Source of the DNA: an uncultured Eubacteriales bacterium | GTDB lineage: Bacteria; Bacillota; Clostridia; Monoglobales; Monoglobaceae | Direction of reading: 5' to 3' | Length of the DNA stretch: 64,000 nt | Assembly (NCBI GenBank): GCA_948468535.1 | Contig: CAOKIL010000002.1 | Location: 1 to 64,000 of the forward strand | Shown here: positions 1 to 64,000 of the stretch, piece after piece | Numbering within the stretch: the stretch's first letter is position 1 | Layout of the letters: each line of letters opens with the position of its first letter | The notes under the pieces: generated by a model | Database searches by the model: none | The model's input: the letters and a program-made list of their open reading frames with translations, nothing else | What the model was told of the DNA's origin: nothing | Translations under genes and position numbers: made by a program

Positions 1-440
1 CTGTTTTCAACTGACTTTATGTAAAAACCTCTGCCGTAGTAAAAACGTATCAGCGGTGTAACATGCGAACCTGTGTGTAATCTGAGAATATGCACGTCAT
101 TTTCTTTCATTACCTTGTCAACAACACTCATCAGGATTTTACCGATACCATTATTTCTCTGTGTTGACTTCACAGCAAATCTGCTTAGGTATGCCTCGTG
201 ATTGGCAAGCAGTTCTATTCTTACCGCTCCGATAGGTTCATCATCAATAAACACAACATAGACCTCTTTTGTGTCTATGTCATGTTTTACATCATCATAA
301 GTCTCCTGTAATGCTTCAATATTATAATCAAGGCCTGCCATTTCACAATATTTCAAAAAGGCATCCTTTGTTATCTTTATTATTGCCGGTATATCTTCTT
401 CTGATGCTCTTTTAACCTCAAAAGCATATAACTTATCCAT
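1..440 (-). CDS. GNAT-family N-acetyltransferase, partial (C-terminus beyond window)
   Basis: The minus-strand frame opens at ATG 440-438 and runs off the left edge, leaving about 146 residues. It begins MDKLYAFEVKRASEEDIPAI and continues with the acetyl-CoA-binding core of the GNAT fold: a strand ending in VYVVFIDDEPIGAVRIELL, then LSRFAVKSTQRNNGIGKILM, which is the Q/R-x-x-G-x-G/A loop that holds the CoA pyrophosphate, and a later YYGRGF motif. The start codon shares one base with the argF stop (TAATG), so translation is probably coupled to argF. The substrate cannot be read from the sequence. Position at the end of an arginine operon could mean an amino-acid-related acetylation, but a general GNAT role is equally possible. 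Confidence 0.85.
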   Translation of the reverse strand, partial: MDKLYAFEVKRASEEDIPAIIKITKDAFLKYCEMAGLDYNIEALQETYDDVKHDIDTKEVYVVFIDDEPIGAVRIELLANHEAYLSRFAVKSTQRNNGIGKILMSVVDKVMKENDVHILRLHTGSHVTPLIRFYYGRGFYIKSVEN

Positions 441-1369
441 TACTTATTGTCACCTACCATAAGCATTGCCATAACAGCCTTCTGTGCATGAAGTCTGTTT
501 TCTGCCTCGTCGAATATAACGCTGCGCTCGCTGTCGATTACATCCTCGGTAACCTCATAACCTCTGTATGCCGGCAAGCAATGCATGAATATACTGTCCG
601 GCTTGGAATGGGAGAACAGTTCTTTATTAACCTGATAATCCTTGAAAATCTTTGCGCGTTCCGCCTTTTCAGCTTCCTGACCCATACTTGCCCATGTATC
701 AGTATATACTACATCTGCGTCTTTTATTGCCTCAGCCGGGTCATTTGTGATTAAAACTTTGCTGCCAAGTATTTTGGCGTCCTCTTTGGCATTTGCCACA
801 ATCTCAGGGTTGCACTCATATCCGGCAGGTGAAGCAATGCTTACGTCCATTCCTGCTTTTGCACATGCGTAGAGCAATGAATGTGCTACGTTGTTTCCGT
901 CGCCGATGTACGCAAGTTTTAAGCCGCGCAATCTGCCTTTGTGCTCCTGAACAGTGAGCAAATCAGCAAGAGCCTGACATGGATGAAGCAGGTCTGTCAA
1001 ACCATTGATAATCGGAATTGTGCCATACTCAGCCAAATCAAGAACATCCTGATGGTCAAATGTTCTTATCATAATGCCGTCAACAAAACGGCTCATTACG
1101 TTTGCGGTATCATATATTGTCTCGCCTCTGCCAAGCTGAATGTCGTTTGAACTTAAAAACAAAGCGTGACCGCCAAGCTGATACATACCTACTTCAAATG
1201 AAACACGAGTTCTGGTTGATGACTTTGAGAAAATCATACCCAATGTCTTGCCTTTTAATATGTTATGTTCTATACCCTGTTTCTGCTCTCTTTTAAGTTT
1301 TGCCGCCAATGATAAAAGCTGTGAAAACTCCTCATGTGTTACGTCATGCAAACTTATAAAATGTTTCAT
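440..1369 (-). CDS. argF: Ornithine carbamoyltransferase
   Basis: 309 residues, the normal length for this family. It condenses ornithine with carbamoyl phosphate to give citrulline in cytoplasmic arginine biosynthesis. Visible motifs are SSTRTR near residue 50 (carbamoyl-phosphate binding), HPCQALAD near residue 130, and HCLPA near residue 265, which contains the cysteine typical of ornithine rather than aspartate carbamoyltransferases. The gene lies 2 nt downstream of argD and overlaps the following acetyltransferase start by one base, so argD-argF-GNAT form one minus-strand operon. argC and argB are in a separate cluster at 35.6-37.5 kb. The catabolic form (arcB) is possible from sequence alone, but pairing with argD favours the biosynthetic role. 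Confidence 0.95.
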   Translation of the reverse strand: MKHFISLHDVTHEEFSQLLSLAAKLKREQKQGIEHNILKGKTLGMIFSKSSTRTRVSFEVGMYQLGGHALFLSSNDIQLGRGETIYDTANVMSRFVDGIMIRTFDHQDVLDLAEYGTIPIINGLTDLLHPCQALADLLTVQEHKGRLRGLKLAYIGDGNNVAHSLLYACAKAGMDVSIASPAGYECNPEIVANAKEDAKILGSKVLITNDPAEAIKDADVVYTDTWASMGQEAEKAERAKIFKDYQVNKELFSHSKPDSIFMHCLPAYRGYEVTEDVIDSERSVIFDEAENRLHAQKAVMAMLMVGDNK

Positions 1370-1371
1370 TA

Positions 1372-2571
1372 TTATAATACCTCCTCAAGTTTGTTTACCA
1401 AAATATCTATATCATCTTTTGTCACGATAAGCGGCGGAACAATACGCAAAGTGCTGTCTCCTACCGCTCCGACAAGAATACCGTTATCACGAAGTTTTGC
1501 GGTTATGTCTCTGCCAATCGGCTCATTGAATTCAACGCCGCAGATTAGTCCTGCACCGCGAACCTCTTTAATTATATTCTTTTTATCCTTTAGTTCATTC
1601 AGTCTATCAATCAGATATATTCCGACTGATTTTGCGTTTTCAAGTACGCCGTTGTTCAAAAGTTCATCAAGCACAACAAGTCCTGCCCTTGTTGACAACG
1701 GATTGCCTCCGAATGTTGTGCCATGGTCGCCGGGTTTAAAAGCAGACGCAAACTTCTCATTTGCACATATCGCCCCAATAGGTACACCGCCGCCTAAACC
1801 CTTAGCCATTGTGAAAATATCAGGCTCTACACCATACAGTTCATGTGCAAAAAGAGCGCCTGTTCTGCCGATACCTGTCTGAACCTCATCAATGATCAAC
1901 GCTATATCATACTTGCGGCAAAGCTCCTCAGCCGCTCTTACAAACTCGCTTATCAGCGGATTAACTCCGCTTTCGCCCTGTATGAGTTCAAGTATAATTC
2001 CGGCAGTATTCTCGCCCACCGCAGACTTTAATTCTTCGATATTGTTTCTCTCAACATGCAAAAACTTTTCAATAAGCGGTGCATACGGAGCTTGATACTT
2101 TGGCTGACCTGTTGCCGCAACAGCTGCAAGAGTTCTGCCGTGAAACGAGTTCTTGAGCGTCACAAACTCAATTTTATTTGTGCATCCTTTTTCAACCTGG
2201 TATTTTTTTGCAAGTTTAATTGCGCCCTCGTTGGCTTCTGCGCCCGTACTACAGAAAAATGCTCTGTCGCCGCAAGAATTTTCAACAAGCATCTGCGCCA
2301 GCTTTGCCTGATTCTCGACATAGTACACACTTGATGTATGTATCAGATTTTTAACTTGGTCGCACAATTCCTCAGTCATACGTTTATGATTATATCCGAG
2401 CGACGTTACTGCGATACCTGCAAAAAAGTCCTTGTACACCTTTCCGTCATCTGCTGTCAGTTCAATTCCGGCACCGCTTACAAAGCACAGAGGAATCCTC
2501 TCTCCAAATGTATTCATATAATATTTCTTATCAAGCGCCTTGACTTCTTCAAGGCTTAAATGATTATTCAT
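1372..2571 (-). CDS. argD: Acetylornithine aminotransferase
   Basis: 399 residues, a class III PLP-dependent aminotransferase. It converts N-acetylglutamate semialdehyde and glutamate to N-acetylornithine and 2-oxoglutarate. The PLP lysine lies in FTMAKGLGGGVPIGA (about residue 255), preceded by the cofactor-binding LIIDEVQTGIGRTG. An early GAEANEGAIKLAKKY segment is typical of acetylornithine and succinylornithine transaminases. The start is ATG with GGAGAAAA upstream. It is followed after 2 nt by argF. ArgD enzymes often also serve lysine biosynthesis (N-succinyl-diaminopimelate aminotransferase), which the sequence cannot exclude. Confidence 0.95.
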   Translation of the reverse strand: MNNHLSLEEVKALDKKYYMNTFGERIPLCFVSGAGIELTADDGKVYKDFFAGIAVTSLGYNHKRMTEELCDQVKNLIHTSSVYYVENQAKLAQMLVENSCGDRAFFCSTGAEANEGAIKLAKKYQVEKGCTNKIEFVTLKNSFHGRTLAAVAATGQPKYQAPYAPLIEKFLHVERNNIEELKSAVGENTAGIILELIQGESGVNPLISEFVRAAEELCRKYDIALIIDEVQTGIGRTGALFAHELYGVEPDIFTMAKGLGGGVPIGAICANEKFASAFKPGDHGTTFGGNPLSTRAGLVVLDELLNNGVLENAKSVGIYLIDRLNELKDKKNIIKEVRGAGLICGVEFNEPIGRDITAKLRDNGILVGAVGDSTLRIVPPLIVTKDDIDILVNKLEEVL

Positions 2572-2649
2572 AGTTTTTTCTCCCTAAATCTTCTCAGCAT
2601 TTCTTTTACAAACAAAAAAGAAACGTCGGCAAAGAAAAATGTTTATCCA

Positions 2650-2883
2650 TTACCCAAACAGCCTGTCAATTACATAGTCATAACCGGTTTCAGGATTATG
2701 AGGCAATTGGCAATCGGAACAATCCTTAATCCATCTGCCGTCTTTGCCCTTTGTAATTTTATAATTTCCGCCGCAGTCATCAAGTCCGTATAGAGGACAA
2801 AAGCAGAACAGACAGTTAATCTGCTCCGCTTTATGACAAGGATAATATTCACACTCTTTATTCTCAAAAAACCTGTAACCCAT
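2650..2883 (-). CDS. Cysteine-rich small domain protein
   Basis: 77 residues, nearly all one compact cysteine-rich domain. About nine cysteines appear in pairs: CEYYPC, CLFCFCPLYG, DCGGNY, and DCSDC followed by QLPHNPETGYDYVI near the end. This matches the widespread bacterial 'cysteine-rich small domain', presumed to bind metal but with no proven function; family members sometimes sit beside cobalamin genes, which is not the case here. The gene starts 2 nt after the jag stop, so it probably shares the yidC-jag transcript. A 79-nt gap separates it from argD. The start ATG at 2883 is the only sensible one. Confidence 0.8.
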   Translation of the reverse strand: MGYRFFENKECEYYPCHKAEQINCLFCFCPLYGLDDCGGNYKITKGKDGRWIKDCSDCQLPHNPETGYDYVIDRLFG

Positions 2884-2885
2884 AA

Positions 2886-3797
2886 TTAGTCCTTGAGCGA
2901 AACAACCAATTTACGGTTCGGCTCCTCACCGACACTGTAAGTCCGGATTTCGTCATTCTCCTGCAATGCAGCATGAATTATTCGTCTCTCGTTAGGAGAC
3001 ATAGGTTCTAATGTTATCGGCTTTCTCTCTCTGAGAACACGTCTTTCAAGACTGTGAGCCAACTGTACAAGAGTTTTTTCACGCTTAGCGCGATAACCCT
3101 CTGTATCTATGTTGACTTTTATATATGAGTTCTTTTCTCTGTTCACATATAAACTCGTAAGGTACTGAACCGCATCAAGCGTATCGCCCCTCTTACCGAT
3201 AAGCAGCCCCATTCTCTCACCGCTTACAGTGACATCCACTGCGGTTCCGCCGTTTTTAACAGCGACATTTGCATCATCAAGACCCATTTTATGAACAACT
3301 TGCTCAACAAAGTATTGTGCGTCATTCAAGGATTTTTCTGTAACCTCGCGCCTTTTATTATCTTTCTTCTGCGGTTCGCTTGATTCCGCGTCTGCTGACT
3401 TCACTGAAGTCTTTGTCTCAACCTGACTCTTTTCCGGTTTTTCATTTATTACTCTTTCGGGCTTCTGGGCCGGCTTTTGGGGGTGTTCACCTGTTTGTTT
3501 TGCAGAGCTCTTATTTACATTTTCTTTATTCAGTTTTGAAGCATCAGAGCTTGAATTCTCATTGCGAATTTTTCGTCGTTCCTCACGCGTCTTTTTAAGA
3601 CGTTCTTCCTCCTCGGCTTCTTTGGTAATCCATGCAGAAATTATGACCTCTTTGCCAAGAAGTCGGCCAAGAAGTCCTTTTCCGATTTCTCTTTCAACCG
3701 TATATGATAATTCATCAACGAAAACGCCAAATTCTTCCGCCGCAAGTCTCAGCGCCTCTTCTTTACTTTTTGCGTTTTTTTCTATTTTTCTTGGCAT
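2886..3797 (-). CDS. jag: RNA-binding protein Jag/KhpB (EloR)
   Basis: 303 residues in three parts. The N-terminal Jag_N domain is about residues 1-52, including GKGLLGRLLGKEVI. A charged, low-complexity linker runs from about 60 to 150 and is rich in K, E, S and P. After it come a KH domain with the GKRGDTLDAVQYL loop (the GxxG RNA-binding motif) and a C-terminal R3H domain with EPMSPNERRIIHAAL. Jag/EloR proteins bind RNA with KhpA and affect cell elongation and envelope synthesis. The start overlaps the end of yidC by 35 nt, the classical yidC-jag arrangement (spoIIIJ-jag in Bacillus), so translation is probably coupled. The linker is long but not abnormal. Confidence 0.93.
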   Translation of the reverse strand: MPRKIEKNAKSKEEALRLAAEEFGVFVDELSYTVEREIGKGLLGRLLGKEVIISAWITKEAEEEERLKKTREERRKIRNENSSSDASKLNKENVNKSSAKQTGEHPQKPAQKPERVINEKPEKSQVETKTSVKSADAESSEPQKKDNKRREVTEKSLNDAQYFVEQVVHKMGLDDANVAVKNGGTAVDVTVSGERMGLLIGKRGDTLDAVQYLTSLYVNREKNSYIKVNIDTEGYRAKREKTLVQLAHSLERRVLRERKPITLEPMSPNERRIIHAALQENDEIRTYSVGEEPNRKLVVSLKD

Positions 3798-4815
3798 TTT
3801 GCATTTCCTCCTTTACATCTTCTTCAGTAAGCCCAACATCGACAACCTTATTTACAACAAACTGCTGCAGAAGCTGTATCAGACTGCTGAGTATCCAGTA
3901 AAATCCTATCGCCGCCGGCATTGAAAACGCTATCCATGCTGAAAATAACGGCATGACAATCATCATTGTATTCATCGGATTCGGCTTCTCTACTCCGTTT
4001 TCATCTCTCTGAACCGGCTGAGGCGGCTGCATAGCCTGCGTAATCTTTGATGTTACATATGAACTCGCTCCCGCTATAATCGGTATAAGCCAAAGACCAA
4101 TTAAATTCCAGTTGATTCCGCTCTCCGGAATTTTTCCCATAACCAATCCGAGCAACGACCACAAGTCCGGGGTTTCAGATAAGTCAATACCGCAGAAGTT
4201 GAAGTCGATTAAACGGTAAACATTGCCTGTCTCGGTAATCCAGTTGCTATTCATAATCTCCGGATTTGCATGAAGGAAACGAGCAAACTGAATCTCATAC
4301 TGACCGAAGTTTTTAAAGTTATTATCAACAAAAAATCCAACGAAGTTATTAGGATCAATCTTCATTGTATCAAGCAGATGATTCAAAGAATCCAGATTAG
4401 CCTGACTGAGCTGTCCCCAATCGTTCATCGCCCACACAAGTCTCCATATATCCCCGCTGTCAACACCCATAATATATATAATAGGCTGTTTAACAACCCA
4501 ATAAAGTGCCATGAGAATAGGCAACTGAATAAACATAGGCAAGCAACCGCTCATAGGATTTATTTGATACTTTTGGTAAAGCTTCATGGTTTCCTGATTG
4601 AGCTTATCTTTATCGTTCTCATACTTTTTCTGCAAATCCATCAAAAGCGGCTGAAGCTTCTGCGTTTTAAGCATAGACTTCTGCTGTTTGACGGTAAGCG
4701 GCATAAGTATCGCTTTTACGATAATTGTAAACAAAACGATTGCAACACCGTAGTTATTAACCAGAATATACATAAACTTCAGGACCCAGCCCAGGCCCAA
4801 CATAATATAGGACAT
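3763..4815 (-). CDS. yidC: Membrane protein insertase YidC/Oxa1
   Basis: 350 residues. Inserts and folds membrane proteins together with or independently of Sec. It starts directly with a transmembrane segment (LGLGWVLKFMYILV) and has the conserved cytoplasmic hairpin with SMLKTQKLQPLLMDLQKKY, then NPMSGCLPMFIQLPILMALY and later hydrophobic segments, ending in the basic tail KKNRKKRKK. No lipobox cysteine is visible, unlike many Gram-positive YidC proteins. An unusually long extracytoplasmic stretch (about residues 120-215) separates the second and third membrane segments. AGGAGG lies upstream of the ATG at 4815. The gene sits between yidD and jag as expected. Confidence 0.95.
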   Translation of the reverse strand: MSYIMLGLGWVLKFMYILVNNYGVAIVLFTIIVKAILMPLTVKQQKSMLKTQKLQPLLMDLQKKYENDKDKLNQETMKLYQKYQINPMSGCLPMFIQLPILMALYWVVKQPIIYIMGVDSGDIWRLVWAMNDWGQLSQANLDSLNHLLDTMKIDPNNFVGFFVDNNFKNFGQYEIQFARFLHANPEIMNSNWITETGNVYRLIDFNFCGIDLSETPDLWSLLGLVMGKIPESGINWNLIGLWLIPIIAGASSYVTSKITQAMQPPQPVQRDENGVEKPNPMNTMMIVMPLFSAWIAFSMPAAIGFYWILSSLIQLLQQFVVNKVVDVGLTEEDVKEEMQNAKKNRKKRKK

Positions 4816-4865
4816 TCAGTGCCCTCCTTTTAAATATCTGTTTTATGTTATCTATATAATATTAT

Positions 4866-5075
4866 CTAAGGATAATCAATTCCTCCGGGATTAAAAGGAT
4901 TACATCTTAAAATCCGCCATACCGATTTTAAAATTCCCTTAACCAGCCCATACTTTTCAAGCGCCATTATTGCATACTGCGAACACGTCGGATAGAACCT
5001 GCAAGTTGGTTTTCTTTTCATCGGTGAAATATACTTTTGATATCCGCAAATCAATTTTATAACTAATTTTTTCAT
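4866..5075 (-). CDS. yidD: Membrane protein insertion efficiency factor YidD
   Basis: 69 residues, normal family length. The signature [19 protein letters not shown] is present, followed by [19 protein letters not shown], which defines YidD. The protein is a small inner-membrane-associated factor that aids YidC-dependent insertion. It lies between rnpA and yidC on the same strand, with about 50 nt to yidC and 170 nt to rnpA. Confidence 0.93.
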
Positions 5076-5245
5076 ATACTATATACTTAATATACCAGAC
5101 TATTGTTTAAAGAAAGCATATTCTTCATCATACAAATTACAGACACAAAATATTAGCTTTCACAAAGTCCAAATCTTATCTATTATAATAATACCACTAA
5201 CGGAAAAATTTTGCAACCGTTTTTAATCAAAAACACTGCAAATTA

Positions 5246-5596
5246 CTATTTTATCTGTCCCAAAGCATCGCGCATGGCATTATAGAAGTCTCTTTTAAGT
5301 TTATCATGTTCGCAATTAACCGCTCTTGCTCTCGCTACAATCACAAAATCAAAATTACGTCCTCCACCGAACTCCTCGGTTTTCAGAAATTCGCTGAGCA
5401 AGGCGCGTATTCTGCGTTTTGCACGATTACGGCTAACTGCTCCGCCGACCTTTTTCCCTGCAGTAATACCAAGTCTGTGTACGTTTTCCCGATTAGGCAA
5501 AGCATATGCTACAACGCATGAAGTAACGCAGGTCTTGCCGCGTCTGTACAGCCGGCGAAAATCAACATTCTTTTTTAAGCTGACAAATCCGCTCAT
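5246..5596 (-). CDS. rnpA: Ribonuclease P protein component
   Basis: 116 residues. This is the basic protein subunit of RNase P, which matures the 5' ends of tRNAs with the M1-type RNA. The family signature NRAKRRIRALLSEF is at about residues 57-70, preceded by RLGITAGKKVGGAVSRNR. The N-terminus SLKKNVDFRRLYRRGK is typical. AAAGGAG stands 7 nt before the ATG. It lies downstream of rpmH, with an intrinsic terminator or attenuator (5666-5694) between them. Confidence 0.95.
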   Translation of the reverse strand: MSGFVSLKKNVDFRRLYRRGKTCVTSCVVAYALPNRENVHRLGITAGKKVGGAVSRNRAKRRIRALLSEFLKTEEFGGGRNFDFVIVARARAVNCEHDKLKRDFYNAMRDALGQIK

Positions 5597-5665
5597 TAAA
5601 CTTCTCCTTTATTTATTGGTACAAACAGCAGGTAAAAAAGCTCGGCCTAAAATTTACTCATAATA

Positions 5666-5694
5666 TGCAAAAAGACGCCAAACTCGGCGTCTTT
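5666..5694 (-). terminator. Intrinsic terminator/attenuator between rpmH and rnpA
   Basis: AAAGACGCC (5671-5679) pairs with GGCGTCTTT (5686-5694) around a 6-nt loop. Read on the minus strand the stem is followed by TTTTTG. It lies after the rpmH stop and before rnpA, so it probably limits read-through of the abundant rpmH message. Confidence 0.8.
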
Positions 5695-5710
5695 GAGATT
5701 GCAGATTCCA

Positions 5711-5845
5711 TTAGGCTGACAGTTTTTTTCTGCCTTTAAGTCTTCTTCTCGCCAAAACCTTGCGACCATTTTTTGTACTCATTCTCTTTCTAAAGCCATG
5801 AACCTTAGATCTATGTCTCTTTTTAGGCTGGTATGTTCTAAGCAT
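5711..5845 (-). CDS. rpmH: 50S ribosomal protein L34
   Basis: 44 residues with the canonical L34 body: [18 protein letters not shown], then [19 protein letters not shown] at the end. It starts MLRTYQ where most bacteria have MKRTFQ. The ATG is at 5845-5843, with GAGGGAGGG upstream. Position between dnaA (divergent) and rnpA is the hallmark of the Bacillota origin region. Confidence 0.97.
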
Positions 5846-5962
5846 CCTATATCCCTCCCTCTATATCTCTCAATATAAAAAATTGATAATTTACTTTAGT
5901 AATGTTATATCAAGACAGCATTTTAATTACAAAATTATACTGCCTATGAAAAAATCTTTAAT

Positions 5963-5991
5963 ATTTTATCATGCTTATCCAAATTTGTCAA
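5963..5991 (-). promoter_or_regulatory. rpmH promoter with an embedded DnaA-box-like site
   Basis: On the minus strand TTGACA (5991-5986) and TAAAAT (5968-5963) are separated by exactly 17 nt, a strong sigma-A promoter for rpmH-rnpA. The spacer holds TTATCCAAA on the plus strand (5975-5983), one mismatch from the DnaA box TTATCCACA. Confidence 0.75.
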
Positions 5992-6204
5992 GTATTATTT
6001 TAGCTTCTTTTCTATATTTTTTGAAATTGAAATAATTTTGAAATTTTTGTGTAACTTTCATGAAATATTTGCTTAAATTTTGTGAAAAAATCCTTTTGGC
6101 AAAAAAATCAGAATATATTGTTGATTACAAAATACAAGCCTCCTATATTTTGTAGTTGGCCTTTTTAAGAACATTTTCAGAAAATTTTTAAGCAAATTTG
6201 GGTG

Positions 6205-6233
6205 TTGAAAAAAGAACTTCTTTCTGTTAAAAT
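6205..6233 (+). promoter_or_regulatory. dnaA promoter
   Basis: TTGAAA (6205-6210) and TAAAAT (6228-6233) are separated by 17 nt. Transcription would start near 6240, giving a leader of about 110 nt. Confidence 0.6.
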
Positions 6234-6308
6234 AATCGTTGGGAATTTAAGAAATATGTTAACTGATTCCTCATATTATGTTAAACAAAACAGTTCATCA
6301 GCAGAATT

Positions 6309-6325
6309 CGCATCCCTCGGATGCG
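6309..6325 (+). promoter_or_regulatory. Hairpin in dnaA 5' leader
   Basis: CGCATCC and GGATGCG form a perfect 7-bp stem with loop CTC. It ends 11 nt before the AAGGAG ribosome site (6337-6342) of dnaA. No T-run follows, so it is not an ordinary terminator; it may affect mRNA stability or translation. Confidence 0.5.
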
Positions 6326-6351
6326 ACCGTAAATACAAGGAGTAGTTCAGT

Positions 6352-7677
6352 TTGGAAAATATAAATATTATTTGGGGAAACGTCACAAGACAACTGCAGG
6401 ACGAGATGTCAACAGTTGCTTTTGATACGTGGATTAAACCGGTTAAACCTGTTGAAGTTGCAGGCAGTTCAATTACTCTCTGCGTACCGGGAGGTTCTCA
6501 GAAAGGAAGTCTCAATAAAAGCATGCTGGTTACAAAATACCGCTCTCTTATTGAAAGCAGCATTGAAACTGTCACAGGGAAGAATTTGGAGCTTGATGTC
6601 TGCTTTGAAAATGATAATTCAAGCAAAGCTTTAGATGATCCTATTAAATACGAGAGCACTTTAAACCCAAAATACACATTTGAAAACTTTATTGTCGGAA
6701 ACAACAATAATCTGGCACAGGCAGCGTCGCTTGCTGTTGCCGAATCACCTGCGCATAAATACAATCCGCTGTTTATTTACGGCGGAAGCGGACTGGGTAA
6801 AACTCATTTGATTCAGGCTATCGGTAATTATTATATAAAAAATAATCCGGGCAAGCGAATCTTATACACTACGAGTGAAAAGTTCACATATGAGCTGGTT
6901 ACCGCTATCCGCGAAAAGACAAACCAGGAATTTAGAAACAAGCACAGAACCGTAGACTTGCTGCTTATGGATGATGTTCAGTTTCTTGCTACCAAAGAAC
7001 TCGCACAGGAGGAATTTTTCCATACTTTTAATGCGCTGTATGAGGCAGGAAAGCAAATTGTTTTAACCTCTGACCGTCTGCCGTCCGAGACTCCGCATCT
7101 TACGGACAGGCTAAAAACCCGTTTCCAGATGGGACTTCTGGCAGACATTCAGCCGCCGGACTATGAGACGCGTCTTGCTATTCTTAAAAGTAAAATTGAA
7201 AATGAATACTTTACATTTGATGAAGAAATCGTCGAGTATGTTGCCAACAACATCACATCAAATGTGCGCGATCTTGAAGGCGCGCTTAAACGTATTTTGG
7301 CATATGCGGGTATTGAGCGCACAAACACTATTTCCATGGAGCTTGCTCAAAAAGCTCTTAAAGAAATCCTGTCAACCCTGCCGCAGCGCAATATTACTAT
7401 TAATGTAATAATAGATGAGGTTGAAAAATACTATCATCTGCCGAAAGGCTCACTGATTACAAAAAAGCGCTCAAATGATATCGCATATCCGCGTCACATT
7501 GCAATGTACATATCGCGTATAACTCTTGACTCATCATATGGCTCAATAGGCGATGCTTTTAACCGTGACCATTCAACCGTCATGAACGCTGTCAAGAAGA
7601 TTAAAAAAATGGTTACTGAAGACGCCGAGCTTCGCGAAATAATAGACGAACTTGTTACAAATATCAAGAAAGATTAA
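6352..7677 (+). CDS. dnaA: Chromosomal replication initiator protein DnaA
   Basis: 441 residues. Domain I (about 1-80) is the DnaA N-terminal fold (WGNVTRQLQDEMSTVAFDTW). A short linker precedes the AAA+ domain, with Walker A GGSGLGKTHL near residue 145 and Walker B LLLMDDVQFL. The C-terminal DNA-binding domain has GDAFNRDHSTVMNAVKKI, the DnaA-box recognition helix. The start is TTG at 6352 with AAGGAG 9 nt upstream; no ATG fits the conserved N-terminus. The gene is followed by mnmE after 31 nt rather than by dnaN, which is unusual. Confidence 0.97.
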   Translation: MENINIIWGNVTRQLQDEMSTVAFDTWIKPVKPVEVAGSSITLCVPGGSQKGSLNKSMLVTKYRSLIESSIETVTGKNLELDVCFENDNSSKALDDPIKYESTLNPKYTFENFIVGNNNNLAQAASLAVAESPAHKYNPLFIYGGSGLGKTHLIQAIGNYYIKNNPGKRILYTTSEKFTYELVTAIREKTNQEFRNKHRTVDLLLMDDVQFLATKELAQEEFFHTFNALYEAGKQIVLTSDRLPSETPHLTDRLKTRFQMGLLADIQPPDYETRLAILKSKIENEYFTFDEEIVEYVANNITSNVRDLEGALKRILAYAGIERTNTISMELAQKALKEILSTLPQRNITINVIIDEVEKYYHLPKGSLITKKRSNDIAYPRHIAMYISRITLDSSYGSIGDAFNRDHSTVMNAVKKIKKMVTEDAELREIIDELVTNIKKD

Positions 7678-7708
7678 GTAACAGTCAAAATCAAAGGATA
7701 ACAAAAAT

Positions 7709-9109
7709 ATGAAAATATTTGATACAATAGCTGCAATAGCCACCCCTTTAGGTTCGGGTGGCATTGCCATTATAAGGATAAGCGGAGAAAATTCACAGGA
7801 GATATCACAGCAAATTATAAAAACCAAATCCGGCAGAACACTTAAAGAGCTTGAAAGTCACAAACTCACACTCTCTGATATACATAAGCCTGATGATTCG
7901 GATTCTGTGATAGATGAAGCACTTATATCCATTATGCGTGCTCCTAACTCGTTTACCGGAGAGACAGTCGTTGAAATCAACTGCCACGGCGGATATTTTG
8001 CCGCAGCTTCAATACTTAATATGCTGCTTGACTGCGGAGCGCGTATGGCTGAACCGGGCGAGTTTACCCGCCGCGCATTTATGAACGGCAAAACAGACAT
8101 GCTTGGCGCAGAAGCAACCATGGATCTGATAGATGCAAAATCAGGACTCGGCCTCAGTAACGCAGCGAAATCGTTAAACGGTACTCTGTCACATAAGATA
8201 AACGCTTTAAGAGACAGTATTATGGAAATCACAGCGAATATTTCAGCCTTTGCGGACTATCCTGACGAGATTGAGCCCCTGACAGAGCAGGAAATATCCG
8301 AAAAACTTACCTCAGTTAAAACAGAGCTTGATTCGCTTATAGACGGATTTGAGACCGGTAAAATTCTCCGCGATGGTATCACAACAGTAATAGTCGGCAA
8401 GCCTAATGTAGGCAAATCGTCTCTTTTAAATGCTCTGTCACGCACTGAGAGGGCAATTGTCACTGACATTCCCGGCACTACGCGTGACACTATTGAAGAA
8501 TATATTAATCTCAAAGGCGCTTCTCTGCGGCTTCTTGATACGGCAGGAATCCGCTCCGAGGCAGCTGACGAGGCAGAACAAATAGGTATAGAGCGCACTA
8601 TGCAGAACATAGAGCTTGCTGATTTATGCCTTTTTGTTATAGACAGCAATATTCCCACTGATGACAGAGATGAAAAGATTGCTGAAAAACTCAAAGGCAA
8701 AAACACGATTGTTATACTAAACAAATCTGACAAAACAACAAAGGTAACACGCAGTAATATAATTGAAAAATTCGGATTTTGCGAAGATGATATTATTGAA
8801 ACCTCAACCCCGATAAACAGCGAACCGACAGGTATTGACTTGCTCGAAAAAACTATTGCCGATAAGTTTGCGCTCGGCACATTATCGAGTGATAATGTGT
8901 TTATTTCAAACACAAGACAGCGTGATTCGCTTATCAAATCAAAAAAATCAGTTTGTCTCGCTCTTGAATCCGCAAAAAACGGTATGCCGTTTGACATTCT
9001 GTATGTCGATCTTGAGGATGCACTGTCAGCTCTCGGCGAAGTTATCGGAACAACCGTTCAGGAAGAAATAATTGATATGGTATTTTCGAGATTCTGTGTC
9101 GGTAAATAG
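7709..9109 (+). CDS. mnmE: tRNA modification GTPase MnmE (TrmE)
   Basis: 466 residues. With MnmG it builds the 5-aminomethyl-type modification at U34 of several tRNAs. The N-terminal formyl-THF-binding domain (about 1-120) begins DTIAAIATPLGSGGIAIIRISG. An embedded G domain has GKPNVGKSSLLNAL near residue 228, DIPGTT, DTAGIR and NKSD. The C-terminus is FCVGK, in which the cysteine is the conserved catalytic residue. In most Bacillota mnmE lies with mnmG and rsmG beyond jag; here it follows dnaA by 31 nt on the other side, and rsmG is 29 kb away. Confidence 0.96.
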   Translation: MKIFDTIAAIATPLGSGGIAIIRISGENSQEISQQIIKTKSGRTLKELESHKLTLSDIHKPDDSDSVIDEALISIMRAPNSFTGETVVEINCHGGYFAAASILNMLLDCGARMAEPGEFTRRAFMNGKTDMLGAEATMDLIDAKSGLGLSNAAKSLNGTLSHKINALRDSIMEITANISAFADYPDEIEPLTEQEISEKLTSVKTELDSLIDGFETGKILRDGITTVIVGKPNVGKSSLLNALSRTERAIVTDIPGTTRDTIEEYINLKGASLRLLDTAGIRSEAADEAEQIGIERTMQNIELADLCLFVIDSNIPTDDRDEKIAEKLKGKNTIVILNKSDKTTKVTRSNIIEKFGFCEDDIIETSTPINSEPTGIDLLEKTIADKFALGTLSSDNVFISNTRQRDSLIKSKKSVCLALESAKNGMPFDILYVDLEDALSALGEVIGTTVQEEIIDMVFSRFCVGK

Positions 9110-9164
9110 ACTTGAACACATATGACAAACTCTAAAGCACAAACATTAAAGAGGTTAAAAACTT

Positions 9165-10193
9165 ATGGAATATATAGATATTTCTTATGAATTTGCGGAA
9201 AAGTACTTACGCTACGCAAATCCGTTACATACACAGGTTTTTCTGTATGCAAAATATATTTTCAGCCGTGACGGACAAATCCCTCCGATTGACTCAATTT
9301 CGGCAGAGCTTGACATCGCACCGAATCGTGTGAAGTTTGCACTCGGATATTGGGTCAGCGAAGGAGAGCTGATTCAGCTCGATGATAATACATATTCCTT
9401 CCCGCAAGATACAAAAGATTTGAACAGTTCTAAAAAACAAACCGAAAAACCAAAGAAAAAAGCACGCCGTAAAACCTCTGCACGTCCATCATACAAAAGT
9501 GATGAGATTGATACTGCTGCCGATAAGAATCAAGTTCTTTCCGGAATGTTTTATCAGGCAGAAGGCATTTTGGGGCGGCTTTTGTCAGGCAGTGAAATGG
9601 AGCTTTTATATTCATTCTATGACTGGCTTGGACTGCCGTGTGAAGTTATTGTTATGCTTCTTAACTATGCGGCAAAGCGCGGGAAAACGGGCAAGCGTTA
9701 TCTTGAAACTGTCGCTATCGACTGGGCGGATAAAGGCATAGATACATTTGAAAAAGCAGAGGATTATATAAAACAGCTTGAAGCTCAGGAGGACAGCGAG
9801 TATCAAATACGCTCTATTCTCGGTATCTACGACCGTTCTTTGACCCAAACCGAAAAAAAATATATCAAATCATGGACAGAGCTCGACATCAGTTCTGAGC
9901 TTGTATCACTCGCCTATGACCGAACCGTAAACAATACCGGCAAACTTTCATACAGTTACATGAACAAAATACTTGTATCATGGCACAGTGAGGGTATTAC
10001 TGACAGCGACGGTGTTAAGCGCAGTGAAGAAATCTTTAATCTTAATCACGGATATGACAAATCAAAACAGAATAATACAAATGATGATACTTTAAACATC
10101 CAAAATAGCAAGTTTAATAACTATAATGATACAAATAAAATCGACTATGCGTCACTTGAAGAGAAGCTTCTTGACATGATGCTGGATAACTGA
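9165..10193 (+). CDS. DnaD-domain replication/primosome protein
   Basis: 342 residues. The N-terminal part (about 1-80) resembles a DnaD winged helix (LHTQVFLYAKYIF, then LDIAPNRVKFALGYWVSEGEL). A basic low-complexity linker with KKKARRKTSAR follows, then two DnaD/DnaB_2-type helical domains. The first is about residues 125-210 (ILGRLLSGSEMELLYSFYDW ... YLETVAIDWADKGI), the second about 215-290 (LTQTEKKYIKSWTELDI ... YSYMNKILVSWHSEGI). Such proteins help load the replicative helicase in Bacillota. A helicase-loader gene follows, and dnaA is two genes upstream, so the cluster looks dedicated to initiation. Whether it corresponds to Bacillus DnaB or DnaD cannot be decided here. Confidence 0.88.
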   Translation: MEYIDISYEFAEKYLRYANPLHTQVFLYAKYIFSRDGQIPPIDSISAELDIAPNRVKFALGYWVSEGELIQLDDNTYSFPQDTKDLNSSKKQTEKPKKKARRKTSARPSYKSDEIDTAADKNQVLSGMFYQAEGILGRLLSGSEMELLYSFYDWLGLPCEVIVMLLNYAAKRGKTGKRYLETVAIDWADKGIDTFEKAEDYIKQLEAQEDSEYQIRSILGIYDRSLTQTEKKYIKSWTELDISSELVSLAYDRTVNNTGKLSYSYMNKILVSWHSEGITDSDGVKRSEEIFNLNHGYDKSKQNNTNDDTLNIQNSKFNNYNDTNKIDYASLEEKLLDMMLDN

Positions 10194-10228
10194 CAATATA
10201 CCAAATATTTTACAGAAGGGTGATATAT

Positions 10229-11209
10229 ATGCAGTCTGCAAATTCACTTGCATTACAGGAACTTAATGAAAGACGTGAACGTCACAAAGCCGAACTTGAG
10301 GCAAACACCGCAAAAGTTCGCTCGCTTGCACCTGAATACACAGGTATAGAAGCCGACATGATGCGTGCCGGCAATTCTCTGCTGCGTTCAGTACTGCACG
10401 GCGGGAAAGACTTTGAAAAAATCAAGAGCTTTATCGAAAAGAATCAGAGCGAAAAAATCGAAATTTTAAAACGCCTGTCTCTGCCGGAAGATTATCTTGA
10501 CGAGAAGTATGACTGCGAAAATTGCCGTGATACAGGGTTTGACGATAACGGTCTGAAATGTACATGTTTAAAAGAGCTTACATCCAAATATATAGACATA
10601 AATTCAAATATGACTGAGCTTATGAAAAATCAGACGTTTGATAATTTTAATTTCTCCCTGTTTTCACCTGTTCCCGACAGTACCGGCAAAGCTCCGCTTG
10701 ATATTGCAAAATCGGCGTATGACAAAGCCAAAAGCTACGCCGATAACTTAGATGTAGCAAAGCCGCGCAACCTTCTTTTAAAAGGCAATGCCGGAACCGG
10801 TAAGACGTATCTGTCAAGCTGTATCGGCAATTTGGCATTAAACCGCGGCAAAACCGTATATTATCAAACTTCATACAAGCTGTGCGAGCTTATGGAAAAC
10901 GTAAAGTTCGGCAAGTACGAAACTCCTGAAGAACAACAGGGAGGATATACAACATTAAATTATATAAACGATGCAGACCTGCTGATAATCGACGACTTGG
11001 GAACAGAATTTTTGACGCAGTTTACCGCGGCGGCATTATTTGATTTGCTGAATACAAGAATACTCAAAAATAAAGCAACCGTAATATCAACAAATCTGAG
11101 TCTTGAAGCAATGGAAAAGCTGTATAGTCAGCGGCTTACCTCAAGAATTTTAGGCGAATATAAGATTATTCAATTAATTGGTCAGGATCTTAGAAAGAAT
11201 ATATTTTAA
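10229..11209 (+). CDS. DnaC/DnaI-type helicase loader ATPase
   Basis: 326 residues from ATG 10229. I prefer this start to the in-frame GTG at 10220 because AGAAGGG lies 8 nt before the ATG. The N-terminal half has a zinc-type cysteine cluster (CENCRDTGFDDNGLKCTC), as in DnaI/DnaC-like loaders. The AAA+ half has Walker A KGNAGTGKTYLSS and Walker B LLIIDDLGTEF, with a C-terminal STNLSLE sensor segment. It presumably loads the replicative helicase at the origin or at restart sites. It is 35 nt downstream of the DnaD-domain gene and closes the dnaA-mnmE-dnaD-like-loader series. Confidence 0.92.
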   Translation: MQSANSLALQELNERRERHKAELEANTAKVRSLAPEYTGIEADMMRAGNSLLRSVLHGGKDFEKIKSFIEKNQSEKIEILKRLSLPEDYLDEKYDCENCRDTGFDDNGLKCTCLKELTSKYIDINSNMTELMKNQTFDNFNFSLFSPVPDSTGKAPLDIAKSAYDKAKSYADNLDVAKPRNLLLKGNAGTGKTYLSSCIGNLALNRGKTVYYQTSYKLCELMENVKFGKYETPEEQQGGYTTLNYINDADLLIIDDLGTEFLTQFTAAALFDLLNTRILKNKATVISTNLSLEAMEKLYSQRLTSRILGEYKIIQLIGQDLRKNIF

Positions 11210-11249
11210 ACAAAAAATGTGAGTCATGATTGACTCACATTTTTTGTTT
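11208..11249. terminator. Bidirectional terminator between helicase loader and GT-C cluster
   Basis: A 19-bp inverted repeat (11208-11226 and 11231-11249) with loop TGAT includes ATGTGAGTCA/TGACTCACAT and has A- and T-rich flanks on both sides. It separates two convergent transcription units. Confidence 0.9.
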
Positions 11250-11257
11250 AAATATCT

Positions 11258-13330
11258 TTACAGCCAAAACGCTATCAAATGCTGGACTGTATAATAAAGT
11301 GTCGGATTTGCCGCTTGGATAGAATCTTCACTATGGGCGAATATTCTCAGGAATGCAAGTGCAAGCGACACAACCGTCAGTACTGTAACAATACTTATAA
11401 TCTTTGACTTAGCCTCAATATTGCCAATGTTCCTGTCATAATACGCAAACACAGTAACTGCTGACGCAATCATCAACAGCCAAATGAAATCCGTAAAATA
11501 TCTCGTAAGCAATCCTGCCATCTGTGCATCAAGAATACCCAGCACAACAGCTATAATAATTGAAAAATACACCATTCGATATGCTCTTTTATCTGAAAAT
11601 ACGTTCTTTTTAAATGCACCATACACGCCAATCAGCAATATCGGATATAGCCAAAGTACACCGCCCATCAGTTTTTCTGTAAGAGTCAAACCCTGATACG
11701 CTGTCGCTGATGAAAAATCATGGATAAACGGAAACAGCGCATTCATGCTAAACGGCTGAAGGAAATATGTGAATATTCCCAGACCTGTTCTGCCAAATAC
11801 AAACCCTCTGTGTGTCATATCGTTAGTTGTTAGATTATAATTTGCTCCGAAGTCGAACGGCGAACCGAATCTTGCAGCATTATACCACATAACAACTGCA
11901 CCAACAATAATAAACGGCAAACAAACTGCGGCAGTTTGTTTTATACTCGATTTTGAAAATAACGTACGTTTTTTAAAAGCATGATTCCAAAACAGCATTA
12001 CTCCAAATACTGCCGCAAGCAAGAACTGCGGTCTGCATCCCGCGGTCAAGGCTATAAACAAAGATCCCAGAGTAAGCCTCCACGAGACAAGTTCTGTTCC
12101 CCCGTCATCAGAATCACGTTCCGCTGACAGCCAGAACGCCAAACCAAACAGCGCAAACATCAACGCAGCTAAACTTGGGACAATATAAAAATCGGGCTTT
12201 TGGACCGCATATGCAATTCCTGACACCGCGCCAAAAACAATTGACATTATCAGGTAGAGCACAAACGGCGTATTCTTATACCACTTTTTGATAATCTCCC
12301 AAAGCAGCAGAAGTATGCCTATTATTATCATAACACCGAAAATAAACACTGCAATATAGTTTGGCAAATCATTGCCGGTTACTAAATTATACGGCAAATA
12401 CAGAAGCACAGCAGGCAGCGCACCAAAATATACATAACACCTTCCGTCATAATACGCATTATCCCATAATGCCGCTGAAATTGCAGACATTCTCGAACTA
12501 TAATCATATGGATTTTTTAAACTTTTTAAATTTTCGGGTATGTCCTTTTCTAAATATAAATGTCCGTCTTTGAACGACTCTATCAAATCATAATACTGCT
12601 GGTGATGTTCATAGTTTTTGTGCCAATTAAGAGCGGTTGTATTATAGTGCAGCATATTCCAAAAAAACACCGACTGCACTATTACAACTAAGATTACAAC
12701 CGCAAGCTGATATTTATTCTTTAAGTTGGTCTTATATCTATAAATAAATGACTTTGGTCTTATCAGATACAAAAGTATAAGAGCGAACAACATCACAAAA
12801 AACCTGACCCACGAAAATATCAGAGGTACATGTACGTTAAGACCTATACAGTCTCCGGTAACAGTCTCTCCGTTCATACCCTTGATTGTAATTTTCAAAT
12901 CTTTAATATTTCCGCTGAAATGCAGTCTTATATACTGTGATTGTTCTACATCCGTCAGCACAGTTCTTTCAGGCGCAGACAGCGCCGACGTGTTAGCCTC
13001 ATCCGAGGCTGAAATCGTAACCGAAGCTTTGCCTCCCTCAGCATTGCCCGGCTTTAGATACAGATATTTAACTTTTGCATTTAAATCATTATATTCGATT
13101 ACTCCGCTGTCACTGGTAAACTTTATATTATTTTCGCTGACCAATGCCCCTGATGATACCCCAGGCGCTGCGTTTATCTTACTGCAAAACGCCGAGTCAA
13201 GCCACTTATAATTAAACACAAACAATTCCAGAATCAGAGTTAATGAAAGTATAACCGCAAACGCAGCCGCATATTTTTTAGGAGTTTCCTCATTGAAAAA
13301 ATCTTTTAAAGCTTTAATCTTTTCTATCAT
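11258..13330 (-). CDS. Multi-pass membrane protein, GT-C glycosyltransferase-like
   Basis: 690 residues from ATG 13330, which overlaps the preceding gene's stop as ATGA and has GGAGG 8 nt upstream; an in-frame GTG 27 nt earlier is less likely. After one membrane segment (about residues 22-42) comes an extracytoplasmic beta-rich region to about 165, then at least nine hydrophobic segments. Motifs such as YFGALPAVLLYLPYNLVTG and WHKNYEHHQQYYDLIESF suggest a GT-C-fold transferase that uses a lipid-linked sugar. I cannot name a family with certainty. It is the last gene of the polysaccharide cluster. Confidence 0.7.
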   Translation of the reverse strand: MIEKIKALKDFFNEETPKKYAAAFAVILSLTLILELFVFNYKWLDSAFCSKINAAPGVSSGALVSENNIKFTSDSGVIEYNDLNAKVKYLYLKPGNAEGGKASVTISASDEANTSALSAPERTVLTDVEQSQYIRLHFSGNIKDLKITIKGMNGETVTGDCIGLNVHVPLIFSWVRFFVMLFALILLYLIRPKSFIYRYKTNLKNKYQLAVVILVVIVQSVFFWNMLHYNTTALNWHKNYEHHQQYYDLIESFKDGHLYLEKDIPENLKSLKNPYDYSSRMSAISAALWDNAYYDGRCYVYFGALPAVLLYLPYNLVTGNDLPNYIAVFIFGVMIIIGILLLLWEIIKKWYKNTPFVLYLIMSIVFGAVSGIAYAVQKPDFYIVPSLAALMFALFGLAFWLSAERDSDDGGTELVSWRLTLGSLFIALTAGCRPQFLLAAVFGVMLFWNHAFKKRTLFSKSSIKQTAAVCLPFIIVGAVVMWYNAARFGSPFDFGANYNLTTNDMTHRGFVFGRTGLGIFTYFLQPFSMNALFPFIHDFSSATAYQGLTLTEKLMGGVLWLYPILLIGVYGAFKKNVFSDKRAYRMVYFSIIIAVVLGILDAQMAGLLTRYFTDFIWLLMIASAVTVFAYYDRNIGNIEAKSKIISIVTVLTVVSLALAFLRIFAHSEDSIQAANPTLYYTVQHLIAFWL

Positions 13331-15459
13331 CCTTCGAGCCTCCTGCTCTTGAGCCACAAAACAATCATACCCAAAACTGTTATCACAGAAATTATATCCG
13401 CAATCTTAAAGAACCAAAATCCCGAATATTTTATCTTCACGGATTGAACTCCGTTATCAAGATTAACACGCATTACATGATTTGCACCATCGATAACTTC
13501 AAGTTTATTACCGTTTTGATCCCTTGCAGTATAACCCGGATAGTAAAGAAGCGGAACCTCAACATAATCCCCGGAACCTGCATCGCTTAATTTCAGCTCT
13601 ATATTCGTTCCCGACTTTCTGTGTTCAGTAATGCTAACACTGCCACTTGTTTCGTACTTTTCAGGTGTAAGCGCTTTTAAATTTGTGCCGACAACGTAAT
13701 ATTCATCGTCAAGTCCTGCTGAACCGCCTGTTGCCACAGCATAGCCCTTTTTGAGCGACGGGTCAAGCTGAGTTGTGTACGCTGTTCCCCATGACACAAA
13801 TGATATTGCACAAACAAAGCATGTAACCGCAAGAATTATCTTTTTTGCATTATCATTTTTAAACACACCGCCGACTATTGCAGCCGCAGCAATACAGAAA
13901 ATAGGCGATGCCAAACTTAAAAATCTCCACGGCATTCTAACCGTTCCGCAGAACATATTTATCAGCTTGTTTTGCTGAAGGATCTCCCACGGAAAAAACG
14001 TTGTTGACATAAACATGAGCAAAACGCCGAATGCGAATATTCCAAATACATAGCCCTCATTTTCAATGCTGCGCTTTTTTCTGAATATAAAGTATGCGGC
14101 ACACACTATAAGACACACCGAAACACCAACGCCGAGCGATAAGGACATATCGCCTTTAACACCTATAGGAAGAAGCTGAGAATAACCAAAACTCGTATTA
14201 AATATATTAAATAATTCCGTAGGTATTATTGCATTCAAAAAAAATTCAGTGTTTTCTTTAGTATGCCGAATAGCCATATCAAGCCCAAAATAATACTGCA
14301 TAAACGCTGCCAAATACCATAGGTTGAGCAGAACAGTAAGCCCGCCTGCCTTGAAAAATCCAATCCAGCGTCTGTCGCTTACAAAACTCTTTATAAACAT
14401 CAGAATCGCCGCCACAATGGTAATCACCACAAACACCGTACTTATTACATGGGACTGGAAAACTCCTGTACAGCCCAGTGCAAGCACCCACCACTTTTTC
14501 TTGTCGTCCTTTAGCAAACAGAACAAGCCGTAAATCACCAGAGGGAAGAATACCATAGCAAGCGCCTCTCCCAATGCTGCGCGGTAATACAAATTTATTA
14601 TTCTCCAGGTTGACAGAGTATAAACAACCGATGCAAGCAATCCGACATATTTGGACTTTGAAATACCCTTTGCCGAATAGTACATGATAAACGCCGTTGC
14701 TAAGTTCACCGCGAACAAAAACGTGTTATACGCTGTAACTGCGGAAACTCCGCATAGTCTTAAAAAAGCGGGGAAGTACAGGAAAAGTTCAGGATACACG
14801 CTCGCTGTTATATAACCGTATCCGTTATTATGTGTTGGGTGAACTCTGACCGGGAACTGACCTGACATCAAACCGTCTTTTATACCTTCAATACGATACA
14901 AATGGAAGTTGAGGTCATGTCCGAAACCAACTGTGCCGCTAAACAGCGGATAGCTTGCAAAAACAGATATTGCCAGAAGTATCATAAAAACTGCATCTTT
15001 GTCTCGGCTGTTTTTTTTCACAAACCTAATATATATCACATACATCATAAAGAGTATCAGAAGCAGCGTCAAAAAACTCAAATCATTATAAATCATGCCG
15101 TTTTTTGAGATATTTGCCGACGACAGACTTCCGCCGCTGAATATAATTATATCACTTTCATCCTTTGCCAAACTGAGTTTGAACGAGCTTCCGGCAGTAC
15201 CGCTGCCCAATTCATTTCCCTCGGCAGTTTTAACCTTAACCTGTCCGCTTCCGTTAACCTTAATATCATACTCGCCTTTTGGAAACGAAAGATGCGGAGC
15301 ATAACCTGTCTCTCCGCTATCCGCTGCCGAAGCTGACGAATCAGGTTTCAGGTCAAAGTTCATGCTTCTCAGACCATAAAAATTCATAAGCAGCAAAATA
15401 CCGGTTATCAAAACTACTGCTGCCGATATCAGCCACTTTTTATTAATACTATCTTTCAT
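13327..15459 (-). CDS. Multi-pass membrane protein, 6-pyruvoyl-tetrahydropterin-synthase-related (GT-C-like)
   Basis: 710 residues. One N-terminal membrane segment (about 9-28) is followed by an extracytoplasmic region to about 125, then ten or more membrane segments, and a soluble C-terminal beta domain (about 580-680) before a last membrane helix. The conserved block GFGHDLNFHLYRIEGIKDGL ... GQFPVRV is typical of the membrane proteins called '6-pyruvoyl-tetrahydropterin synthase-related', which have a GT-C-like layout and no demonstrated link to pterins. A role in assembling or modifying a cell-surface glycan is inferred from the neighbours. It overlaps the next gene by 4 nt. Confidence 0.78.
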   Translation of the reverse strand: MKDSINKKWLISAAVVLITGILLLMNFYGLRSMNFDLKPDSSASAADSGETGYAPHLSFPKGEYDIKVNGSGQVKVKTAEGNELGSGTAGSSFKLSLAKDESDIIIFSGGSLSSANISKNGMIYNDLSFLTLLLILFMMYVIYIRFVKKNSRDKDAVFMILLAISVFASYPLFSGTVGFGHDLNFHLYRIEGIKDGLMSGQFPVRVHPTHNNGYGYITASVYPELFLYFPAFLRLCGVSAVTAYNTFLFAVNLATAFIMYYSAKGISKSKYVGLLASVVYTLSTWRIINLYYRAALGEALAMVFFPLVIYGLFCLLKDDKKKWWVLALGCTGVFQSHVISTVFVVITIVAAILMFIKSFVSDRRWIGFFKAGGLTVLLNLWYLAAFMQYYFGLDMAIRHTKENTEFFLNAIIPTELFNIFNTSFGYSQLLPIGVKGDMSLSLGVGVSVCLIVCAAYFIFRKKRSIENEGYVFGIFAFGVLLMFMSTTFFPWEILQQNKLINMFCGTVRMPWRFLSLASPIFCIAAAAIVGGVFKNDNAKKIILAVTCFVCAISFVSWGTAYTTQLDPSLKKGYAVATGGSAGLDDEYYVVGTNLKALTPEKYETSGSVSITEHRKSGTNIELKLSDAGSGDYVEVPLLYYPGYTARDQNGNKLEVIDGANHVMRVNLDNGVQSVKIKYSGFWFFKIADIISVITVLGMIVLWLKSRRLEG

Positions 15460-15491
15460 AAACTATACATTCCCTTCGAGTACAATGTCTT

Positions 15492-16433
15492 TTATTTATT
15501 TTTCAGCTCCCAAAACTTATCTTCAGTTTTTGCCAATCTATATTCAAAATCCTGTTTGTTCTTTTGTTCGATAGTTGACAAAATGAGTCCTGAAAAGTAC
15601 GACTGTATCGCTCCCAACGCGACAAATCCGCACACAATCAAAGTTGGAATTTGCGGAACAAGCCCTGTCTGTATATAAGTAACAAGAACCGGTATGAAGA
15701 ATATAACAGCAAGCAAAATCAAAATTGCAGAAACTGCTGTAAAGAACTGCCTCGGCTTATAATTTTTATAAAGCCTTGCTATAGTCTTTAAAACCTTAAA
15801 TCCGTCAGAATACGTATTGAGCTTAGACTCGCTGCCCTCAGGTCTGTCACGATAGTCTATAATCACGTTGTCAACACTCATATTCTTGTCCACCGCATGG
15901 ATAGTCATTTCTGTTTCAATTTCAAAGCCCTGCGACAATACAGGAAACGTCTTTACAAAGTTATAGCTGAAAGCTCTGTATCCGGTCATAACATCTTTAA
16001 TATCATTTTTAAACAAGTGATTTATGCTTGACCTTACAACTGTATTGCCGAGGTTATGAAACGGGCGCTTGTTCTCGGTAAAATAGGTTGACGACAGCCT
16101 GTCACCCACCACCATATCCGCTTTTTTCTCAATAACCTTGTCAGCCATTTCTCTTGCATACTCAGCAGGATAGGTATCATCGCCGTCGGTCATTATATAA
16201 ACCTCCGCATCAATCTCACGGAACATTCGGCGTATCACATTACCCTTGCCCTGCATATATTCATACCGAACTATCGCTCCTGCCTTTTCTGCAATATCAG
16301 CGGTGTTATCACTTGAATTGTTGTCATAAACATATATAACCGCTTCCGGCAATACCGCCCTGAAATCATTGATTACCTTCTCTATTGTCCGCGCTTCATT
16401 GTAACACGGAATAAGTACCGCAATTTTATCCAT
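15492..16433 (-). CDS. Family 2 glycosyltransferase with C-terminal membrane segments
   Basis: 313 residues. The GT2 GT-A domain opens with IAVLIPCYNEARTI and shows DNNSSDNTADIA and the metal-binding DGDDTYPAEY (a DxD-like motif, about residues 83-90). GKGNVIRRMF and DRLSSTYF match polyprenyl-phosphate transferases of the dolichol-phosphate mannose synthase type. Two C-terminal membrane helices (about 225-290) resemble those of enzymes that charge undecaprenyl phosphate with a sugar. It probably makes the lipid-linked donor for the neighbouring GT-C proteins. Sugar identity is unknown. Confidence 0.88.
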   Translation of the reverse strand: MDKIAVLIPCYNEARTIEKVINDFRAVLPEAVIYVYDNNSSDNTADIAEKAGAIVRYEYMQGKGNVIRRMFREIDAEVYIMTDGDDTYPAEYAREMADKVIEKKADMVVGDRLSSTYFTENKRPFHNLGNTVVRSSINHLFKNDIKDVMTGYRAFSYNFVKTFPVLSQGFEIETEMTIHAVDKNMSVDNVIIDYRDRPEGSESKLNTYSDGFKVLKTIARLYKNYKPRQFFTAVSAILILLAVIFFIPVLVTYIQTGLVPQIPTLIVCGFVALGAIQSYFSGLILSTIEQKNKQDFEYRLAKTEDKFWELKNK

Positions 16434-16445
16434 GATAGTTTTCTC

Positions 16446-18167
16446 CTATTTTTTGGTTACAACATAATAAACAGTCTGAACTCCAGAGTATTCCTCAAAA
16501 TTATATTTGTCCGAATCAAAGTAGTTCTTTTCTTCTGCATCGACCAAATATACCGTATTTTCATCCGGATTAATATCTTCGGGCGTCAAATCGCCGTAGG
16601 TATATCTTTGGTTATACGGCAGATATGTTTTTCCGTTATTCTCATTTGTAAGCCCCTGATAATAATGAGCGTCTATATCGTGAAAAAACATCGTCCACGC
16701 TTCGCTTTCTTTTTTTGTGTTCTTAGATCTTGAATTTGATGTTATATAATACTTATCAGCATCATATGTTTCGATTTTCTCAACAGCATCACAAAATCCC
16801 TTAAAGAACCAACGCTCCATTGTCTTTGTATACGTTGTGAAATATGTTGTTATAAACATAGAAAAAATCAATAAATAGCTTGCCATAACAACCCATTCGG
16901 AATACCTGATTTTTTCTGTAATAAACTCAATGCCAAGCGCTGCCAATATTATTATCGGATAAAGAATGATTGCGATTCTCCACGTATAAGGCTGAGTTAT
17001 CATACTGCCGAACACACCCATGACCAATGCAATAAGTATAATTGCTCTGCTAAGACTGTTTTTTCTGATAAACAACCGAACCATACCTAAAGCAGCAAGA
17101 GGCAGAGTACATAAATACAGTGTTCCAAATCCTGCAACCACATGAGCCGGAGTTGCCTTGTCAGGCTTTTGCAGTATAAGTAAGTTATAAAACTCCTTAA
17201 TGTTCAGTTTAAGCTGTTTAACAGGCTCTGCCACAAAAAACAGTATGTCACTTTGTCTCTGCGTTTCAGTAAATCTCGGTATGGTAAATAACGGCGTTTC
17301 AATAGTATCCCATTCAAAAAAGTTAACCATAACACATAATATATAAGGCCATGCAACAGCCAAATAAATAATTGCGGAAATTAACAGTTCCTTTATGCTG
17401 ATATGTTTTTTTACAACAGCATACACCGCAAACATTACAAGGAATAGCGGTATTGTATATATAGATATTCCATAGCAGTACATAGTAAGCCCAAAAAGCA
17501 CCATAGATAAATACAAAAACTTTTTATCGCTGCCCGCCAAGCCCTTGTAAAGTAAATACAGCGATATTACAAAGAAATGCGGAAACATATAACAGTCCAG
17601 CGCCCAGCGGCTTTCAAGAAAATGCCATGGATTTACGGCAACGAGAACCGCTGCTGCCGCTGCCGCCTTTTTTCCGAACATATCCTTTACAAAAAGAACA
17701 AGACAAACCGCTGCCGCAGTGCTGACAATAAGCATAGGCAGACGCACCGTCAGTTTTGACATACCGAAAAGTTTTATAAACGGCGCAGTGAGATACCCCA
17801 GCATGATAGACTGCTGCCCGTTTTTCCACGCCTGAAAATATACCGGAAACCTCATTCCGTAATGGTCTGTTCCGTAATCAGCTATTGCTTTTGCATCAAT
17901 TGCAACCATCGCCTCATCACAGAAAAAACCTCCCGGTGCATTTCCGAAAGACCAAAGACGTGTTATTATTCCAACCAAAAATACAGAAGCAAAAAAAGTT
18001 CTGTAACATAAACTGCTATAATTCTCTTTACGTTTTATACCGTCTTTTGAAAAACTTTTCTCATATATTACTCTGAAAATACACACAAGTATCAAAACAA
18101 TCATTATTAAAGTTACAGATTCATTAACGGTTTTAATATTTTTAGCTTTAGTAAGAAATTCAATCAT
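16446..18167 (-). CDS. GT39/ArnT-like integral membrane glycosyltransferase (paralogue 2)
   Basis: 573 residues with about twelve hydrophobic segments. The first external loop carries PGGFFCDEAMVAIDAKAI, where the aspartate-glutamate pair is the likely catalytic site of GT-C (PMT_2/GT39-type) transferases. It continues YGTDHYGM and later NPWHFLESRWALDCY. A C-terminal soluble part (about 490-573) probably lies outside the membrane. It is clearly paralogous to the product at 19343-21070: the PGGF..D.AM.A.D.KAIADYGTD block, RLP and NPWH..(E/Q)SRWALDC are shared. It presumably moves a sugar from a polyprenyl-phosphate donor to a surface acceptor. Confidence 0.82.
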   Translation of the reverse strand: MIEFLTKAKNIKTVNESVTLIMIVLILVCIFRVIYEKSFSKDGIKRKENYSSLCYRTFFASVFLVGIITRLWSFGNAPGGFFCDEAMVAIDAKAIADYGTDHYGMRFPVYFQAWKNGQQSIMLGYLTAPFIKLFGMSKLTVRLPMLIVSTAAAVCLVLFVKDMFGKKAAAAAAVLVAVNPWHFLESRWALDCYMFPHFFVISLYLLYKGLAGSDKKFLYLSMVLFGLTMYCYGISIYTIPLFLVMFAVYAVVKKHISIKELLISAIIYLAVAWPYILCVMVNFFEWDTIETPLFTIPRFTETQRQSDILFFVAEPVKQLKLNIKEFYNLLILQKPDKATPAHVVAGFGTLYLCTLPLAALGMVRLFIRKNSLSRAIILIALVMGVFGSMITQPYTWRIAIILYPIIILAALGIEFITEKIRYSEWVVMASYLLIFSMFITTYFTTYTKTMERWFFKGFCDAVEKIETYDADKYYITSNSRSKNTKKESEAWTMFFHDIDAHYYQGLTNENNGKTYLPYNQRYTYGDLTPEDINPDENTVYLVDAEEKNYFDSDKYNFEEYSGVQTVYYVVTKK

Positions 18168-18191
18168 AATCTATCACCATTTTTTACTGCA

Positions 18192-19328
18192 TTAAACTTT
18201 TTTGTATAATCCGTCAATCTTTTTATTTATAAAATCGGCAAAAATATCTATAAGATTTCTAACATGCAGCAATTTAAATATTTGTATACGTATGATATCA
18301 ATAACAATACATATAACAAATACTATAACGGCATTCAGTAAAACTCCTCCTACCATAACAGGCAATGACTTACTGCAAAGCAGTTTAAGATTTTCCCAAA
18401 ACGGAAGCTGAAAAGCATACGGATTTGTATGTATTATATACACTCCAAACGCAGCAGGCGCAATGACTCTTATTATTTTAACTCCTATATTATTTTTTAT
18501 CTTTACATTTGCAAAAAATAATAAAAGACAAATTGCTGACATAAATACAAAAATTGATGTGTACTGCAAAAATATCGCATCACTTTTAAAACTTCCGTTC
18601 TGCTGTGACGAATATTCCGTCAGGAATTTTGCACCCCATGCCATAGCAGAAAAAACAAAGTACAGAATTAAAAACCAATACTTGTTTTTAACAATCTTCT
18701 CTATTTTGCACTTTCTTAATGCCGCACCTACTCCGTACAAAAGAATAATCCAAGTTGAATTATACCCTACTCCTCTGACAAATAAATCTTTTTTTGCAAA
18801 ATACGGAATCGCAATATATATAAATATTACCGCACCAATAAACGCATACGCCTGACGCGCACTTATATCACTCATACCTCTGTTTATAAACGGTATAAAG
18901 AAGAATAAAGCAAAGTACGCAGTAAAGTACCAATACGTTTCGTGAGAAACCGGAGTAAACGCCTTTAAAATCGGATGCTCTCCTATAAGAGCTTTGTTTG
19001 TCAATAAATCAGGCTTTATATACACAAACAGTAGTGTCATAAGCACTGTGTAAAATACTACCTGAAGCCAAAGCGGTACTATTCTGCGATACTTGAATTT
19101 TGTATCAACTCCTATATATCCCGAAGCAAGCGCAAAACAGTTAACACAGCAATATGCCAGAGCTTCAATAAAAAATCCCACTGCATAATACTTGCTAAAC
19201 GGAGTAACTCCGCGTAAAGCTCCATAGCTTAGTGAATGAAGTAAAACTATCAGAAACATTGATACAATTTTAAAAATATCAATTCCATAATTTCTGTTGT
19301 CAAAGATTGAATATTGGCTTTCTTCCAT
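18192..19328 (-). CDS. Acyltransferase family 3 membrane protein
   Basis: 378 residues from ATG 19328, chosen because AAGGAG lies 7 nt upstream; an earlier in-frame ATG (19364) lies inside the preceding gene with no ribosome site. It has ten or so membrane segments and the family opening GIDIFKIVSMFLIVLLHSLSYG, in which the histidine is the conserved catalytic residue of OafA/WecH-type O-acyltransferases. A later segment, VSHETYWYFTAYFALFFFIPF, is also typical. It probably acetylates a surface polysaccharide made by this cluster. Acyl donor and acceptor are not predictable. Confidence 0.87.
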   Translation of the reverse strand: MEESQYSIFDNRNYGIDIFKIVSMFLIVLLHSLSYGALRGVTPFSKYYAVGFFIEALAYCCVNCFALASGYIGVDTKFKYRRIVPLWLQVVFYTVLMTLLFVYIKPDLLTNKALIGEHPILKAFTPVSHETYWYFTAYFALFFFIPFINRGMSDISARQAYAFIGAVIFIYIAIPYFAKKDLFVRGVGYNSTWIILLYGVGAALRKCKIEKIVKNKYWFLILYFVFSAMAWGAKFLTEYSSQQNGSFKSDAIFLQYTSIFVFMSAICLLLFFANVKIKNNIGVKIIRVIAPAAFGVYIIHTNPYAFQLPFWENLKLLCSKSLPVMVGGVLLNAVIVFVICIVIDIIRIQIFKLLHVRNLIDIFADFINKKIDGLYKKV

Positions 19329-19342
19329 ACTCTGCTCCTTAT

Positions 19343-21070
19343 TTACTTTCTTGTCACTGCACAAAAATTACCGTACTGAGTTATATCATACATCGTTTTA
19401 TCAAAATACGGTTCGTCACTCTTTAAAATTACATATGCCGCATCCTGATTTTTACTGCTGTCCGCCACGCTTTGGCTCATACTTACATAGGTAAACCGCT
19501 GTTTGTACGGCAACAGATTCTCGCCGTGCTGCTCGTCTTTCTTACCCTGAAAGTACTCAGCATCGGTTTGGTCATAGAACATAGTCAAAATCTCGCTCAC
19601 GTTCCAATAACCCTTACCCTGAGCGTCTGCTGTTACATAAATCTTTTCAGCACCTGTACTCTCAGCCGCAGCAAGCGCGTCACCGAATCCATAATAAAAC
19701 TGATTCTTAATCATATCTGCATACGAACCGAAATAAGTCGTGACAAGCATCACGCCAAGTACTGCATAAATACAAAGATTAGACCATTTTAAATACTTTA
19801 TCTCTCGAATGGTGAAATAAATTCCCAGAACAATAAACATCATTATTCCATAGTACACAATGTTTACTCTGTTCACATTAACGCCGTTTGTCAAAAGTCC
19901 TGCCCATATGCCTGTAAGCAGCGCAAAAACAACCAAACCCTTTGCGCCTTTTATCTTTACTCTAAAAAATTCAACACAACCGGCTATCATGAACGGAATA
20001 CTGCAAAGAAACATAGTTCCAAATCCTTGGATGTCATTCCACGGCAAGTCCTTTTTTTGTAAAACAGTCGTGTTAAGCAAGCTCTTAAAGTTAAGCGCAA
20101 GTTGCTTCATCGGCTCGTCAGAAAACAGCAGTATATCACTTGAACGTACACTGCCCGAAAAATACTGAATTGTCACAAACGGCAGCTTTATAGTATCCCA
20201 CTTAAAGAAGTTAACCGCCATTGTAAGCAAAAACGGCCATGTGATAAGCAGATACACTGCAATTGAAATCAACGCATCCTTCCATGTAATACGCTTTTTT
20301 ATTAAATAATAAACACATGCCACGGCAAGAAATACAGGAATTGTGTATATCGTTATACCATAACAATACATGCAAAGAGCAAAAAATATCATTGATATAT
20401 ATATATATCTTCTGCGTTTTGTAAGACCAAGATTTAAGAAATACAAGCCGCCCATAAAGAAATGCGGCAAAAGATTACAATCAAGCGCCCAACGGCTTTG
20501 AACCAAATGCCACGGATTTATAGCAACAAAGGCTACCGCAATCAGACCTGCACCTTTGCCGAACAAGTCACGGATAAAGAGATAGAAAAATACTCCGCCT
20601 GCCACACTGGCAATAAGCTGCGGCAGACGCGCAGTAATCGGATTAAGCCCGAAGAATTTGACAAAAATCGCTATCAGATACGACAGCAGCGAACTCATCT
20701 GACCATAACCCCATGCGTAAAGATGAGCGGGCAGCCATGTGCCGTATCTGTCAGTTCCGTAGTCAGCAATCGCCTTTCCGTCAACCGCTGCCATTGCTCC
20801 GTCCTGATTGAATCCGCCCGGCACACTGCCGAACTGCCATATTCTGATTGACAAGCCAATCACCACAATTAACGCAAGCAAAATATAATAAAGTTTATCG
20901 TTTAGATTAAAATCTGTTGGATTAAAGCACCTAATCTGTGAACCGCCGTTTGTGTTTGCAAGCGGAGTTTTATTATAAAATCTAAGCACAAAGTTAATTA
21001 CTGCAAAAGCCACAGTAATAATTACCGCTATATAAAATATATAATTTAGTACTGTCAAGCTATTCTGCAT
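19343..21070 (-). CDS. GT39/ArnT-like integral membrane glycosyltransferase (paralogue 1)
   Basis: 575 residues from ATG 21070. A TTG 21 nt earlier is in frame but inside the upstream gene; GGAG lies 10 nt before the ATG. The membrane layout matches its paralogue at 16446-18167. The first external loop reads PGGFNQDGAMAAVDGKAIA, so the catalytic aspartate is kept but the following glutamate is glycine. NPWHLVQSRWALDCN is also shared. The gene overlaps the upstream GT2 by 11 nt. Two divergent copies in one operon suggest two successive sugar additions. Confidence 0.82.
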   Translation of the reverse strand: MQNSLTVLNYIFYIAVIITVAFAVINFVLRFYNKTPLANTNGGSQIRCFNPTDFNLNDKLYYILLALIVVIGLSIRIWQFGSVPGGFNQDGAMAAVDGKAIADYGTDRYGTWLPAHLYAWGYGQMSSLLSYLIAIFVKFFGLNPITARLPQLIASVAGGVFFYLFIRDLFGKGAGLIAVAFVAINPWHLVQSRWALDCNLLPHFFMGGLYFLNLGLTKRRRYIYISMIFFALCMYCYGITIYTIPVFLAVACVYYLIKKRITWKDALISIAVYLLITWPFLLTMAVNFFKWDTIKLPFVTIQYFSGSVRSSDILLFSDEPMKQLALNFKSLLNTTVLQKKDLPWNDIQGFGTMFLCSIPFMIAGCVEFFRVKIKGAKGLVVFALLTGIWAGLLTNGVNVNRVNIVYYGIMMFIVLGIYFTIREIKYLKWSNLCIYAVLGVMLVTTYFGSYADMIKNQFYYGFGDALAAAESTGAEKIYVTADAQGKGYWNVSEILTMFYDQTDAEYFQGKKDEQHGENLLPYKQRFTYVSMSQSVADSSKNQDAAYVILKSDEPYFDKTMYDITQYGNFCAVTRK

Positions 21071-21998
21071 CGTTCGACTTCTCCTTACCAATTACTCTTC
21101 TGATTATATATCTCGGTCGGCTTTTAACCTCTTCATAAATATTTTTAATATAAATTCCTATAACGCCGAGACCGAGCAATAAAATCGCACCTATCAACAA
21201 CTGTAATAAAATAACTGTTGTAAATCCTCCGAGAGCTCCACCTCTGATTTTCATATAAATTGTCTGAACTCCCATGATTACTGCAAACACAAAGAAAATC
21301 AGACCAAATACTGTCGCCACATGTAAAGGCGCAGCAGTGTATGAAGTCACAGCATCAACTGCCAGGCGAACAAGACTTTTAAACGACCATTTTGATTCGC
21401 CGTCCTCACGGTCAGCAACCTCAAATTCATACTGAATCCGCTTAAAACCTACCCATGATGACATTCCGCGGAAAAAAGTCTGCTTTTCTGGCATCTCTTT
21501 CCAGGCATCTATAGCAGTTCTGTCAAGTAATCTAAAATCAGAACTATTCTTTAAGTCAATATCCGAAGTCTTTTTGAGAAGCGCATAAAATGTGCCTGCA
21601 CACAGCTTGTACATAAGTCCTTCCTTCTGACGCTGTTTCTTAACGCCCTCGACAACCTCATATCCATTCTGCCAAAGTGCATACATTTCAGGTATCAACT
21701 CAGGCGGGAACTGCATATCCGAGTCAAGGCAAACGGCGCAGTCGCCCGAAGCAATATCAAGACCGGCACAAAGCGCACTTTCTTTACCAAAGTTACGTGA
21801 AAACGCAACACCCAGAACATTATCATACTTATCAACTATGTCTGAAATCTCGTTCCATGCAGAATTCTTTGAGCCGTCATCTACAAGTATAATTTCGTAA
21901 TTAATACTTGCCGAATTAAGCACATTCATAACCCGAACAATGTTATGTTCTATATTTACCTCGTTGTATATCGGTATTACAACTGATAAAACCTTCAA
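21060..21998 (-). CDS. Family 2 glycosyltransferase, GtrB/polyprenyl-phosphate type
   Basis: 312 residues from TTG 21998, with AAGGAG 8 nt upstream; an in-frame GTG 9 nt earlier overlaps that ribosome site. The product begins MKVLSVVIPIYNEVN and has VDDGSKNSAW, SRNFGKESALCAGLDIASGD, LDSDMQFPPE (the DxD motif) and DFRLLDRTA. QTFFRGMSSWVGF and REDGESKWSFKSL are hallmark blocks of GtrB/YkoT-like bactoprenol glucosyltransferases. Two membrane helices (about 230-290) follow. It lies 44 nt downstream of the paaK-like gene, so the cluster may be transcribed with it. Confidence 0.9.
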   Translation of the reverse strand: MKVLSVVIPIYNEVNIEHNIVRVMNVLNSASINYEIILVDDGSKNSAWNEISDIVDKYDNVLGVAFSRNFGKESALCAGLDIASGDCAVCLDSDMQFPPELIPEMYALWQNGYEVVEGVKKQRQKEGLMYKLCAGTFYALLKKTSDIDLKNSSDFRLLDRTAIDAWKEMPEKQTFFRGMSSWVGFKRIQYEFEVADREDGESKWSFKSLVRLAVDAVTSYTAAPLHVATVFGLIFFVFAVIMGVQTIYMKIRGGALGGFTTVILLQLLIGAILLLGLGVIGIYIKNIYEEVKSRPRYIIRRVIGKEKSNDAE

Positions 21999-22041
21999 AA
22001 TATACACTCCTTAGTTATGCACATTAAAAAAACATAATATA

Positions 22042-23346
22042 TTAATGCAGTTTTCTGTTATCTATTACGCGGACAGCTTTGCCCTCGCTTCTTGTAATCG
22101 ACTTTGGCTCAACCAATTTAACATTTGCTTTTATACCGAGCATCGACAAAAGCTCCGCGCTTAATTTCCTTGTCAGTGCTTCAATGTCCTTGACTTCATC
22201 TGACATCCCAAAGCTTGACAGCTCAATCAAAATGTCAAGGGTGTCTTTATTATTAACCCTGTCAACAACTATCTGATAGTACGGAGCAACGCCATCTGTT
22301 CTCATCAAAACTTCTTCAATCTGTGACGGGAACACGTTTACGCCTCTGATAATCAGCATATCATCTGTTCTGCCGACAGGTTTTGCCATTCTTGCAAGCG
22401 TTCTGCCACACTTACATGTTTCTTTCGTCAAAACGCACAAGTCACGAGTGCGGTATCTGATAAGGGGCATTGCCTCTTTGGTGATACAAGTGAAAACCAA
22501 TTCGCCCATGCTTCCTTCCGGCAATACTTCGCCTGTGTCAGGATTGATAATCTCAGGGATAAATAAATCTTCATTTATGTGCATTCCTGCTTGCTCAGTA
22601 CATTCATACGATACCCCCGGTCCTATAATTTCTGTAAGACCATATATATCATACGCTTTTATGCCAAGTTTATCCTCTATTTCCTTACGCATTTCCTCAG
22701 TCCATGGCTCTGCACCGAATACTCCGCCTTTTAGATTTATATCGTCTTTGGTATAACCCATATCATAGAGCACTTCAGCAAGTGACATAGCATATGACGG
22801 TGTGCAGCAAAGATATGTGGAACCTAAATCCTTCATAAACTTAATCTGACGCTTTGAGTTACCGCTGGACATAGGAATTGCGACCGCGCCAATCTTTCTT
22901 GCTCCGTAATGAGCACCAAAACCGCCTGTAAACAGACCAAAACCATATGATGTATGTACTACATCATTCTTCTCCACGCCCATTGCAGCCAGCGAACGTG
23001 CCGCAATCTCTGCCCAAAGTTCAACATCATTTTCAGTCATGGGACCTATAACCTGCTTGCCGGTCGTACCCGATGACGCATGAATCTCAGTAACCTCGTC
23101 AAGAGGCACAGCGAGCAGACCGAACGGATACTGGTCTCGTAAATCGTCCTTTGTAGTAAACGGCAGCTTTGCCAAGTCCGCAAGCGTTTTAATATCCTCA
23201 GGCTTTACACCTGCTTTGTCCATTCTCTCACGGTACATTTCAACGTTATCATAAACTCGCTTAACTGTTTTTTGCAGTCTTTCGAGCTGAACCTGCTCAA
23301 GCTCTGAACGAGACATTGTTTCGTATTTTTTATTCCAGATTCCCAT
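22042..23346 (-). CDS. Phenylacetate-CoA ligase family protein
   Basis: 434 residues from ATG 23346 with TAGGAGT upstream. It is an AMP-forming adenylate ligase: the phosphate-binding loop is [12 protein letters not shown], followed by [32 protein letters not shown] and YRTRDLC, with a C-terminal domain containing [21 protein letters not shown]. These blocks match PaaK-type phenylacetate-CoA ligases. No phenylacetate pathway genes are nearby, so the substrate could be another aryl acid (aryl-acetate salvage is common in anaerobes) or something used by the downstream polysaccharide genes. It has its own promoter. Confidence 0.9.
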
Positions 23347-23398
23347 AACACAACTCCTAATTATAATCAATTTTTAATATACTATACCTATCTTATTA

Positions 23399-23427
23399 AT
23401 TTTACATAAAATAATCCAGTTTGTCAA
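23399..23427 (-). promoter_or_regulatory. Promoter of the paaK-like gene and probably of the glycosyltransferase cluster
   Basis: On the minus strand TTGACA (23427-23422) and TAAAAT (23404-23399) are 17 nt apart, 53 nt before the ATG. No other clear promoter or terminator appears between this gene and the GT genes. Confidence 0.7.
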
Positions 23428-23444
23428 TATATATCTGAGCTTTG

Positions 23445-23481
23445 ACACAAAAAAAGGAGCTCCCAAATAGGAACTCCTTTT
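23445..23481 (-). terminator. Terminator of the SLH gene
   Basis: AAAAGGAG and CTCCTTTT (23452-23459 and 23474-23481), with an inner TCC/GGA pair, form a stem; on the minus strand a T-run follows. It separates the SLH gene from the paaK-like gene. Confidence 0.85.
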
Positions 23482-23513
23482 GAATTACCTAACTGATTGT
23501 ATATCAGTTAATA

Positions 23514-26500
23514 TTATTTATTGTCAAATGTCCAATCATACTCATAAGCCATGTAGTCAACAACATCTGCTTTGTTTTCATACTTTCTTACGAATACGAA
23601 GTCGAGCATTCCCCAAGCCGGTGAATCAAGTGTTACACCATCGCAATCAATTGTGTAAAGTGCACCGTCTTCTGAACCATTATCATTTGTCAGAATCTTA
23701 TCTGCCATGATGTCACCAACAGAACCTACAGCAAACTTAGCATTGCCTCTTCTTGTCGGGTCATATGTGTAAGCGTTTACGGTTGCATTACCAACATTAA
23801 CTGACTCAGTAGTTGCAAGGTTCGGGAGGTTTTCCTCGTCCATTGTAGCAATTGTAAGTCTGTTGTTCTGCTTCTTAAGAACAGCGCCGAAGTAAACTTC
23901 TTCATCACTTGTTACGCCCTTACCAACAGCAACTACATTCGGAACACCTGCATGCTCACTGCTTGATGTAATCTGATCTCTAACTGAACCGTTAAAGAGG
24001 AGGTATGTGTTAGCTGAAGTGATTGTATCACCTGAGAAACCAAACTTGAACAATGAACCCGGTACAGTATTCTCATCAAGAACATCATTAACATTCGTGC
24101 TATCTGTAACAGCAGTCTTAAGCTCGCCATCTTGATAGTACTGAACTGAAAGAACTTTTGCACCATCAACAGTTGTTGTACCAATGCTTGTTACATAAGC
24201 AACACCTGCATTAGCGCTAACTCCTGCGTTCTTGTTGTAGATAACAACTACGTCCAATATACCATTTGAGTTGCCATTAACGTATGCTGCTGCGGCGGCA
24301 CCTGAAAGTGTCATAAGCTGAGCGCCGTTACCAATCTGGCAGTTTTCTGTAGCATTTGCGCTACCTGCTTTTTCGCCATACTCAAAACTATCTTCTGAAC
24401 GTCCAATGTAGAATACCATTGTCTCATCAGCTACATCATATTTCTTGCCATTGATAATCAACTGCTTGTCGTCTTCATCATATGAAGATGTAGCATCTTC
24501 TGAAACTGCCTGAAGAGCAAGTGTTGTATCACCATCAGCCTTATCAGCTGAAGCCATTGTAATATTCTTAATTATACCATTTGTAGCACTGAATGTGATA
24601 ACCTGACCAACCATTGAATTGATAACATCATCCACATTTCCATTATCCTTGTACTTATATGACACACTATCATCATTATCATTTACAGCATCTTTAACAG
24701 CCTGTGATGGATTATCAATTGTTACAGTGCTTGCAAAATCATAAGTACCAATTGAACCATCTCTGTAGAGAATCTGGAGCTGTGGAACAATGCTTCCGAA
24801 GTTACTCGGATTCGGTGCACCATCAAGTACATAACCATAGTTTTCACTAATTGAATTTGTTGTGCCGTTCTTGTCATAAGCAACGATCTTGCCATACTTA
24901 TCAACATAGAATGTACCTGCTGAACCAGCCTTAAGTGTACCATTCTCATAGTAGTTTGCAACTACATCATAATCAACACCGTTGATTGTGTAAGCAATAC
25001 CTGTTGAAGATGTGTCTGAAGAAGATGTACGTGATACTGTACCTGTGATTGCTGTGTCACCAATAACTTCGATATCATAGTATACATCTGAAGGTGTTGT
25101 ATAAGCAATTACAGAAAGTACATCCCACTGCTTGAGCTGTGTATAATCAAAGTCCTGACCATCTTTTGTGATTCTGATAAGCTGATCATCACTTGAAGAA
25201 TTGAAGTCAATCTTATTAAATGAGTTAAGAGTCTGTCTGTCTCCAGGATTGTTAAGGAATGTAACAACGCCTCTGTTTGTTATTTCGTCAACAACAGCTG
25301 AAGCTGCAACGTTTACGAATATTACATCATAATCTGTTACATCATCATTATCAAGAAGAACAACTTCACCACTGAAAGTTGTATCCTTCTTTATGATACC
25401 GCTGTCACCAAATACTCTTTCAATTGCAGACTTGCCACCATCCTGGCCAAGGTTTCTACCATTGTAGATAACCTGTACGTCATCAGCAATTCTAAGCTTT
25501 GAAGCAGCACGGTCTGTATCATTCTTCATGTAGCAAAGGTATGTCTGATTGCCCTGCTCCAAGCTATCGAACTTGTCAAGTGTGAATGATGCCTTTGTGT
25601 TTCTGCCTGTAGCTTCTGTGATTGAAAGAAGTGTATCTGTGTCATTCTTGTTATCCTTAGCGTATACAACTACGTCATATCCGAGGTAGTCATTTGCGTT
25701 TGTATCGCCAACTTCAAGATTAACTGTTGTGTCAACTTCATAATCATCAGTTGTTGTGTTTGTACCAAGGAAGTTATCCTCAATGTAGAGAGAAATCTTG
25801 CTTGTAGCTGATGTATCAATTGTTGTGATGCTGTCAAGACCTGTTACATTGTTAGCTGTAACAATACCTCTGAGCTTCTGGATACCAAGATACTGGTTCA
25901 TAAGAGTTCTTCTCGGGCTCCAAGCATCGCCGTCCCATACTACATACTGACCCTGACCTGTACCATAAACATATCTGTCCATGAGAGGTGTGTCAATAGC
26001 ATTGTATGTTAACTGAGCAACCTGACCTCTTGTAGCTTCCTGGCTGTCAACTGCGCCCATTACACCTTTGATTACGCCCTGCTGCTGAGCTGCGAGGAGG
26101 TAACCTGTCGGGTAACCGCCGTTTTCTGCTGCGTACGGCTTGTATCCGAGAGTTTCCATCAACATCTTAACAACGTCCTGATAAAGAACCTTATCGTCCG
26201 GACCGAATGTACCGTCACCATAACCGTTTACGATACCTTGATTTGTTGCCTGTGCAACATAACCTGATGCCCAGTGTGTTGAAGGAACATCTGTAAATAC
26301 TGTGTTTGTCTGTGCAACAGCGCCTGTCTGACCCTTGATTCTTGCAACAATAACTGCAATTTCAGCTCTTGTGATTGAATCGTTGGGACGGAACTCCATA
26401 ACGCCGTTATTGTCGTTGTCGTCACCGGTGAGAACACCGAGCTTGTTTAATGTTTCGATTGCTTCAACGTAATTGTCGCCGTCCTGCACATCACCAAAGG

Positions 26501-26576
26501 TCTGCGCGAAAGCAACTGTGCTTACCATCATAGCGAAAACTGCTACTAAAGCAATCACCTTTTTGAGATTTCTCAT
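23514..26576 (-). CDS. S-layer-homology (SLH) domain surface protein
   Basis: 1020 residues. The signal peptide is MRNLKKVIALVAVFAMMVST followed by VAFAQ, with cleavage near residue 25. Three SLH domains follow: FGDVQDGDNYVEAIETLNKL (about 27-85), FTDVPSTHWASGYVAQATNQ (about 90-145) and a weaker one with GYLLAAQQQGVIKGV (about 150-200). They would anchor the protein to a pyruvylated or otherwise modified secondary wall polymer. The rest, about 800 residues, is Asp-, Asn-, Ser- and Thr-rich and probably beta-structured, with few cysteines, as in S-layer proteins. A strong promoter and its own terminator suggest an abundant monocistronic product. No enzymatic domain is recognised, so it is probably the S-layer subunit or another major surface protein. 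Confidence 0.92.
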   Translation of the reverse strand: MRNLKKVIALVAVFAMMVSTVAFAQTFGDVQDGDNYVEAIETLNKLGVLTGDDNDNNGVMEFRPNDSITRAEIAVIVARIKGQTGAVAQTNTVFTDVPSTHWASGYVAQATNQGIVNGYGDGTFGPDDKVLYQDVVKMLMETLGYKPYAAENGGYPTGYLLAAQQQGVIKGVMGAVDSQEATRGQVAQLTYNAIDTPLMDRYVYGTGQGQYVVWDGDAWSPRRTLMNQYLGIQKLRGIVTANNVTGLDSITTIDTSATSKISLYIEDNFLGTNTTTDDYEVDTTVNLEVGDTNANDYLGYDVVVYAKDNKNDTDTLLSITEATGRNTKASFTLDKFDSLEQGNQTYLCYMKNDTDRAASKLRIADDVQVIYNGRNLGQDGGKSAIERVFGDSGIIKKDTTFSGEVVLLDNDDVTDYDVIFVNVAASAVVDEITNRGVVTFLNNPGDRQTLNSFNKIDFNSSSDDQLIRITKDGQDFDYTQLKQWDVLSVIAYTTPSDVYYDIEVIGDTAITGTVSRTSSSDTSSTGIAYTINGVDYDVVANYYENGTLKAGSAGTFYVDKYGKIVAYDKNGTTNSISENYGYVLDGAPNPSNFGSIVPQLQILYRDGSIGTYDFASTVTIDNPSQAVKDAVNDNDDSVSYKYKDNGNVDDVINSMVGQVITFSATNGIIKNITMASADKADGDTTLALQAVSEDATSSYDEDDKQLIINGKKYDVADETMVFYIGRSEDSFEYGEKAGSANATENCQIGNGAQLMTLSGAAAAAYVNGNSNGILDVVVIYNKNAGVSANAGVAYVTSIGTTTVDGAKVLSVQYYQDGELKTAVTDSTNVNDVLDENTVPGSLFKFGFSGDTITSANTYLLFNGSVRDQITSSSEHAGVPNVVAVGKGVTSDEEVYFGAVLKKQNNRLTIATMDEENLPNLATTESVNVGNATVNAYTYDPTRRGNAKFAVGSVGDIMADKILTNDNGSEDGALYTIDCDGVTLDSPAWGMLDFVFVRKYENKADVVDYMAYEYDWTFDNK

Positions 26577-26697
26577 GTCTCAAATCCTCCTTAAAATATT
26601 AAAATTTTAATTTTTTTTACAAAATTAATTTATATAAACCAAAAGAAGAACGACAGAACAATTTTATCCTATCATACAATCTTTTAGCTTACTACAG

Positions 26698-26727
26698 ATT
26701 ATAACACCAAACAGTCTAAATTGTCAA
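26698..26727 (-). promoter_or_regulatory. SLH gene promoter
   Basis: TTGACA (26727-26722) and TATAAT (26703-26698) on the minus strand match the sigma-A consensus fully, with an 18-nt spacer. The leader is long (about 115 nt), as is common for abundant surface-layer mRNAs. Confidence 0.75.
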
Positions 26728-26779
26728 TAAGTATTTTGATATTTAACTGTTTTGTGACATATTTACCAAAACACTTCGC

Positions 26780-28390
26780 CTATTTTTGTGAACATCTTAG
26801 CGAATTATATACAAACTGTTTAAACAACGGATGTGGTCTGTTGGGTCTTGTTTTAAATTCCGGATGGAACTGAACTCCTACAAACCAAGGATGGTCACTG
26901 ATCTCAACTATTTCTGCCAGCCTGTTGTCGGGTGAAGTTCCCGCTATTATCAGTCCGGCATCTTTTAGCTTATCTCTGAAGTCGTTGTTCATCTCATATC
27001 TGTGTCTGTGTCTTTCACTTATTTGTTCTGTTTGATAAGCGGCTTTTGCAAATATGCTTTCTTCTTTCAATGTGCAGGGATAAGCTCCAAGTCGCATCGT
27101 TCCGCCCATATCTGAAATATTCTTCTGCTCAGGCATTAAGTCTATAACCGGATACGGCGTGTCAGCGTTAAGCTCTGAACTATGCGCATCAGTCATACCT
27201 GCAACATTTCTCGCATACTCAACCACTGCAAGCTGCATTCCGAGACATATTCCCAAAAACGGAACTTTATTCTCTCTTGCAAACTTGATAGCTGATATCT
27301 TGCCTTCAATACCTCTGTCACCAAATCCACCCGGAACAAGTATTCCGTCTGCACTGCCGAGAAGTTCTGCGGCATTATCATCGGTGACTTCTTCTGCATC
27401 GACCCAATCGATGTCAACATCTGCACCTATATCAAATCCACCGTGACGAAGCGCCTCCACCACGCTGAGGTACGCATCGTGAAGTGCCACATACTTACCT
27501 ACAAGAGCAATCTTAACTTTTTTATTAAGATTCTTTACTTTTTCTATTATACTGTTCCATTCAGTCAAGTCAGGTTCATTTGCGTCAATCCCAAGTCTTT
27601 CGCAAACCTTTCCGGACAGACCCTGCTTTTCAAGCATTATCGGAACATCATAGATAGTATCACAGTTAAGGTTCTCAAAAACACAATCCTTTGAAATATT
27701 ACAGAACAGTGCAATCTTATCTCTCTGTGATTGTTCAAGCGGAACTTCGCTTCTGCAAATCAGCATATCAGGCTGAATACCTATGCTCAAAAGTTCTTTA
27801 ACACTGTGCTGAGTCGGCTTTGACTTAAGTTCGCCCGATGTTTTAAGATACGGAACAAGTGTCACATGAATATACATAACGTTTGAACGTCCCACATCAC
27901 CGGCGACCTGTCTTATCGCTTCAAGGAACGGCTGGCTTTCTATATCTCCGACCGTGCCTCCAATTTCAGTAATCACCACATCGGAACTTCCTTCATTTCC
28001 TACATCATAAATCTTTTGCTTAATCTCATCTGTGATGTGCGGAATAACCTGAACGGTTCCTCCGAGGTATGCCCCCTGTCTCTCTTTAGTAATAACAGAG
28101 TTATATACCTTACCGGTTGTAATATTACTGTTTTTTGTAAGATTTTCATCAATAAATCTTTCATAATGACCCAAATCCAAATCAGTTTCCGCACCGTCAT
28201 CCGTGACAAACACCTCACCGTGTTGATACGGACTCATTGTGCCTGGGTCAATATTGATATAGGGGTCAAACTTTTGAATTGTAACTCTTAGACCTCTTGT
28301 TTTGAGCAAACGCCCTAAAGAAGCCGCTGTTATTCCCTTGCCGATACCGGAAACAACGCCGCCGGTAACGAAAATATATTTTACAGCCAA
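26780..28390 (-). CDS. pyrG: CTP synthase
   Basis: 536 residues, standard length. It converts UTP, ATP and glutamine to CTP. The N-terminal synthase domain starts [20 protein letters not shown], the P-loop-like signature of the family. The C-terminal glutamine amidotransferase domain has the nucleophile in [10 protein letters not shown] and a histidine in VGVQFHPEF. The start is TTG at 28390 with AGGGGG 8-9 nt upstream. A TTGACA-17-TAAAAT promoter lies upstream. I see no initial GGG run of the kind used for reiterative pyrG attenuation in Bacillus. Confidence 0.96.
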
Positions 28391-28553
28391 AGTATTTCCC
28401 CCTTATCAGAACAAAAATTAAAAGGCATGAAATCACTTTAATGATACATACCAGCTTATAGTATTTTAATACCTTATTCTGATAATGTCAAGTCAATTTT
28501 AGAAAATGTTTTAAAATTGTAATCGTTTGTAACTTTATGTAACAAAAAAGTAT
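28391..28553. other. Divergent intergenic region between pyrG and the panB leader
   Basis: Holds the pyrG promoter (minus strand, TTGACA-17-TAAAAT) and then AT-rich sequence up to the pan promoter. No reading frame is supported. Confidence 0.6.
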
Positions 28554-28582
28554 TTGCAATTTTACAAATTGTATGATATACT
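28554..28582 (+). promoter_or_regulatory. panBCD promoter
   Basis: TTGCAA (28554-28559) and TATACT (28577-28582) are 17 nt apart. The predicted start (about 28589) coincides with the 5' side of the first leader hairpin. Confidence 0.65.
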
Positions 28583-28588
28583 CATTTT

Positions 28589-28750
28589 GTCGTCGCAATA
28601 TGTGTAACACCGTGTCTGTTATATATGACGACAAAAGCTTTGATTGGGTTCCCAACAGAGACTAATTTTTTTTTAAATTTTTGATATATCCTTTTTGGGG
28701 TATATCTTTCTCTGTTTGGATACCTTTATACTTAGGTATCTATTTTTTAT
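28589..28750 (+). promoter_or_regulatory. Structured 5' leader of panBCD, candidate pan-motif RNA with terminator
   Basis: The roughly 245-nt leader has four stems. GTCGTC/GACGAC (28589-28594 and 28627-28632) starts at the predicted first nucleotide. CCAACAGAGA (28652-28661) pairs with TCTCTGTTTGG (28709-28719) and encloses hairpin GATATATCC/GGGTATATC (28683-28706). A GATACC/GGTATC hairpin (28719-28740) then has a T-run (to 28750), so it looks like an intrinsic terminator abutting the enclosing stem. A 'pan' RNA motif is known upstream of panB, panC and panD in several phyla. I infer a match from gene context only. Confidence 0.55.
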
Positions 28751-28834
28751 ACCATCAATAAAATCTGTATGGATATTTTATAACTTAATATATTAATTGA
28801 AGAAACTCTATATTATTGGTAAAGGAGAGCGAAA

Positions 28835-29641
28835 ATGTCAAAACAAACCAATATTAAAAAAGTAACAACAAGCATTATTCGTAAAATGAAAGGCTTCGAA
28901 AAAATCTCAATGCTGACGGCATATGATTATTCTATGGCAAAACTGGTTGACAGCGTCGGCTGCAACATGATTTTGGTCGGAGATTCGCTGGGCAATGTTA
29001 TGCTTGGCTATGACGATACAACACATGTCACAATGGCGGACATGATTCATCACACAAAAGCAGTTGCCAGAGGCGCTAAACATAGCATGGTCGTTGCGGA
29101 TATGCCGTTTTTGTCATGTCATCTCGGTGTTTATGAAGCAGTCAAAAATGCCGGTGCTCTGATTGCGGAAGGCGGCGCGGCGGCTGTGAAGCTGGAGGGC
29201 GGCGAAGAGGTAGCAGAAATTATTACTGCTATCACAAACGCCGGAATTCCCGTGTGCGGTCACCTGGGATTGACTCCGCAGAGCGTTAACCAACTCGGCG
29301 GATACAGAGTTCAGGCAAAAACCGAAGAATCAGCCGAAAAACTTATTCGCAACGCTAAAGCAGTGGAGGAAGCAGGCGCATTTTGTATTGTACTCGAATG
29401 TATACCGCACGAGCTTGCAAAAAAGGTTTCTGAGGAACTGAACATTCCGACAATAGGAATCGGCGCAGGTCCGTACTGTGACGGACAAGTTTTGGTTCTT
29501 CATGATATGCTCGGAATGTTTGATGATTATGTTCCATCATTTGTTAAGAGTTTTGCCAATGTCGGCGAGGTTATAACAGACGGCGTTGCTAAATATATCG
29601 AAGAAGTAAAATCAGGAACATTTCCGGTTTCAAAGAAATAG
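28835..29641 (+). CDS. panB: 3-methyl-2-oxobutanoate hydroxymethyltransferase
   Basis: 268 residues. First step of pantothenate synthesis: it adds a hydroxymethyl group from methylene-THF to 2-oxoisovalerate. Visible blocks are [29 protein letters not shown], a metal-site region with [40 protein letters not shown] and [25 protein letters not shown] precedes the ATG. It is the first gene of panBCD behind a structured leader. Confidence 0.96.
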
Positions 29642-29658
29642 AGATGGAGGTTGTTGCT

Positions 29659-30510
29659 ATGAGAATTATTACCACACCGGCAGAACTGAATGAATACTCA
29701 AAAGAACAGAAAAAACAAGGAAAGTCTATCGGACTTGTTCCAACTATGGGATATCTGCATGACGGACACAAATCTCTTATCGAAAAAAGCTCCGCACAGA
29801 ATGATATAACAATTGTCAGCGTATTTGTAAACCCAACTCAATTTGGCGAGAACGAGGACTTAGACACATATCCGAGAGACTTGGAGCATGACAAAATTGT
29901 AGCTAAAGACGGCGGTGCGAATGTCATTTTTCATCCCACGCCATCTGACATGTATCCTGAAAATTACGGAACATATGTGAGCGTTGACAGTGATATAACA
30001 AAAATTCTATGCGGAAAGTCGCGTCCGACTCATTTTATGGGTGTTACAACCATTGTGAACAAATTATTCAATATTTCACTTGCGGACAGAGCGTATTTCG
30101 GACAGAAAGACGCACAGCAGCTTGCAGTTATAATGCGAATGGTCGCAGACCTAAACATGAATATTAAAATCATACCTTGTCCCATAGTGCGTGAGAAAGA
30201 CGGACTTGCAATGAGTTCAAGAAACACATATCTTTCTGCTTCCGAAAGACAAGAGGCTCTTGTTCTGAGCCGTTCACTAAGACAAGCAGAAGATGAGATA
30301 AAAAACGGTGAAACAAATATAGAGAAAATTAAGTCAGACATACGCCGTACTATATCTGCATCAAATATTGCTGATATTGAATATATTGAAGCATACACAT
30401 TTCCGGGTCTCATGCCATGCAGCGAGAAACTCAGCGGTCAAACTCTTTTTGCGCTTGCAATCAGATTTGGCAGCACACGGCTTATTGACAATATAATTGT
30501 TAAACCGTAA
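29659..30510 (+). CDS. panC: Pantoate--beta-alanine ligase
   Basis: 283 residues from ATG 29659, with GGAGG 8 nt upstream; an in-frame ATG at 29644 overlaps that ribosome site. It joins pantoate and beta-alanine with ATP. The HIGH-like motif is [14 protein letters not shown], followed by [33 protein letters not shown] and the KMSKS-like [13 protein letters not shown]. It follows panB by 17 nt. Confidence 0.95.
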
Positions 30511-30529
30511 AACAATGGGAGGTCATATT

Positions 30530-30877
30530 ATGAATATAGAAGTAATGTGTTCAAAGATACACCGTGCTAAAGTTACTGAGGCCAATTTGAGCTATGTTGG
30601 TTCAGTCACAATAGATGAGAATTGGATGGATGAAGTGGGAATCCTAAACAATCAGCAAGTTCATATAGTCAATGTAACAAACGGCGAAAGGCTCATAACC
30701 TATGCCATTCCCGGAGAACGCGGCAGTGGAGTGGTATGCCTTAACGGCGCAGCGGCACACAAAGCAAGCGTTGGAGACACAGTTATAATTATCGCATACG
30801 CCTCTATGAATTATGACGAGGCAAAAACGTTTAAGCCAAAAGTTAAGTTCATCTCTGAAAGTATAAACATAGAATAA
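30530..30877 (+). CDS. panD: Aspartate 1-decarboxylase
   Basis: 115 residues from ATG 30530 with GGGAGG upstream. A pyruvoyl enzyme that makes beta-alanine. The precursor self-cleaves between glycine and serine in [19 protein letters not shown] (the GS is at about residues 23-24). [16 protein letters not shown] and VIIIAYA are typical of the family. It completes panBCD, so the cell can make pantothenate from 2-oxoisovalerate and aspartate. Confidence 0.95.
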
Positions 30878-30881
30878 AATC

Positions 30882-30920
30882 AAAAGTCAGTATCTGCAAT
30901 TGCGGATACTGACTTTTTTG
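30882..30920. terminator. Bidirectional terminator between panD and pckG
   Basis: AAAAGTCAGTATC (30882-30894) pairs with GATACTGACTTTT, followed by a T-run on the plus strand; an A-run precedes it and serves the convergent pckG. Confidence 0.9.
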
Positions 30921-30939
30921 TTTAATATTTTAAGTTAGA

Positions 30940-32724
30940 TTATGCGTTAAGATTCTTTTCGAGAATATCAAGCTGCTTCTTAATCTCAGCCGGTAATCTA
31001 TCACCGAACTGTGCGAAGTATTCCTTAATATTTTCAAGATCTTCCTTCCAAACCTCTTTATCAACACTGAGAAGCTCATTAAGCTGCTCATCAGAAATAC
31101 CAAGACCTGTTGTATCAATATCAGAAGCTGTCGGAAGCAGACCGATTTCGCTGTCATGAGCGTCTGCCTTACCTGCAACGCGGTCAAGAATCCAGAGGAG
31201 AACTCTCATATTATCACCGAATCCCGGCCACAGGAAGTTGCCGTCCTCGTCTTTTCTGAACCAGTTTACATGGAAAATCTCAGGAGCGTTATCGCCGAGC
31301 TTTTCGCCCATTTCGAGCCAGTGTCCAAAGTAATCAGCCATGTTGTAACCAACAAACGGCTTCATAGCCATCGGGTCACGTCTTACAACACCTACAGCAC
31401 CTGCTGCTGCTGCTGTTGTTTCAGATGCCATTGTTGCACCAACGAATACACCGTGGTTCCAGTCACGAGCCTGATATACCAGCGGAGCTGTCTTAGCACG
31501 GCGGCCACCGAATACGATAGCTGAAATCGGAACACCCTGAGGATTCTCGAACTCAGATGAGATACACGGGCAGTTCTTTGCCGGAGCTGTAAATCTTGAG
31601 TTAGGATGAGCAAGGTTACCCTCGAATTTTGTACCGTCAACCTTTTCGCCGAGCCAGTTTGTGCAGTTCTTCGGCGGGTTCTTGTCAAGACCTTCCCACC
31701 ATACTGTCATATCGTCATTGTTTATAGCAACATTTGTAAAAATTGTACCCTTCTTTGTTGACTCAAGTGCGTTAAAGTTTGTCTTTTCGCTTGTACCCGG
31801 AGCAACGCCAAAGAATCCTGCTTCAGGATTAATTGCATAGAGCTTGCCGTCCTCAGGATTGATTCTGAGCCATGCGATATCATCGCCCACTGTCCAAACT
31901 TTATAGCCCTTTTCCTTTAAATATTCCGGCGGAATAAGCATAGCCAGATTTGTCTTACCGCAGGCACTGGGGAATGCTGCGGCGATATACTTAACTTCAC
32001 CCTGAGGATTCTCAAGACCTAAGATAAGCATATGTTCAGCCATCCAACCTTCATTTTTTCCAAGGTATGATGCAATTCTGAGTGCAAAGCACTTTTTGCC
32101 CAAAAGAACATTACCGCCGTAAGCTGAGTTAACTGACATGATTGTATTATCCTGCGGGAACTGTACTATATATCTGTCCTCAGGATTAACGTCCTTCTTT
32201 GCGTGCAGACACTTAACAAAATCGCCGTCTGTACCAAGTGCATCCATAACAGCACTGCCCACTCTTGTCATGATATCCATGTTAAGAACAACATAAATAC
32301 TGTCTGTAAGCTCAATACCAATCTTTGAGAACGGTGAGTTAACAGGACCCATTGAATAAGGAATAATGTACATTGTTCTGCCATTCATTGCACCTGTGTA
32401 CAGAGCTTTAAGCTTTGCATACATTTCAGCCGGATCCATCCAGTTGTTGATAGGACCTGCTTCTTCTTCAGTCGGTGTACAGATAAATGTTCTGTCCTCA
32501 ACACGAGCAACGTCGTTCTCGGCTGTTCTGTGATAGTAACAGCCCGGAAGCTTTTCTTCATTCAATTTAATTATCTCGCCTGTCTTTACGGCTTCTGCAC
32601 GGAGAGCCTCAAGCTGTTCCTCACTGCCGTCAATCCAAACAACTTTATCCGGCTGGCACATAGCAATCTGTTCTTCCAGCCATTTGTTTACCTTTTCATT
32701 ACTGCATTTTGTAAATTCAGCCAT
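30940..32724 (-). CDS. pckG: Phosphoenolpyruvate carboxykinase (GTP)
   Basis: 594 residues, GTP-type length and sequence. It interconverts oxaloacetate and PEP, either in gluconeogenesis or, in anaerobes, in the carboxylating direction. The nucleotide-binding loop is FPSACGKTNLAMLIPP (kinase-1a), followed by VGDDIAWLRINPEDGKLYA, the PEPCK-specific INPEAGFFGVAPG, and RDWNHGVFVGATMASETTAA. ATP-type enzymes have a different, shorter sequence. AGGAGG precedes the ATG. It has a strong promoter and is monocistronic. Confidence 0.95.
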   Translation of the reverse strand: MAEFTKCSNEKVNKWLEEQIAMCQPDKVVWIDGSEEQLEALRAEAVKTGEIIKLNEEKLPGCYYHRTAENDVARVEDRTFICTPTEEEAGPINNWMDPAEMYAKLKALYTGAMNGRTMYIIPYSMGPVNSPFSKIGIELTDSIYVVLNMDIMTRVGSAVMDALGTDGDFVKCLHAKKDVNPEDRYIVQFPQDNTIMSVNSAYGGNVLLGKKCFALRIASYLGKNEGWMAEHMLILGLENPQGEVKYIAAAFPSACGKTNLAMLIPPEYLKEKGYKVWTVGDDIAWLRINPEDGKLYAINPEAGFFGVAPGTSEKTNFNALESTKKGTIFTNVAINNDDMTVWWEGLDKNPPKNCTNWLGEKVDGTKFEGNLAHPNSRFTAPAKNCPCISSEFENPQGVPISAIVFGGRRAKTAPLVYQARDWNHGVFVGATMASETTAAAAGAVGVVRRDPMAMKPFVGYNMADYFGHWLEMGEKLGDNAPEIFHVNWFRKDEDGNFLWPGFGDNMRVLLWILDRVAGKADAHDSEIGLLPTASDIDTTGLGISDEQLNELLSVDKEVWKEDLENIKEYFAQFGDRLPAEIKKQLDILEKNLNA

Positions 32725-32789
32725 TTGTTTTCCTCCTGAATATTATTTTAACATCTTAAACTTAAAGATATCATAATTTTCTGCATACA

Positions 32790-32818
32790 ATTTTACACCA
32801 AATATTTTCCTGTGTCAA
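32790..32818 (-). promoter_or_regulatory. pckG promoter
   Basis: TTGACA (32818-32813), 17-nt spacer, TAAAAT (32795-32790) on the minus strand. Confidence 0.7.
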
Positions 32819-33117
32819 ATACAAATTTAATCGAATTGTCTCTTTTTTCACAATATCTACACCCGTGATAAATATGTACAAAATTTTTAATAAAATTTGT
32901 ATATTATAACCATTATGATGTTAACCGACCCAATTCAGCCCATATAATGGGCTGATGATAGTATAAAGTCGATTGTTGTCACAGAGTTTCTGTTTAAATT
33001 TGTTGACAATATATGCATTTTAGGCTAAAATAATTTTGTTGCATAATTGTAATATTTTTGTAATAAATAAACCACCCGGTATGACATCCAATGGGTGAAC
33101 ATATAAAGGAGATATTT
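32819..33117. other. Divergent intergenic region between pckG and mbl
   Basis: Contains the mbl promoter (TTGACA 33003-33008, 17 nt, TAAAAT 33026-33031). A perfect 8-bp hairpin with a 3-nt loop lies at 32936-32954 (CAGCCCAT/ATGGGCTG), without a T-run. The mbl leader has a CACCC/GGGTG hairpin near 33072-33097, just before AAAGGAG. No gene is supported. Confidence 0.6.
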
Positions 33118-34122
33118 ATGTTTGGGCAAGATATGGGAATAGATTTGGGTACTTCAACCGTACTTATATACGTCAAAGGAAGAGGTATCATTGACCGGGA
33201 ACCTTCGGTTGTTGCCGTAGACAAAAATACGGACAAGCTTCTGGCTGTCGGTGCTGAAGCTCAAAAAATGCTGGGCAGAACACCCGGAAATATAATCGCT
33301 GTCAAGCCGCTTAAAGATGGTGTAATCTCGGACTATTCAACTGCCGAAAGAATGCTTAAATATTTTATACAAAAGGCGACAGGCGGCAGTATAATGGGCG
33401 CATTCTTGAAGCCAAGAATAGTTATCAGCGTACCGAGCAATATAAGCGAAGTTGAAGAACGCGCAGTTATTGATGCCGGAATTCAATCAGGCGCAGGACG
33501 CGTTAATCTGATTGAAGAACCGCTTGCCGCTGCCCTGGGTGTTGGTATAAATGTTGCCGAAGCAAAAGGCAGTGTTGTAGTAGATATTGGCGGCGGAACC
33601 TGCGATATAGCTGTGATTTCACTCGGTGGAATTGTGATTAGTGATTCGATAAAAATCGCCGGTGACAGTTTCGACGATTCGATAATAAGATACATACGCA
33701 AAAAATATAATGTTCTTATCGGTGAAAGAACGGCAGAACAGCTTAAAATAAAAATCGGATGTGTTTACAGACGCGACAAACTTCTTGCCATGGAGGCAAG
33801 AGGAAGAAGTCTGGTATCGGGATTGCCGAAAACAATACAAATTTCAAGCGATGAAATTCTGGAAGCTCTCCGCGAACCTGCCGGTTCAATTATCGATGCA
33901 GTTAGAACCCTGCTTGAAAAAACTCCGCCCGAACTCATCGGAGATGTATGCCGGGAAGGCATTATTCTAACCGGTGGCTGTTCACAGATTTACGGTATAA
34001 CTCAACTAATACGCCGTGAACTGAACATGAAGGCGCGTGTTGCAGATGACCCTGAAACTTGCGTTGTTATCGGGACAGGCATGGCGCTTGATAATCCTGA
34101 AATGCTGAAAAACAGAAGATAA
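33118..34122 (+). CDS. MreB/Mbl-family rod-shape actin homologue
   Basis: 334 residues from ATG 33118 (AAAGGAG 6 nt upstream); an ATG 27 nt earlier is in frame but has no ribosome site. Bacterial actin fold with phosphate-1 MGIDLGTSTVLIYVKGRG, DIGGGTCDIAVISLGG (phosphate-2) and ILTGGCSQIYGI (adenosine loop). Polymers of this family guide cell-wall elongation. mreC and mreD are not adjacent, and the gene stands alone behind its own promoter, as mbl often does. The sequence does not decide between MreB, Mbl and MreBH. Confidence 0.93.
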   Translation: MFGQDMGIDLGTSTVLIYVKGRGIIDREPSVVAVDKNTDKLLAVGAEAQKMLGRTPGNIIAVKPLKDGVISDYSTAERMLKYFIQKATGGSIMGAFLKPRIVISVPSNISEVEERAVIDAGIQSGAGRVNLIEEPLAAALGVGINVAEAKGSVVVDIGGGTCDIAVISLGGIVISDSIKIAGDSFDDSIIRYIRKKYNVLIGERTAEQLKIKIGCVYRRDKLLAMEARGRSLVSGLPKTIQISSDEILEALREPAGSIIDAVRTLLEKTPPELIGDVCREGIILTGGCSQIYGITQLIRRELNMKARVADDPETCVVIGTGMALDNPEMLKNRR

Positions 34123-34123
34123 T

Positions 34124-34160
34124 AAAAAGGACTGCACTTTAAAAAGTACAGTCCTTTTTT
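34124..34160. terminator. Bidirectional terminator between mbl and the msmK-like gene
   Basis: GGACTG/CAGTCC (34129-34134 and 34149-34154), with inner ACTTT/AAAGT and flanking A- and T-runs, separates convergent genes. Confidence 0.9.
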
Positions 34161-34176
34161 ATAAATAAAATTAATC

Positions 34177-35289
34177 TTAGTGACAGATAATATTCTCTGT
34201 GTCCTTATCAAACAGATGAATTTTGTTAGCATCCAGTCCGATAGTAACCTTATCACCGTGTCTTGATGTAGAACGCGGATTAACTCTTGCAGTGAAATCT
34301 GTATCTGCAACCTGGAAATAGAGGTATGTTTCAGCACCCATCATTTCAACAAGACCGATTTCAACAGGTGTTGTGCAGCCCTGTGCAGCTGAAACGAACG
34401 CCGGATCATCATAAATGTCCTCAGGTCTGATACCCATAACAACTTCTTTGCCATTGTACTGCTTAAGTTCAGGCTTATTGCCCTTTCCATCAGGAAGCTT
34501 AATCTTGAAGCTGCCGTTCTTTAGGTATGTACCGTCATTTGAGCAGTCAACTGTTACGTTCAGGAAGTTCATCTGCGGTGAACCGATAAATCCGGCAACG
34601 AACATATTACACGGATATGAATAGAGGTTAGCCGGTGAATCAACCTGCTGAACGATACCGTCTTTCATAACAACGATTCTGGTACCCATTGTCATAGCCT
34701 CTGTCTGGTCATGTGTAACATAGATAAATGTTGTCTGGAGCTTCTTGTGTAGCTTGCCAATCTCAGTTCTCATCTGAACTCTAAGCTTAGCGTCCAAGTT
34801 TGAAAGAGGCTCATCCATAAGGAATACTTTAGGATTACGCACGATAGCACGACCGAGAGCAACACGCTGTCTCTGACCGCCTGACAAAGCCTTCGGCTTT
34901 CTATCGAGCAAATGCTCTATGCCCAAAATCTGAGCTGCTTCAATAACCTTTTTCTTGATTTCTTCTTTCGGAACCTTTCTGAGCTTAAGTCCGAATGCCA
35001 TATTCTCAAAAACTGTCATATGCGGATAAAGAGCGTAGTTCTGGAAAACCATCGCGATATCTCTGTCCTTCGGTACAACATCGTTCATGAGCTTATCACC
35101 AATGTAAAGCTCACCTTCAGAAATTTCTTCAAGACCTGCAATCATTCTCAGCGTTGTAGACTTACCGCAGCCTGAAGGACCAACGAAGATTATAAACTCC
35201 TTATCCTCAATCTCAAGATTGAAATCTTTAACAGCTGTGAAACCACCTGCATACGTCTTGTAAATTCCTCTAAGACTTAAACTTGCCAT
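34177..35289 (-). CDS. Carbohydrate ABC transporter ATP-binding protein (MsmK/UgpC/MalK type)
   Basis: 370 residues. Walker A is GPSGCGKSTTLRMIAG, the signature LSGGQRQRVALGRAIVR, Walker B VFLMDEPLSNLDAKLR and the H-loop YVTHDQTEAMT. A C-terminal TOBE/OB region (about 235-370) is present, as in sugar-importer ATPases that interact with regulators. No permease or binding-protein genes are adjacent. In many Bacillota a single unlinked MsmK energises several sugar importers, and that is the likely role here. Confidence 0.93.
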   Translation of the reverse strand: MASLSLRGIYKTYAGGFTAVKDFNLEIEDKEFIIFVGPSGCGKSTTLRMIAGLEEISEGELYIGDKLMNDVVPKDRDIAMVFQNYALYPHMTVFENMAFGLKLRKVPKEEIKKKVIEAAQILGIEHLLDRKPKALSGGQRQRVALGRAIVRNPKVFLMDEPLSNLDAKLRVQMRTEIGKLHKKLQTTFIYVTHDQTEAMTMGTRIVVMKDGIVQQVDSPANLYSYPCNMFVAGFIGSPQMNFLNVTVDCSNDGTYLKNGSFKIKLPDGKGNKPELKQYNGKEVVMGIRPEDIYDDPAFVSAAQGCTTPVEIGLVEMMGAETYLYFQVADTDFTARVNPRSTSRHGDKVTIGLDANKIHLFDKDTENIICH

Positions 35290-35578
35290 TTTTATGACCT
35301 CCTATATTTTATATTGTTCTGAATTTATAGTCTAAAGTTTAAATTCAACTATGATTATATTTTAACATAATTAAATCAAGAATGATAGGGCGTAATTTAC
35401 CAAAAATGATTTTATGATTTTAGTTAATTTGCATAGCAAATTTTTGATTGGGCTGAATTTAAGGTAAATATAAACAAAATTTTCAGTCGGACTTGATATA
35501 TTTTGTCTTTGATAGTATAATGCTTTTAATCGACATGTTATTATGATTAAACTAATTTGAAATATGGAGCTGATATAA
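35290..35578. promoter_or_regulatory. argCB upstream region with promoter and an inverted repeat
   Basis: TTGATA (35493-35498), 17 nt, TATAAT (35516-35521) is a good promoter for argC. Upstream at 35426-35442 AATTTGC and GCAAATT form an inverted repeat around ATA, a possible operator. It does not closely match the ArgR box I know from Bacillus. Confidence 0.6.
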
Positions 35579-36619
35579 TTGATTAAGGTAGGAGTTTTAG
35601 GCGCAACAGGATATGCAGGTATAGAAACAGTCAGAATTCTGCTGAATCACCCTGAAGCAGAAATTGTAAGAGTGGTATCACAGAGCTTTGTCGGGCAAAA
35701 ATTGTCCGATGTCTATCCAAATCTGAGAGGGATATGCGATTTTGAATGCTGTGCTCTTGATGAGGACGATATTGCCGAAAACTGTGATTTGGTTTTTACC
35801 GCGCTTCCGCACGGCGCATCAAAAGTCGTTATTCCTTCGCTATATAAAAAGGATGTTAAGATAATCGATTTAAGCGGCGATTTCAGATACAATGACCCAA
35901 AGGTTTATGAACAGTGGTACGGAGAGCCGCATTCTGCACCTGATATCCTTGCAGAATCAGTATACGGTCTTTGTGAACTGCACAGAGACGAAATCAAAAC
36001 TCACACTCTTATCGGCAATCCCGGATGTTATACCACTTGTTCTATTATGGGACTTGCTCCGTTGGTTGCGGAAAAAGTCGCTGATACAAAAAGCCTTATT
36101 ATCGATGCAAAGTCAGGTGTGACAGGAGCTGGAAGAAGCGCCTCACTGCCCAATATATACTGTGAAGTTAACGAATCACTCAAAGCATACAAGATTGCAG
36201 CTCATCGCCATACCTCGGAAATAGAGCAGGAGCTCTCACTCCTGGCAGGCGAGGATATTATTCTTTCGTTCACACCGCATCTTGTTCCTATGCAGCGCGG
36301 AATATTTGCAACGTGTTATGCCAACCTAAACAAGAAACTCACAACAGAGGAAGCAGTTAAAATTTTCAAAGACTTTTACAAAGGCGAGAAATTTGTGCGG
36401 GTATATGATGCGGGGACTCTGCCTGAAATCAAAAATGTTGCAGGATCAAACTATGTTGATTTGGGTATTGTTGTTGACGAACGCTTAAACCGCGCAATTG
36501 TTATATCTTGTATAGATAATCTTGTAAAAGGTGCGGCAGGACAGGCTGTGCAGAATATGAATATCATCTGCGGACTTGACGAGAGTACAGGACTTAGCAG
36601 TGCAGGAATGTACCTGTAA
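35579..36619 (+). CDS. argC: N-acetyl-gamma-glutamyl-phosphate reductase
   Basis: 346 residues. Third step of arginine synthesis, NADPH-dependent. It starts TTG at 35579 after ATGGAGC. The Rossmann loop is VGVLGATGYAGIETVRIL, and the active-site cysteine lies in IGNPGCYTTCSIMG (about residue 148). AHRHTSEIEQEL carries the catalytic histidine. argB follows after 39 nt. The usual argJ between argC and argB is missing here. Confidence 0.96.
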   Translation: MIKVGVLGATGYAGIETVRILLNHPEAEIVRVVSQSFVGQKLSDVYPNLRGICDFECCALDEDDIAENCDLVFTALPHGASKVVIPSLYKKDVKIIDLSGDFRYNDPKVYEQWYGEPHSAPDILAESVYGLCELHRDEIKTHTLIGNPGCYTTCSIMGLAPLVAEKVADTKSLIIDAKSGVTGAGRSASLPNIYCEVNESLKAYKIAAHRHTSEIEQELSLLAGEDIILSFTPHLVPMQRGIFATCYANLNKKLTTEEAVKIFKDFYKGEKFVRVYDAGTLPEIKNVAGSNYVDLGIVVDERLNRAIVISCIDNLVKGAAGQAVQNMNIICGLDESTGLSSAGMYL

Positions 36620-36658
36620 TTATATATTTTGACTTAAAAAGCTAAAGGAGAACTGAAA

Positions 36659-37531
36659 ATGCAGGAACTGATTAAAAAAGCTAATATACTTGTTGAGGCT
36701 CTGCCATACATACAAAAGCTGTACGGAAAGACAGTTGTTATAAAGTACGGCGGAAACGCAATGATAAGTGACGATCTGAAAAATAAGGTAATGGAGGATA
36801 TTACTCTTCTAAAATTCATCGGACTTCATCCGATTTTGATTCACGGCGGCGGACCTGATATTTCAAAAGCGCTGACACAGTTTGGAATTCAAAGCGAGTT
36901 CGTAAACGGGCTTAGAGTAACAGATGAGGACACTATGCGCGTGGCTCAGATGGTTCTTATCGGAAAAACTAATAAAGAAATCGTTTCACTTATTACTACC
37001 AAAGGCGGAAAGGCCATCGGTATTTCAGGAATAGACGGAAGATTCATAAAATGCGAAAAACAATCTACCGAGGTAAACGGCAAAACAGTAGATCTTGGTT
37101 ATGTAGGTAAGATTAAAAGTATTGACGAAAAGTTAATACAGTTCCTGTCAAATGACGATTACATCCCTGTTATCGCTCCAATAGGCGTTGACAAAGACGG
37201 ACAGAGCTATAATATAAACGCAGATACAGTTGCCGGAGCGGTTGCTGCGGCGCTCAAAGCCGAAAAGCTAATGCTGCTCACCGACACTCCGGGGATAAAA
37301 AGCTCACCCGATGCTGACGATATTATCTACGAAATCAATCAAAAAGAGATTTATAACATGATTGAAGCAGGAACTATTGCCGGCGGAATGATACCCAAAG
37401 TTAAAGGCGGGCTTGACGCGCTTAATGGCGGAGTTAAAAACGTACATATCATTGACGGACGTATTCCGCACTGTCTGCTGCTTGAAATCTTCACCGACAG
37501 CGGTATCGGAACAATGATTACACAAGATTAA
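36659..37531 (+). CDS. argB: Acetylglutamate kinase
   Basis: 290 residues. It phosphorylates N-acetylglutamate. The start is ATG with AAAGGAG upstream. Amino-acid-kinase fold motifs: [10 protein letters not shown] (ATP phosphates), [33 protein letters not shown] and a C-terminal GGMIPKV. The N-terminal helix before VVIKYGG resembles arginine-inhibited hexameric enzymes, so feedback control by arginine is possible. It ends directly against the convergent L,D-transpeptidase-like gene, with no intervening base and no terminator. Confidence 0.96.
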
Positions 37532-38125
37532 TTATATATCGTCAAGTATGGCGATTATCGGTTTATCATATTCGTTAATCGCCTTTAATATTTCAACCAT
37601 AAACGCCTTATCAACTGCTATGCATCCGCATGTGTGGTCTTTTATTTTATCTTTACAATGCAAAAATATTGCCGAACCTCTACCTGAAACACACTCCTTG
37701 TTATATCCGACTGCAATTCCATAATCATAAAGCCCCGGATAATCAATCATATGCTCACCGCTATTAAAATCCGCGTCAGTCTTTGAAATATCGACAAGCT
37801 TATTATAATACTCTGAATCTACATCGTCCACCCAATACATTGTATCGCTTAGCTTAACATAATCAAGACCTGTACCCGGATTATCATTTATACCAAAAGC
37901 AAAATCCAAATCAAAAACTCCTATCGGAGTTTTTAAGTCGCCTTCTTTCTTATCGCTTGTTATTCCGTTTTTACCCATGATACACGGAGCAATAATCTCG
38001 CGGCTGAATTTATCGTCTTTCTTTTTAAATAAATATAATATTCCGTCACAGGTTTCGCCGCCTATCGGAAGACCCAATATTAATATATCGGCACTGCTTA
38101 TTTTTTTCTGTATACTAAGCTCCAT
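37532..38125 (-). CDS. L,D-transpeptidase (YkuD)-family protein, no signal peptide
   Basis: 197 residues. The middle and end resemble the YkuD fold: GDLKTPIGVFDLDFAFG, then GRGSAIFLHCK and a catalytic-type HTCGCIAVDKAF, where H and the C of CGC match the conserved His and Cys of L,D-transpeptidases. No signal peptide or membrane segment is seen, so it may stay in the cytoplasm or act on something other than peptidoglycan. It shares its 3' boundary with argB without a gap. The family call is moderately secure, the function is not. Confidence 0.75.
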   Translation of the reverse strand: MELSIQKKISSADILILGLPIGGETCDGILYLFKKKDDKFSREIIAPCIMGKNGITSDKKEGDLKTPIGVFDLDFAFGINDNPGTGLDYVKLSDTMYWVDDVDSEYYNKLVDISKTDADFNSGEHMIDYPGLYDYGIAVGYNKECVSGRGSAIFLHCKDKIKDHTCGCIAVDKAFMVEILKAINEYDKPIIAILDDI

Positions 38126-38255
38126 AATATCACCGTCCGTGATATTATATTAGTTTTTATATTTTTTGTTCCTCCGATATTTTCTTATATTGGTCGGCAA
38201 CTTTTTTAAACCTAATTTTTCCTTATTGCTGTTGTAACGGTGTAAGATTAAAAAA

Positions 38256-38284
38256 TTGACAAATTTGATTTTATAATGTATGAT
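38256..38284 (+). promoter_or_regulatory. rsmG promoter
   Basis: TTGACA (38256-38261), 17 nt, TATGAT (38279-38284). The expected first transcribed base is at or within a base or two of the ATG at 38292. No Shine-Dalgarno is visible before any candidate start. Confidence 0.65.
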
Positions 38285-38291
38285 GTTTATC

Positions 38292-39005
38292 ATGAACAAA
38301 CAATTATTTTTAAACGGACTTGAAAAATTAAATATTGCAATCACAAACACACAGATTGAGCAGTTTGAAAAATACTCAACCCTCCTCAAAGAATGGAATG
38401 AAAAAATAAACTTAACCGCTATCACTGACGATGACGGTATTTCCATAAAGCATTTTTTGGACTGTGTTCTTTTGCTGAAGTATATAGATGTTCCTGAAAA
38501 CTCTGCCGTTGCCGATATAGGAACAGGAGCGGGATTTCCCGGACTGCCGGTAAAAATAATACGCAGCGATATATCGTTGTGTCTTGTTGACTCACTGAAC
38601 AAGCGCATAAACTTTCTGAATGAAGTCAAAAAATATCTGGGTCTCAACAACACAAAGTGTATCCACGCACGGGCAGAGGAGCTTGCCAAAAAACACGAAT
38701 ATCGTGAAAGTTTTGACATGTGTTTTTCAAGAGCCGTGGCAAACATGACTGTTTTATGCGAATACTGTCTGCCATTCATACGCGTCGGCGGAACATTCGT
38801 TGCCTTAAAATCTTCAGGAATAGAGGAAGAAGTTAATGAATCTCTGTCTATGATAGGAAATCTTGGCGGAAAAGTCAGAGAAATAATTTCTGCGCCGCTG
38901 CCGGAAAGTGATATAACACGGAATTTGGTTGTTATAGATAAAATAAAAGAAACGCCAAAATCGTTTCCGCGCAGTGCAAAGAGAATAAAACAAAGTCGGA
39001 AGTAA
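38292..39005 (+). CDS. rsmG: 16S rRNA (guanine-527-N7)-methyltransferase
   Basis: 237 residues from ATG 38292; ATGs at 38280 and 38283 overlap the predicted promoter -10. The SAM-binding loop is ADIGTGAGFPGLPVKI, preceded by KINLTAITDDDGISIKHFLDC, both typical of RsmG/GidB. FSRAVANMTVLCEYCLPFI and GGTFVALKS follow. In most Bacillota this gene sits with mnmE-mnmG and parAB; here it stands alone between an L,D-transpeptidase-like gene and two tRNAs. Confidence 0.94.
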   Translation: MNKQLFLNGLEKLNIAITNTQIEQFEKYSTLLKEWNEKINLTAITDDDGISIKHFLDCVLLLKYIDVPENSAVADIGTGAGFPGLPVKIIRSDISLCLVDSLNKRINFLNEVKKYLGLNNTKCIHARAEELAKKHEYRESFDMCFSRAVANMTVLCEYCLPFIRVGGTFVALKSSGIEEEVNESLSMIGNLGGKVREIISAPLPESDITRNLVVIDKIKETPKSFPRSAKRIKQSRK

Positions 39006-39065
39006 GAATATAATTTAAAAAAATTATACTAAATTTAAGATTTTATTGAAATAATAAAAAAGGTA

Positions 39066-39095
39066 TTGACAAATTATAAAAAACTATGATATTAT
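39066..39095 (+). promoter_or_regulatory. Promoter of tRNA-Asp/tRNA-Thr
   Basis: TTGACA (39066-39071), 18 nt, TATTAT (39090-39095), about 18 nt before tRNA-Asp. Confidence 0.75.
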
Positions 39096-39112
39096 TAATA
39101 AGCTGTATATGC

Positions 39113-39189
39113 GGTCCGGTAGTTCAGTTGGTTAGAATGCCAGCCTGTCACGCTGGAGGTCGTGGGTTCGAACCCCATCCGGATCGCCA
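39113..39189 (+). tRNA. tRNA-Asp (anticodon GTC)
   Basis: 77 nt with encoded CCA. Acceptor GGTCCGG pairs with CCGGATC (one G-U), anticodon stem GCCAG?CTGGC-type surrounds CTGTCAC, and the T-loop is TTCGAAC. All arms fold. Confidence 0.96.
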
Positions 39190-39193
39190 TTAC

Positions 39194-39269
39194 GCTGCCT
39201 TAGCTCAGTAGGCAGAGCACTTCCTTGGTAAGGAAGAGGTCGGCGGTTCGACTCCGCTAGGTAGCTCCA
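39194..39269 (+). tRNA. tRNA-Thr (anticodon GGT)
   Basis: 76 nt with encoded CCA, 4 nt after tRNA-Asp. Acceptor GCTGCCT pairs with AGGTAGC, the anticodon arm is CTTCC-TTGGTAA-GGAAG, and the T-loop is TTCGACT. Confidence 0.96.
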
Positions 39270-39270
39270 A

Positions 39271-39306
39271 AAAGAGCCATTTACTTTTGTAAGTGGCTCT
39301 TTTTTA
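39271..39306 (+). terminator. tRNA operon terminator
   Basis: AAAGAGCCA...TGGCTCTTT with inner TTAC/GTAA and a T-run, directly after tRNA-Thr. Confidence 0.9.
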
Positions 39307-39370
39307 TTCTCATTTATCTTGATTACTTAGAGGCGAACTGCCGACTGTGACCAAATCTGTTTTAGATTTT

Positions 39371-39613
39371 TCAATTGTTCTCTGTCTTATTAATCGAAAC
39401 AATGTCGGTACGTCCGAGAAGATAATCAATTGAACAGTCAAGATAATCAGCAATTTTAATCAGTTTGTCCACTCTCGGATAATGTCCTGTGGATTGCATT
39501 GACGATAGAGAATTTTTACCTACTCCGCACTCTTTAAGCATAGTTCCTGTTGGAATATTTTTTGATTTCGCAATTGTTTTAATTCTATATGCTAAATCTT
39601 GTGAATTATACAT
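39371..39613 (-). CDS. Small XRE-family helix-turn-helix regulator
   Basis: 80 residues from ATG 39613 (GGATGG upstream). One XRE HTH fills most of it: LAYRIKTIAKSKNIPTGTM, then ECGVGKNSLSSMQSTGHYPR as the recognition part, and LIKIADYLDCSIDYLLGRTD, the usual Cro/C1-type end. Two 14-bp palindromes with CCCTTA half-sites (39651-39664 and 39680-39693) lie upstream and are probably its own operators. It is a single-domain repressor with no recognised partner, next to a candidate type I toxin-antitoxin locus. Confidence 0.85.
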   Translation of the reverse strand: MYNSQDLAYRIKTIAKSKNIPTGTMLKECGVGKNSLSSMQSTGHYPRVDKLIKIADYLDCSIDYLLGRTDIVSINKTENN

Positions 39614-39650
39614 AAAAACACCATCCATATTTTGTGCATATATACAAAAT

Positions 39651-39693
39651 CCCTTATTTAAGGGAAATATATTGATATTCCCTTATATAAGGG
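39651..39693. promoter_or_regulatory. Paired palindromic operators upstream of the XRE gene
   Basis: CCCTTATTTAAGGG (39651-39664) and CCCTTATATAAGGG (39680-39693), centres 29 bp apart. They share CCCTTA/TAAGGG arms and differ only in the central base pair, as expected for two sites of one dimeric repressor. Confidence 0.7.
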
Positions 39694-39705
39694 ATATAAT
39701 GTAAT

Positions 39706-39933
39706 CAAGTTATAGATTTATAACTTGAAAGCAAAAAATGTTGCAATGTAAAGCATAATATTATTTCTGCTTTAATTGATAATTTGTTATTAAATTATTT
39801 CAGCAAAATTATTATATAACAATTTACAAAAACTTGCAATAGTTTTTGTAAATGTTCCATTGCTGCGACACAAATTTCATTACGGTATGCTTATCAGGGC
39901 ATTGCTAAAGGCTCCGCGTGGCGGAGCCTTTAG
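39706..39933. repeat. Run of stem-loops in a gene-free stretch
   Basis: Four consecutive inverted repeats: CAAGTTATA/TATAACTTG (39706-39727); TTGTTAT/ATAACAA (39784-39822); a perfect 13-bp stem with arm ATTTACAAAAACT and 6-nt loop (39822-39853); and a perfect 13-bp GC-rich stem with arm CTAAAGGCTCCGC and loop GTG (39905-39933). None is followed by a T-run. No gene is supported between the XRE operators and the candidate toxin transcript. Confidence 0.6.
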
Positions 39934-39990
39934 ACTGTCAAAAACATTCCTAAAATTTACGTTAACCATTCTTTTGTACAAACATATAAA

Positions 39991-40019
39991 TTGACAAATA
40001 TTTAATATCATGATATAAT
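39991..40019 (+). promoter_or_regulatory. Promoter of candidate type I toxin mRNA
   Basis: Exact consensus TTGACA-17-TATAAT (39991-39996 and 40014-40019). Confidence 0.8.
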
Positions 40020-40083
40020 TTTAACTGTAGCAATTGGAGTAGCGGCGGTTGTTTCCGACACCTACCGAAATGGGGTGTTTTAT

Positions 40084-40146
40084 ATGGAGTATGTTATATC
40101 TTTTGCACTTGTTGTAATGATAATAATTGCTTACATAGAGAAATAG
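40084..40146 (+). CDS. 20-residue hydrophobic peptide, candidate type I (holin-like) toxin
   Basis: The frame opens at ATG 40084 and encodes MEYVISFALVV followed by MIIIAYIEK: one membrane segment and a charged tail, like small Fst/TxpA/holin-like toxins though shorter than most. A consensus promoter gives an mRNA starting near 40026. The weak ribosome site GGGGTG is inside a hairpin (ACACC at 40058-40062 with GGTGT at about 40074-40078), a common way to hold toxin translation low. A convergent structured RNA overlaps its 3' end. Toxicity is inferred only; the ORF is too short to score by homology. Confidence 0.5.
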   Translation: MEYVISFALVVMIIIAYIEK

Positions 40147-40269
40147 CCGCCTATCTCCGGGAAAGATAAACGGCTTTAACTTTTTTATAGCACTTAGCTT
40201 TTGCGGAAACAACTAAAGCTATTTCACGCTGTGCCACTCGTTTTATAGAATGAGTGGCTTTTTATTTCT
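40140..40269 (-). ncRNA. Candidate antitoxin RNA, copy A
   Basis: On the minus strand TTGACA (40304-40299), 17 nt, TAATAT (40281-40276) predicts a start near 40269. The RNA has a 5' hairpin GCCACTC/GAGTGGC, then ACAGCG, AAATAGC and GTTGTTTCCGC, and ends in terminator AGCCG...CGGCT followed by ATTTCT. The terminator region overlaps the end of the 20-residue peptide gene, so the two RNAs are convergent. A second copy at 47733-47855 shares these blocks in the same order with compensating changes in both stems. Confidence 0.65.
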
Positions 40270-40323
40270 ATAATTATATTATCATACATGCAAGATTATG
40301 TCAAGAAAAACATATACACAATA

Positions 40324-40917
40324 TCACTGCTTCATTAAAGGTCTTAATCTTTTATACAAAATAAATGTCAGAAGACTTATGATAACGCCTTTGCAGAAAT
40401 TATACGGTGTAACACTAAGCAAAATCAGCTTAAACTCATTGTCAAGCACAGGAGATACTTTTCTTCCCATTTCAACTATCACTTCCATAGGAATATTCAT
40501 TATTGAAGTATAAAACGGAAATACAATAAAGTAATTCGATAGGATTCCCACCAGAGAAAAACAAATTGTTCCCGCAAGCATTCCGATGAAAGCAGTTTTT
40601 CTCGACTTGCTGTGCTTATATATTATACCGGCAGGAACCACCAATGCACAACCGAGCAAAAAGTTTGAAAGCTCCCCAACCCCCATTGTTGTTGTAGTGA
40701 ACAAGTGCAGCAGGTTCTTCATTAATTCAACAAATACTCCTGCAACAGGTCCGAATGTAAATGCACATATAAGCGCGGGCAAATCCGAAAAGTCAAATTT
40801 TATAAACGACGGCAAAATCGGCAGCCCAAATTCAAGCAGCATAAGTATAAATGCAACCGCCGAACATACTGCAACAGATACCAACATTCGTATATTAAAT
40901 TTATTGTTATTATTCAT
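40324..40917 (-). CDS. ECF transporter S component, riboflavin type (RibU-like)
   Basis: 197 residues from ATG 40917; GAGG lies 9 nt upstream, and earlier in-frame ATG/TTG codons crowd or contain it. Six hydrophobic segments are seen. The first helix region MLVSVAVCSAVAFILMLLEF, then LPSFIKFDFSDLPALICAF and FGPVAGVFVELMKNLLHLF, are the conserved RibU blocks. It would bind riboflavin and work with EcfA/EcfT modules encoded elsewhere. It follows polC by about 40 nt with no FMN riboswitch between them, so it may be read from the polC transcript. Confidence 0.88.
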   Translation of the reverse strand: MNNNNKFNIRMLVSVAVCSAVAFILMLLEFGLPILPSFIKFDFSDLPALICAFTFGPVAGVFVELMKNLLHLFTTTTMGVGELSNFLLGCALVVPAGIIYKHSKSRKTAFIGMLAGTICFSLVGILSNYFIVFPFYTSIMNIPMEVIVEMGRKVSPVLDNEFKLILLSVTPYNFCKGVIISLLTFILYKRLRPLMKQ

Positions 40918-40957
40918 ATTCATCTTCCTCAAAAATATTTATATATTAATCAATCAT

Positions 40958-43900
40958 CTAAAACGAAATCTGTGAACTGTCAGGCAGTGCATCAAGAACT
41001 CCGTTTTCGGACAATACCTCAACAACCGTTTTTGTTATTCCGGCACGATTTTTCAAGTCCTCTTTAGACATGAACTCGCCGTCTTTTCTCGCCTCTGCAA
41101 TCGCCTCGGCAGCATTTGTTCCGACGCCTGCAAACGCATTGAGCGGCGGAATGATTTTTCCGTCCTTTTTGCTGAACTTATAAGGATGACTGTCATACAA
41201 ATCTGCAGTGCCGAACTCAAATCCTCTCTCATACATTTCAAGACAAATTTCAAGGATTGTAAACAGGCTCTTTTCGTTTGCCGTTGCACCATTGCCTTTG
41301 AGTTTGATTTTTTTCATCTCAGCGCGTACAGTATCTTTACCCTTTGACATAATTGCCGCATCGAACAAGTCAGCTCTTACGGTAAAATACGCCATATAAA
41401 ATTCTATCGGATAATGCACCTTAAAATACGCGATTCTGAGCGCCATCATTACATAAGCGGCAGCATGAGCCTTCGGGAACATATACTTTATTTTCTTACA
41501 TGAGTTTATATACCAATCAGGCACATTGTTTTCACGCATCGCCTTTTCAAAGTCCTCCGGCATTCCCTCTTTTGCAGCGCGGCCTTTTCTGACAAATTCC
41601 ATTATTTTAAATGCCATGCTCGGTTCAAGTCCGTGATGAATCAAATATACCATTATATCATCACGAAGTCCGATAACTTCAGACAATGTTGCCGTCTTGT
41701 TCCTTACCAAATCCTGTGCATTATTAAGCCAAACATCAGTACCGTGTGACAAACCTGATATAATTAGAAGTTCGACAAACGTTGTCGGCTTTGTTTCAAC
41801 AAGCATGCCTCTTACAAAATTTGTTCCAAACTCAGGTACGCCGAATGTTCCGACTTCACTATCTATTTGTTCCGGCTTAATTCCCAGAGCCTCAGTTCCG
41901 CTGAACAGACTCATTGTCTCTTTATCATCAAGAGGGATTTTAAGCGCGTCTATACCGGTCAAATCCTCAAGCATTCTAATAGTAGAAGGGTCATCATGTC
42001 CGAGAATATCAAGCTTTAGCAGATTATCATGTATTGAATGGAAATCAAAATGCGTGGTTATTATATCGCTGTCCTTCTTGTCCGCAGGATGCTGAACCGG
42101 TGTGAAGTCATGAATATTCATCGTCTTTGGACACACGATAATTCCGCCCGGATGCTGACCTGTCGTACGTTTTACGTCAACCATGCCTTTTGAAATACGT
42201 TTGAGTTCCGCATCAGGAGCTTGGATTTCCTTAGCCTCATAATACTTTCTGGCAAACATAATAGCTGTTTTGTCTGCAATAGTACCTATAGTTCCTGCTT
42301 TGAATACATATTCTTCACCGAACAGCTCGCCGACATATTTATGTGCCGTTGCTTGATATTCACCTGAGAAGTTAAGGTCAATATCAGGAACCTTATCACC
42401 CTTGAATCCCAAAAAAGTTTCAAACGGAATCGTGATACCGTCTTTGTGCAGCGGTGCGCCACACTTTGGACAATTTTTATCATCCATATCCACTCCGGTC
42501 GGATACTCGCCGTTATTATAAAATTCGCTGTATTTACATTCCGGACACACATAATGAGGACACAACGCATTAACCTCAGTTATGCCCGATAAAAATGCAA
42601 CAAATGAGGAACCGACACTGCCTCGGCTGCCAACCAGATACCCAGCCTCGTTTGATTTCTTTACCAGCTTATGCGCTATCATATACATAACAGAATAACC
42701 GTACTTTACAATACAGTCAAGTTCTCTTTCCATACGTTCCCGAACGATTTCAGGCAGTTCATCACCATAAATCTCATGAGCTTTTTTTTGACACATATCA
42801 ACAAGGTCCTGCTCACAGTTTTCAATTGTCGGAGGATATGAACCGTCCTTGACCGGCTGTATATCCTCAACCATATCAGCAATTTCAACAGTGTTGTCAA
42901 TAACTATCTCTTCCGCTCTGTCACCGAGATAGCTGAACTCATCAAGCATTTCCTGTGTTGTTCTGAGATACAGCGGAGCCTGATTGTCGGCATCCTCAAA
43001 TCCCTGTCCGCCCATAAGAACACGGCGATACATTTCGTCCTTTGGATCCATAAAATGCACATCACATGTCGCAACCGTTTTTCTGTTTACACTATCGCCA
43101 AGTGCAACGATACGCTTGTTAATATCTATGAGTTCATCATCACCGCTGACCTGACCGCTTCGCTTCATAAAAGCATTATTTCCAAGCGGCTGGATTTCAA
43201 GATAATCATAAAACTTTGCTATCTCTTTAAGTTCATCATCCGATTTTTTTGCAATAATAGCCCTGTACAGCTCGCCCGATTCGCAGGCAGAACCGACTAT
43301 AATCCCTTCACGGTATTTATGCAGCAAGCTCTTTGGTATACCGGGACGTCTGTAGAAATAATCCAAATTAGATTTTGAAATTAGCTTATACAGATTTTTA
43401 AGACCCACATAATTTTGTGCCAAAAGTATAATATGATACTTACGCTCTTTTATAATTGGGTCGTCCTTATCGGGAATCTTTATATTGTCTTCAAGTTCGA
43501 CAGCTTCATACCAGTCGGTCATCTCCAGCATTTTTATAAAGCAGCGTGCCGTTGCCTCTGCATCGTCTGATGCTCTGTGATGATTTTCAAGACTTACGCC
43601 GAGTCTGTCGCAAACCAAATTCAGCTTATGCTGCTTTTCATTCGGGAACAGCGTCCTTGACATAGTAAGTGTATCCATGACATTATTGCCAAAATACAAT
43701 CCCTCACGCTTGGCATTTGCATAAATGAAGCTTGTATCAAATTTTGCATTATGCGCTACCAAAACCGCATCGCCGCAAAACTTTTTGAACCTCGGCAGAA
43801 CTTCTTTAATAGTCGGCATATTTTCGACCATCTCATTTGTAATACCTGTCAGTTCGGTTATTTCAGCGCTGATTTCCTTTTCAGGATTAACAAGCTGCGA

Positions 43901-45223
43901 GAACTTATCCACTATAAGTCCGTCACGGATTTTAACTGCGCCGAATTCAGTAATCCTCTCACTGTCAGGGCTTAAACCGGTAGTTTCAAGGTCAAACACA
44001 ACATATGTACCGCTTTTTATCTCACGAATTCGATTCAGTTCTTTTGAATCAATATCATCAATTAGATAGCCTTCCATTCCGTAAATCATCTTGAAATCTT
44101 TAACGCCCTTAGCCGCCTTTCTTGCATCAGGAAATCCCTGTGCAACGCCATGATCTGTTATTGCCATAGCCGGGTGACCCCAGTATGCGGCACGGCTGAC
44201 TAAATCTCCGATTGATGTAACACCGTCCATTGCGCTCATCTTTGTGTGCATATGCAGTTCAACGCGCTTTCTTGGGTATGTATCACGGCGCACCTCAGGA
44301 GCCGGAAGCAGTACTGCAGAATTCACTTTTACCACAAACTTTTTGGCATAATCATCATATTCATATGAACCCGATACTCTCAGACGATTTCCGTCTTTAG
44401 CCATACTCACGAGGTTTTTCATCTTGTCTGCTGCACCAAAACTGCGGCATGAAGTTGCCCATTCATCATCGCCTATAGAAAAATTAACGGCTGTGTTTGA
44501 GCGGTTTCCCCTCACTATATCACGGCTTTCACAGTCAAAAATCTCCCCTTCTATAATGCAATTTTTAACTTCTTCGTTAAGATTTATTATCGGCATAGGT
44601 TCACCATCTATCGGCTTGCCGAAACGGCTTGCCGCCTTTTGTACAGACGGCTCTGCGCTCTCGTTTGTTCTTTTTGGCTGTTCGTTCATTGCTATTTGAG
44701 CAAGCTGATTTTCTATCTCTGCCTGCCGTTTTAAATATTCTTCTTTATCGGTTACTTTTTTAGTAAGATTAACAACAGCATTAAACCCGAATCCAAACTC
44801 AGTGTGTTTTTGAATATACTGCGTAAAACCCATCCTATCCAGGCTTGCTGTATTTCCGTCAATATTTTCTATATTAATTATATTATCTTTTATCGAGCAC
44901 TGCGCTTCAGACAAGAATACTCTTGCCGAGTCGTGAAACGCCTTAAACATCTCAACAATATACTTTATATAATCGTCAGAAACCGGAATGTTAGGATATT
45001 TTACAAATATCTCAAAATCATTCAAGTCATACTTTTCTTTTGTCATATTAACAAAATCTTTGGTTTTTGAAATCGGCAGATATCCACTACCTTCAAGATA
45101 TAAATCTATTGACTTTTTATAAGTATTTATATTACATGATAATATTTTATATTCTTCAAGCGTTTTGGCATAGCCTTCCATAACGCTTACCTTATCAAAT
45201 ATATCAAGTATACTCGGTGTCAT
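40958..45223 (-). CDS. polC: DNA polymerase III alpha subunit, PolC type
   Basis: 1421 residues, the Gram-positive replicative polymerase with its own proofreading. Order: N-terminal domains; an OB fold (about 230-320); a PHP domain split around the exonuclease (ELHMHTKMSAMDG, then AITDHGVAQGFPDA); a DEDDh exonuclease with VFDLETTGLSPDSERITEFG, HNAKFD and HRASDDAEAT; the polymerase core with GSRGSVGSSFVAFLSGITEV and PDIDLNFSGEYQ; and a C-terminal helix-hairpin-helix part. A four-cysteine zinc segment (CPECKY ... CPKCGA) lies before the active site. ispG is directly upstream, a remnant of the dxr-rseP-ispG-polC string. Confidence 0.97.
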   Translation of the reverse strand: MTPSILDIFDKVSVMEGYAKTLEEYKILSCNINTYKKSIDLYLEGSGYLPISKTKDFVNMTKEKYDLNDFEIFVKYPNIPVSDDYIKYIVEMFKAFHDSARVFLSEAQCSIKDNIINIENIDGNTASLDRMGFTQYIQKHTEFGFGFNAVVNLTKKVTDKEEYLKRQAEIENQLAQIAMNEQPKRTNESAEPSVQKAASRFGKPIDGEPMPIINLNEEVKNCIIEGEIFDCESRDIVRGNRSNTAVNFSIGDDEWATSCRSFGAADKMKNLVSMAKDGNRLRVSGSYEYDDYAKKFVVKVNSAVLLPAPEVRRDTYPRKRVELHMHTKMSAMDGVTSIGDLVSRAAYWGHPAMAITDHGVAQGFPDARKAAKGVKDFKMIYGMEGYLIDDIDSKELNRIREIKSGTYVVFDLETTGLSPDSERITEFGAVKIRDGLIVDKFSQLVNPEKEISAEITELTGITNEMVENMPTIKEVLPRFKKFCGDAVLVAHNAKFDTSFIYANAKREGLYFGNNVMDTLTMSRTLFPNEKQHKLNLVCDRLGVSLENHHRASDDAEATARCFIKMLEMTDWYEAVELEDNIKIPDKDDPIIKERKYHIILLAQNYVGLKNLYKLISKSNLDYFYRRPGIPKSLLHKYREGIIVGSACESGELYRAIIAKKSDDELKEIAKFYDYLEIQPLGNNAFMKRSGQVSGDDELIDINKRIVALGDSVNRKTVATCDVHFMDPKDEMYRRVLMGGQGFEDADNQAPLYLRTTQEMLDEFSYLGDRAEEIVIDNTVEIADMVEDIQPVKDGSYPPTIENCEQDLVDMCQKKAHEIYGDELPEIVRERMERELDCIVKYGYSVMYMIAHKLVKKSNEAGYLVGSRGSVGSSFVAFLSGITEVNALCPHYVCPECKYSEFYNNGEYPTGVDMDDKNCPKCGAPLHKDGITIPFETFLGFKGDKVPDIDLNFSGEYQATAHKYVGELFGEEYVFKAGTIGTIADKTAIMFARKYYEAKEIQAPDAELKRISKGMVDVKRTTGQHPGGIIVCPKTMNIHDFTPVQHPADKKDSDIITTHFDFHSIHDNLLKLDILGHDDPSTIRMLEDLTGIDALKIPLDDKETMSLFSGTEALGIKPEQIDSEVGTFGVPEFGTNFVRGMLVETKPTTFVELLIISGLSHGTDVWLNNAQDLVRNKTATLSEVIGLRDDIMVYLIHHGLEPSMAFKIMEFVRKGRAAKEGMPEDFEKAMRENNVPDWYINSCKKIKYMFPKAHAAAYVMMALRIAYFKVHYPIEFYMAYFTVRADLFDAAIMSKGKDTVRAEMKKIKLKGNGATANEKSLFTILEICLEMYERGFEFGTADLYDSHPYKFSKKDGKIIPPLNAFAGVGTNAAEAIAEARKDGEFMSKEDLKNRAGITKTVVEVLSENGVLDALPDSSQISF

Positions 45224-45323
45224 AATATCATCTCTTTTCTTAGCTTTGACAAAAATAAAATACGGAACCTGAAAATATCTAAGATTTATACTTTAAATTC
45301 TCATGTTCCGCAGTTTAAAATCT

Positions 45324-46391
45324 TTATTTTGTCATCTCATATATTTCTTCTAACAACGCGTTTATGATTTCGCTTTCTTTTACCTTCTTTATTAGTTCTC
45401 CATGTTTAAACAAAACAGCGCAGCCGTCACCGCCTGCGATTCCAACGTCTGCGTCCTTTGCCTCACCGGGACCGTTCACCACACAGCCCATAACAGCGAC
45501 TTTAAGAGGTTTTTTAATATCGCTTACTATATCATTTATCTTGTTTGCTATAGGTATTAAGTCAATTTTTGTTCTGGCACATGTCGGACATGACACAACT
45601 TCTACATAATCGCCGCCTATGTCAAGAGAACGCAAAATTTGTTTTGCCGCATAAACCTCACGGCACGGGTCATCTGTAAGCGATACCCTTATAGTGTCAC
45701 CTATTTCATCAAGCAAAAGCGAGCCTATACCCACAGCCGATTTTACTATGCCCTGCGCGGTAGTTCCTGCTTCTGTTACACCGAGATGCAGAGGATAATC
45801 AAAAGTTTCGCTTGCCAAACGATAAGCCTCTACGGTAGTCTTAACACTTGACGACTTCATAGATAAAACTATATCGTCAAAATCAAATTTATTCAGTATC
45901 TTTACATGTCCTTGTGCGCTTTCAACCATTGCTTCTGCGAGATTTCCTCCGCATTTTTCAAGAAATCCCTTTTCAAGCGAGCCGCCGTTAACACCTATTC
46001 TGATGGGAACATTATTCTTCTTTGCAGCGGCTGCAACTGCTTTTGCCTTATCTTCACCGCCTATATTGCCCGGGTTTATCCTTACTTTATCTATTCCGCG
46101 TTCTATAGACATAAGGGCAAGCTTATAATCAAAATGAATATCTGCGACCAGAGGTATATCGGTCTGTTCTTTTATTTTATCTATCGCTGCCGCACTTGCT
46201 TCATCAGGAACAGAAAATCTGACTATATCACATCCTGCATCCTGAAGTGATTTTATTTGAGCAATTACTCTGCCGGTATCACTTGTCGGTACATTAGTCA
46301 TAGACTGCACAGCAATGGTATTGCCTCCGCCAATTTTCACTCCACCGATATTTACGACCTGCGTTTTTCTATTTGAAATCTTTGAAGACAT
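45324..46391 (-). CDS. ispG: 4-hydroxy-3-methylbut-2-enyl diphosphate synthase (flavodoxin/ferredoxin)
   Basis: 355 residues. A [4Fe-4S] enzyme of the MEP isoprenoid pathway. It begins RKTQVVNIGGVKIGGG and AVQSMTNVPTSD. The cluster cysteines are in VSCPTCARTKIDL and VMGCVVNGPGEAKDAD. VRINPGNIGG and IGVNGGSLEK are also typical. About 100 nt separates it from polC. dxr and rseP, usually upstream, are not present. Confidence 0.95.
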   Translation of the reverse strand: MSSKISNRKTQVVNIGGVKIGGGNTIAVQSMTNVPTSDTGRVIAQIKSLQDAGCDIVRFSVPDEASAAAIDKIKEQTDIPLVADIHFDYKLALMSIERGIDKVRINPGNIGGEDKAKAVAAAAKKNNVPIRIGVNGGSLEKGFLEKCGGNLAEAMVESAQGHVKILNKFDFDDIVLSMKSSSVKTTVEAYRLASETFDYPLHLGVTEAGTTAQGIVKSAVGIGSLLLDEIGDTIRVSLTDDPCREVYAAKQILRSLDIGGDYVEVVSCPTCARTKIDLIPIANKINDIVSDIKKPLKVAVMGCVVNGPGEAKDADVGIAGGDGCAVLFKHGELIKKVKESEIINALLEEIYEMTK

Positions 46392-46429
46392 GAAATCTCT
46401 CCAATCAACTTTATATCACTTAAAATAAA

Positions 46430-46471
46430 AATTGCTATGTCAAATATTTTACCATATTTGACATAGCAATT
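46430..46471 (-). terminator. Strong terminator hairpin between the 46.5 kb gene and ispG
   Basis: An 18-bp inverted repeat around a 6-nt loop (46430-46447 and 46454-46471), arms containing TTGCTATGTCAAATA. On the minus strand a TTTTTATTTT run follows. Confidence 0.88.
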
Positions 46472-46483
46472 CAAGTACAAAAA

Positions 46484-46792
46484 CTATTTTTTACACTTGG
46501 CTTTTAAAGACTGAAACTTTTCATAATAAATAATTTCAAAAAGTGCAGAAAGAACTCTGCCCTTTGTAATAAGCGTATAATCCGACTTCTCATTATCGCT
46601 ATGATTAACTTCCATTGCGTTATGTAATAACACTTTATTATCATCTAAAAATTGATATTTTAAAATATAATCTGTTTTATTAATTTGTATAGTTGAGATG
46701 TAGGATAAATCAGACGGATTGTATTGTGCGTCTTTAGTCAGTTCTTTTTTAATACTTTGGCAGTTTTTAAATTTAAATTTTCTTGTAATCAT
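46484..46792 (-). CDS. Hypothetical protein, 102 residues
   Basis: Not recognised. Small, basic and lysine-rich (MITRKFKFKNCQSIKKEL ... FQSLKAKCKK), no membrane segment or signal peptide. AAAGGAAG precedes the ATG. It is followed by a strong terminator and preceded by the small-RNA pair s1/N1. The other s/N pair (55.6-56.0 kb) also precedes a small hypothetical gene on the same strand. Confidence 0.6.
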   Translation of the reverse strand: MITRKFKFKNCQSIKKELTKDAQYNPSDLSYISTIQINKTDYILKYQFLDDNKVLLHNAMEVNHSDNEKSDYTLITKGRVLSALFEIIYYEKFQSLKAKCKK

Positions 46793-46834
46793 AAGGTTCT
46801 TCCTTTCTGTTTTAAAATATTTTATTACAGCTGC

Positions 46835-46947
46835 TTGAAAAACCTTTGCATAAGTGGTATAATAATTTTGCGTGGTTTTTTAAGAAGCTGCGATATTCCG
46901 GAAGCAGTATTAATCTTTTGACGAGATTACTGCTTCCTATTTTTTGT
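46835..46947 (+). ncRNA. Candidate small RNA s1 with promoter
   Basis: TTGAAA (46835-46840), 17 nt, TATAAT (46858-46863) predicts a start near 46870. The roughly 78-nt RNA ends in a long hairpin (GGAAGCAGTA 46899-46908 with TACTGCTTCC 46927-46936, inner AATCT/AGATT) and a TATTTTTTGTTTT tail. s2 at 55633-55752 has the same promoter-hairpin-tail plan, and the sequence after the hairpin (TATTTTTTGTTTT, GTTAA, CCCC) matches. Confidence 0.6.
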
Positions 46948-46993
46948 TTTGAGGTTAAACACTGACATCCCCCCTTTTAAAATAACCCCAATA

Positions 46994-47194
46994 TTAAAAA
47001 AGTGCGTTAACAAAGTAACGCACTAAAAAACACATTACTCTAATAGTTGTCACACTAATTATTTCAATCCTAATAAACTAAGAATATCAAAAAATAGAGT
47101 AAGCGTTTTTATCGTATTAAAATAAAACGTTTATAAGGATTAAAATTAAATAATGTGACAAAGCAAGTATATCACACCTTTTTAAGTTTGTAAA
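46994..47194 (-). ncRNA. Structured RNA element N1 with promoter and terminator
   Basis: Minus-strand promoter TTTACA (47194-47189), 17 nt, TATACT (47171-47166). The RNA (about 47159 to 46994) is closed by TTGTCACA (47047-47054) with TGTGACAA (47154-47161). An inner stem pairs AATCCTAATAAAC (47066-47078) with GTTTATAAGGATT (47129-47141). A terminator (GTGCGTTA/TAACGCAC, 47002-47023) has a T-run on the minus strand. Compared with N2 and N3 both stems differ in sequence but keep pairing. No reading frame of note. Confidence 0.7.
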
Positions 47195-47204
47195 CACCAA
47201 ATTT

Positions 47205-47474
47205 TATTTCAAGACCCATTTCTTTCCTACTTGCGGAAAGAAACGGTTCTTGGACTCCAAAGAAAGGCGCTTTGGCTCGCTGAGGTCGCTATCGCTCCAA
47301 GGGCGTGCCCCTAATCGGTTTTTGGCTAACGCCAAAAACAAGGACAGCTTCACAGCCTTAATATTTTTGCACTGCCGTGAATCTTTCAGCAAAGGCATTG
47401 ACGATATTGCCGCCGCGGCTTGGCATGGCGGAATATGGGTTCGGCAATGGTTTCAAAGTCAACGCCTTGATGAA
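47205..47474 (-). repeat. Dispersed repeat R, copy R1
   Basis: About 270 bp, more GC-rich than its surroundings, homologous in reverse orientation to R2 (56000-56250). Shared blocks in order (minus strand here): TTCATCAAGGC, ATTCCGCC, CCGCGGCGGCAAT, ATTCACGG, AGTGCAA, CTTTCTTTGGAG and a terminal hairpin (TTTCTTTCC/GGAAAGAAA). R1 also has the hairpin GTTTTTGGC/GCCAAAAAC (47318-47339). An open frame of 64 codons crosses it but is not supported as a gene. Confidence 0.75.
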
Positions 47475-47486
47475 TTACCCAAAAAC

Positions 47487-47684
47487 TAAAAAATGCGCCA
47501 GCAAAGCTGACGCACAAAAACGCAGCTTTGATTAAATGTTGCGACACATCTCATAAACTTTAAACAGAAAAAAAGAATATGACAAACCAAAGCCTACGTT
47601 TTTTACATTCGTAAACTATTTTTCTGTTTAAATATTAAAGAAATGTCGCAGATATAATATAACATACTTTATTTAGTTTGTAAA
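47487..47684 (-). ncRNA. Structured RNA element N2 with promoter and terminator
   Basis: Promoter TTTACA (47684-47679), 17 nt, TATATT (47661-47656). The RNA (about 47650 to 47487) is closed by TGCGACA (47540-47546) with TGTCGCA (47644-47650). The inner stem is a perfect 14-bp match, TTTAAACAGAAAAA (47559-47572) with TTTTTCTGTTTAAA (47619-47632). The terminator at 47494-47514 (TGCGCCAGC/GCTGACGCA) pairs fully, with a U-G, only as minus-strand RNA. The core around CCTACGTTTTTTAC is shared with N3. Confidence 0.75.
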
Positions 47685-47697
47685 GAAAAATTTTTTC

Positions 47698-47855
47698 TTG
47701 ACATACATCCACGTATGTGGTATTATAATTATAGAAAACCACCCATTCAATTGAACAGGTGGTTACAGCGCAAAATAGCATTAGCTGTTTCCGCAGCGCT
47801 ATTAAATAATCATATCTAACCGTCGCTCGGCTAAGCGGCGGTTATTTCTTTGTTT
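47698..47855 (+). ncRNA. Candidate antitoxin RNA, copy B (orphan), with promoter
   Basis: Promoter TTGACA (47698-47703), 17 nt, TATTAT (47721-47726), start near 47733. The RNA shares with copy A: a TATAGAAA start, hairpin ACCACC/GGTGGT (A has GCCACTC/GAGTGGC), CATTC, ACAGCG, AAATAGC, TGTTTCCGCA and a terminator AACCG...CGGTT followed by ATTTCT. No membrane-peptide gene is left opposite it; its terminator overlaps the end of a truncated RelE-like frame. Its promoter is back-to-back with that of N2. Confidence 0.65.
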
Positions 47856-47916
47856 TAGCATAAATCACTATTTTCTTTGCAATAGACAAAAATTCAACTG
47901 TATACTTTTTATCCAT
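47842..47916 (-). pseudogene. Truncated RelE/ParE-type toxin remnant
   Basis: A 24-residue frame starts at ATG 47916 inside the end of the phd-like gene (8-nt overlap, normal for such operons). It reads MDKKYTVEFLSIAKK, a good match to the N-terminus of RelE/ParE/YoeB-type toxins (KKYTVEFLPIAKKD in many), then IVIYAKTKK and stops at the terminator of antitoxin RNA copy B. A normal toxin has 85-100 residues. The last codons resemble the end of the 20-residue peptide at 40.1 kb (IIIAYIEK), so it may be a recombination joint between two toxin loci. Confidence 0.6.
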
Positions 47917-48175
47917 TCGCAGCTTCCCTCATAGCTTTGAGAACTTCCTGTAATGAAAAACGTTCATTTTTAAGTTCAGATTCCATATCAGATTCCTGAA
48001 GCTTATAATATACTTCACTCTCTAATTGAAGGTTCTCAAACACTTCCATACTCAAAACCACCATGTCGCCAAATCCGTTCTTTGTCAGAAAAACAGGCTG
48101 CTTTGTTTGGTGTACTATTTTTGAAATTTCAGCAAAATTATTTCTCAAATCAGATATCGGTCTAATCATATCCAT
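47909..48175 (-). CDS. Phd/YefM-family antitoxin
   Basis: 88 residues from ATG 48175 (GAGG 8 nt upstream; a GTG 9 nt earlier is less likely). The N-terminal Phd/YefM DNA-binding fold is MIRPISDLRNNFAEISKIV ... QPVFLTKNGFGDMVVLSMEVFE. The C-terminal half is acidic and helical, as in antitoxins that fold over a toxin. A 22-bp palindrome in the promoter suggests autoregulation. The toxin that should follow is only a remnant, so this antitoxin is probably orphaned. Confidence 0.85.
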   Translation of the reverse strand: MDMIRPISDLRNNFAEISKIVHQTKQPVFLTKNGFGDMVVLSMEVFENLQLESEVYYKLQESDMESELKNERFSLQEVLKAMREAANG

Positions 48176-48196
48176 TTTAAGCACCTCATATAGTTA

Positions 48197-48218
48197 TTTT
48201 AGCATAATTATGCTAAAA
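48197..48218. promoter_or_regulatory. Palindromic operator in the phd promoter
   Basis: A perfect 22-bp palindrome with arm TTTTAGCATAA. On the minus strand it fills the spacer of TTGATA-17-TAAAAT and runs into the -10, an ideal place for repression by the antitoxin. Confidence 0.75.
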
Positions 48219-48236
48219 TATCAATACTTTTTGTAT

Positions 48237-48271
48237 AAAAAATCGCGACAAGCCATAAAGACTTGCCGCGA
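48237..48271 (-). terminator. tRNA-Arg terminator
   Basis: On the minus strand CGCGGCAAG pairs with CTTGTCGCG around TCTTTATGG, then a T-run. It is nearly identical to the terminator after tRNA-fMet (55213-55244). Confidence 0.9.
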
Positions 48272-48273
48272 CG

Positions 48274-48350
48274 TGGTGCGCCTGGAGGGATTCGAACCCC
48301 CGACCTAACGGTTCGTAGCCGTTCACTCTATCCAGCTGAGCTACAGGCGC
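48274..48350 (-). tRNA. tRNA-Arg (anticodon ACG)
   Basis: 77 nt with encoded CCA. Acceptor GCGCCTG/CAGGCGC, anticodon loop CTACGAA, T-loop TTCGAAT. Confidence 0.97.
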
Positions 48351-48597
48351 ATATCTTATATTTTTAACTTAATTATTATAACATTAAATTAATATTATTT
48401 CAAGTGATTTATGTAAACTTTTTTCTAAAAAATTTTCACAATAATTTATCTAATATTAACCTTACGTTCATTAAATTTTAACAATATAATGTTATTATAA
48501 TACTGTAAAATTAATACATACAGCAACATACTTATATATAAAAAAGGTATATTGTTAAAATCAAATTATTATTTTTTATAGAAAGGAGTGAAAAATA

Positions 48598-48852
48598 ATG
48601 TTATGCAATGTTGACAGTGGGAACACTACACTTTTATTGTCAATGCTTACAGGTGTTGAAGAAAGTGAAATAGAAGAACTGCTTATAACCGGTTTGCCGC
48701 CATGGACTGTTGCCGCAAAATACGGAAAGTACGAAGAATATAAAGAACTCATAAAAACAAATTATGTACAGAGACTGCAAACATTGGTTGATGAAAACAA
48801 ACTGTCTGCTAATGCCGCTAACGAAATGTACAACCGCATTAATTCATATTGA
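48598..48852 (+). CDS. Hypothetical protein, 84 residues
   Basis: Not recognised. Acidic and helical (TGVEESEIEELLITGLPPWT, YKELIKTNYVQRLQTLVDEN), no signal or membrane segment. GAAAGGAG stands 9 nt before the ATG. It lies 81 nt upstream of queH on the same strand, so it may be cotranscribed. The 240 nt upstream are AT-rich with no other gene. Confidence 0.7.
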   Translation: MLCNVDSGNTTLLLSMLTGVEESEIEELLITGLPPWTVAAKYGKYEEYKELIKTNYVQRLQTLVDENKLSANAANEMYNRINSY

Positions 48853-48932
48853 TTTCATACTATTGACAGACAATATTCTATGCTGTATAATTCAGCTTGT
48901 GAATATTTTTATATATCGGAGAAAATAATGTA

Positions 48933-49547
48933 ATGAATAATATAAATTATCAAAAAGAACTTGATAAACTTTTAAATAAATTAATTGAAAACAATAATAC
49001 AAAATCTCTCTTACTTCATAGCTGCTGCGCACCTTGCAGCAGCTATGTTTTGCAATACTTAACAAATTATTTTGATATTACTGTTTTATATTATAATCCA
49101 AATATTACTGACATACAGGAATATGAGAAAAGAAAACATGAACAAATAAGATTAATAAACGAAATAGAACATATTCATTCTATTAATATAATAAATATTG
49201 AACACAAACCAAATAAATTTTATAACATATCAAAAGGTCTTGAAAATTGTCCTGAATGCGGAGAGAGATGCTTAAAATGTTATAAACTGCGCCTTGAAAA
49301 AACAGCACAAATTGCAAAAGAAAAGAATTTTGACTATTTTTGTACTACATTAACCATAAGTCCGCTGAAAAGCTCAAAAGCAATAAATCAGATAGGCGAA
49401 GAGCTTTCAAAACAATATGACGTTTCATTTTTACCGTCAGACTTTAAAAAGAAAGAAGGATTTAAGATATCAATTGAGCTGTCAAAAAAATATAATTTAT
49501 ATCGTCAAAACTACTGTGGATGCGAATATTCAAAACAGCAGGATTAA
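48933..49547 (+). CDS. queH: Epoxyqueuosine reductase QueH
   Basis: 204 residues. It converts epoxyqueuosine to queuosine in tRNA and replaces QueG in many anaerobes. Family motifs: LLHSCCAPCSSYVLQYL near the start, NPNITDIQEYEKRK, GLENCPECGERCLKCYKLRL and NYCGCEYS near the end; these cysteines bind an iron-sulfur cluster and a second metal. Other queuosine genes are not in the window, but QueH alone suffices for salvage pathways. Confidence 0.93.
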   Translation: MNNINYQKELDKLLNKLIENNNTKSLLLHSCCAPCSSYVLQYLTNYFDITVLYYNPNITDIQEYEKRKHEQIRLINEIEHIHSINIINIEHKPNKFYNISKGLENCPECGERCLKCYKLRLEKTAQIAKEKNFDYFCTTLTISPLKSSKAINQIGEELSKQYDVSFLPSDFKKKEGFKISIELSKKYNLYRQNYCGCEYSKQQD

Positions 49548-49559
49548 AAAGTCGATTGA

Positions 49560-49575
49560 TGTTTCATATGAAACA
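49560..49575. promoter_or_regulatory. Candidate parS site 1
   Basis: TGTTTCATATGAAACA is a perfect 16-bp palindrome that differs from the widespread parS sequence only in the central two bases (CG to TA). It lies about 2 kb from parB. Confidence 0.5.
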
Positions 49576-49585
49576 ATATAATCAA

Positions 49586-49610
49586 GGCGGGCAAATTGCC
49601 CGCCCTTACT
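49586..49610. terminator. GC-rich hairpin between queH and serS
   Basis: GGCGGGC/GCCCGCC (49586-49604) between convergent genes, with weak T-rich flanks on both strands. Confidence 0.7.
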
Positions 49611-49614
49611 TATT

Positions 49615-50883
49615 TTATCTTATTTCTTTTAATCCGCCCATATACGGAACCAAAACGTCAGGAATAGTTATACTTCCGTCCTCATTTTGATAGTTTTCAA
49701 GTATTGCGGCGGTTGTTCTGCCTATAGCAACACCGCTGCCGTTTAATGTGTGCACAAACTGAGCTTTTTCCTTCGGTGAATTCTTATACTTTATATTTGC
49801 TCTGCGAGCCTGGAAGTCCTCAAAGTTTGAACATGACGAAATCTCAACATATCTTCCGTAACTCGGCATCCATACTTCAATATCATACTTCATTGCAGCA
49901 GTAAATCCTAAGTCGCCTATACAAATTTTAACTACTCTATAAGGCAATTTAAGTCCTTGCAGCACATATTCAGCTTCAGCAGTCAGCTTTTCAAGTTCAT
50001 CATACGAATCTTCAGGCTTCGTAAATTTAACCAGCTCAACCTTATTAAACTGATGCTGACGAATAAGACCTCTTGTATCTCTGCCGGCACTGCCGGCTTC
50101 TGCTCTGAAACAAGCCGTATAAGCGCAATATTTCAGAGGTAAGTCATCTCCGCTTAAAATCTCATCTCTGTACATATTTGTAACCGGAACCTCAGCTGTA
50201 GGAACCAAAAAATATTCAGTATTTGCTACCTTAAACGCATCTTCTTCAAACTTAGGAAGCTGACCCGTACCTACCATACTGTTTCTGTGAACCATAAACG
50301 GCGGAAAAATCTCTTTATATCCGCGGCTTGTATGAGTATCAAGAAAATAATTCATGATAGCTCTTTCAAGTCTTGCGCCTAAGTCCTTATAGACATGAAA
50401 ACGCGCACCGGTTATCTTTGCGGCAGTTTCACTATCAAGAATTTTTAAATCACTGCCCAAATCCCAGTGTGCCTTTGGCTCAAAATCAAACTTTGTCGGT
50501 TCCATAAATTTTCTGATTTCAACATTATCTTCATCAGAATCGCCGTCAGGTACAGTCTCATTCGGAATATTAGGAATTGTATACATAATAGTCTGTATTT
50601 TTTCATCAAGTGCGCGTATTTTATCATCAGCCTCTTTTATAGAATCAGATAATTCCTTCATCTTAGCAAAAATCTCGGTTGTATCCTTGCCCTCTTTCTT
50701 AAACTTCGGAATTTCTTTAGATACGGTATTCTGCTGTGCCTTCTTTTGTTCTACATCAAATAAAAGTTCGCGTCTCTGTCCGTCAAGTTCTAAAAGACCG
50801 TCAATATCAACTTCTTCTTTTCTTCTTGAAAGCGCTTTTTTTATTTTTTCGGTTTCTGTTCTTATTAATTTAATATCAAGCAT
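49615..50883 (-). CDS. serS: Serine--tRNA ligase
   Basis: 422 residues. Class II synthetase. The N-terminal helical arm (about 1-105) with RREKEVDI-like charged repeats binds the long variable arm of tRNA-Ser. The catalytic domain has motif 2 [23 protein letters not shown] and motif 3 [18 protein letters not shown]. 35 nt separates it from the upstream coiled-coil gene; no T-box is visible, so it seems to belong to the rsmA-rdgB-parA-parB string. Confidence 0.96.
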
Positions 50884-50918
50884 TTTATTATCCTCCCAAA
50901 TTAGACGGTTTTTTTCTG

Positions 50919-51371
50919 TTAATTATTTTCGTTAGATTCATTTATACCCAAAATCTTGCAAAGTGCGTTATAATATGCACTTTGGCTGTCATCAAATAAA
51001 GATGTATCAATTGCTAAAACCGCAGCAACAGCATTATTAATATCACCTGAATTATATAAATTCCATACATTCGTCATTTCTTCAAATTTTACTTTATAAT
51101 TATCAAATTTTTCTTTTAAATTATTATTTTTTTCAACTTCTTTGCTTAATTTATAATTTTCATCTTTCAGCGTCACAAGTTCATTTTGTATACTTTCATT
51201 TACACGCTCAGTTTCCATTATCCGATTATCAATCTCTTCCTCACGGTCATCTGCCATTGCTGCAATCAGAATAACTATTATTACAGAAACTATCATGATA
51301 ACAGCATACGTCATGATATTATTTTTCTTTTTTTCCTGAATACTTTTTTCAGCACCTTTTTTATCGTTCAA
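50919..51371 (-). CDS. Membrane-anchored coiled-coil protein
   Basis: 150 residues, family not recognised. A lysine-rich cytoplasmic start, one membrane helix (about 19-40, [20 protein letters not shown]), then a heptad-like coiled coil (about 45-105, [20 protein letters not shown]) and a short globular end. It sits between parB and serS. The layout suggests a structural envelope or division-related role, but this is inference from shape only. Confidence 0.7.
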
Positions 51372-51545
51372 AATTTCACCTTCTTTTTAAAAAAATCACA
51401 GATATACATAAAACCTTTAAAAACATATCTAAAATCAATTTAACCTATTTTTAATATAATATCATAGTTAACTAATAAAATCATTAAATTAGATATAATT
51501 TTAAGAGTCAAAATTTTAACTGTATTTTCAAAATTTCGATTATTA

Positions 51546-52463
51546 TTATTTTTTTAATTCAAATAATATGCGTTCTAAATCATCTTTTGAATAATATTCA
51601 ATTTCAATTTTTCCTTTATTAGCGCCTTCGCTTATCTTAACTTTTGTTCCGAGTTTAGAACCCAAATCATTTTCAACTTCTGCAAAGTATTTTTTCATCA
51701 TACCGCTAACATTATTTTTATTAGGCTTTGACTTATTATTATTTATATCAGCGACCAGATTTTCAACTTGACGTACATTAAGACCTTTTTCAATAATCAC
51801 ATTTGCTTTTTCAATCTGTACAGCTTCATCTTGTATACCAAGCAATGTTCTGGCATGTCCCTGTGATAGCTTTCCTTCAATTACAAGCTGTTTTACACCA
51901 TCACAAAGATTATTAAGTCTAAGCGAGTTTGCAACTGCGCTTCGGCTTTTTCCTATACGTTTTGCAACATCATCTTGTGTCATATCGCAATTATCTATTA
52001 ATCTCTTGTACCCCTCTGCTTCTTCAATAGGATTCAAGTCTTCGCGCTGCAGATTTTCAATTAAAGCGATTTCCATAACTTCAATCTCTGAAAGTTCACG
52101 CACAATACATGGCACTTCTTTTAACTTAGCCAATTTAGAAGCTCTCCATCTGCGTTCACCTGCAACAATGGTATATGTACCGTTTATATTTGGTTTTACC
52201 AAAATAGGCTGAACCAATCCATGTTGCTGAATAGAATTGCTTAAAACTTCAAGTTTTTCTTTATCAAACTTTTTTCTCGGCTGATTTTTATTAGGTTCAA
52301 TATCCCTGATTTTTATTATTTTTATATTATTTTTTTCTTCATCTGAGATTTCATCTTCAAACTCAGCCAATATATCAAAATCATCTTCGGATTTAGCGTC
52401 CGTATTTTCAACAAACAACGCTCCCAAGCCTTTTCCGAGACCTTTTTTATTTTTTGAAGCCAT
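51546..52463 (-). CDS. parB: Chromosome-partitioning protein ParB (Spo0J)
   Basis: 305 residues from ATG 52463 (AAGGAAG upstream; a GTG 9 nt earlier is less likely). It begins with the ParA-stimulating peptide KKGLGKGLGALF. The ParB/Srx CTPase domain has PNKNQPRKKF, GLVQPILV and GERRWRASKL, then ENLQREDLNPIEEAEGYKRL. The HTH has DVAKRIGKSRSAVANSLRL, and a C-terminal dimer domain follows. It binds parS and loads SMC. parA is directly upstream (gap about 13 nt). Two parS-like sites are within 2 kb. Confidence 0.96.
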   Translation of the reverse strand: MASKNKKGLGKGLGALFVENTDAKSEDDFDILAEFEDEISDEEKNNIKIIKIRDIEPNKNQPRKKFDKEKLEVLSNSIQQHGLVQPILVKPNINGTYTIVAGERRWRASKLAKLKEVPCIVRELSEIEVMEIALIENLQREDLNPIEEAEGYKRLIDNCDMTQDDVAKRIGKSRSAVANSLRLNNLCDGVKQLVIEGKLSQGHARTLLGIQDEAVQIEKANVIIEKGLNVRQVENLVADINNNKSKPNKNNVSGMMKKYFAEVENDLGSKLGTKVKISEGANKGKIEIEYYSKDDLERILFELKK

Positions 52464-52476
52464 AAGTTTCACTTCC

Positions 52477-53244
52477 TTATTTTCTGTTTTTCTTTATTAC
52501 TTCGGCAGCAAGATTTTTATAACACTTAGCGCCCTTTGAGTTCTTATCATATGCTACAGCAGGCATACCATAGCTGGGAGCCTCTGAAAGTCTTACATTT
52601 CTTGGAATAATGGTATCAAATACGGTAGATGCAAAATATTTTTTTACTTCTTCTACAACTTGAACAGAAAGGTTTGTTCGCCCATCAAACATAGTTAATA
52701 ACACGCCTTCAATACTCAGATTCTTATTAAGGCTTTTCTTAACTCGTTTTATTGTCTTTGTAAGCTGAGATAATCCTTCAAGTGCATAATATTCACACTG
52801 TATCGGCATAATAACGCTGTCACACGCAGAAAAAGCGTTTAAAGTAATAAGACCAAGCGATGGCGGACAATCTATAATTATAAAATCAAAATCATTTTTT
52901 GATGTTTCAAGAGCCTTTTTAAGTCTGTATTCACGATTTTGCACATTGGCAAGTTCAAGATCAGCACCTGCAAGATTAATATCCCCTGAACAAATCCAAA
53001 GATTATCATACTCAGTTTTTTTAATTACCTCACCAATTGGAGTTTCATTTACTATCAAATCATAGCTTGTACACTCTATATCATCGGAATTCATACCAAG
53101 TCCGCTGGTTGCGTTTGCCTGAGGGTCTGTATCTATAAGAAGAACCTTTTTCTTTTTCAGACCGAGACAAGCAGCAAGATTAACAGCAGTTGTTGTTTTT
53201 CCTACTCCGCCTTTTTGATTTGCTATTGCTATAACTTTACCCAT
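52477..53244 (-). CDS. parA: Chromosome-partitioning ATPase ParA (Soj)
   Basis: 255 residues. Deviant Walker A KGGVGKTTTAVNLAA, Walker A' DTDPQANATSGLG, Walker B FIIIDCPPSLGLIT and the DNA-binding/switch region RNVRLSEAPSYGMPA, the standard Soj set. It works with the adjacent ParB on origin segregation and DnaA control. In most Bacillota it lies near rsmG and mnmE; here it is preceded by rsmA and rdgB. Confidence 0.96.
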   Translation of the reverse strand: MGKVIAIANQKGGVGKTTTAVNLAACLGLKKKKVLLIDTDPQANATSGLGMNSDDIECTSYDLIVNETPIGEVIKKTEYDNLWICSGDINLAGADLELANVQNREYRLKKALETSKNDFDFIIIDCPPSLGLITLNAFSACDSVIMPIQCEYYALEGLSQLTKTIKRVKKSLNKNLSIEGVLLTMFDGRTNLSVQVVEEVKKYFASTVFDTIIPRNVRLSEAPSYGMPAVAYDKNSKGAKCYKNLAAEVIKKNRK

Positions 53245-53340
53245 ATTTATACCATCCTTTTTGCACTATGATAACATTATATCACATATCAAAAAATTTT
53301 CAATAGTCATAAAATAAAAAAAGTTATAAAACTACAGCAT

Positions 53341-53952
53341 TTATATAATAATATTTTGTTTCATGTGAAACTTTTTTAGAGCCATGGCTCTGTGACTAAT
53401 TTCATTTTTCTTATCTTCAGGAACTTCAGCAAGCGAACATTTAAATTCAGGATAATAAAACACAGGATCATATCCAAAACCTTTTTCCCCATGTTTTTCG
53501 GTTAATATATATCCGCTGCACTCACCCCTAAAGTACTTGATTTCATGTATATTATCACTATCAACAAATGCAATTACACATATAAAATGAGCTTTTCTGT
53601 TATTAAACTCTACTCCATCTAATTCTGACAATAGTTTATTTATATTTTCATCATCAGTCGCATTTTCACCGGCAAATCTCGCTGTATGCACACCGGGTTT
53701 TCCGTTTAAGTAATCAATACACAGTCCGCTGTCATCGGCTATTGTAGGTATACCTGTTTTTTTATAAACCTCAATAGCCTTTTTTGCCGCGTTTTCTTCA
53801 AATGTTTCTCCGTCCTCTATTATATCAAAATTTTCAAGTCCTGCTTCTTTTAAAGTTTTTACTATATAACAATCACCAAGTATGTTTTTTATTTCTTCTG
53901 CCTTGTGCATGTTATTGCTTGCAAGCACAACAGTTATTTTATCTTTATTCAT
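53341..53952 (-). CDS. rdgB: dITP/XTP pyrophosphatase (RdgB/HAM1)
   Basis: 203 residues. It removes dITP, XTP and other non-canonical purine nucleotides. Motifs: VVLASNNMHKAEEI, PTIADDSGLCIDYLNGKPGV, TARFAGENATD, and the C-terminal EKGFGYDPVFYYPE and SHRAMALKKF. Its last codons contain the second parS-like palindrome. It follows rsmA after 16 nt. Confidence 0.95.
   Translation of the reverse strand: MNKDKITVVLASNNMHKAEEIKNILGDCYIVKTLKEAGLENFDIIEDGETFEENAAKKAIEVYKKTGIPTIADDSGLCIDYLNGKPGVHTARFAGENATDDENINKLLSELDGVEFNNRKAHFICVIAFVDSDNIHEIKYFRGECSGYILTEKHGEKGFGYDPVFYYPEFKCSLAEVPEDKKNEISHRAMALKKFHMKQNIII
53357..53372. promoter_or_regulatory. Candidate parS site 2
   Basis: TGTTTCATGTGAAACT lies in the 3' end of rdgB, about 115 bp beyond the start of parA. 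It differs from the usual parS at one central and one end base. Confidence 0.5.
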
Positions 53953-53968
53953 TTTTGTACCCCTTAAA

Positions 53969-54835
53969 TTAAACTATTTTATTTAATAAAATATTAGAAA
54001 ATTCAACAAGTTTTTCGATTTCTAATTTTTCGCCTCTTATATTAATATCTATATTCATTTCATTTAACGTTTGAATTATAATGTTTTTATCAATATTCAT
54101 ATACGGACTTTTAGACAATGAATTAACAAGCGTTTTTCTTCTCTGTGAAAATAAGGATTTAACAACCTTAAAAAAGAATTCTTTGTTATCCGGAATATAA
54201 GGCGGTTCTTCATATACTTTTAGATTAATCACTGTAGATGTAACCTTTGGCTGAGGTACAAAACAATTCGGAGGAGCTGTACACACTATTTTAGGTTCTG
54301 AATAAAATCTAACAGCAACAGACAACGCGCCGTATTCTTTATTTCCTGCATTTGCTGTCATTCTGCCGGCAACTTCTTTTTGAATCATCAAAGTCATTGA
54401 TTCAACCGGCAAATCTTCTTCAAAAAATTTCATGACAAGCGGCGTAGTAATATAATACGGTAAATTTGCTGATATTACAAAAGGCTCGTCCGAAAATTCT
54501 TCATGAACCAACTTTTTCATATCGACTTCCATAGCATCCTGCATAATAAGTTTAAAATTATCATAATCCGCCATAACTTCATTCAAAATCGGTTCAAGCT
54601 TACTATCAATTTCGACAGACACAACCTTCTTAGCAATTTTACAAAGTTCACATGTCAAAGTTCCGGCACCCGGTCCTATTTCCAAAACATTTTTATTTTT
54701 ATCTATATCGGAAGCGTTAATTATTTTATCAAGAATGTTTTTATCTATCAGAAAATTTTGACCGAGACTTTTTGAAAAAGAAAATCCATGTCTGTCAAGA
54801 AGCTGAATTAATTCTGATTTTCCGGTTAAGTTCAT
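53969..54835 (-). CDS. rsmA: 16S rRNA dimethyladenosine transferase (KsgA)
   Basis: 288 residues. It dimethylates A1518 and A1519 of 16S rRNA. The N-terminus SFSKSLGQNFLIDKNILDKI is typical, followed by the SAM loop LEIGPGAGTLTCEL and the catalytic ISANLPYYITTPLVMKF. The C-terminal helical domain has SLFSQRRKTLVNSL. It heads the rsmA-rdgB-parA-parB series. Confidence 0.96.
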   Translation of the reverse strand: MNLTGKSELIQLLDRHGFSFSKSLGQNFLIDKNILDKIINASDIDKNKNVLEIGPGAGTLTCELCKIAKKVVSVEIDSKLEPILNEVMADYDNFKLIMQDAMEVDMKKLVHEEFSDEPFVISANLPYYITTPLVMKFFEEDLPVESMTLMIQKEVAGRMTANAGNKEYGALSVAVRFYSEPKIVCTAPPNCFVPQPKVTSTVINLKVYEEPPYIPDNKEFFFKVVKSLFSQRRKTLVNSLSKSPYMNIDKNIIIQTLNEMNIDINIRGEKLEIEKLVEFSNILLNKIV

Positions 54836-54969
54836 AATATTACCTCACGTTAATAAATAATATGTATAAAATCCAAAATTTACGCATATAATAATATCAT
54901 ATAATCAAAAATAATACAATATTATCATAGAATGATATTAAGATATTTAAAAAAAATTATAAAAAACTA

Positions 54970-54998
54970 TTGACATAGGATAATTTAAATGATATAAT
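54970..54998 (+). promoter_or_regulatory. Promoter of tRNA-Leu/tRNA-fMet
   Basis: Exact consensus TTGACA-17-TATAAT (54970-54975 and 54993-54998), 24 nt before tRNA-Leu. Confidence 0.8.
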
Positions 54999-55021
54999 TA
55001 AAAAGCTGTGTGAGTGAATAC

Positions 55022-55110
55022 GCCGGAGTGGCGGAACTGGCAGACGCCCGGGACTTAAAATCCCGTGGGATTAATTTCCCGTACCGGTTCGATTCCGGTC
55101 TCCGGCACCA
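55022..55110 (+). tRNA. tRNA-Leu (anticodon TAA)
   Basis: 89 nt with encoded CCA and the long variable arm of class II tRNAs. Acceptor GCCGGAG/CTCCGGC, anticodon loop ACTTAAAAT region, T-loop TTCGATT. Confidence 0.95.
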
Positions 55111-55131
55111 CAAAGTAAAAACTAAATATAT

Positions 55132-55208
<77 letters not shown>

Positions 55209-55212
55209 TGTC

Positions 55213-55244
55213 GCGGCAAGTCTTTATGGCTTGCCGCATTTTTT
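55213..55244 (+). terminator. Terminator after tRNA-fMet
   Basis: GCGGCAAG/CTTGCCGC around TCTTTATGG with a T-run. It differs from the tRNA-Arg terminator 7 kb away by only one base in this core. Confidence 0.92.
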
Positions 55245-55315
55245 ATTAAAAATACGGCTGCACTTATCAGACTGCCGTTCCTTTCAAATCAAAATTATAT
55301 TTTTACTCTTTAATC

Positions 55316-55600
55316 TTATTTAATCAAATCTTTTGCAAGCATTAATCCGCAGCGGATTCCTGTTTCCATACATACTCTTTCGTATACATCTGAAAATTCA
55401 AAAATACTGTTCATTATATTTGTAACATCTTTATCATCTTTAAAATATTTTCGCAGTATGTTATTCATTTTCAATGTTGCATCTTCTATCTCTTTATTAT
55501 ATAATCCGTTAGGTTCATCTATTTCTTCTTTACCGTTCAACAAGAACTCTCCGATTTTCCGCAAATTCGCTCTCCTTAATATATCTGATAAATCATCCAT
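55316..55600 (-). CDS. Hypothetical protein, 94 residues
   Basis: Start ATG 55600 with AGGAGG 7 nt upstream; an upstream in-frame TTG lacks a ribosome site. Not clearly recognised. It is helical and charged, ending VCMETGIRCGLMLAKDLIK. That end resembles small hypothetical proteins that end in a 'GFRLG...LM'-type helix, but I do not assign a family. It follows the s2/N3 element pair, as the 102-residue gene at 46.5 kb follows s1/N1. Confidence 0.65.
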   Translation of the reverse strand: MDDLSDILRRANLRKIGEFLLNGKEEIDEPNGLYNKEIEDATLKMNNILRKYFKDDKDVTNIMNSIFEFSDVYERVCMETGIRCGLMLAKDLIK

Positions 55601-55632
55601 ACTGATTCCTCCTGTTTTTATTATTTTAATGT

Positions 55633-55752
55633 TTGACAAGAGGAACCTTCCATAGTATAATTAGATTTACGGACAGAGTTCGCTCTTGTCTGGTTTTTGT
55701 TATAGAACGTTGTTAACATTGGTCGTGTGGCAGCGTTCTATTTTTTGTTTTT
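55633..55752 (+). ncRNA. Candidate small RNA s2 with promoter
   Basis: Exact consensus TTGACA-17-TATAAT (55633-55638 and 55656-55661), start near 55668. A first hairpin around a TTCG loop (GACAGAG...CTCTTGTC) is followed by a terminator, ATAGAACG (55702-55709) with CGTTCTAT (55734-55741), and a TTTTTTGTTTTT tail. The terminator tail and the bases after it match s1. The RNA lies on the strand opposite the leader of the 94-residue gene. Confidence 0.65.
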
Positions 55753-55795
55753 GAAGTTAAGCATAAATATTCCCCTCCTTAAAAACCTCAATAAC

Positions 55796-55990
55796 TAAAA
55801 AATGCGCCAGCAAAGCTGACGCACAAAAACGCAGCCTTGATTTAATGTTGCAACACATCTCATAACTTTATTCCATGAAAAAGTATGACAAATCAAAGCC
55901 TACGTTTTTTACAAATCGTAAACTTTTACATGAAATAAATATTAAGATATGTTGCAAATATAATATAACACACTTTTATATTTTTGTAAA
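55796..55990 (-). ncRNA. Structured RNA element N3 with promoter and terminator
   Basis: Promoter TTTACA (55990-55985), 17 nt, TATATT (55967-55962). The RNA (about 55956 to 55796) is closed by TGCAACA (55849-55855) with TGTTGCA (55950-55956), where N2 has GCGACA/TGTCGC. The inner stem pairs TTTATTCCATG (55867-55877) with CATGAAATAAA (55929-55939); the single mismatch becomes a G-U pair only in minus-strand RNA. The core and the terminator (55803-55823) are nearly identical to N2. Confidence 0.75.
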
Positions 55991-55999
55991 GAAAATTTT

Positions 56000-56250
56000 T
56001 TCATCAAGGCTTTACCTTTAAATCAAACGCCGTCCCCTGATTCCGCCTTGCCTACCGCGGCGGCAATGTTGCAAAGCCTTTATGAAAAATTCACGGTAGT
56101 GCAATGATATTTAGGCATAAAAAGCGGTTTGCTTTTTCGAGTTGCTATAGCAACCGAAAAGTAGAGCGATGCACAAACTAAGCGTTTTTCTTTGGAGGTT
56201 CGGAACCATTTCTTTTTCCGAATCGAAAAAAGAAACGGTTCTGAAAATAA
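56000..56250 (+). repeat. Dispersed repeat R, copy R2
   Basis: The counterpart of R1 (47205-47474) in opposite orientation, beginning TTCATCAAGGC immediately beyond the N3 promoter. The terminal hairpin here is TTTCTTTTTC/GAAAAAAGAAA, different in sequence from R1 but still paired. Two short inner hairpins (AAAGC/GCTTT and GTTGC/GCAAC) replace the single hairpin of R1. Confidence 0.75.
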
Positions 56251-56551
56251 AAATTCATTTTGAGATTAAATATATAAAAATATGGGTATTATAAATAAAA
56301 ATAACAGAACTATAAATTTAATTTTTAATATATAAAATAATATATTATTTATTATAGTTGAAGATGCTGTTGTTGGTATGGTGGAAAATGTAAATAACTC
56401 AATTTTTAACCTGAATGTAACATATTTGTATGATGTTTGTAATCGGTGTGTAATGTTTAATAAATATTAACAATTCACACCGATTATTTTGTGACTTAAT
56501 TTTATTAACATTTAATTAACATTTTATAAATGTTATAAATGTGTGTAAGTT
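56251..56551. other. AT-rich intergenic stretch with one long hairpin
   Basis: Very AT-rich, no supported gene. AATCGGTGTG (56441-56450) and CACACCGATT (56476-56485) form a hairpin whose loop contains a further inverted repeat (GTTTAATA/TATTAAC). It lies downstream of the YkvI-like gene and could act as its terminator, though a clean T-run is missing. Confidence 0.5.
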
Positions 56552-57595
56552 TTATATATGTTTTAAATTCTTAAAATAATCTATCAGTATTACTATCATC
56601 CATAAAGTACCCAGCATTCCTAAATAGAAATACAAATATTTAACTAATACTGAAAAATGTATCATAGAAAACGGAATAAGTACAGAAAACATGATAATTG
56701 ATAATATTATTCGTTTAATTTTAGTATTGGCATTAAAGTAAGATATAATACCGTATCCTTCAGATATTGCAGTAGTAAATATAGACATTATCAGACATAT
56801 TGTGTATATATGGGTTAGGTTGTGACTTATACCTTCAGAGAGTTTTCTGAGCGGAAAGCTCTCATACCATACAGATGAAAAATTGATTCCGAGTGAGAAC
56901 CAAACCAAAAATATAAGTAGACCTATTATTGTTCCGGCAGCTAATGAGCTGAGCATAATTACTTTTTGATTGTTTATATCTTTTGTGAGAGGGGATAAGA
57001 CTGATGCGGCTGTAAGAGTATTGTAACTTACATAGCATACGGCGCATAAAAAAACGTTTCTGTGAGCTTCAGGCGAAAATCCAATCAAAAATGCCGATTG
57101 GAAAATGCCTGAAAAGATAGAACTGAGTGAAATAAATATAATAACGGCAGTAATAATAGGTACCAGGGTAATATTTATCACAGCAATTCCCTTTATATCA
57201 AAAATAAATACGATAAAGCATCCGATAGCAAGAAGTATAGTTCCTATAATTTTAGGTATTTCAAATTCAGCATTTATTATTTCGCCGCATGATGAAAGCA
57301 TAACTATTAAGCCGCATAATAAATCTAAGAATATAAGACATAAGAAAAAACGCTTTAAAATATTTGAATTTGGAAATATACTGCCTATATAGTCTTTTAT
57401 TGTATAGAGTTCAAATTTCATTGATTTTTTTAAAATTATGTAACAAATAAAAATAAAGAGTATACAAGCAACACATACGCCTGTATAATCAGTATTTGAA
57501 CAAAAATTAAAATATTCACATATTTCACGGCCGGAAGCAAATCCTGCGCCAATAATCAATCCTATATAAACAAATATTATTTTTAAGTAATTCAT
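56552..57595 (-). CDS. YkvI-family membrane protein (APC-like transporter)
   Basis: 347 residues with about ten membrane helices. The first helix has the signature IGLIIGAGFASGREICEYF, where GAGFASGRE is the unwound substrate-site motif shared with amino-acid/cation symporters of the APC superfamily and diagnostic for YkvI-like proteins. SYNTLTAASVLSPL is also typical. Substrate unknown. The gene stands alone beside the R2 repeat. Confidence 0.85.
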   Translation of the reverse strand: MNYLKIIFVYIGLIIGAGFASGREICEYFNFCSNTDYTGVCVACILFIFICYIILKKSMKFELYTIKDYIGSIFPNSNILKRFFLCLIFLDLLCGLIVMLSSCGEIINAEFEIPKIIGTILLAIGCFIVFIFDIKGIAVINITLVPIITAVIIFISLSSIFSGIFQSAFLIGFSPEAHRNVFLCAVCYVSYNTLTAASVLSPLTKDINNQKVIMLSSLAAGTIIGLLIFLVWFSLGINFSSVWYESFPLRKLSEGISHNLTHIYTICLIMSIFTTAISEGYGIISYFNANTKIKRIILSIIMFSVLIPFSMIHFSVLVKYLYFYLGMLGTLWMIVILIDYFKNLKHI

Positions 57596-57696
57596 AATGT
57601 CACCAACTTATATTGTGTTTTGTTTTTATAGTATAACTATATATTGTGGACATGCTGTAATATGTATAAATTTTTAAAATTTTTTAGAAAAAAACA

Positions 57697-57725
57697 TTGA
57701 CATGCCTTGAAAAATATGCTAATAT
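57697..57725 (+). promoter_or_regulatory. Promoter of rpmG-secE-nusG
   Basis: TTGACA (57697-57702), 17 nt, TAATAT (57720-57725). A small hairpin, CCTCT/AGAGG with TTTTATTT (about 57735-57754), follows and may attenuate. Confidence 0.7.
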
Positions 57726-57780
57726 AGTAACTACCTCTGAAAAGAGGTTTTATTTGTGTTGAGAATTTGAGGTGATAAAT

Positions 57781-57930
57781 ATGCAGACAAAGATTACATT
57801 AGCATGCACAGAGTGTAAGCAGAGAAATTACGATACTACAAAGAACAAGCAGAACTGTCCTGATAGACTTGAACTTAAGAAGTATTGCAGATTTTGCAGA
57901 AAGCATACTGTTCATAAAGAAACAAAATAA
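57781..57930 (+). CDS. rpmG: 50S ribosomal protein L33
   Basis: 49 residues: [20 protein letters not shown] ... [17 protein letters not shown]. Both CxxC pairs are kept, so this is the zinc-binding form. GAGGTG lies upstream. It is immediately before secE, as in most Bacillota. Confidence 0.97.
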
Positions 57931-57946
57931 TTTAGAGGTGTAGATA

Positions 57947-58156
57947 ATGGAACAAACAAAGCCAAGCTTCTTTAATAGAATTTCAAATTATTTTAAAGAA
58001 GTTAAGTCTGAAATGAAAAAAGTCGTATGGCCTACATTTGCTAAAGTAAGACAAAACACATTGATTGTAATAATCTACGTACTTCTGGTAGGTGTGGTTA
58101 TCTGGGGACTTGATGCCTTGTTTACATGGGTTATGTCACTTATTATTAACAGATAA
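57947..58156 (+). CDS. secE: Protein translocase subunit SecE
   Basis: 69 residues. An amphipathic cytoplasmic helix (FFNRISNYFKEVKSEMKKV, then VWPTFAKVRQNT) precedes one membrane helix (about 42-65), the minimal Gram-positive SecE. It forms the channel with SecY and SecG. nusG follows after 26 nt. Confidence 0.95.
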   Translation: MEQTKPSFFNRISNYFKEVKSEMKKVVWPTFAKVRQNTLIVIIYVLLVGVVIWGLDALFTWVMSLIINR

Positions 58157-58182
58157 TTACTAAACAGCGAAGGTGATTTTTT

Positions 58183-58710
58183 ATGTCGGACAAAGCAATA
58201 GCAAAATGGTATGTTGCCCATACATATTCGGGTTATGAGAATAAGGTTATGGACGACATCTTTAAAACTGTGGAAAACCGCGGCATGCAGGATATAATTC
58301 AGGATGTCAAGGTTCCCATGGAAGAAGTAATTGAAATAAAAGATAATAAAAAAAAGATTTCCGAGCGTAAAATATATCCGAGTTACGTTATGGTTAAGAT
58401 GATAATGACTGATGAAAGCTGGTATGTTGTCAGAAACTGCCGTGGAGTTACGGGATTTGTAGGTCCCGGTTCCAAACCTGTTCCGCTTACTCAGGAAGAA
58501 ATTGAGAAAATGGGACTTGAACATACAGTCATTAAGCTGGATTATAACGTAGGAGACAGTATTAGAGTTAAATACGGCGCTTTGGAAGGATTTTTAGGTG
58601 TAATCACTGAAATAAACATGGACAAGAAAAAGGTTAAAGCAAAAGTTTCAATGTTCGGCAGAGATACTGATGTTGAACTTGAATTTAATCAAATAGAGTC
58701 CATAGCATAA
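58183..58710 (+). CDS. nusG: Transcription termination/antitermination factor NusG
   Basis: 175 residues. N-terminal NGN domain with KWYVAHTYSGYENKVMDDI and YPSYVMVKMIMTDESWYVVR, then CRGVTGFVGPGSKPVPL, and a C-terminal KOW domain with VGDSIRVKYGALEGFLGVI. It binds RNA polymerase and, in Bacillota, promotes pausing. Confidence 0.97.
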   Translation: MSDKAIAKWYVAHTYSGYENKVMDDIFKTVENRGMQDIIQDVKVPMEEVIEIKDNKKKISERKIYPSYVMVKMIMTDESWYVVRNCRGVTGFVGPGSKPVPLTQEEIEKMGLEHTVIKLDYNVGDSIRVKYGALEGFLGVITEINMDKKKVKAKVSMFGRDTDVELEFNQIESIA

Positions 58711-58719
58711 TTTTGTTAC

Positions 58720-58836
58720 CCACACGAATAGCTAAGCTTATAGCTATCCGTATATATATATCGGCATTTATGTCGGTCTGTGGGAGGGTAATTACCCGAT
58801 AATACCACTAACGTGTACAAGGAGGTGTAATACACA
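58720..58836 (+). promoter_or_regulatory. Structured rplK leader with L1-binding-type motif (site 1)
   Basis: The leader has hairpins ATAGCTA/TAGCTAT and CGG/CGG-flanking stems, then a motif GTGGGAGGG...TAATACCAC (58780-58808) closed by GTGG/CCAC. The same motif precedes rplA. It resembles the L1 stalk of 23S rRNA, to which L1 binds when it represses its own operon. Confidence 0.65.
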
Positions 58837-59262
58837 ATGGCACAGAAGGTTACAGGTTACATTAAATTGCAGATTCCTGCAGGTAAGGCTACTCCTGCAC
58901 CGCCGGTTGGTCCTGCTCTTGGTCAGCACGGTGTTAACATTATGGATTTTACAAAGCAGTTTAATGAAAAGACAAAGAATGATATGGGTATGATTATTCC
59001 TGTTGTTATTACAGTATATCAGGACAGATCATTCACATTCGTTACAAAGACTCCGCCGGCACCGGTTTTGATTAAGAAGGCATGCGGCATTGATAAGGCA
59101 TCAGGCGTTCCGAACAAGACAAAGGTTGCACAGCTTAAAAAGGCAGATGTTCAGACTATAGCTGAACAGAAAATGCAGGATTTGAATGCTGCATCACTTG
59201 AAGCTGCTATGTCAATGATTGCCGGAACAGCTCGTTCTATGGGTATCACTGTTGAGGAGTAA
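58837..59262 (+). CDS. rplK: 50S ribosomal protein L11
   Basis: 141 residues. Begins [20 protein letters not shown] and [19 protein letters not shown], the universal L11 start; [19 protein letters not shown] and a C-terminal [11 protein letters not shown] follow. It binds the GTPase-associated centre of 23S rRNA. AAGGAGGTG lies upstream. Confidence 0.97.
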
Positions 59263-59296
59263 TTAATCGATTCCGTATAAACGGATACAAAGTAAA

Positions 59297-59327
59297 GTGG
59301 GAGGAACAATGAGTTCTGTAAAACCAC
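59297..59327 (+). promoter_or_regulatory. L1-binding-type motif before rplA (site 2)
   Basis: GTGGGAGGA...AAAACCAC, with ends identical to the rplK-leader motif but a different inner stem (GAAC/GTTC). Located 13 nt before the AGGAGG of rplA. Confidence 0.65.
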
Positions 59328-59343
59328 AATAGGAGGATATAAA

Positions 59344-60039
59344 ATGAAGAAAGGCAAAAAGTATCAAGAGGCCGCAGCGCTTATTGAAAAAGGTAAGCTC
59401 TACGATCCGCAGGATGCGTTTGCACTTGTATGCAAGACAGCAACTGCGAAGTTTGACGAAACAGTTGAACTTCACGCAAAACTTGGCGTTGACTCCAGAC
59501 ACGCTGACCAACAGGTTAGAGGTGCTGTTGTACTTCCTAATGGAACAGGTAAGAAAGTTAGAGTTCTTGTATTTGCACGTGACGATAAAGCAGAGGCTGC
59601 AAAAGCTGCCGGAGCTGATTATGTTGGTGCTGAGGACTTAGCTCAAAAAATTCAGACAGAGAACTGGTTTGATTTTGATGTTGTTATCGCAAGCCCTGAC
59701 ATGATGGGTGTTGTTGGTAGAATAGGTAGAGTTCTTGGTCCTAAGGGTCTTATGCCAAACCCGAAGGCCGGTACAGTTACACCTGACGTTGCAAAGGCTG
59801 TTGAAGAGGCTAAAGCAGGTAAGATTGAATATAGATTGGATAAAGCTAATATTATTCATTGTCCTATCGGTAAGGCTTCATTCGGTCCCGAAAAGCTCGG
59901 TGAAAACTTCAAGGCTCTCATGAGTGCAATTATTAAGGCTAAACCGTCAGCCGCAAAGGGAACATATTTGAAGTCAGTTACCGTTGCAGCTACAATGGGT
60001 CCCGGCGTTAAGATTGCCGCAAACAAGCTTGAGGCTTAA
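59344..60039 (+). CDS. rplA: 50S ribosomal protein L1
   Basis: 231 residues, normal length. [37 protein letters not shown], the signature [20 protein letters not shown] and [11 protein letters not shown] are visible. It forms the L1 stalk and usually represses its own operon by binding mRNA. Confidence 0.97.
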
Positions 60040-60057
60040 TATTAGTTAATTTGACTA

Positions 60058-60086
60058 TTGACAGTATATATATTATATGTTATAAT
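60058..60086 (+). promoter_or_regulatory. rplJL promoter
   Basis: Exact TTGACA-17-TATAAT (60058-60063 and 60081-60086), giving rplJL its own transcript. Confidence 0.8.
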
Positions 60087-60097
60087 TTTATGCTGTT

Positions 60098-60239
60098 GAG
60101 ATAATATTTGTAAAAATATCTTAAATATTCCGCAGACAGCAGGTGGATTGTTCCGTAAATCCTGCCGAGGAAGATATAAATTTCAGAATATATATTATTG
60201 TGATATTATGTCCCTCGTATGTTTGCGAGGGATTTTTTT
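60098..60239 (+). promoter_or_regulatory. L10 leader with attenuator
   Basis: The region 60131-60175 (CCGCAGACAGCAGGTG ... AATCCTGCCGAGGA) matches the known ribosomal protein L10 leader, bound by L10(L12)4. It is followed by a terminator TCCCTCG/CGAGGGA (60211-60232) with a T-run (to 60239), as expected for attenuation. Confidence 0.85.
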
Positions 60240-60258
60240 ACGGAAGGAGGATATAAAA

Positions 60259-60804
60259 TTGCCAAGTGAAAAAGTTTTAGAAAATAAAAAAGCAATGGTA
60301 CAGCAATTGGTTGAGAGACTTCAAAATGCTCAGGCAGGAGTTATTGCGGACTATCGTGGTTTGACTGTTGATGAGGACACTGATCTCCGCAGAAAGCTCC
60401 GTGAAGCAGGCGTTGAATATACTGTTATAAAAAATAGTATAGTTCGTTTTGCTGTCCGCGAGGTTGGTCTCGAAGGACTTGAAAGCATACTCGAAGGTCC
60501 TACTGCTATTGCAACAAGTGCAGATGATGTTATTTCTCCGGCAAAAGTTCTTCATGAGTTTGCCAAAAATAACGAAGTAATGGAAATTAAGGGTGGTTTT
60601 GTTGAAGGTAATGTAATTTCTGTTGACGAAGTTAAGCAGTATGCTTCAATTCCGTCAAAGGAAGTACTTATTGCAAAAATGCTCGGTTCATTGCAATCAC
60701 CTATCAGCAGTTTGGCTCGTACTCTTCAGGCTATTGTTAATGAAGAAGCTACACCGGGAAAAGCTGCAGCAGCGGCAGAAGAAACTGCACCGGCTGCTGA
60801 ATAA
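60259..60804 (+). CDS. rplJ: 50S ribosomal protein L10
   Basis: 181 residues from TTG 60259, with AAGGAGG 8 nt upstream; earlier in-frame codons lie inside the leader and its terminator. It reads MPSEKVLENKKAMVQQLVER, GVIADYRGLTVDEDT, YTVIKNSIVRFAV, and has a hinge and L12-binding tail ending rich in A and E. It is the base of the L7/L12 stalk. Confidence 0.96.
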   Translation: MPSEKVLENKKAMVQQLVERLQNAQAGVIADYRGLTVDEDTDLRRKLREAGVEYTVIKNSIVRFAVREVGLEGLESILEGPTAIATSADDVISPAKVLHEFAKNNEVMEIKGGFVEGNVISVDEVKQYASIPSKEVLIAKMLGSLQSPISSLARTLQAIVNEEATPGKAAAAAEETAPAAE

Positions 60805-60871
60805 TCATCGCTTTGATGTAAAATATGTTTTAAATTAAGCTATTAAATAAAGAAAACGGAGGATAATTAAA

Positions 60872-61240
60872 ATGGCTGATATAACAAAAATTCTTGATGA
60901 AATCAAAGAACTTACACTTATGGAAGTTAATGACCTTGTAAAGGCATTAGAAGAAGAATTCGGCGTAAGCGCAGCTGCTCCAGTAATGGTTGCAGGAGCT
61001 GCAGGCGGCGAAGCTGCTGCTGAAGAGAAGTCAGAGTTTGACGTAATTCTTGCAAATGCAGGAGCACAGAAGATTAAAGTTATCAAGGTTGTTCGTGAGA
61101 TAACAGGTCTTGGTCTTGCTGATGCAAAGGCACTTGTTGATGGTGCTCCGAAGCCGATCAAAGAAGGCGCTGCAAAAGAAGAAGCAGAAGAAATCAAAAC
61201 AAAGCTCGAAGAAGTTGGAGCTCAGGTTGAACTTAAATAA
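60872..61240 (+). CDS. rplL: 50S ribosomal protein L7/L12
   Basis: 122 residues. N-terminal dimer domain ([20 protein letters not shown]), an alanine-rich hinge, and the C-terminal domain [20 protein letters not shown] ... [20 protein letters not shown]. It recruits translation factors. A terminator follows, and rpoB is not next. Confidence 0.97.
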
Positions 61241-61262
61241 TTTGACTTTATTTTATATCTTA

Positions 61263-61290
61263 GCCGCTGCATTTTGCAGCGGCTTTTTTA
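61263..61290 (+). terminator. rplJL terminator
   Basis: GCCGCTGC/GCAGCGGC around ATTTT-type loop, then TTTTTT. Confidence 0.92.
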
Positions 61291-61304
61291 AAGGGTGAAT
61301 AATA

Positions 61305-61739
61305 TTGAAAATAGTATTGCAAAGAGTTTTAGATGCTTCTGTTAAGATAGAAGATAAAATAGTCGGTAGTATTAAAAATGGTTATTTAATTTTATTGGGA
61401 ATTTCCGATAATGATACAAAAGAAGACATTGAAAAAGCAGTTCAAAAGATTTCTAAGATGCGAATTTTTTCTGATGAAAACGGAAAAACAAACTTGTCAA
61501 TAAGTGATATCAAAGGTGAAGTTTTGGTTGTGTCACAATTTACATTATATGCCGATTGTCGCAAAGGTAACCGACCAAGCTTTGTCAATGCCGGAAAACC
61601 CGAACATGCAGAAAAAATGTATGAGTATTTCATTGAATATTCAAAAGATTACTTTAAAAAGGTTGAAAATGGAATATTTGGTGCAGATATGAAGGTTAAT
61701 TTGACTAATGACGGGCCGTTTACTATTATTTTAGAATAA
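61305..61739 (+). CDS. dtd: D-aminoacyl-tRNA deacylase
   Basis: 144 residues from TTG 61305 (AAAGGGTG upstream). It removes D-amino acids from tRNA. Visible are MKIVLQRVLDASVKIEDKIV, GYLILLGISDND, LVVSQFTLYADCRKGNRPSF (SQFTL is the active-site motif) and the C-terminal VNLTNDGPFTIILE, with the Gly-cisPro-equivalent NDGPFT. It lies where rpoB would normally be. Confidence 0.94.
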   Translation: MKIVLQRVLDASVKIEDKIVGSIKNGYLILLGISDNDTKEDIEKAVQKISKMRIFSDENGKTNLSISDIKGEVLVVSQFTLYADCRKGNRPSFVNAGKPEHAEKMYEYFIEYSKDYFKKVENGIFGADMKVNLTNDGPFTIILE

Positions 61740-61747
61740 TAAAAAAA

Positions 61748-61790
61748 TTATAAGCTCCCCATATAATGAGGAGCTTGTAAAATTTTAATT
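61748..61790. terminator. Terminator between dtd and pfp
   Basis: AAGCTCC/GGAGCTT (61752-61758 and 61770-61776), with an A-run on the left that is a T-run for the minus strand. It serves the convergent phosphofructokinase gene and weakly dtd. Confidence 0.75.
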
Positions 61791-63017
61791 TTAATCTAAA
61801 TATAAGTGTCTCGGCAGACCGTCAACCATGAACGGAATAAGCTCACCGATAATAAGCGGACGGCAGTATGCGATGAATTCATCTGATACATATGTACCGT
61901 CATTAATTATCCATTCATCCGGAATAACCTTCTCTATATTTGCAATCTTATTAACATCATATGTCGATGTAACGATATTATATGGCTCATTTGAAGTTCT
62001 GGTGAAGATAATCATTTTGCCTGTCTCACCGTTTAGTGCAGCCTGTACAGCTTCGCTTCCAACCATAAACGCTTCTGTGATATCACGTCTTGAAACGATA
62101 TGTGATGCACAGCGCTGAAGAGTACTGAATACAATACCTCTTGATTTAATTCCAAGCTGTGCTCCCAAATAATCTGCAAGATAAAGCGCTGTGCCGCCGA
62201 GTGATTTATGACCAAATGAATCTTCAAATGTTGCTTCTTTGTTAGCTTCACAGACATATTCACCATTAGCAAGTTTTATACCCTCTGAAACAGCAATAAT
62301 AACAGATGTCTTTCTTGCCTTAACTTCTTTTACTTTTTCAATAAATTTATCATAGTCAAATACGACCTCAGGTAAATAAATCAAATCGGGGCCCGCACAA
62401 TCTTCAGATCTCGAAAGAGCCGCTGCAGCAGTAAGCCATCCTGCGTTTCTGCCCATTATTTCAACAATTGTTACAGATTCTGACGGATATGTATTTATAT
62501 CACGGATAATCTCTTTCATTGCAGAAGCAATATATTTTGCCGCACTGCCGTATCCCGGAGTGTGGTCTGTTACAGCAAGATCATTGTCTATTGTTTTTGG
62601 TACACCCATAAAACGTATGTCACTGCCTATTTTCATAGCGTAGTTTGACAGTTTTTTAATAGTGTCCATCGAGTCGTTACCGCCAATATAGAAGAAATAT
62701 TTTATATCCATTTCATCCATTATATCAAACAGGAGTTTATAAGTAGATTCACTCTCTTCGACACTCGGCAGCTTATAGCGGCAAGTACCGAGGAATGATG
62801 AAGGAGTACGCTTTAAAAGCTCAATATCCAAATCATTTTTAACATAATCGGACATATCAACAAAGCGACCGTTTAAAAAACCTTCTATACCGTTTCGCAT
62901 GCCATATATTTTCTTGACGCCGGCATCCTTTGCTGCTTTAAACACGCCGACAAGACTCGAATTAATAACTGAAGTAGGACCGCCTGACTGACCTACCACA
63001 ACATTACCATTAATCAT
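61791..63017 (-). CDS. 6-phosphofructokinase, probably PPi-dependent
   Basis: 408 residues from ATG 63017 (AAAGGGGAA upstream). PfkA fold: VVVGQSGGPTSVINSSLVGV, then YIGGNDSMDTIKKL at the donor site and GVPKTIDNDLAVTDHTPGYG with catalytic TIDND. The lysine of PKTIDND and the GGND in place of GGDG point to pyrophosphate rather than ATP as donor. EIMGRNAGWLTAAAAL is the usual fructose-6-phosphate block. Reversible PPi-PFK is common in anaerobes. Donor use is inferred. Confidence 0.9.
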   Translation of the reverse strand: MINGNVVVGQSGGPTSVINSSLVGVFKAAKDAGVKKIYGMRNGIEGFLNGRFVDMSDYVKNDLDIELLKRTPSSFLGTCRYKLPSVEESESTYKLLFDIMDEMDIKYFFYIGGNDSMDTIKKLSNYAMKIGSDIRFMGVPKTIDNDLAVTDHTPGYGSAAKYIASAMKEIIRDINTYPSESVTIVEIMGRNAGWLTAAAALSRSEDCAGPDLIYLPEVVFDYDKFIEKVKEVKARKTSVIIAVSEGIKLANGEYVCEANKEATFEDSFGHKSLGGTALYLADYLGAQLGIKSRGIVFSTLQRCASHIVSRRDITEAFMVGSEAVQAALNGETGKMIIFTRTSNEPYNIVTSTYDVNKIANIEKVIPDEWIINDGTYVSDEFIAYCRPLIIGELIPFMVDGLPRHLYLD

Positions 63018-63320
63018 TTTTCTATTCCCCTTTCGCATATCTGAGAGTTTTGCTAATTAATAATATTTAGGCAAATTTTAATAAAAAACATTATTTTAAG
63101 TATTAAATAATAATATACATTATACAAACTATTATATCAGAATATTCTTACATTTTCAACGTCAAACTGCAAAAAAAATATAGCATTAAATTGGTAAAAA
63201 ACACAATAAACAACATGATGTGAAATGTTAATACAGCATAATTATAAAAACAATTTGGAAAAATAAAATTGGTATTATAATATACTATCTAAATTAAAGA
63301 TATAATGAGGTGAATTTTTT
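63018..63320. other. Intergenic region between pfp and the 64-residue gene
   Basis: About 300 nt of AT-rich sequence holding two divergent starts. I see no structured element or gene. Confidence 0.5.
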
Positions 63321-63515
63321 ATGAAAAAAGCAGTTGAAAGTAAATCAAAAGCCGGTATTAAACAAACCCGAATTGAGGATATAGAGGATAAGTTTGAAAT
63401 GGGTAATTCAATATCATCATATGACTGTACAGGGTTAATTCAAGTTGAGCCTATAGATGATTATGAGCTTGACTCGTATTATGATATATATGATTTTGGC
63501 CCGCCTCATATGTAA
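63321..63515 (+). CDS. Hypothetical protein, 64 residues
   Basis: Not recognised. A basic start (MKKAVESKSKAGIKQTRIED) and a strongly acidic, tyrosine-rich end (DDYELDSYYDIYDFGPPHM). GAGGTG lies 10 nt before the ATG. A terminator-like stem (GTCCGGA repeats, about 63550-63575) follows. Probably expressed, function unknown. Confidence 0.6.
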   Translation: MKKAVESKSKAGIKQTRIEDIEDKFEMGNSISSYDCTGLIQVEPIDDYELDSYYDIYDFGPPHM

Positions 63516-63545
63516 TACTATTGTTTATGTGATTAAACCCTTTTT

Positions 63546-63580
63546 TAAAAGTCCGGACTTTTTCCGGACTTTTCCGGTTT
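63546..63580 (+). terminator. Terminator after the 64-residue gene
   Basis: AAAAGTCCGG and CCGGACTTTT around a short T-rich loop; a second CCGG follows. Confidence 0.8.
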
Positions 63581-63677
63581 GGTTTTATTATATAAGTTTT
63601 AAAACATCAAAATAATATTGTCTGTGACTGTATTTTATGTTATAATCTATGTAACAATTTCAAAAGAGGTAAAATGT

Positions 63678-64000
63678 ATGTCAAAAATATTAGTTATAGC
63701 GGAAAAACCATCAGTCGGCCGCGAGCTTGCCCGTGTTCTCGGGTGCAAAAATAAGGGAGACGGATGTCTGATTGGAAATAAATACATAGTAATATGGGCA
63801 CTTGGGCACCTTGTTACATTATCAGACCCTGAGGAATATGGCGATGAATATAAAACATGGAGCCTTGAAACTTTGCCTATGCTTCCGCACCCGATGAAGC
63901 TTGAGGTTATTCGTCAGACTTCAAAACAGTATAATTCCATTAAACGTCAGCTTAAAAATTCAGAGGTTAAATCTATAATAATAGCAACCGATGCAGGACG
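63678..64000 (+). CDS. topB: DNA topoisomerase III (type IA), partial
   Basis: About 107 residues before the right edge, starting at ATG 63678 with AGAGG upstream (the ATG 4 nt earlier is out of frame). MSKILVIAEKPSVGRELARV is the TOPRIM start of type IA topoisomerases with its catalytic glutamate, and IWALGHLVTLSDPEEYGDEY plus IIIATDAGR (the TOPRIM DxD region begins here) are typical of TopB. Confidence 0.9.
   Translation, partial: MSKILVIAEKPSVGRELARVLGCKNKGDGCLIGNKYIVIWALGHLVTLSDPEEYGDEYKTWSLETLPMLPHPMKLEVIRQTSKQYNSIKRQLKNSEVKSIIIATDAG

Follow-up and report, generated by a model that had tools for sequence, protein, structure and literature searches.

The convergent s and N elements of the window (the whole 64,000-nt stretch of DNA that was analysed) belong to a recurring unit that, in our assessment, probably subjects a small gene, encoded on the minus strand, to control by RNA in two layers. 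Judged by its sequence, N looks like an attenuator-like leader RNA, and s resembles a countertranscript RNA lying opposite the leader of that small gene. Observed directly for this unit are its sequence, layout, recurrence, covariation, and gene neighbourhood, from which the argument below is built.

Layout and recurrence of the s-N unit

The region 46400-48400 is dense in regulatory signals, with 17 promoter-like sites vs. 8.2 +/- 2.6 in shuffles and 7 terminator-like sites vs. 1.3 +/- 1.2. Within it, the convergent pair of small RNA genes s1 and N1 could be located by sequence with promoters, terminators, and layout all in place, as could its repetition as s2/N3 (s2, 55633-55746; N3, 55992-55797), which keeps the s1/N1 arrangement, much as the original prediction had described them (Table 1). 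Read on the minus strand, the unit starts with the N promoter, the N RNA, and its terminator, continues with a mini-ORF in the gap and the region opposite s, and closes with a gene encoding a protein of ~100 aa (A or B). The ribosome-binding site (RBS) and start codon of this minus-strand mini-ORF are what lies between s and N, and were overlooked at first reading; the ~100-aa gene beyond s, present in most copies, had been overlooked as well.

Table 1. Features of the two s-N units and of the solitary N copy, in window coordinates
Feature	Position	Strand	Description
Gene A	46484..46792	-	102 aa; 14 copies in own genome
Promoter of s1	46835..46863	+	TTGAAA (46835)-17-TATAAT (ends 46863)
s1 RNA	46868..46946	+	5' hairpin, terminator hairpin 46900-46937, TATTTTTTG 46938-46946; putative countertranscript to gene A leader
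Mini-ORF, s1-N1 gap	46927..46962	-	AAAAGGGGGG then GTG, VFNLKTKNRKQ*, 11 codons; ends inside s terminator region
N1 RNA	46997..47165	-	long closing stem, loop L, segment X, terminator 47024-47001; 87.9 bits
Promoter of N1	47166..47194	-	TTTACA (47194)-17-TATACT (47166)
N2	47488..47655	-	solitary N, without s or downstream ORF; 151.5 bits
Gene B	55316..55600	-	94 aa; 6 matches in own genome
Promoter of s2	55633..55661	+	TTGACA-17-TATAAT
s2 RNA, B-type	55667..55746	+	two hairpins and terminator
Mini-ORF, s2-N3 gap	55738..55764	-	AAGGAGGGG-ATG, MLNFKNKK*
N3 RNA	55797..55961	-	148.1 bits
Promoter of N3	55962..55992	-	TTTACA and TATATT

Querying positions 46800-47660 against the genome of origin, a 1.8-Mb draft that is 79% complete, returned 81 matches, many of them copies of s, N, or s-N; the s-N unit itself recurs about a dozen times there, far above chance. 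Twenty-three s loci were compiled from this genome, including two truncated by contig ends. The short distance between the two elements, claimed earlier to be conserved, proved so: in 12 of the 23 loci, the terminators of N and s stand 48-57 nt apart, and in a thirteenth (C56b), read by eye, ~50 nt. N lies 177-322 nt from s in three more, and the remainder comprises one locus cut by a contig end, two with a repressor gene instead, and four with neither. Among the genomes searched, the N-s combination was not found outside the genome of origin. In four own-genome loci (L016, L019, L022, and L023), s lacks an adjacent N, and a conserved block, GCGCGCAACTGGGCTAGGCTGTATTCAGTCGC..AATTTGCGACAA, stands ahead of GGGAGGTATTCAATG.

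Other small elements share this neighbourhood. Positions 47384-47477 and 55985-56116 hold an ~90-nt dispersed repeat resembling a MITE or REP, which has terminal inverted repeats, ATTCATCAAGGCTTTG...CAAAGCCTTGATGAAT, and a core, GCCGCGGCGGCAAT; over 20 partial copies of it are scattered through the genome, and in some units it splits N from s. On the minus strand, 47915-48178 encodes a Phd/YefM-type antitoxin (PF02604, E 1.5e-10) with nothing but a short ORF after it; this may be an orphan or a broken type II pair. Convergent with this antitoxin gene is a candidate small RNA (47698-47850, plus strand) with TTGACA-17-TATTAT, an inner hairpin AACCACC...GGTGGTT, and a terminator at 47817-47844, which overlaps a sub-threshold STnc240 match (47760-47853; 33.8 vs. 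55 bits). That match, like the sub-threshold hits of plant microRNA models on N2, was judged to be due to chance or to a mere long hairpin.

Structure and distribution of N

The stems of N fold far below shuffled sequences (z -6.2 to -8.2, four copies), and a consensus of 21 copies has changes on both sides in 14 of 20 pairs. The alignment-based fold missed the upper N stem, along with the 5' hairpin of s, because MAFFT misaligns variable regions. A strict promoter pattern stands ahead of 95/101 N copies vs. 1/101 control windows.

Two alternative pairings stand out: loop L with segment X, as a pseudoknot, and X with the 5' side of the terminator (T5), as an antiterminator. Of 109 N matches, 108 were usable and 101 distinct; across these 101, with kinship among copies uncorrected, cognate duplexes were more stable than permuted ones both for L:X (-16.80 vs. 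-12.89 kcal/mol, z -13.7) and for X:T5 (-16.49 vs. -12.62 kcal/mol, z -13.6), the latter complementarity being open to inflation by the resemblance of the terminator arms to X. The control duplex L:T5 was no better than chance (z +1.6, n = 101). An earlier duplex test on 24 own-genome copies agrees with both pairings, X:T5 being scored there in 21/24 copies, with three lacking a normal terminator left out. Thirty-one class-level copies from other families, taken from outside model building, retained pairing in 99.4% of P1 cells and 92.5% of L:X cells, with 58 both-side changes vs. 14.0 in shuffles, and gave duplex z values of -7.3 and -5.9 (control, -1.0). For X:T5 in these copies, 95.3% of cells were paired vs. 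92.8% in shuffles, and its both-side pairs alone were no better than shuffles (two pairs, reached by 369/500 shuffles). Computed energies for the terminator (-15.3) and antiterminator (-15.6) are nearly equal (n = 108). At the sequence level, N thus carries an intrinsic terminator and a mutually exclusive antiterminator, and it resembles a transcription attenuator because the L:X pseudoknot and X:T5 antiterminator compete, with near-isoenergetic hairpins.

The position of N relative to genes points the same way. Counting only N matches flanked on each side by 300 nt or more (42 in other genomes, 23 in the genome of origin), an RBS plus an ORF of 25 aa or longer that starts 12-40 nt past the N terminator was found in 20/42 cases from other genomes vs. 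1/42 in the mirrored control, and in 19 of those 20 the start codon falls 16-23 nt past the terminator. In the genome of origin, only 2/23 N copies are followed by such an ORF, because the mini-ORF is what follows N there. Among 103 distinct N copies having at least 150 nt of downstream sequence, 53 have a qualifying ORF within 140 nt. In these cases, N stands in sense orientation directly upstream of coding regions. The products encoded downstream include a BspA-type leucine-rich-repeat protein, a MazE/AbrB-like protein with a possible zinc ribbon, and several small orphan proteins, together with weak bPH and S-layer matches. A cysteine-rich small protein family (M..GxELIPGNxGxDCPGNGEH..ECCCDEC) occurs downstream of N in other genomes (L199, L203, and L192), and the own-genome s copy of L016 has a relative of it nearby.

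About half of the N copies have no such ORF, some being tandem and some orphan like N2, so that N may also act as a free small RNA. Taken further, N could be a stand-alone family of trans-acting small RNAs, its closeness to s and to genes incidental, with L and X contacting other RNAs. Tandem arrays in which each N has its own promoter and terminator, and the orphan copies, would fit such a family; however, the clustering of start codons just past the terminator in other genomes and the covarying X:T5 antiterminator fit a cis-acting leader, and we consider the trans-acting alternative unlikely.

N recurs across Clostridia, often in many copies. Its covariance model finds matches in 40/60 relatives at E <= 0.01, with 41 in the genome of origin and 10-29 in 9 of 11 same-genus genomes. 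At E <= 1e-5, N occurs in 75/291 Clostridia-class genomes (copy numbers there are lower bounds), vs. 13/291 matched by the s model, such that N is known without s. No Rfam match at gathering score was obtained for N or s in the window, in 20 N loci, or in 14 N or s loci. In the main texts of the open PMC subset, among them passages of PMC11109978, PMC6429828, PMC8040213, and PMC4485353, neither N nor an s unit with DUF6809 was found described; N may figure among unnamed candidates in supplementary files.

The s RNA, its repressor neighbourhood, and genes A and B

The s RNA is 75-85 nt long, with a two-hairpin fold in the 26 loci that were examined. The TTGAAA of its promoter is invariant across 20 aligned s loci, and the stem of its terminator hairpin (HP2) has both-side changes in 5/10 pairs (20 sequences). 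One locus, L107, has stops in frame and was left out of the structure alignment. In keeping with the original prediction, s does not look like the leader of a longer plus-strand message: it has a terminator at its end, and only the convergent N follows.

The pair's geometry had also been likened to that of paired antisense RNAs. For s, this likeness stands, of the plasmid copy-control countertranscript type; for N as the antisense partner of s, it fails, since the two elements share no overlap and swapped s-N pairs are as complementary as cognate ones. Mutual antisense pairing of s and N was tried and rejected on this count (cognate -37.18 vs. permuted -36.56, p = 0.30, n = 11 pairs).

Outside the genome of origin, a CopG-like ribbon-helix-helix (RHH) gene ends at the s terminator, convergent with s, in 24/26 s loci. 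For this gene, L151, L160, and L177 were scored by eye; the RHH of L169 is decayed, and L162 is a weak match accompanied by an XRE gene. The RHH proteins at s are of the KMGRPTDNPK type, and that of L062 matches the phrog_876 repressor, with Pfam RHH_3 below cut-off. What was detected after RHH-s varied between a member of family A, DUF6809, a B-like gene, and another RHH-s unit; Clostridium minihomine has two RHH-s units, and Anaerobacterium chartisolvens has s with a truncated RHH tail (by eye). The RHH gene is still present in two own-genome copies (C77 and C97). The copies in the window lack this RHH component of a pMV158-type module and have the mini-ORF instead.

Mini-ORFs are present in 17/23 own-genome s loci (two by eye, and one cut by a contig end; the gap or ORF of C56b and C49 was read by eye). 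Each has an RBS and 8-15 codons, encodes a basic peptide (e.g., M[IL]NLKTKNRKQ*, MLNFKNKK*, or MFNLKTKK*), and stops inside the s terminator region. Because these peptides end in lysines as RHH proteins do (DDLKK* and GLNKK*), the stub ORF is suggested to be the tail of a lost repressor gene; a short A-rich similarity is what suggests this descent.

Genes of family A (14 own-genome matches) accompany s1-type units and those of family B (six matches) accompany s2-type units, and locus C39 combines a B-type s with gene A. Among relatives, A occurs in 5/40 genomes and B in 3/40, and the named records with gene A relatives are all Clostridia. A plasmid or phage origin of the unit was rejected on the following searches: the gene A protein was absent from the plasmid, phage, and viral contig collections searched, neither s nor N DNA had a match in the plasmid collection, and a 27-base loop pattern of N had no exact match in viral contigs. 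One unverified faecal phage scaffold, L207 (MT835845.1), has a partial N-like match, 83% identical over 55% of the query.

Could s be a mere convergent promoter-terminator insulator, or a decayed remnant, with no antisense function? The repressor is gone from most own-genome copies and two of the accompanying genes are broken (one in-frame TGA in C49 and one TAA in B_C29), as a remnant might be expected to look; against this, the s promoter and both hairpins are kept across genera with compensating changes, making a functionless s a doubtful prospect. More improbable still, to our minds, is a toxin-antitoxin system, be it type I, with A, B, or the mini-peptide as toxin and s as antitoxin, or a type II pair of RHH and gene A. 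Small multi-copy genes, an antisense RNA opposite a leader, and an RHH gene upstream elsewhere would fit such systems. Yet A and B have no toxin, defence, or phage family match (Pfam, NCBIfam, PADLOC, and PHROG, at set thresholds), the modelled structure of A (pLDDT 78) matched nothing in the PDB at E <= 0.001, and the variety of proteins that RHH-s precedes (A, DUF6809, B-like, or a second RHH) is unlike a fixed toxin-antitoxin pair. Neither a known toxin family nor a hydrophobic toxin peptide was found, the mini-peptides being basic; with respect to these family and domain matches, the earlier statement that no known toxin is present was thus correct.

Proposed mechanism and comparison with known systems

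For the two-layer control cassette favoured here, transcription, attenuation, antisense action, and replacement of a repressor are all predicted from sequence, and would operate as follows. (i) In the first layer, N would be made from its own promoter and act as a transcription attenuator: the L:X pseudoknot would leave the terminator free to form, whereas pairing of X with the terminator's loop and 5' arm would cause antitermination, allowing polymerase to read into the mini-ORF and the gene. (ii) In the second layer, s would be made opposite the leader that separates the mini-ORF from gene A or B, and most likely pairs with this leader, limiting translation of the gene, as RNAII of pMV158 is described to do for repB. 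(iii) In most relatives with s units, the upstream CopG-like RHH protein is probably an autorepressor; in the genome of origin, N and the stub ORF would have come to occupy the repressor's place in most units, the cassette having multiplied.

With N in about a quarter of the sampled Clostridia genomes, in multiple copies and lacking an Rfam match, an unrecognised regulon is indicated, which would include BspA-type and S-layer-like surface proteins as well as many orphan small proteins. The s unit, in turn, suggests that plasmid-type control by repressor plus countertranscript also operates on chromosomes, for non-replication genes. We tentatively entertain a broader possibility, somewhat short of an even chance, that N is a new, widespread class of Clostridia leader RNA, switching between pseudoknot and antiterminator, which in many relatives numbers 10-41 copies per genome and controls surface and small orphan proteins under one common signal, and that in this lineage it displaced a protein repressor, leaving RNA-only two-layer control of a multiplied gene family.

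Riboswitch and attenuator leaders are structured RNAs with a pseudoknot and a choice between terminator and antiterminator. N shares with them its structure, the terminator choice, a start codon ~20 nt after the terminator, and its many copies; it differs in having no Rfam match and in a long stem that is kept in pairing more than in sequence. In attenuators of the pT181/pIP501 type, which are antisense controlled, a segment pairs with either an upstream element or the 5' arm of the terminator. N has the same alternative pairing, but here the competitor is a loop within N itself, and no antisense RNA over N was found. Leader-peptide coupling, as in R1 tap and ColIb-P9 repY, involves a short ORF that precedes the controlled gene and stops inside the target of the antisense RNA; the mini-ORF likewise ends in the putative s target ahead of gene A or B, neither of these being a replication gene.

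The closest counterpart of s is found in pMV158, where the order is copG-RNAII-repB, copG being an RHH repressor gene, and RNAII is transcribed oppositely over the intergenic leader and can pair with the stretch immediately ahead of the repB start signals (PMC4485353). Set against that account, s units at large have the corresponding RHH-s-gene order, and s is, at the sequence level, a countertranscript that has a promoter and terminator of its own and lies opposite an intergenic leader. Relative to the same account, s is longer, with 75-85 nt and two hairpins vs. the 48 nt and single hairpin of RNAII, and the gene downstream of it is A, B, DUF6809, or another rather than a repB-type rolling-circle initiator. 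Unlike the pMV158 module, moreover, s units lie on chromosomal contigs, and in the genome of origin N and the mini-ORF stand where the repressor would be.

Follow-up and report, generated by a model that had tools for sequence, protein, structure and literature searches.

The described systems closest to the RNA reported here include the c-di-GMP-I (GEMM) riboswitch (RF01051), which likewise occurs in many copies per genome and in tandem, exerts terminator-based control and lies ahead of surface-protein and regulator genes. The present RNA differs from it in lacking an Rfam match and in its architecture of two stacked stems, a P3 hairpin and a long pseudoknot to the strand preceding the terminator; it is also present in genomes in which no GGDEF protein was detected, and relatives carry it alongside true c-di-GMP-I RNAs. 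Trp-type attenuators and terminator/antiterminator riboswitches share with it an alternation of adjacent pairings, in which formation of either 1:2 and 3:4 or 2:3 and 4:5 picks the antiterminator or the terminator. Here, however, pairing 2:3 is a pseudoknot reaching across two closed stems, and no conserved leader peptide was noticed within the RNA by a non-systematic look. In preQ1-type riboswitches a pseudoknot competes with expression-platform pairing in a similar way, but the present RNA is several times larger, is unrelated in sequence and stems, and has no queuosine genes among its putative targets. Finally, 6S RNA (RF00013) is a long hairpin of similar size with its own promoter, whereas the present RNA is multi-copy, lies before genes, has a covarying antiterminator and pseudoknot and is again without an Rfam match.

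The window analysed here is a stretch of 64,000 nucleotides from a Monoglobus-like metagenome genome (1.80 Mb in 129 contigs, 79% complete) and contains three elements, N1, N2 and N3 (Table 1). On the comparisons set out below, these very probably belong to an uncatalogued family of 5' leader RNAs that act in cis on transcription termination, that is, attenuators, probably of a riboswitch-like kind. In agreement with a preliminary description of the window, promoter, outer stem (P1), inner stem (P2), core and terminator are all present in each element on the minus strand where that description had placed them; the outer stems are as it had quoted them, and in folds of the three elements the inner stems are unlike between copies with their pairing kept. 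The promoters read TTTACA-17-TATACT or TATATT and the core is A-rich. Folding z-scores are -4.3 for N1, -4.7 for N2 and -6.3 for N3, with none of 200 shuffles of each copy as stable, and terminator energies are -10.5 kcal/mol for N1 and -14.2 kcal/mol for both N2 and N3.

Table 1. Features of the three leader elements and of the genes behind them (R2, covariance model described in the text; relay strands are numbered 1 to 5)
Feature	Position	Strand	Details
N1 promoter	47166..47194	-	-35 TTTACA 47189-47194, 17-bp spacer, -10 TATACT 47166-47171
N1 leader RNA, R2 match	47015..47160	-	30.6 bits, E 6.5e-5 over 20 kb, filters off
N1 outer stem P1, 5' strand TTGTCACA	47154..47161	-	Partner TGTGACAA 47047-47054; fold and covariation
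N1 inner stem P2, 5' strand TTTTAATCCT	47136..47145	-	Partner AGGATTGAAA 47062-47071; fold and covariation
N1 relay strand 1, P3 hairpin 5' arm and loop	47113..47130	-	1:2 supported across homologs; N1's own weak, -4.8 kcal/mol
N1 relay strand 2, core ATAAAAACGCTTACTCTAT	47094..47112	-	Partner is strand 1 (P3) or strand 3 (pseudoknot)
N1 relay strand 3 AGAGTAATGTGTTTTTT	47025..47041	-	With core 15 bp, -15.1 kcal/mol; with terminator 5' arm 10 bp, -10.1 kcal/mol
N1 intrinsic terminator, relay strands 4 and 5	46996..47023	-	GTGCGTTA-CTTTGT-TAACGCAC-TTTTTT; -10.5 kcal/mol
N2, tandem copy upstream of N1, promoter to terminator	47488..47684	-	R2 match 47506-47650; 117.1 bits, E 5.1e-23
N3, promoter to terminator	55797..55990	-	R2 match 55815-55956; 137.9 bits, E 2.3e-27
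Presumed target, 102-aa orphan protein (first sizeable gene behind N2-N1)	46484..46792	-	No Pfam/PHROG match
Presumed target, 94-aa orphan protein (behind N3)	55316..55600	-	No Pfam match above cut-off

Family distribution and nested stems

A DNA search of the genome from which the window comes yielded about 13 copies of full length besides many partial ones. Covariance models R1, built from four copies, and R2, built from 113 matches, gave 30 and 39 matches in this genome, respectively, at E values up to 0.1. A few of these 39 echo a copy from the reverse strand, leaving about 37 true copies with N1 included, so that what had been described as a three-copy family is a much larger one. The covariance search of related Clostridia proposed at that stage located the family far beyond the window: 26 of 60 genomes of relatives contain matches, mostly 4-14 per genome inside the genus, and a class-wide scan at 1e-5 returned matches in 29 of 245 Clostridia genomes, belonging to 18 genera in scattered Clostridia families. 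Named records with matches are those of Monoglobus sp., Candidatus Avimonoglobus, uncultured Oscillospiraceae and other Clostridia genomes, and none of the viral contigs matches the family pattern. Tandem copies occur, with a maximum of three in a row ahead of one AbrB gene (locus L213).

At gathering threshold, no Rfam 15 family was found over N1-N3 or in 20 homologous loci, and permissive scans gave either nothing or models far under the cut-off, mostly of eukaryotic microRNA. The 6S RNA model in particular matched neither N1-N3 nor the 20 loci. No description of the motif was found in the openly licensed literature searched, and the claim of novelty is one of absence from Rfam 15 and from searchable open papers. 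To that extent, and given the covariation described below, the earlier designation of an unrecognised structured RNA stands. The RNA would represent an uncatalogued class of gene-control RNA carried by more than a tenth of the sampled Clostridia genomes, dozens of times in some.

The nested structure was evaluated in an alignment (A5) of 68 matches, 65 of them distinct, which were collected after R2 had been built and include a few that overlap earlier matches in sequence. In A5, which was not used for R2 but was fitted to the structure and is thus biased in its favour, the nested stems P1-P2-P3 are 91.7% paired, 31 of the 34 nested pairs show changes on both sides, and double-changed cells number 485, compared with 151 after shuffling and no more than 92 after sliding. 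The proposal of selection on RNA structure, with covariation in a wider alignment, is upheld by these two-sided changes. The cruciform suggested as an alternative is unnecessary, since promoter, terminator and relay are all of one polarity, and it is the wide alignment, not N1 as had been supposed, that provides the best evidence of covariation: N1 is indeed the most divergent copy in the window, and as a divergent member with a low R2 score it is not the best single witness. Because a MAFFT alignment (A1) misaligned the variable stems, evidence for the stems was taken from the model-based alignments and from an alignment-free swap test, in which duplex energies of matched strands are compared with those of swapped strands. 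After thinning, this test gave Z -13.4 for P1 and Z -14.9 for P2. The control pairing the P2 5' strand with the P1 3' strand was not null, most likely because the inner part of P1 falls inside both windows. Long, variable stems are accompanied by only short conserved unpaired stretches, namely AATA linking P1 to P2, the P3 loop, CAT ahead of the P2 3' strand and CA following the P1 3' strand; these stretches could form a ligand-binding site or, equally, a protein-binding one.

Promoter and stems are held in a fixed register. A promoter was recognised in 147 of 154 homologs, against 254 of 720 random windows, and its spacing is 17 bp in 141 of the 154. P1 follows the end of the -10 box at 5 nt in 118 of the 154 copies and at 6 nt in 18 others, which would set the transcription start at or beside the first base of P1. 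In the relatives, the next start codon lies mostly about 30-60 nt past the end of the model, just beyond the terminator, so that promoter, leader, intrinsic terminator and a gene in the same orientation follow one another in the order of an attenuator. Several copies in the window's own genome have behind them a repeat, or else a mini-ORF together with an antisense RNA gene, with no full gene directly following, and for this reason some copies may act differently.

Pseudoknot and alternating pairings

Two features had been missed in the preliminary description, namely a long pseudoknot between the core and the strand that immediately precedes the terminator, and a relay of five strands in which 1:2 is the P3 hairpin, 2:3 the pseudoknot, 3:4 the antiterminator and 4:5 the terminator. 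The pseudoknot, in which the core AAAAACGnAnGCTTTGnTT pairs with AATCAAnGCTGCGTTTTT, is contained in no covariance model; in A5 it is 88.8% paired, compared with 66% or less when slid, and has 30 double-changed cells versus 13 in shuffles. It weakens at its outer end, where columns 179-186 of A5 are only about 60-75% paired. After thinning, co-change across up to 144 copies gave Z -11.0 for 1:2, Z -10.0 for 2:3 and Z -11.6 for 3:4, and for each of the three none of 5000 permutations was as good, also when 35-55 dissimilar copies were used. The non-adjacent pairings 2:4, 1:3 and 1:4 showed no co-change in the same test (Z about -0.5). Terminator and antiterminator pairings that exclude each other are thus both kept by co-change, as in an attenuator. 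Summed strand energies, as rough means without a pseudoknot penalty, are about -27 kcal/mol for 1:2 plus 3:4 and about -32 kcal/mol for 2:3 plus 4:5, and a switch would be expected to have two states so close in energy.

In N1 the relay is kept with changed sequence: its core TTACTCT, strand 3 AGAGTAATG and terminator CGTTACTTT correspond to GGCTTTG, CAAAGCTG and CAGCTTTG in N2. Pairings 2:3 and 3:4 are retained in N1 with this new sequence, and 1:2 is weak.

With promoter, terminator, P1, P2, P3, pseudoknot, antiterminator pairing and position before genes all shown by sequence or covariation, we infer an order and kinetics of folding, with a default state and a response to a signal, that could run as follows. 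Transcription would start on the first base of the outer stem or beside it, and P1 and P2 would hold out the core, whose 3' strand (strand 2) would pair first with strand 1 to give P3. On emerging, strand 3 could then invade the core by way of a toehold, a short single-stranded stretch that reads CTTTGATT in most copies, forming the long pseudoknot and displacing strand 1. With the pseudoknot formed, strand 4 would be left free for strand 5, the terminator would form, and only a terminated transcript of roughly 150-165 nt would be released. If the P3 state instead persisted, strand 3 would take strand 4 as the antiterminator and polymerase would read into the gene. Such a co-transcriptional strand exchange would be decided by whether invasion succeeds before strand 4 emerges, and an input stabilising one of the two states would set the output.

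Downstream genes, input and alternative readings

Proteins encoded downstream were surveyed with Pfam in two sets of 63 and 38. BspA-type LRR proteins account for 12 and 7 of these, respectively, MazE/AbrB for 8 and 1, and Cu_amine_oxidN1 for 5 and 4, while ABC transporter ATPases account for 9 in the second set; fewer matches were to bacterial PH domain (4), RCC1 (3), SLH (3), CHAP (2) and the M23 and S8 peptidases (1 each). The putative targets are BspA-type surface proteins, S-layer/CHAP proteins, ABC exporters and AbrB-zinc-ribbon regulators, and they are similar across genera. Among 18 AbrB-zinc-ribbon loci fetched from the genus, 16 have the RNA directly upstream, and one of the remaining two starts close to a contig end.

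In these regulators an AbrB/MazE-like DNA-binding domain is fused to a zinc ribbon (loci L023, L026, L042, L060, L096-L098, L120 and L124); the fusion is multi-copy in the genus, lies nearly always behind the RNA and is a candidate partner regulator. The 102-aa and 94-aa orphans of Table 1 represent two small-protein families with many paralogs behind copies of the RNA, neither family having a Pfam match or a confident PHROG match. Behind one copy (L055), 258 nt past the model end, is the gene of a ribosome hibernation factor (Ribosomal_S30AE), and another copy (L036/L025, contig 34 of genome G000) lies directly behind a GGDEF gene (2067-2534) and ahead of a secreted-protein gene.

The target list suggests a global signal and not one metabolite. 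The targets have no common metabolic pathway that would point to a ligand, and the input may also be a protein or an RNA; direct sensing of a small molecule has, in our estimate, about an even chance. Slightly below that we place the more specific proposal of a new Clostridia riboswitch class, in which the pseudoknot would be a strand-exchange switch driven by the toehold, sensing a widely used signal other than c-di-GMP and coordinating surface adhesins, cell-wall proteins, drug-type exporters and AbrB-zinc-ribbon regulators. c-di-GMP itself is disfavoured as ligand, since genome G011 has 14 copies and no detected GGDEF match. The GGDEF search found no match in G011 (94% completeness), G014 or G019, all of which carry copies, with the caveat that metagenome-assembled genomes may miss genes. 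In addition, RF01051 has 0 matches in the window's own genome, against some 37 copies of the present RNA, c-di-GMP Rfam models gave no hit in the 20 homologous loci, and in other relatives true c-di-GMP-I riboswitches coexist with the RNA. If real, the attenuator class would govern the presentation of surface proteins and exporters by gut bacteria, and since the regulon suggests a global signal, identification of the input might uncover a signalling pathway not yet known.

The same attenuator might instead be set by an RNA-binding protein or another RNA, an alternative that concerns the input only and that we regard as somewhat less likely than not. It would suit targets without a shared metabolite pathway and long variable stems interrupted only by short conserved unpaired stretches, and the recurrence of AbrB-zinc-ribbon genes as targets leaves room for regulator feedback; on the other hand, no gene for an RNA-binding protein lies consistently beside the element, and the unpaired stretches could equally be a ligand pocket.

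It is unlikely that the elements are free-standing multi-copy small RNAs, 6S-like or trans-acting, for which the terminator would be the true end and the downstream genes incidental. Each copy does have its own promoter and a strong terminator, and several own-genome copies, N2 among them, are followed by a repeat instead of a gene. Against this as the main reading are the lack of a 6S match in Rfam, the antiterminator 3:4 kept by co-change, which would be needless in an RNA that always terminates, and the recurrent gene families that start just past the terminator in many genera. The preliminary description's structured RNA is thus retained and the free-standing small RNA that it implied is not: because the RNA sits directly ahead of genes in relatives and shares its terminator strand with the antiterminator, a cis-acting attenuator is the preferred reading. 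Least probable by far is that the apparent RNA stems are the terminal inverted repeats of a MITE- or REP-type element, either non-autonomous and mobile or repetitive. The family is dispersed through one genome in many copies, which often have a second dispersed repeat at their side, but this reading is largely refuted by stems that differ strongly between copies with pairing kept, by two mutually exclusive extra pairings that co-change, by the constant register of promoter, terminator and gene start, by similar target genes across genera and by the want of a viral contig with the pattern.

Neighbouring elements

A recurrent cassette lies between the attenuator and the orphan gene, at 46835-46968 behind N1 and at 55633-55764 behind N3. 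It consists of a ribosome-binding site with a mini-ORF of 8-13 codons (MSVFNLKTKNRKQ, MLNFKNKK) and, on the plus strand, a convergent gene for a small RNA that has a promoter and a terminator of its own; cassettes of this kind are found behind roughly a dozen copies in the same genome, and antisense or type I toxin-antitoxin-like control is possible. A dispersed repeat with arms TTGCCGCCGCGG and TTCATCAAGGC occurs at about 47390-47480 and 56010-56100 and flanks many of the attenuator copies in this genome. The Rfam scan also located a ribosomal protein L10 leader (RF00557) at 60112-60247 on the plus strand.

Follow-up and report, generated by a model that had tools for sequence, protein, structure and literature searches.

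The window, by which we mean the whole 64,000-nucleotide stretch of DNA analyzed here, comes from the genome of a Monoglobus relative and carries three copies of a predicted RNA element, N1, N2, and N3. N2 lies on the minus strand between a divergent promoter and a block of dispersed repeats, behind which follow N1 and a small open reading frame (ORF). The features, with the evidence for each assignment where one applies, are as follows.

47488..47653, minus strand: N2 RNA with its terminator (covariance-model match)
47656..47684, minus strand: N2 promoter TTTACA-17-TATATT with an extended -10 (TG) (sequence; consensus over 197 copies)
47635..47650, minus strand: N2 outer stem, 5' arm, partner of 47540-47556 (fold; covariation, helix 1)
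47540..47556, minus strand: N2 outer stem, 3' arm (fold and covariation)
47619..47632, minus strand: N2 inner stem, 14 bp and perfect, 5' arm UUUAAACAGAAAAA (fold)
47559..47572, minus strand: N2 inner stem, 14 bp and perfect, 3' arm UUUUUCUGUUUAAA (fold)
47595..47613, minus strand: N2 apical hairpin UACG...AAAAAACGUA (covariation, helix 3 in both alignments)
47585..47594, minus strand: N2 core strand of the predicted pseudoknot, GGCUUUGGUU (duplex pairing and covariation)
47524..47533, minus strand: N2 putative switch strand, AAUCAAAGCU as partner of the core; as CAAAGCUG it pairs with the terminator 5' arm (duplex-energy tests)
47502..47509, minus strand: N2 predicted antiterminator partner CAGCUUUG, in the terminator 5' arm and loop (duplex-energy tests)
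47488..47515, minus strand: N2 intrinsic terminator with one U-G pair, then a U run (sequence and fold)
47698..47726, plus strand: divergent promoter of "antitoxin-like copy B", outside N (sequence)
47195..47482, no strand assigned: dispersed repeats between N2 and N1, found at 39 places in the genome (repeat search)
47000..47194, minus strand: N1, promoter at 47194-47166, downstream tandem partner with its own predicted pseudoknot and antiterminator of different sequence
46484..46792, minus strand: 102-aa ORF behind the N2-N1 tandem, no Pfam match
55797..55990, minus strand: N3, related copy with promoter, upstream of ORF 55316-55639

Strand and surroundings of N2

A preliminary description of this DNA had proposed an inner stem of 14 bp without mismatch, a promoter pointing the same way, and a G-U pair in the terminator of the minus-strand RNA. 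All three were found: 47632-47619 pairs with 47572-47559 throughout, TTTACA-17-TATATT lies on the minus strand at 47684-47656 with TG preceding its -10 box, and the terminator hairpin (47515-47493, 10 pairs, a T run after it) has arms TGCGCCAGC/GCTGACGCA whose C-A mismatch on the plus strand becomes U-G in minus-strand RNA. Because UA (37), UG (36), and CG (35) all occur at this position in the family alignment, the U-G is a real covarying pair. Fold stability was dropped as evidence for the strand: the N2 RNA has a minimum free energy of -50.8 and a z-score of -5.3 against dinucleotide shuffles, and the plus strand folds well too (z = -6.7). It is the promoter, the U tract, and the G-U pair that fix the strand. 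These signals agree on a predicted minus-strand RNA of about 160-165 nt, close to the ~165 nt put forward earlier. The promoters of N2 and copy B stand back-to-back as described, with 13 bp between their -35 boxes. Copy B itself (47698-47850) is related to a type I toxin-antitoxin-like locus at 40040-40310, which holds a 20-aa membrane-like ORF (MEYVISFALVVMIIIAYIEK) and an opposing promoter; copy B has no such 20-aa ORF. Elsewhere in the window, 60112-60247 holds a ribosomal protein L10 leader (Rfam RF00557).

Behind the N2 terminator there is no gene but 288 nt of dispersed repeat, and then N1. Of the 325 nt that separate N2 from N1, about 288 nt are this repeat, which leaves about 40 nt, and tandem N pairs elsewhere are mostly spaced by 45 to 71 nt. 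Because the gap without repeats comes near the usual spacing, the best interpretation of N2 is as the first half of an N2-N1 tandem that repeats have divided, in front of the 102-aa ORF at 46484-46792. Dispersed repeats, such as those at 47195-47482 and 56000-56260, often lie directly behind N terminators.

N1, N3, and several further copies in the window's genome are followed by a module of an s-RNA and a leader (46800-46985 behind N1, 55640-55775 behind N3, and L003, L005/L008, L009, L012, and L013). Between N and the ORF this module holds a hairpin, GAGGTT..AAGGGGG..ATG..AACCTC, around the ribosome-binding site, and further a short ORF M(L/I)NLKTKN.., a second hairpin, and an opposite-strand TTGACA..TATAAT promoter. 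N2 has no such module, in agreement with the earlier remark that no s-RNA faces it, and a pattern matched the module in six copies, all in the window's genome, and in no relative; it is not part of N. The remark that N can stand alone thus holds for its independence from the s-RNA, and fails for N2 as a solitary element, which is the upstream member of a tandem. The s-RNA promoters that face N1 and N3 had made a type I toxin-antitoxin pair conceivable, with N as antitoxin or partner of the s-RNA. However, not only the six-copy distribution of the module but also N2 and nearly all copies elsewhere, which occur without any s-RNA, speak against such a pairing, and the s-RNA ends in its own terminator-like hairpin before it reaches N. 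This explanation is mostly refuted by the occurrence of N without the s-RNA, and we give it hardly any credence.

An RNA family of Clostridia

In a sequence search of the window's genome, no fewer than 14 relatives of N2 were full-length, and many others were partial. A first covariance model (R1), built from 11 copies, found 36 copies in this genome, and 6 to 19 in most genomes of the same genus. Each genus of the family that was sampled had matches, with no match in 13 genomes from other families of the same order. A second model (R2) found 37 copies in the window's genome, 3 to 24 in the other N-rich genomes that were scored in full, and one in a congeneric genome that consists of a single contig (G008, probably a cultured Monoglobus strain), where it precedes an M23 peptidase gene. 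With R2, N was detected in 97 of 391 sampled Clostridia genomes from 20 families, copy numbers in such large scans being lower bounds (seven candidates scored per genome), and in a 398-genome sample of the phylum at E 1e-5 the sole match was the window's genome, with none outside Clostridia. A DNA pattern search likewise gave matches in Monoglobus and other Clostridia records. The element first noticed as three copies in the window is thus no local peculiarity but an RNA found across the class, with 37 copies in the genome, and it is usually placed as the 5' leader of a gene.

In the consensus, N begins with an outer stem of ~12 bp. Then come an asymmetric internal loop, which carries UUAAUA on its 5' side, and an inner stem whose sequence varies, followed by the small apical hairpin and by a conserved core that reads GGCUUUGRUUUGUCAUAC or GCUCUGUUUUCGCAUAC; a linker joins the core to the terminator. 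In 115 aligned matches (two rows of which were reverse-strand matches and were left out of later tests), each of the 28 pairs varies on both sides and 96.1% of the cells are paired; none of 500 shuffles reached this level, and a slid control came nowhere near it. A second alignment of 88 matches from other genomes has 95.3% paired cells, the pseudoknot helix included. Because both alignments are fits to the model, their absolute figures are biased towards the structure; the slid controls and the duplex-energy tests described below are free of this bias. The core appears structured and keeps conserved unpaired positions, as expected of a riboswitch. Additionally, an extended -10 element, T.TG.TATAAT, is conserved upstream of N in 197 copies, which indicates that the promoter belongs to the N unit.

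High copy number, tandems, and adjoining dispersed repeats are also what a non-autonomous mobile element of the MITE or attC type would display, with the folds serving transposition or recombination. Such an origin would not account for compensatory changes at every pair of the inner and outer stems, nor for a conserved promoter and U tract that give one strand a role, nor for a position tied to gene starts, and phage, plasmid, and viral collections gave no match to the queries used, which cover close relatives only. We therefore regard a mobile element as very improbable. In two copies of the window's genome (L006 and L030), another repeated sequence breaks into the terminator region or takes its place.

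Among the 4,227 families of Rfam 15, none scored above its gathering threshold over N in the window, 20 relatives, or 20 distant loci, and N as a known RNA family was rejected at relaxed thresholds as well; weak microRNA matches below gathering scores were judged to be chance matches to a long hairpin. One distant copy (L163:1794-1976) adjoins a Gut-1 RNA (RF01706). No description of N was found in the published papers searched, although subscription journals and supplements could hold one, and no Ruminococcaceae, AbrB, or surface-protein motif appears in the searched text of surveys for novel bacterial RNAs that cover 26 and 50 genomes. Links of BspA-like proteins to riboswitches were likewise not found among these papers, and Monoglobus and riboswitch occurred together there only in an unrelated diet study. 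Altogether, an RNA with very strong covariation, which about a quarter of the sampled Clostridia genomes carry and which reaches 37 copies in a single genome, has no Rfam match.

Alternative pairings of the linker and the genes behind N

The linker just upstream of the terminator contains a strand, referred to here as the switch strand, that is complementary both to the core and to the 5' arm and loop of the terminator. In N2, the linker AAUCAAAGCUGCG complements the core strand GGCUUUGGUU as well as the terminator segment CAGCUUUG. Because a single strand complements both partners, it could take part in the pseudoknot or in the antiterminator but never in both. We compared the duplex energy of each copy's own strands with that of strands swapped between copies in 112 copies. 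Both pairings stood out, linker with core at z = -11.4 and linker with terminator 5' arm at z = -13.7, whereas the control pairing of core with terminator was not significant. When swaps were confined to single genomes, the values were -6.9 and -9.0, respectively, and a replication on 84 copies, nearly all from other families, gave -8.6 and -11.6, again with a nonsignificant control. These tests use related sequences, and the control argues against shared ancestry only partly. Meanwhile, N1, N2, and N3 each make both pairings with differing sequences, the antiterminator of N1 being UAGAGUAAUG with CGUUACUUUG, and in N2 the two hairpins are of similar strength (terminator -15.1, antiterminator -13.6). 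These observations indicate that a mutually exclusive antiterminator pairing has been kept by coevolution, as in an attenuator. The A-rich strand of the core can also extend its pairing into the GCGUUUUU of the linker; this longer helix of 14 pairs (91.9% of cells) shows modest covariation and competes with the apical hairpin.

The position of N relative to genes was assessed in the 194 copies with enough downstream sequence. A Shine-Dalgarno sequence and an ORF start within 40 nt past the terminator were found in 43% of them, compared with 3% at 995 positions drawn at random from the same loci, which places the terminator between the promoter and the downstream start codon, the arrangement of an attenuator. 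An ORF begins within 130 nt in 107 copies and at 131 to 300 nt in another 23, a second N follows in 28, and neither is present in 36; in total, 158 of the 194 copies are followed by a second N or by an ORF no more than 300 nt away. When 110 ORFs behind N were clustered, 34 encoded secreted proteins, several with BspA-type LRR_5 repeats. A further 11 encoded AbrB-like proteins, one half of which resembles a zinc finger, 9 encoded small "DYKKLYHKM" proteins, and 9 encoded small cysteine-rich proteins; the others include proteins with a bacterial PH domain or a copper amine oxidase N-terminal domain and M23 peptidases.

The 36 copies without a gene or a second N within 300 nt, together with the fact that N2 has no gene of its own, count against attenuation. 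Copies without a gene retain both helices as well as the remaining copies do, and because of this the short RNA may matter by itself. Taken further, N would be a family of trans-acting small RNAs, in which the ~165-nt RNA is the product, the terminator is constitutive, and the downstream genes are incidental; the conserved promoter and the strong terminator of each copy would suit this as well. Yet a constitutive terminator needs no antiterminator, and the linker coevolves with the terminator arm in both sets of copies; moreover, a start codon with its Shine-Dalgarno sequence follows the terminator within 40 nt in 43% of the copies. We consider a purely trans-acting role unlikely.

Proposed mechanism and comparison with known systems

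According to the above-described analysis, N is probably a transcription attenuator that acts in cis, is gated by a pseudoknot, and carries its own promoter, a reading to which we assign a probability of roughly three in four, and we file it as a putative new class of such attenuators. RNA polymerase would start at the embedded promoter, and the first ~135 nt would fold into the outer stem, the inner stem, and the conserved core. The next strand, directly before the terminator, would then have two possible partners. In the presumed OFF state it would pair with the core as a pseudoknot, allowing the terminator to form and releasing the ~165-nt RNA. In the ON state the pseudoknot would fail and the same strand would pair with the 5' arm and loop of the terminator, so that the downstream gene could be transcribed. 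What the sequence shows directly is the strand, promoter, terminator, and fold of N, its covariation, the coevolution of the two alternative helices, and the placement before genes. We infer that the two helices compete in this manner during transcription in the cell, and that the balance is set by a signal that stabilizes or destabilizes the core, most likely a small molecule and possibly a protein. N2 would act as the upstream gate of the tandem N2-N1 before the 102-aa ORF, its read-through passing into N1.

As a special case of this attenuation, the signal might be sensed through a protein rather than as a small molecule, for example by an RNA-binding antiterminator or by one of the AbrB/zinc-ribbon proteins encoded behind N. 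The pseudoknotted core could serve as a protein site, and the 11 AbrB-like proteins with a zinc ribbon among the 110 downstream ORFs point in this direction; however, a conserved single-stranded core with a pseudoknot is also typical of aptamers, and no protein-coding gene turned up alongside every copy, which leaves protein sensing rather unlikely. A broader proposal is that N forms a new class of riboswitch with a built-in promoter, answering one common signal and governing, throughout gut Clostridia, a large regulon that comprises surface proteins, AbrB-like regulators, and small proteins, with tandems such as N2-N1 as two-step gates. We advance this only tentatively. A conserved promoter is unusual for a riboswitch. 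The genes downstream of N are diverse, and therefore no ligand can be named; N is a riboswitch candidate only. Should N prove to be a regulatory switch, it would govern adhesin-like surface proteins as well as regulators in many uncultured gut bacteria, where identifying the signal would give access to a regulatory circuit.

The closest parallels in mechanism are the ZTP/pfl riboswitch (PMC10085676) and the fluoride/crcB riboswitch (PMC11077080), in both of which a pseudoknot decides the fate of the terminator by strand exchange. Like them, N would use an aptamer-like pseudoknot to choose between alternative hairpins around an intrinsic terminator. It differs from them in having no sequence or Rfam match, in its greater length, in a switch strand that lies outside the terminator and would form a separate antiterminator, and in its conserved promoter and up to 37 copies per genome. 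With 6S RNA (RF00013), N shares a similar length, a long interrupted hairpin, and its own promoter and terminator, but it has no RF00013 match and adds the predicted pseudoknot and antiterminator. N2 was rejected as 6S RNA, the sole RF00013 match of the genome being a clear one elsewhere (C8:3255-3447). Type III toxin-antitoxin RNAs (ToxI-like) resemble N as pseudoknotted RNAs with a terminator and an ORF in the same direction; in contrast to these, N lacks internal direct repeats, the ORFs behind it are surface and diverse small proteins, and no endoribonuclease family was found among the scanned ORFs downstream of N.

The c-di-GMP riboswitches (RF01051) occur in many copies per genome in some bacteria, and they control surface genes in Clostridia, as N would. 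Their fold is unlike that of N, there is no match between them, and both RNAs are present in the same genomes. As a common ligand of N, c-di-GMP is disfavored: three N-rich genomes (G011, G014, and G019, with 19, 17, and 10 copies, respectively) have no GGDEF match, their assemblies being incomplete.

Two or three N in tandem precede one gene at several loci (L069, L071, L073, L101, L122, L202, L208, and L244), and such tandem copies might act as multi-step gates. Tandem copies often mix the core types CUUUG and CUCU.

Follow-up and report, generated by a model that had tools for sequence, protein, structure and literature searches.

What is the structured element, here called N3, at positions 55796–55990 of the window (the whole 64,000-nucleotide stretch of DNA analysed here), and what is its relationship to a similar element, N2, about 8 kb away? 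The first-pass annotation had described the two as sharing a nearly identical core and terminator held by different stems, and had proposed a ligand- or protein-binding RNA, possibly mobile or duplicated. N3 is a genuine element: the core CCTACGTTTTTTAC is exact at 47593–47606 and 55899–55912, and elsewhere in the window there is a single match with two or fewer mismatches, at 11963, which is at chance level. N2 and N3 are 84% identical (206 nt, E=5.6e-56), their terminators are identical, and the variable stem is altered yet paired in both copies (CATGAAATA/..CATGGAATA-like arms in N3 and TTTAAACAGAAAAA/TTTTTCTGTTTAAA in N2). A coding explanation of N3 and its shared core can be rejected, as there is no ORF of 80 aa or more across 55796–55990. 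Copies also extend beyond this pair. A third, diverged copy, N1, lies at 47165–46996 in tandem behind N2, and a covariance model (R1), used for the genome searches, identifies 34 copies at E≤0.001 and 39 at E≤0.1 in the source genome, which is 79%-complete and Monoglobus-like. Folding z-scores are −6.5 for N3, −6.7 for N2 and −6.2 for N1, with none of 200 shuffles equally stable. The span given for N3 required a correction of its functional strand, which is the minus strand, with a promoter at 55990–55962 and the terminator at 55824–55797 (Table 1). The conserved core and variable, co-varying stems thus stand as described, within a transcribed-looking unit that has its own promoter and terminator; as set out below, however, this unit is better read as a 5′ leader switch than as a free-standing aptamer.

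Table 1. Positions of N3, N2, N1 and associated features in the window.
Feature	Positions	Strand	Basis or remark
N3 promoter, TTTACA-17-TATATT, extended -10 (TGTG)	55962..55990	-	same layout in relatives
N3 leader RNA	55797..55957	-	inferred transcript start
N3 P1 5′ arm (TTGCAACATATCTTAA)	55942..55957	-	fold; P1 covariation
N3 P2 5′ arm, variable stem	55929..55940	-	fold
N3 P3 5′ arm GTTTACG, pairs with core CGTAGGC	55917..55923	-	swap test; pair counts
N3 apical core AAAACGTAGGCTTTGATT, can pair with either P3 5′ arm or tail	55891..55908	-	swap tests; pair counts
N3 P2 3′ arm	55867..55877	-	fold
N3 P1 3′ arm	55848..55865	-	fold; covariation
N3 tail AATCAAGGCTGCGTTTTT, pairs with core or terminator 5′ arm (antiterminator)	55825..55842	-	swap tests
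N3 intrinsic terminator GTGCGTCAGCTTTGCTGGCGCATTTTTT	55797..55824	-	
Short ORF MLNFKNKK, Shine-Dalgarno AAGGAGGGG, first frame behind N3 terminator	55738..55764	-	
94-aa protein, family unassigned, probable N3-controlled gene	55316..55600	-	
N2 promoter TTTACA-17-TATATT	47656..47684	-	
N2, family member 84% identical to N3	47487..47655	-	
N1 promoter TTTACA-17-TATACT	47166..47194	-	
N1, diverged, tandem behind N2	46996..47165	-	E=0.006 in genome search
102-aa protein, family unassigned, probable N2/N1-controlled gene	46484..46792	-	

Alignment of 21 copies from the source genome reveals a common plan. Transcripts are predicted to start at the base of stem P1 (the end of the -10 box is a median of 4 nt from the first P1 pair), and P1 together with P2 forms a rod with a median length of 33 bp (IQR 30–35). 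A small hairpin, P3, sits in the apical loop of the rod, and its 3′ strand constitutes the conserved core (AAAACGYANGC plus UUUGAUU). On the 3′ side of P1 come a linker of ~4 nt, the tail (AAUCAAGGCUGCGUUUUU) and then the intrinsic terminator. The tail has two complementary partners, one being the core and the other the terminator's 5′ arm together with its loop; the core in turn is also complementary to the 5′ strand of P3. A descriptor scan of this plan finds N1, N2 and N3 and nothing else in the window, and yields one false match in 20 × 64 kb of Markov random sequence. Each member of the family has its own promoter at the base of the rod and a strong terminator, tandem members included, and the terminator is of the intrinsic type in every descriptor member. 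Of 94 members, 52 have a Shine-Dalgarno sequence and start codon no more than 60 nt from the terminator, compared with 357 of 1880 (19%) random positions; thirty of the 94, including N2, have no start codon within 120 nt.

The alternative pairings were compared by a swap test, in which the duplex energy of each strand with its own partner is set against that with partners from other members. Among 94 non-redundant members (an earlier version used 55) cognate partners are favoured for the tail and terminator 5′ arm (−12.8 vs −10.1 for swapped partners, z=−11), for the P3 arm and core (−12.0 vs −8.1, z=−14), and for the core and tail (−12.6 vs −9.0, z=−14), although the descriptor partly selects for this last pairing. 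The core:tail test was therefore repeated with 98 members selected by covariance model, for which pairing was no criterion, and gave a similar result (−11.9 vs −8.9, z=−12). Three control pairs that are not expected to form, in the same 94 members (core with either the 5′ or the 3′ terminator arm, and P3 arm with tail) show no cognate advantage (p 0.89–0.998), and the cognate-pairing result persists within class I alone, the remaining members alone, and distant genomes alone. Counts of paired positions were taken from an alignment (A3) that leans towards the model's structure; on it, 94.9% of cells are paired in P1, P3 and the terminator, against 21–55% in slid controls, with double changes at all 24 of 24 pairs. 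On the same alignment 86.6% of core:tail cells are paired compared with 81% when shuffled and 30–45% when slid, and while three other measures exceed those of shuffles, the numbers of core:tail double-change pairs and of pair types do not. A test of the P2 extension against the P3 5′ arm was set aside as confounded, because the segment included part of P2. The core recognised at first pass thus has a second covarying partner, the tail preceding the terminator, and the advantage of cognate over swapped pairing, together with the flat controls, indicates that these strands co-evolve as would those of a strand-exchange transcription switch.

We propose, with a probability of about 0.78, that N3 is one of a class of 5′ leader RNAs in which strand exchange determines whether the downstream gene is transcribed. 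The comparative support covers the order of promoter, rod, core, tail and terminator, the covariation of P1 and P3, the co-evolution of the core:tail and tail:terminator-arm pairings, and the proximity of start codons. With transcription beginning at the base of P1, the nascent RNA would first fold the long P1–P2 rod with P3 at its apex. With P3 formed, the core would be held by its own 5′ strand, leaving the later-made tail available to the terminator, whose 5′ arm and loop it would pair with; the resulting antiterminator would let the polymerase read into the gene. With P3 opened, the core would instead take the tail (12–18 bp), blocking the antiterminator, so that the terminator folds and transcription halts. 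We infer that an intact P3 is the ON state, that the switch works in vivo, and that the apical loop is the sensor. The trigger is probably a general signal, since the controlled genes have no pathway in common. On a crude estimate that takes the rod as straight and the rise per nucleotide as fixed, the median reach of the linkers is 63 angstrom against a rod of 92 angstrom, and by this length estimate the tail is too short to meet the apical core in cis with the rod intact in 81 of 92 members. For the OFF state, therefore, either P2 would have to open in part or a second RNA would have to be involved; core-tail pairing in cis would become possible by opening ~12 bp of the A/U-rich P2.

This geometry raises a less likely alternative, in which the RNAs act in trans by self-pairing, with the core and tail paired between two molecules whose equal-length rods lie antiparallel and place each tail beside the core of the other. 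New transcripts from the same or a sibling locus would in that case be the targets of terminated leaders, giving negative feedback by RNA abundance. The fairly uniform rod length, the short linkers (4 + 4 nt) with their insufficient reach in cis, and the matching of core and tail within each copy are all consistent with this, but the length estimate is crude and the modest opening of P2 noted above would allow pairing in cis. A bolder form, which would be a new class of genetic switch, has core and tail pairing reciprocally between two copies of the RNA, so that cells gauge how many terminated leaders are present and tens of genes, for surface proteins and accessory functions, are cross-regulated; this is speculative and rather doubtful. 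It is unlikely that the members are free-standing small RNAs acting on other RNAs or bound by protein, with the downstream gene incidental. Such RNAs would have the promoter at the rod base and the strong terminator found in every member, and the tandem copies and the 30 members without a near start codon also fit; however, a mere 3′ end would have no need of a tail that co-evolves with the terminator's 5′ arm and loop, and a nearby start codon is much commoner behind members than at random positions. It is barely credible that the RNA is the antitoxin of a type III toxin-antitoxin system, which consists of an RNA, a terminator and a toxin gene: the gene order is alike (promoter, structured RNA, terminator, Shine-Dalgarno sequence, small ORF), but there is a single rod per transcript in place of tandem short pseudoknot repeats, the downstream proteins come from many unrelated families and include secreted proteins of 490 aa, and none of the small ORFs tested has a Pfam or NCBIfam toxin match, where such a pair would have a toxin like ToxN, CptN or TenpN downstream.

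The genomic context bears on a further reading, a mobile or selfish repeat (MITE- or REP-like, or a retron- or transposon-associated RNA) spread by transposition. N3 lies in the order spore-germination-permease-like gene, RNA, small gene, tRNAs, ksgA, and in relatives the same site, between the germination-permease-like gene and the tRNAs and ksgA, also holds a family member, which there precedes an AbrB-like gene; the RNA is thus retained across relatives while the downstream gene changes. The suggested mobility therefore finds no support at N3. N2 and N1 are in a stretch beside a tRNA-Arg gene that differs between species, and in one of the genomes compared (G002) no such stretch was found beside the corresponding tRNA; gain or duplication there is possible. 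That genomes carry many copies, several of them adjoining a separate palindromic repeat, is what a mobile repeat might show, but the palindromic repeat is a different sequence, the copies differ by 16–30% and yet keep their pairing, and neither a reverse transcriptase nor a transposase was noticed beside N3. There is also no match in IMG/VR (searched with the exact tail pattern) or in plasmids, and transposition is accordingly a very improbable explanation. A phage or plasmid origin was rejected, the sole match being a promoter-sized stretch of 48 nt that covers the promoter end and is shared with one Staphylococcus phage.

Several other elements are associated with these loci. The palindromic repeat (CATCAAGGCTTT...CCGCGGCGGCAATG...) is present at 55997–56110 and 47361–47474 and has 26 matches in the genome; it is often beside leader RNAs but distinct from them. 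Behind N3, a putative convergent antisense RNA is encoded on the plus strand (55633–55748) with a near-perfect promoter (TTGACA or TTGAAA-17-TATAAT, 11–12 of 12 positions), and its terminator runs into the 8–12-codon frame (MLNLKTKK-like) that follows the leader. The same unit is found behind at least eight other copies (L003, L005, L006, L009, L011, L015, L019 and L108), and it looks like a second layer of control in the style of pT181 or of type I toxin-antitoxin systems; the RNA behind N3 scores 24.5 bits with the ctRNA_pT181 model, which is below threshold (cutoff 56). Near N2, a promoter-hairpin-terminator unit (47698–47844, plus strand) is opposite a 24-codon frame (MDKKYTVEFLSIAKKIVIYAKTKK), a short ORF at ~47850–47920 on the minus strand that lies behind a Phd/YefM antitoxin gene (47909–48184). 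The unit and short ORF are possibly the remnant of a toxin-antitoxin module with an antisense RNA.

The genes behind the leaders are diverse. Among the products encoded just behind the terminators are secreted or surface proteins with Pfam matches to BspA-type LRR, SLH, copper-amine-oxidase-N with metallophosphoesterase, and subtilase domains, and AbrB/MazE-like DNA-binding proteins that may carry a zinc ribbon; many others are 45–110 aa long and have no assigned family. Several copies in the source genome lead into a reading frame of 8–12 residues and then one of these small genes. Another genome (G008), probably that of the cultured Monoglobus pectinilyticus, has a single member, which precedes a gene for a secreted peptidase-like protein. 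In distant genomes, four leaders (L144, L146, L148 and L151) are followed by small cysteine-rich proteins (DITGIxLTPGNxGKDCPGNGE...ECCCDEC), and the one that was tested has no Pfam family. Two leaders in G000:C41, at 7462–7610 and 10022–10187 (L171), each precede a copy of the same AbrB-like gene, of which the second is frame shifted and ends after 31 residues.

Of 38 genomes in the family 36 have R1 matches, and the 13 genomes from other families of the order have none. Matches occur in 71 of 291 sampled genomes of the class (43 of 180 genera), and in none of another 298 genomes drawn across the phylum, at least nine of which are from the same class. This patchy spread, which skips sister families yet reaches distant ones, is suggestive of either loss or horizontal gain. 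Named records with the tail pattern are for the most part MAGs, of Monoglobus or Clostridia, recovered from rabbit and goat gut.

N1–N3 have no family match in Rfam 15 at gathering score, their best sub-threshold matches being chance-like, and 12 related loci gave no plausible match; identity with Rfam families (T-box, c-di-GMP and others) was rejected because covariance-model thresholds were not reached. No description of this RNA family was found in the parts of the open-licence literature available to us, including keyword-searched surveys of new bacterial RNAs and attenuators. Attenuator leaders are a known kind, but the family and its core-tail arrangement appear new. Like T-box and metabolite riboswitches of the transcription-attenuation type, the N3 family is a 5′ leader with mutually exclusive antiterminator and terminator, with one leader type before unrelated genes and with tandem copies; unlike them, it has no Rfam match, a long uniform rod from the transcript start, a tail with a covarying second partner in the apical loop of the rod, and a regulon of secreted and unassigned genes with no known ligand. 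In antisense attenuation of the pT181/pIP501 type (ctRNA), an RNA segment complementary to the antiterminator likewise decides terminator formation, but in the N3 family that segment, the core, is within the same sense leader and there is no Rep gene. The c-di-GMP-I and -II riboswitches of Clostridia resemble the N3 family in using terminators to regulate numerous genes for surface and extracellular proteins, but they differ from it in sequence and fold and have no Rfam match in the window or the 12 loci. A c-di-GMP riboswitch has also been described for an adhesin in Bacillus (PMC4933901). ModT, or raiA-motif RNA, is similarly a widespread structured RNA of Clostridia found comparatively (PMC11706538); the N3 family differs from it in sequence, in its many copies per genome, and in its putative strand-exchange expression platform.

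The conserved logic of core, tail and terminator makes the proposed mechanism directly testable using short templates. This RNA class is present in about a quarter of the sampled genomes of the class, with up to tens of copies in each, and if it is a switch, it would govern a large share of the proteins that gut Clostridia secrete or display at their surface.
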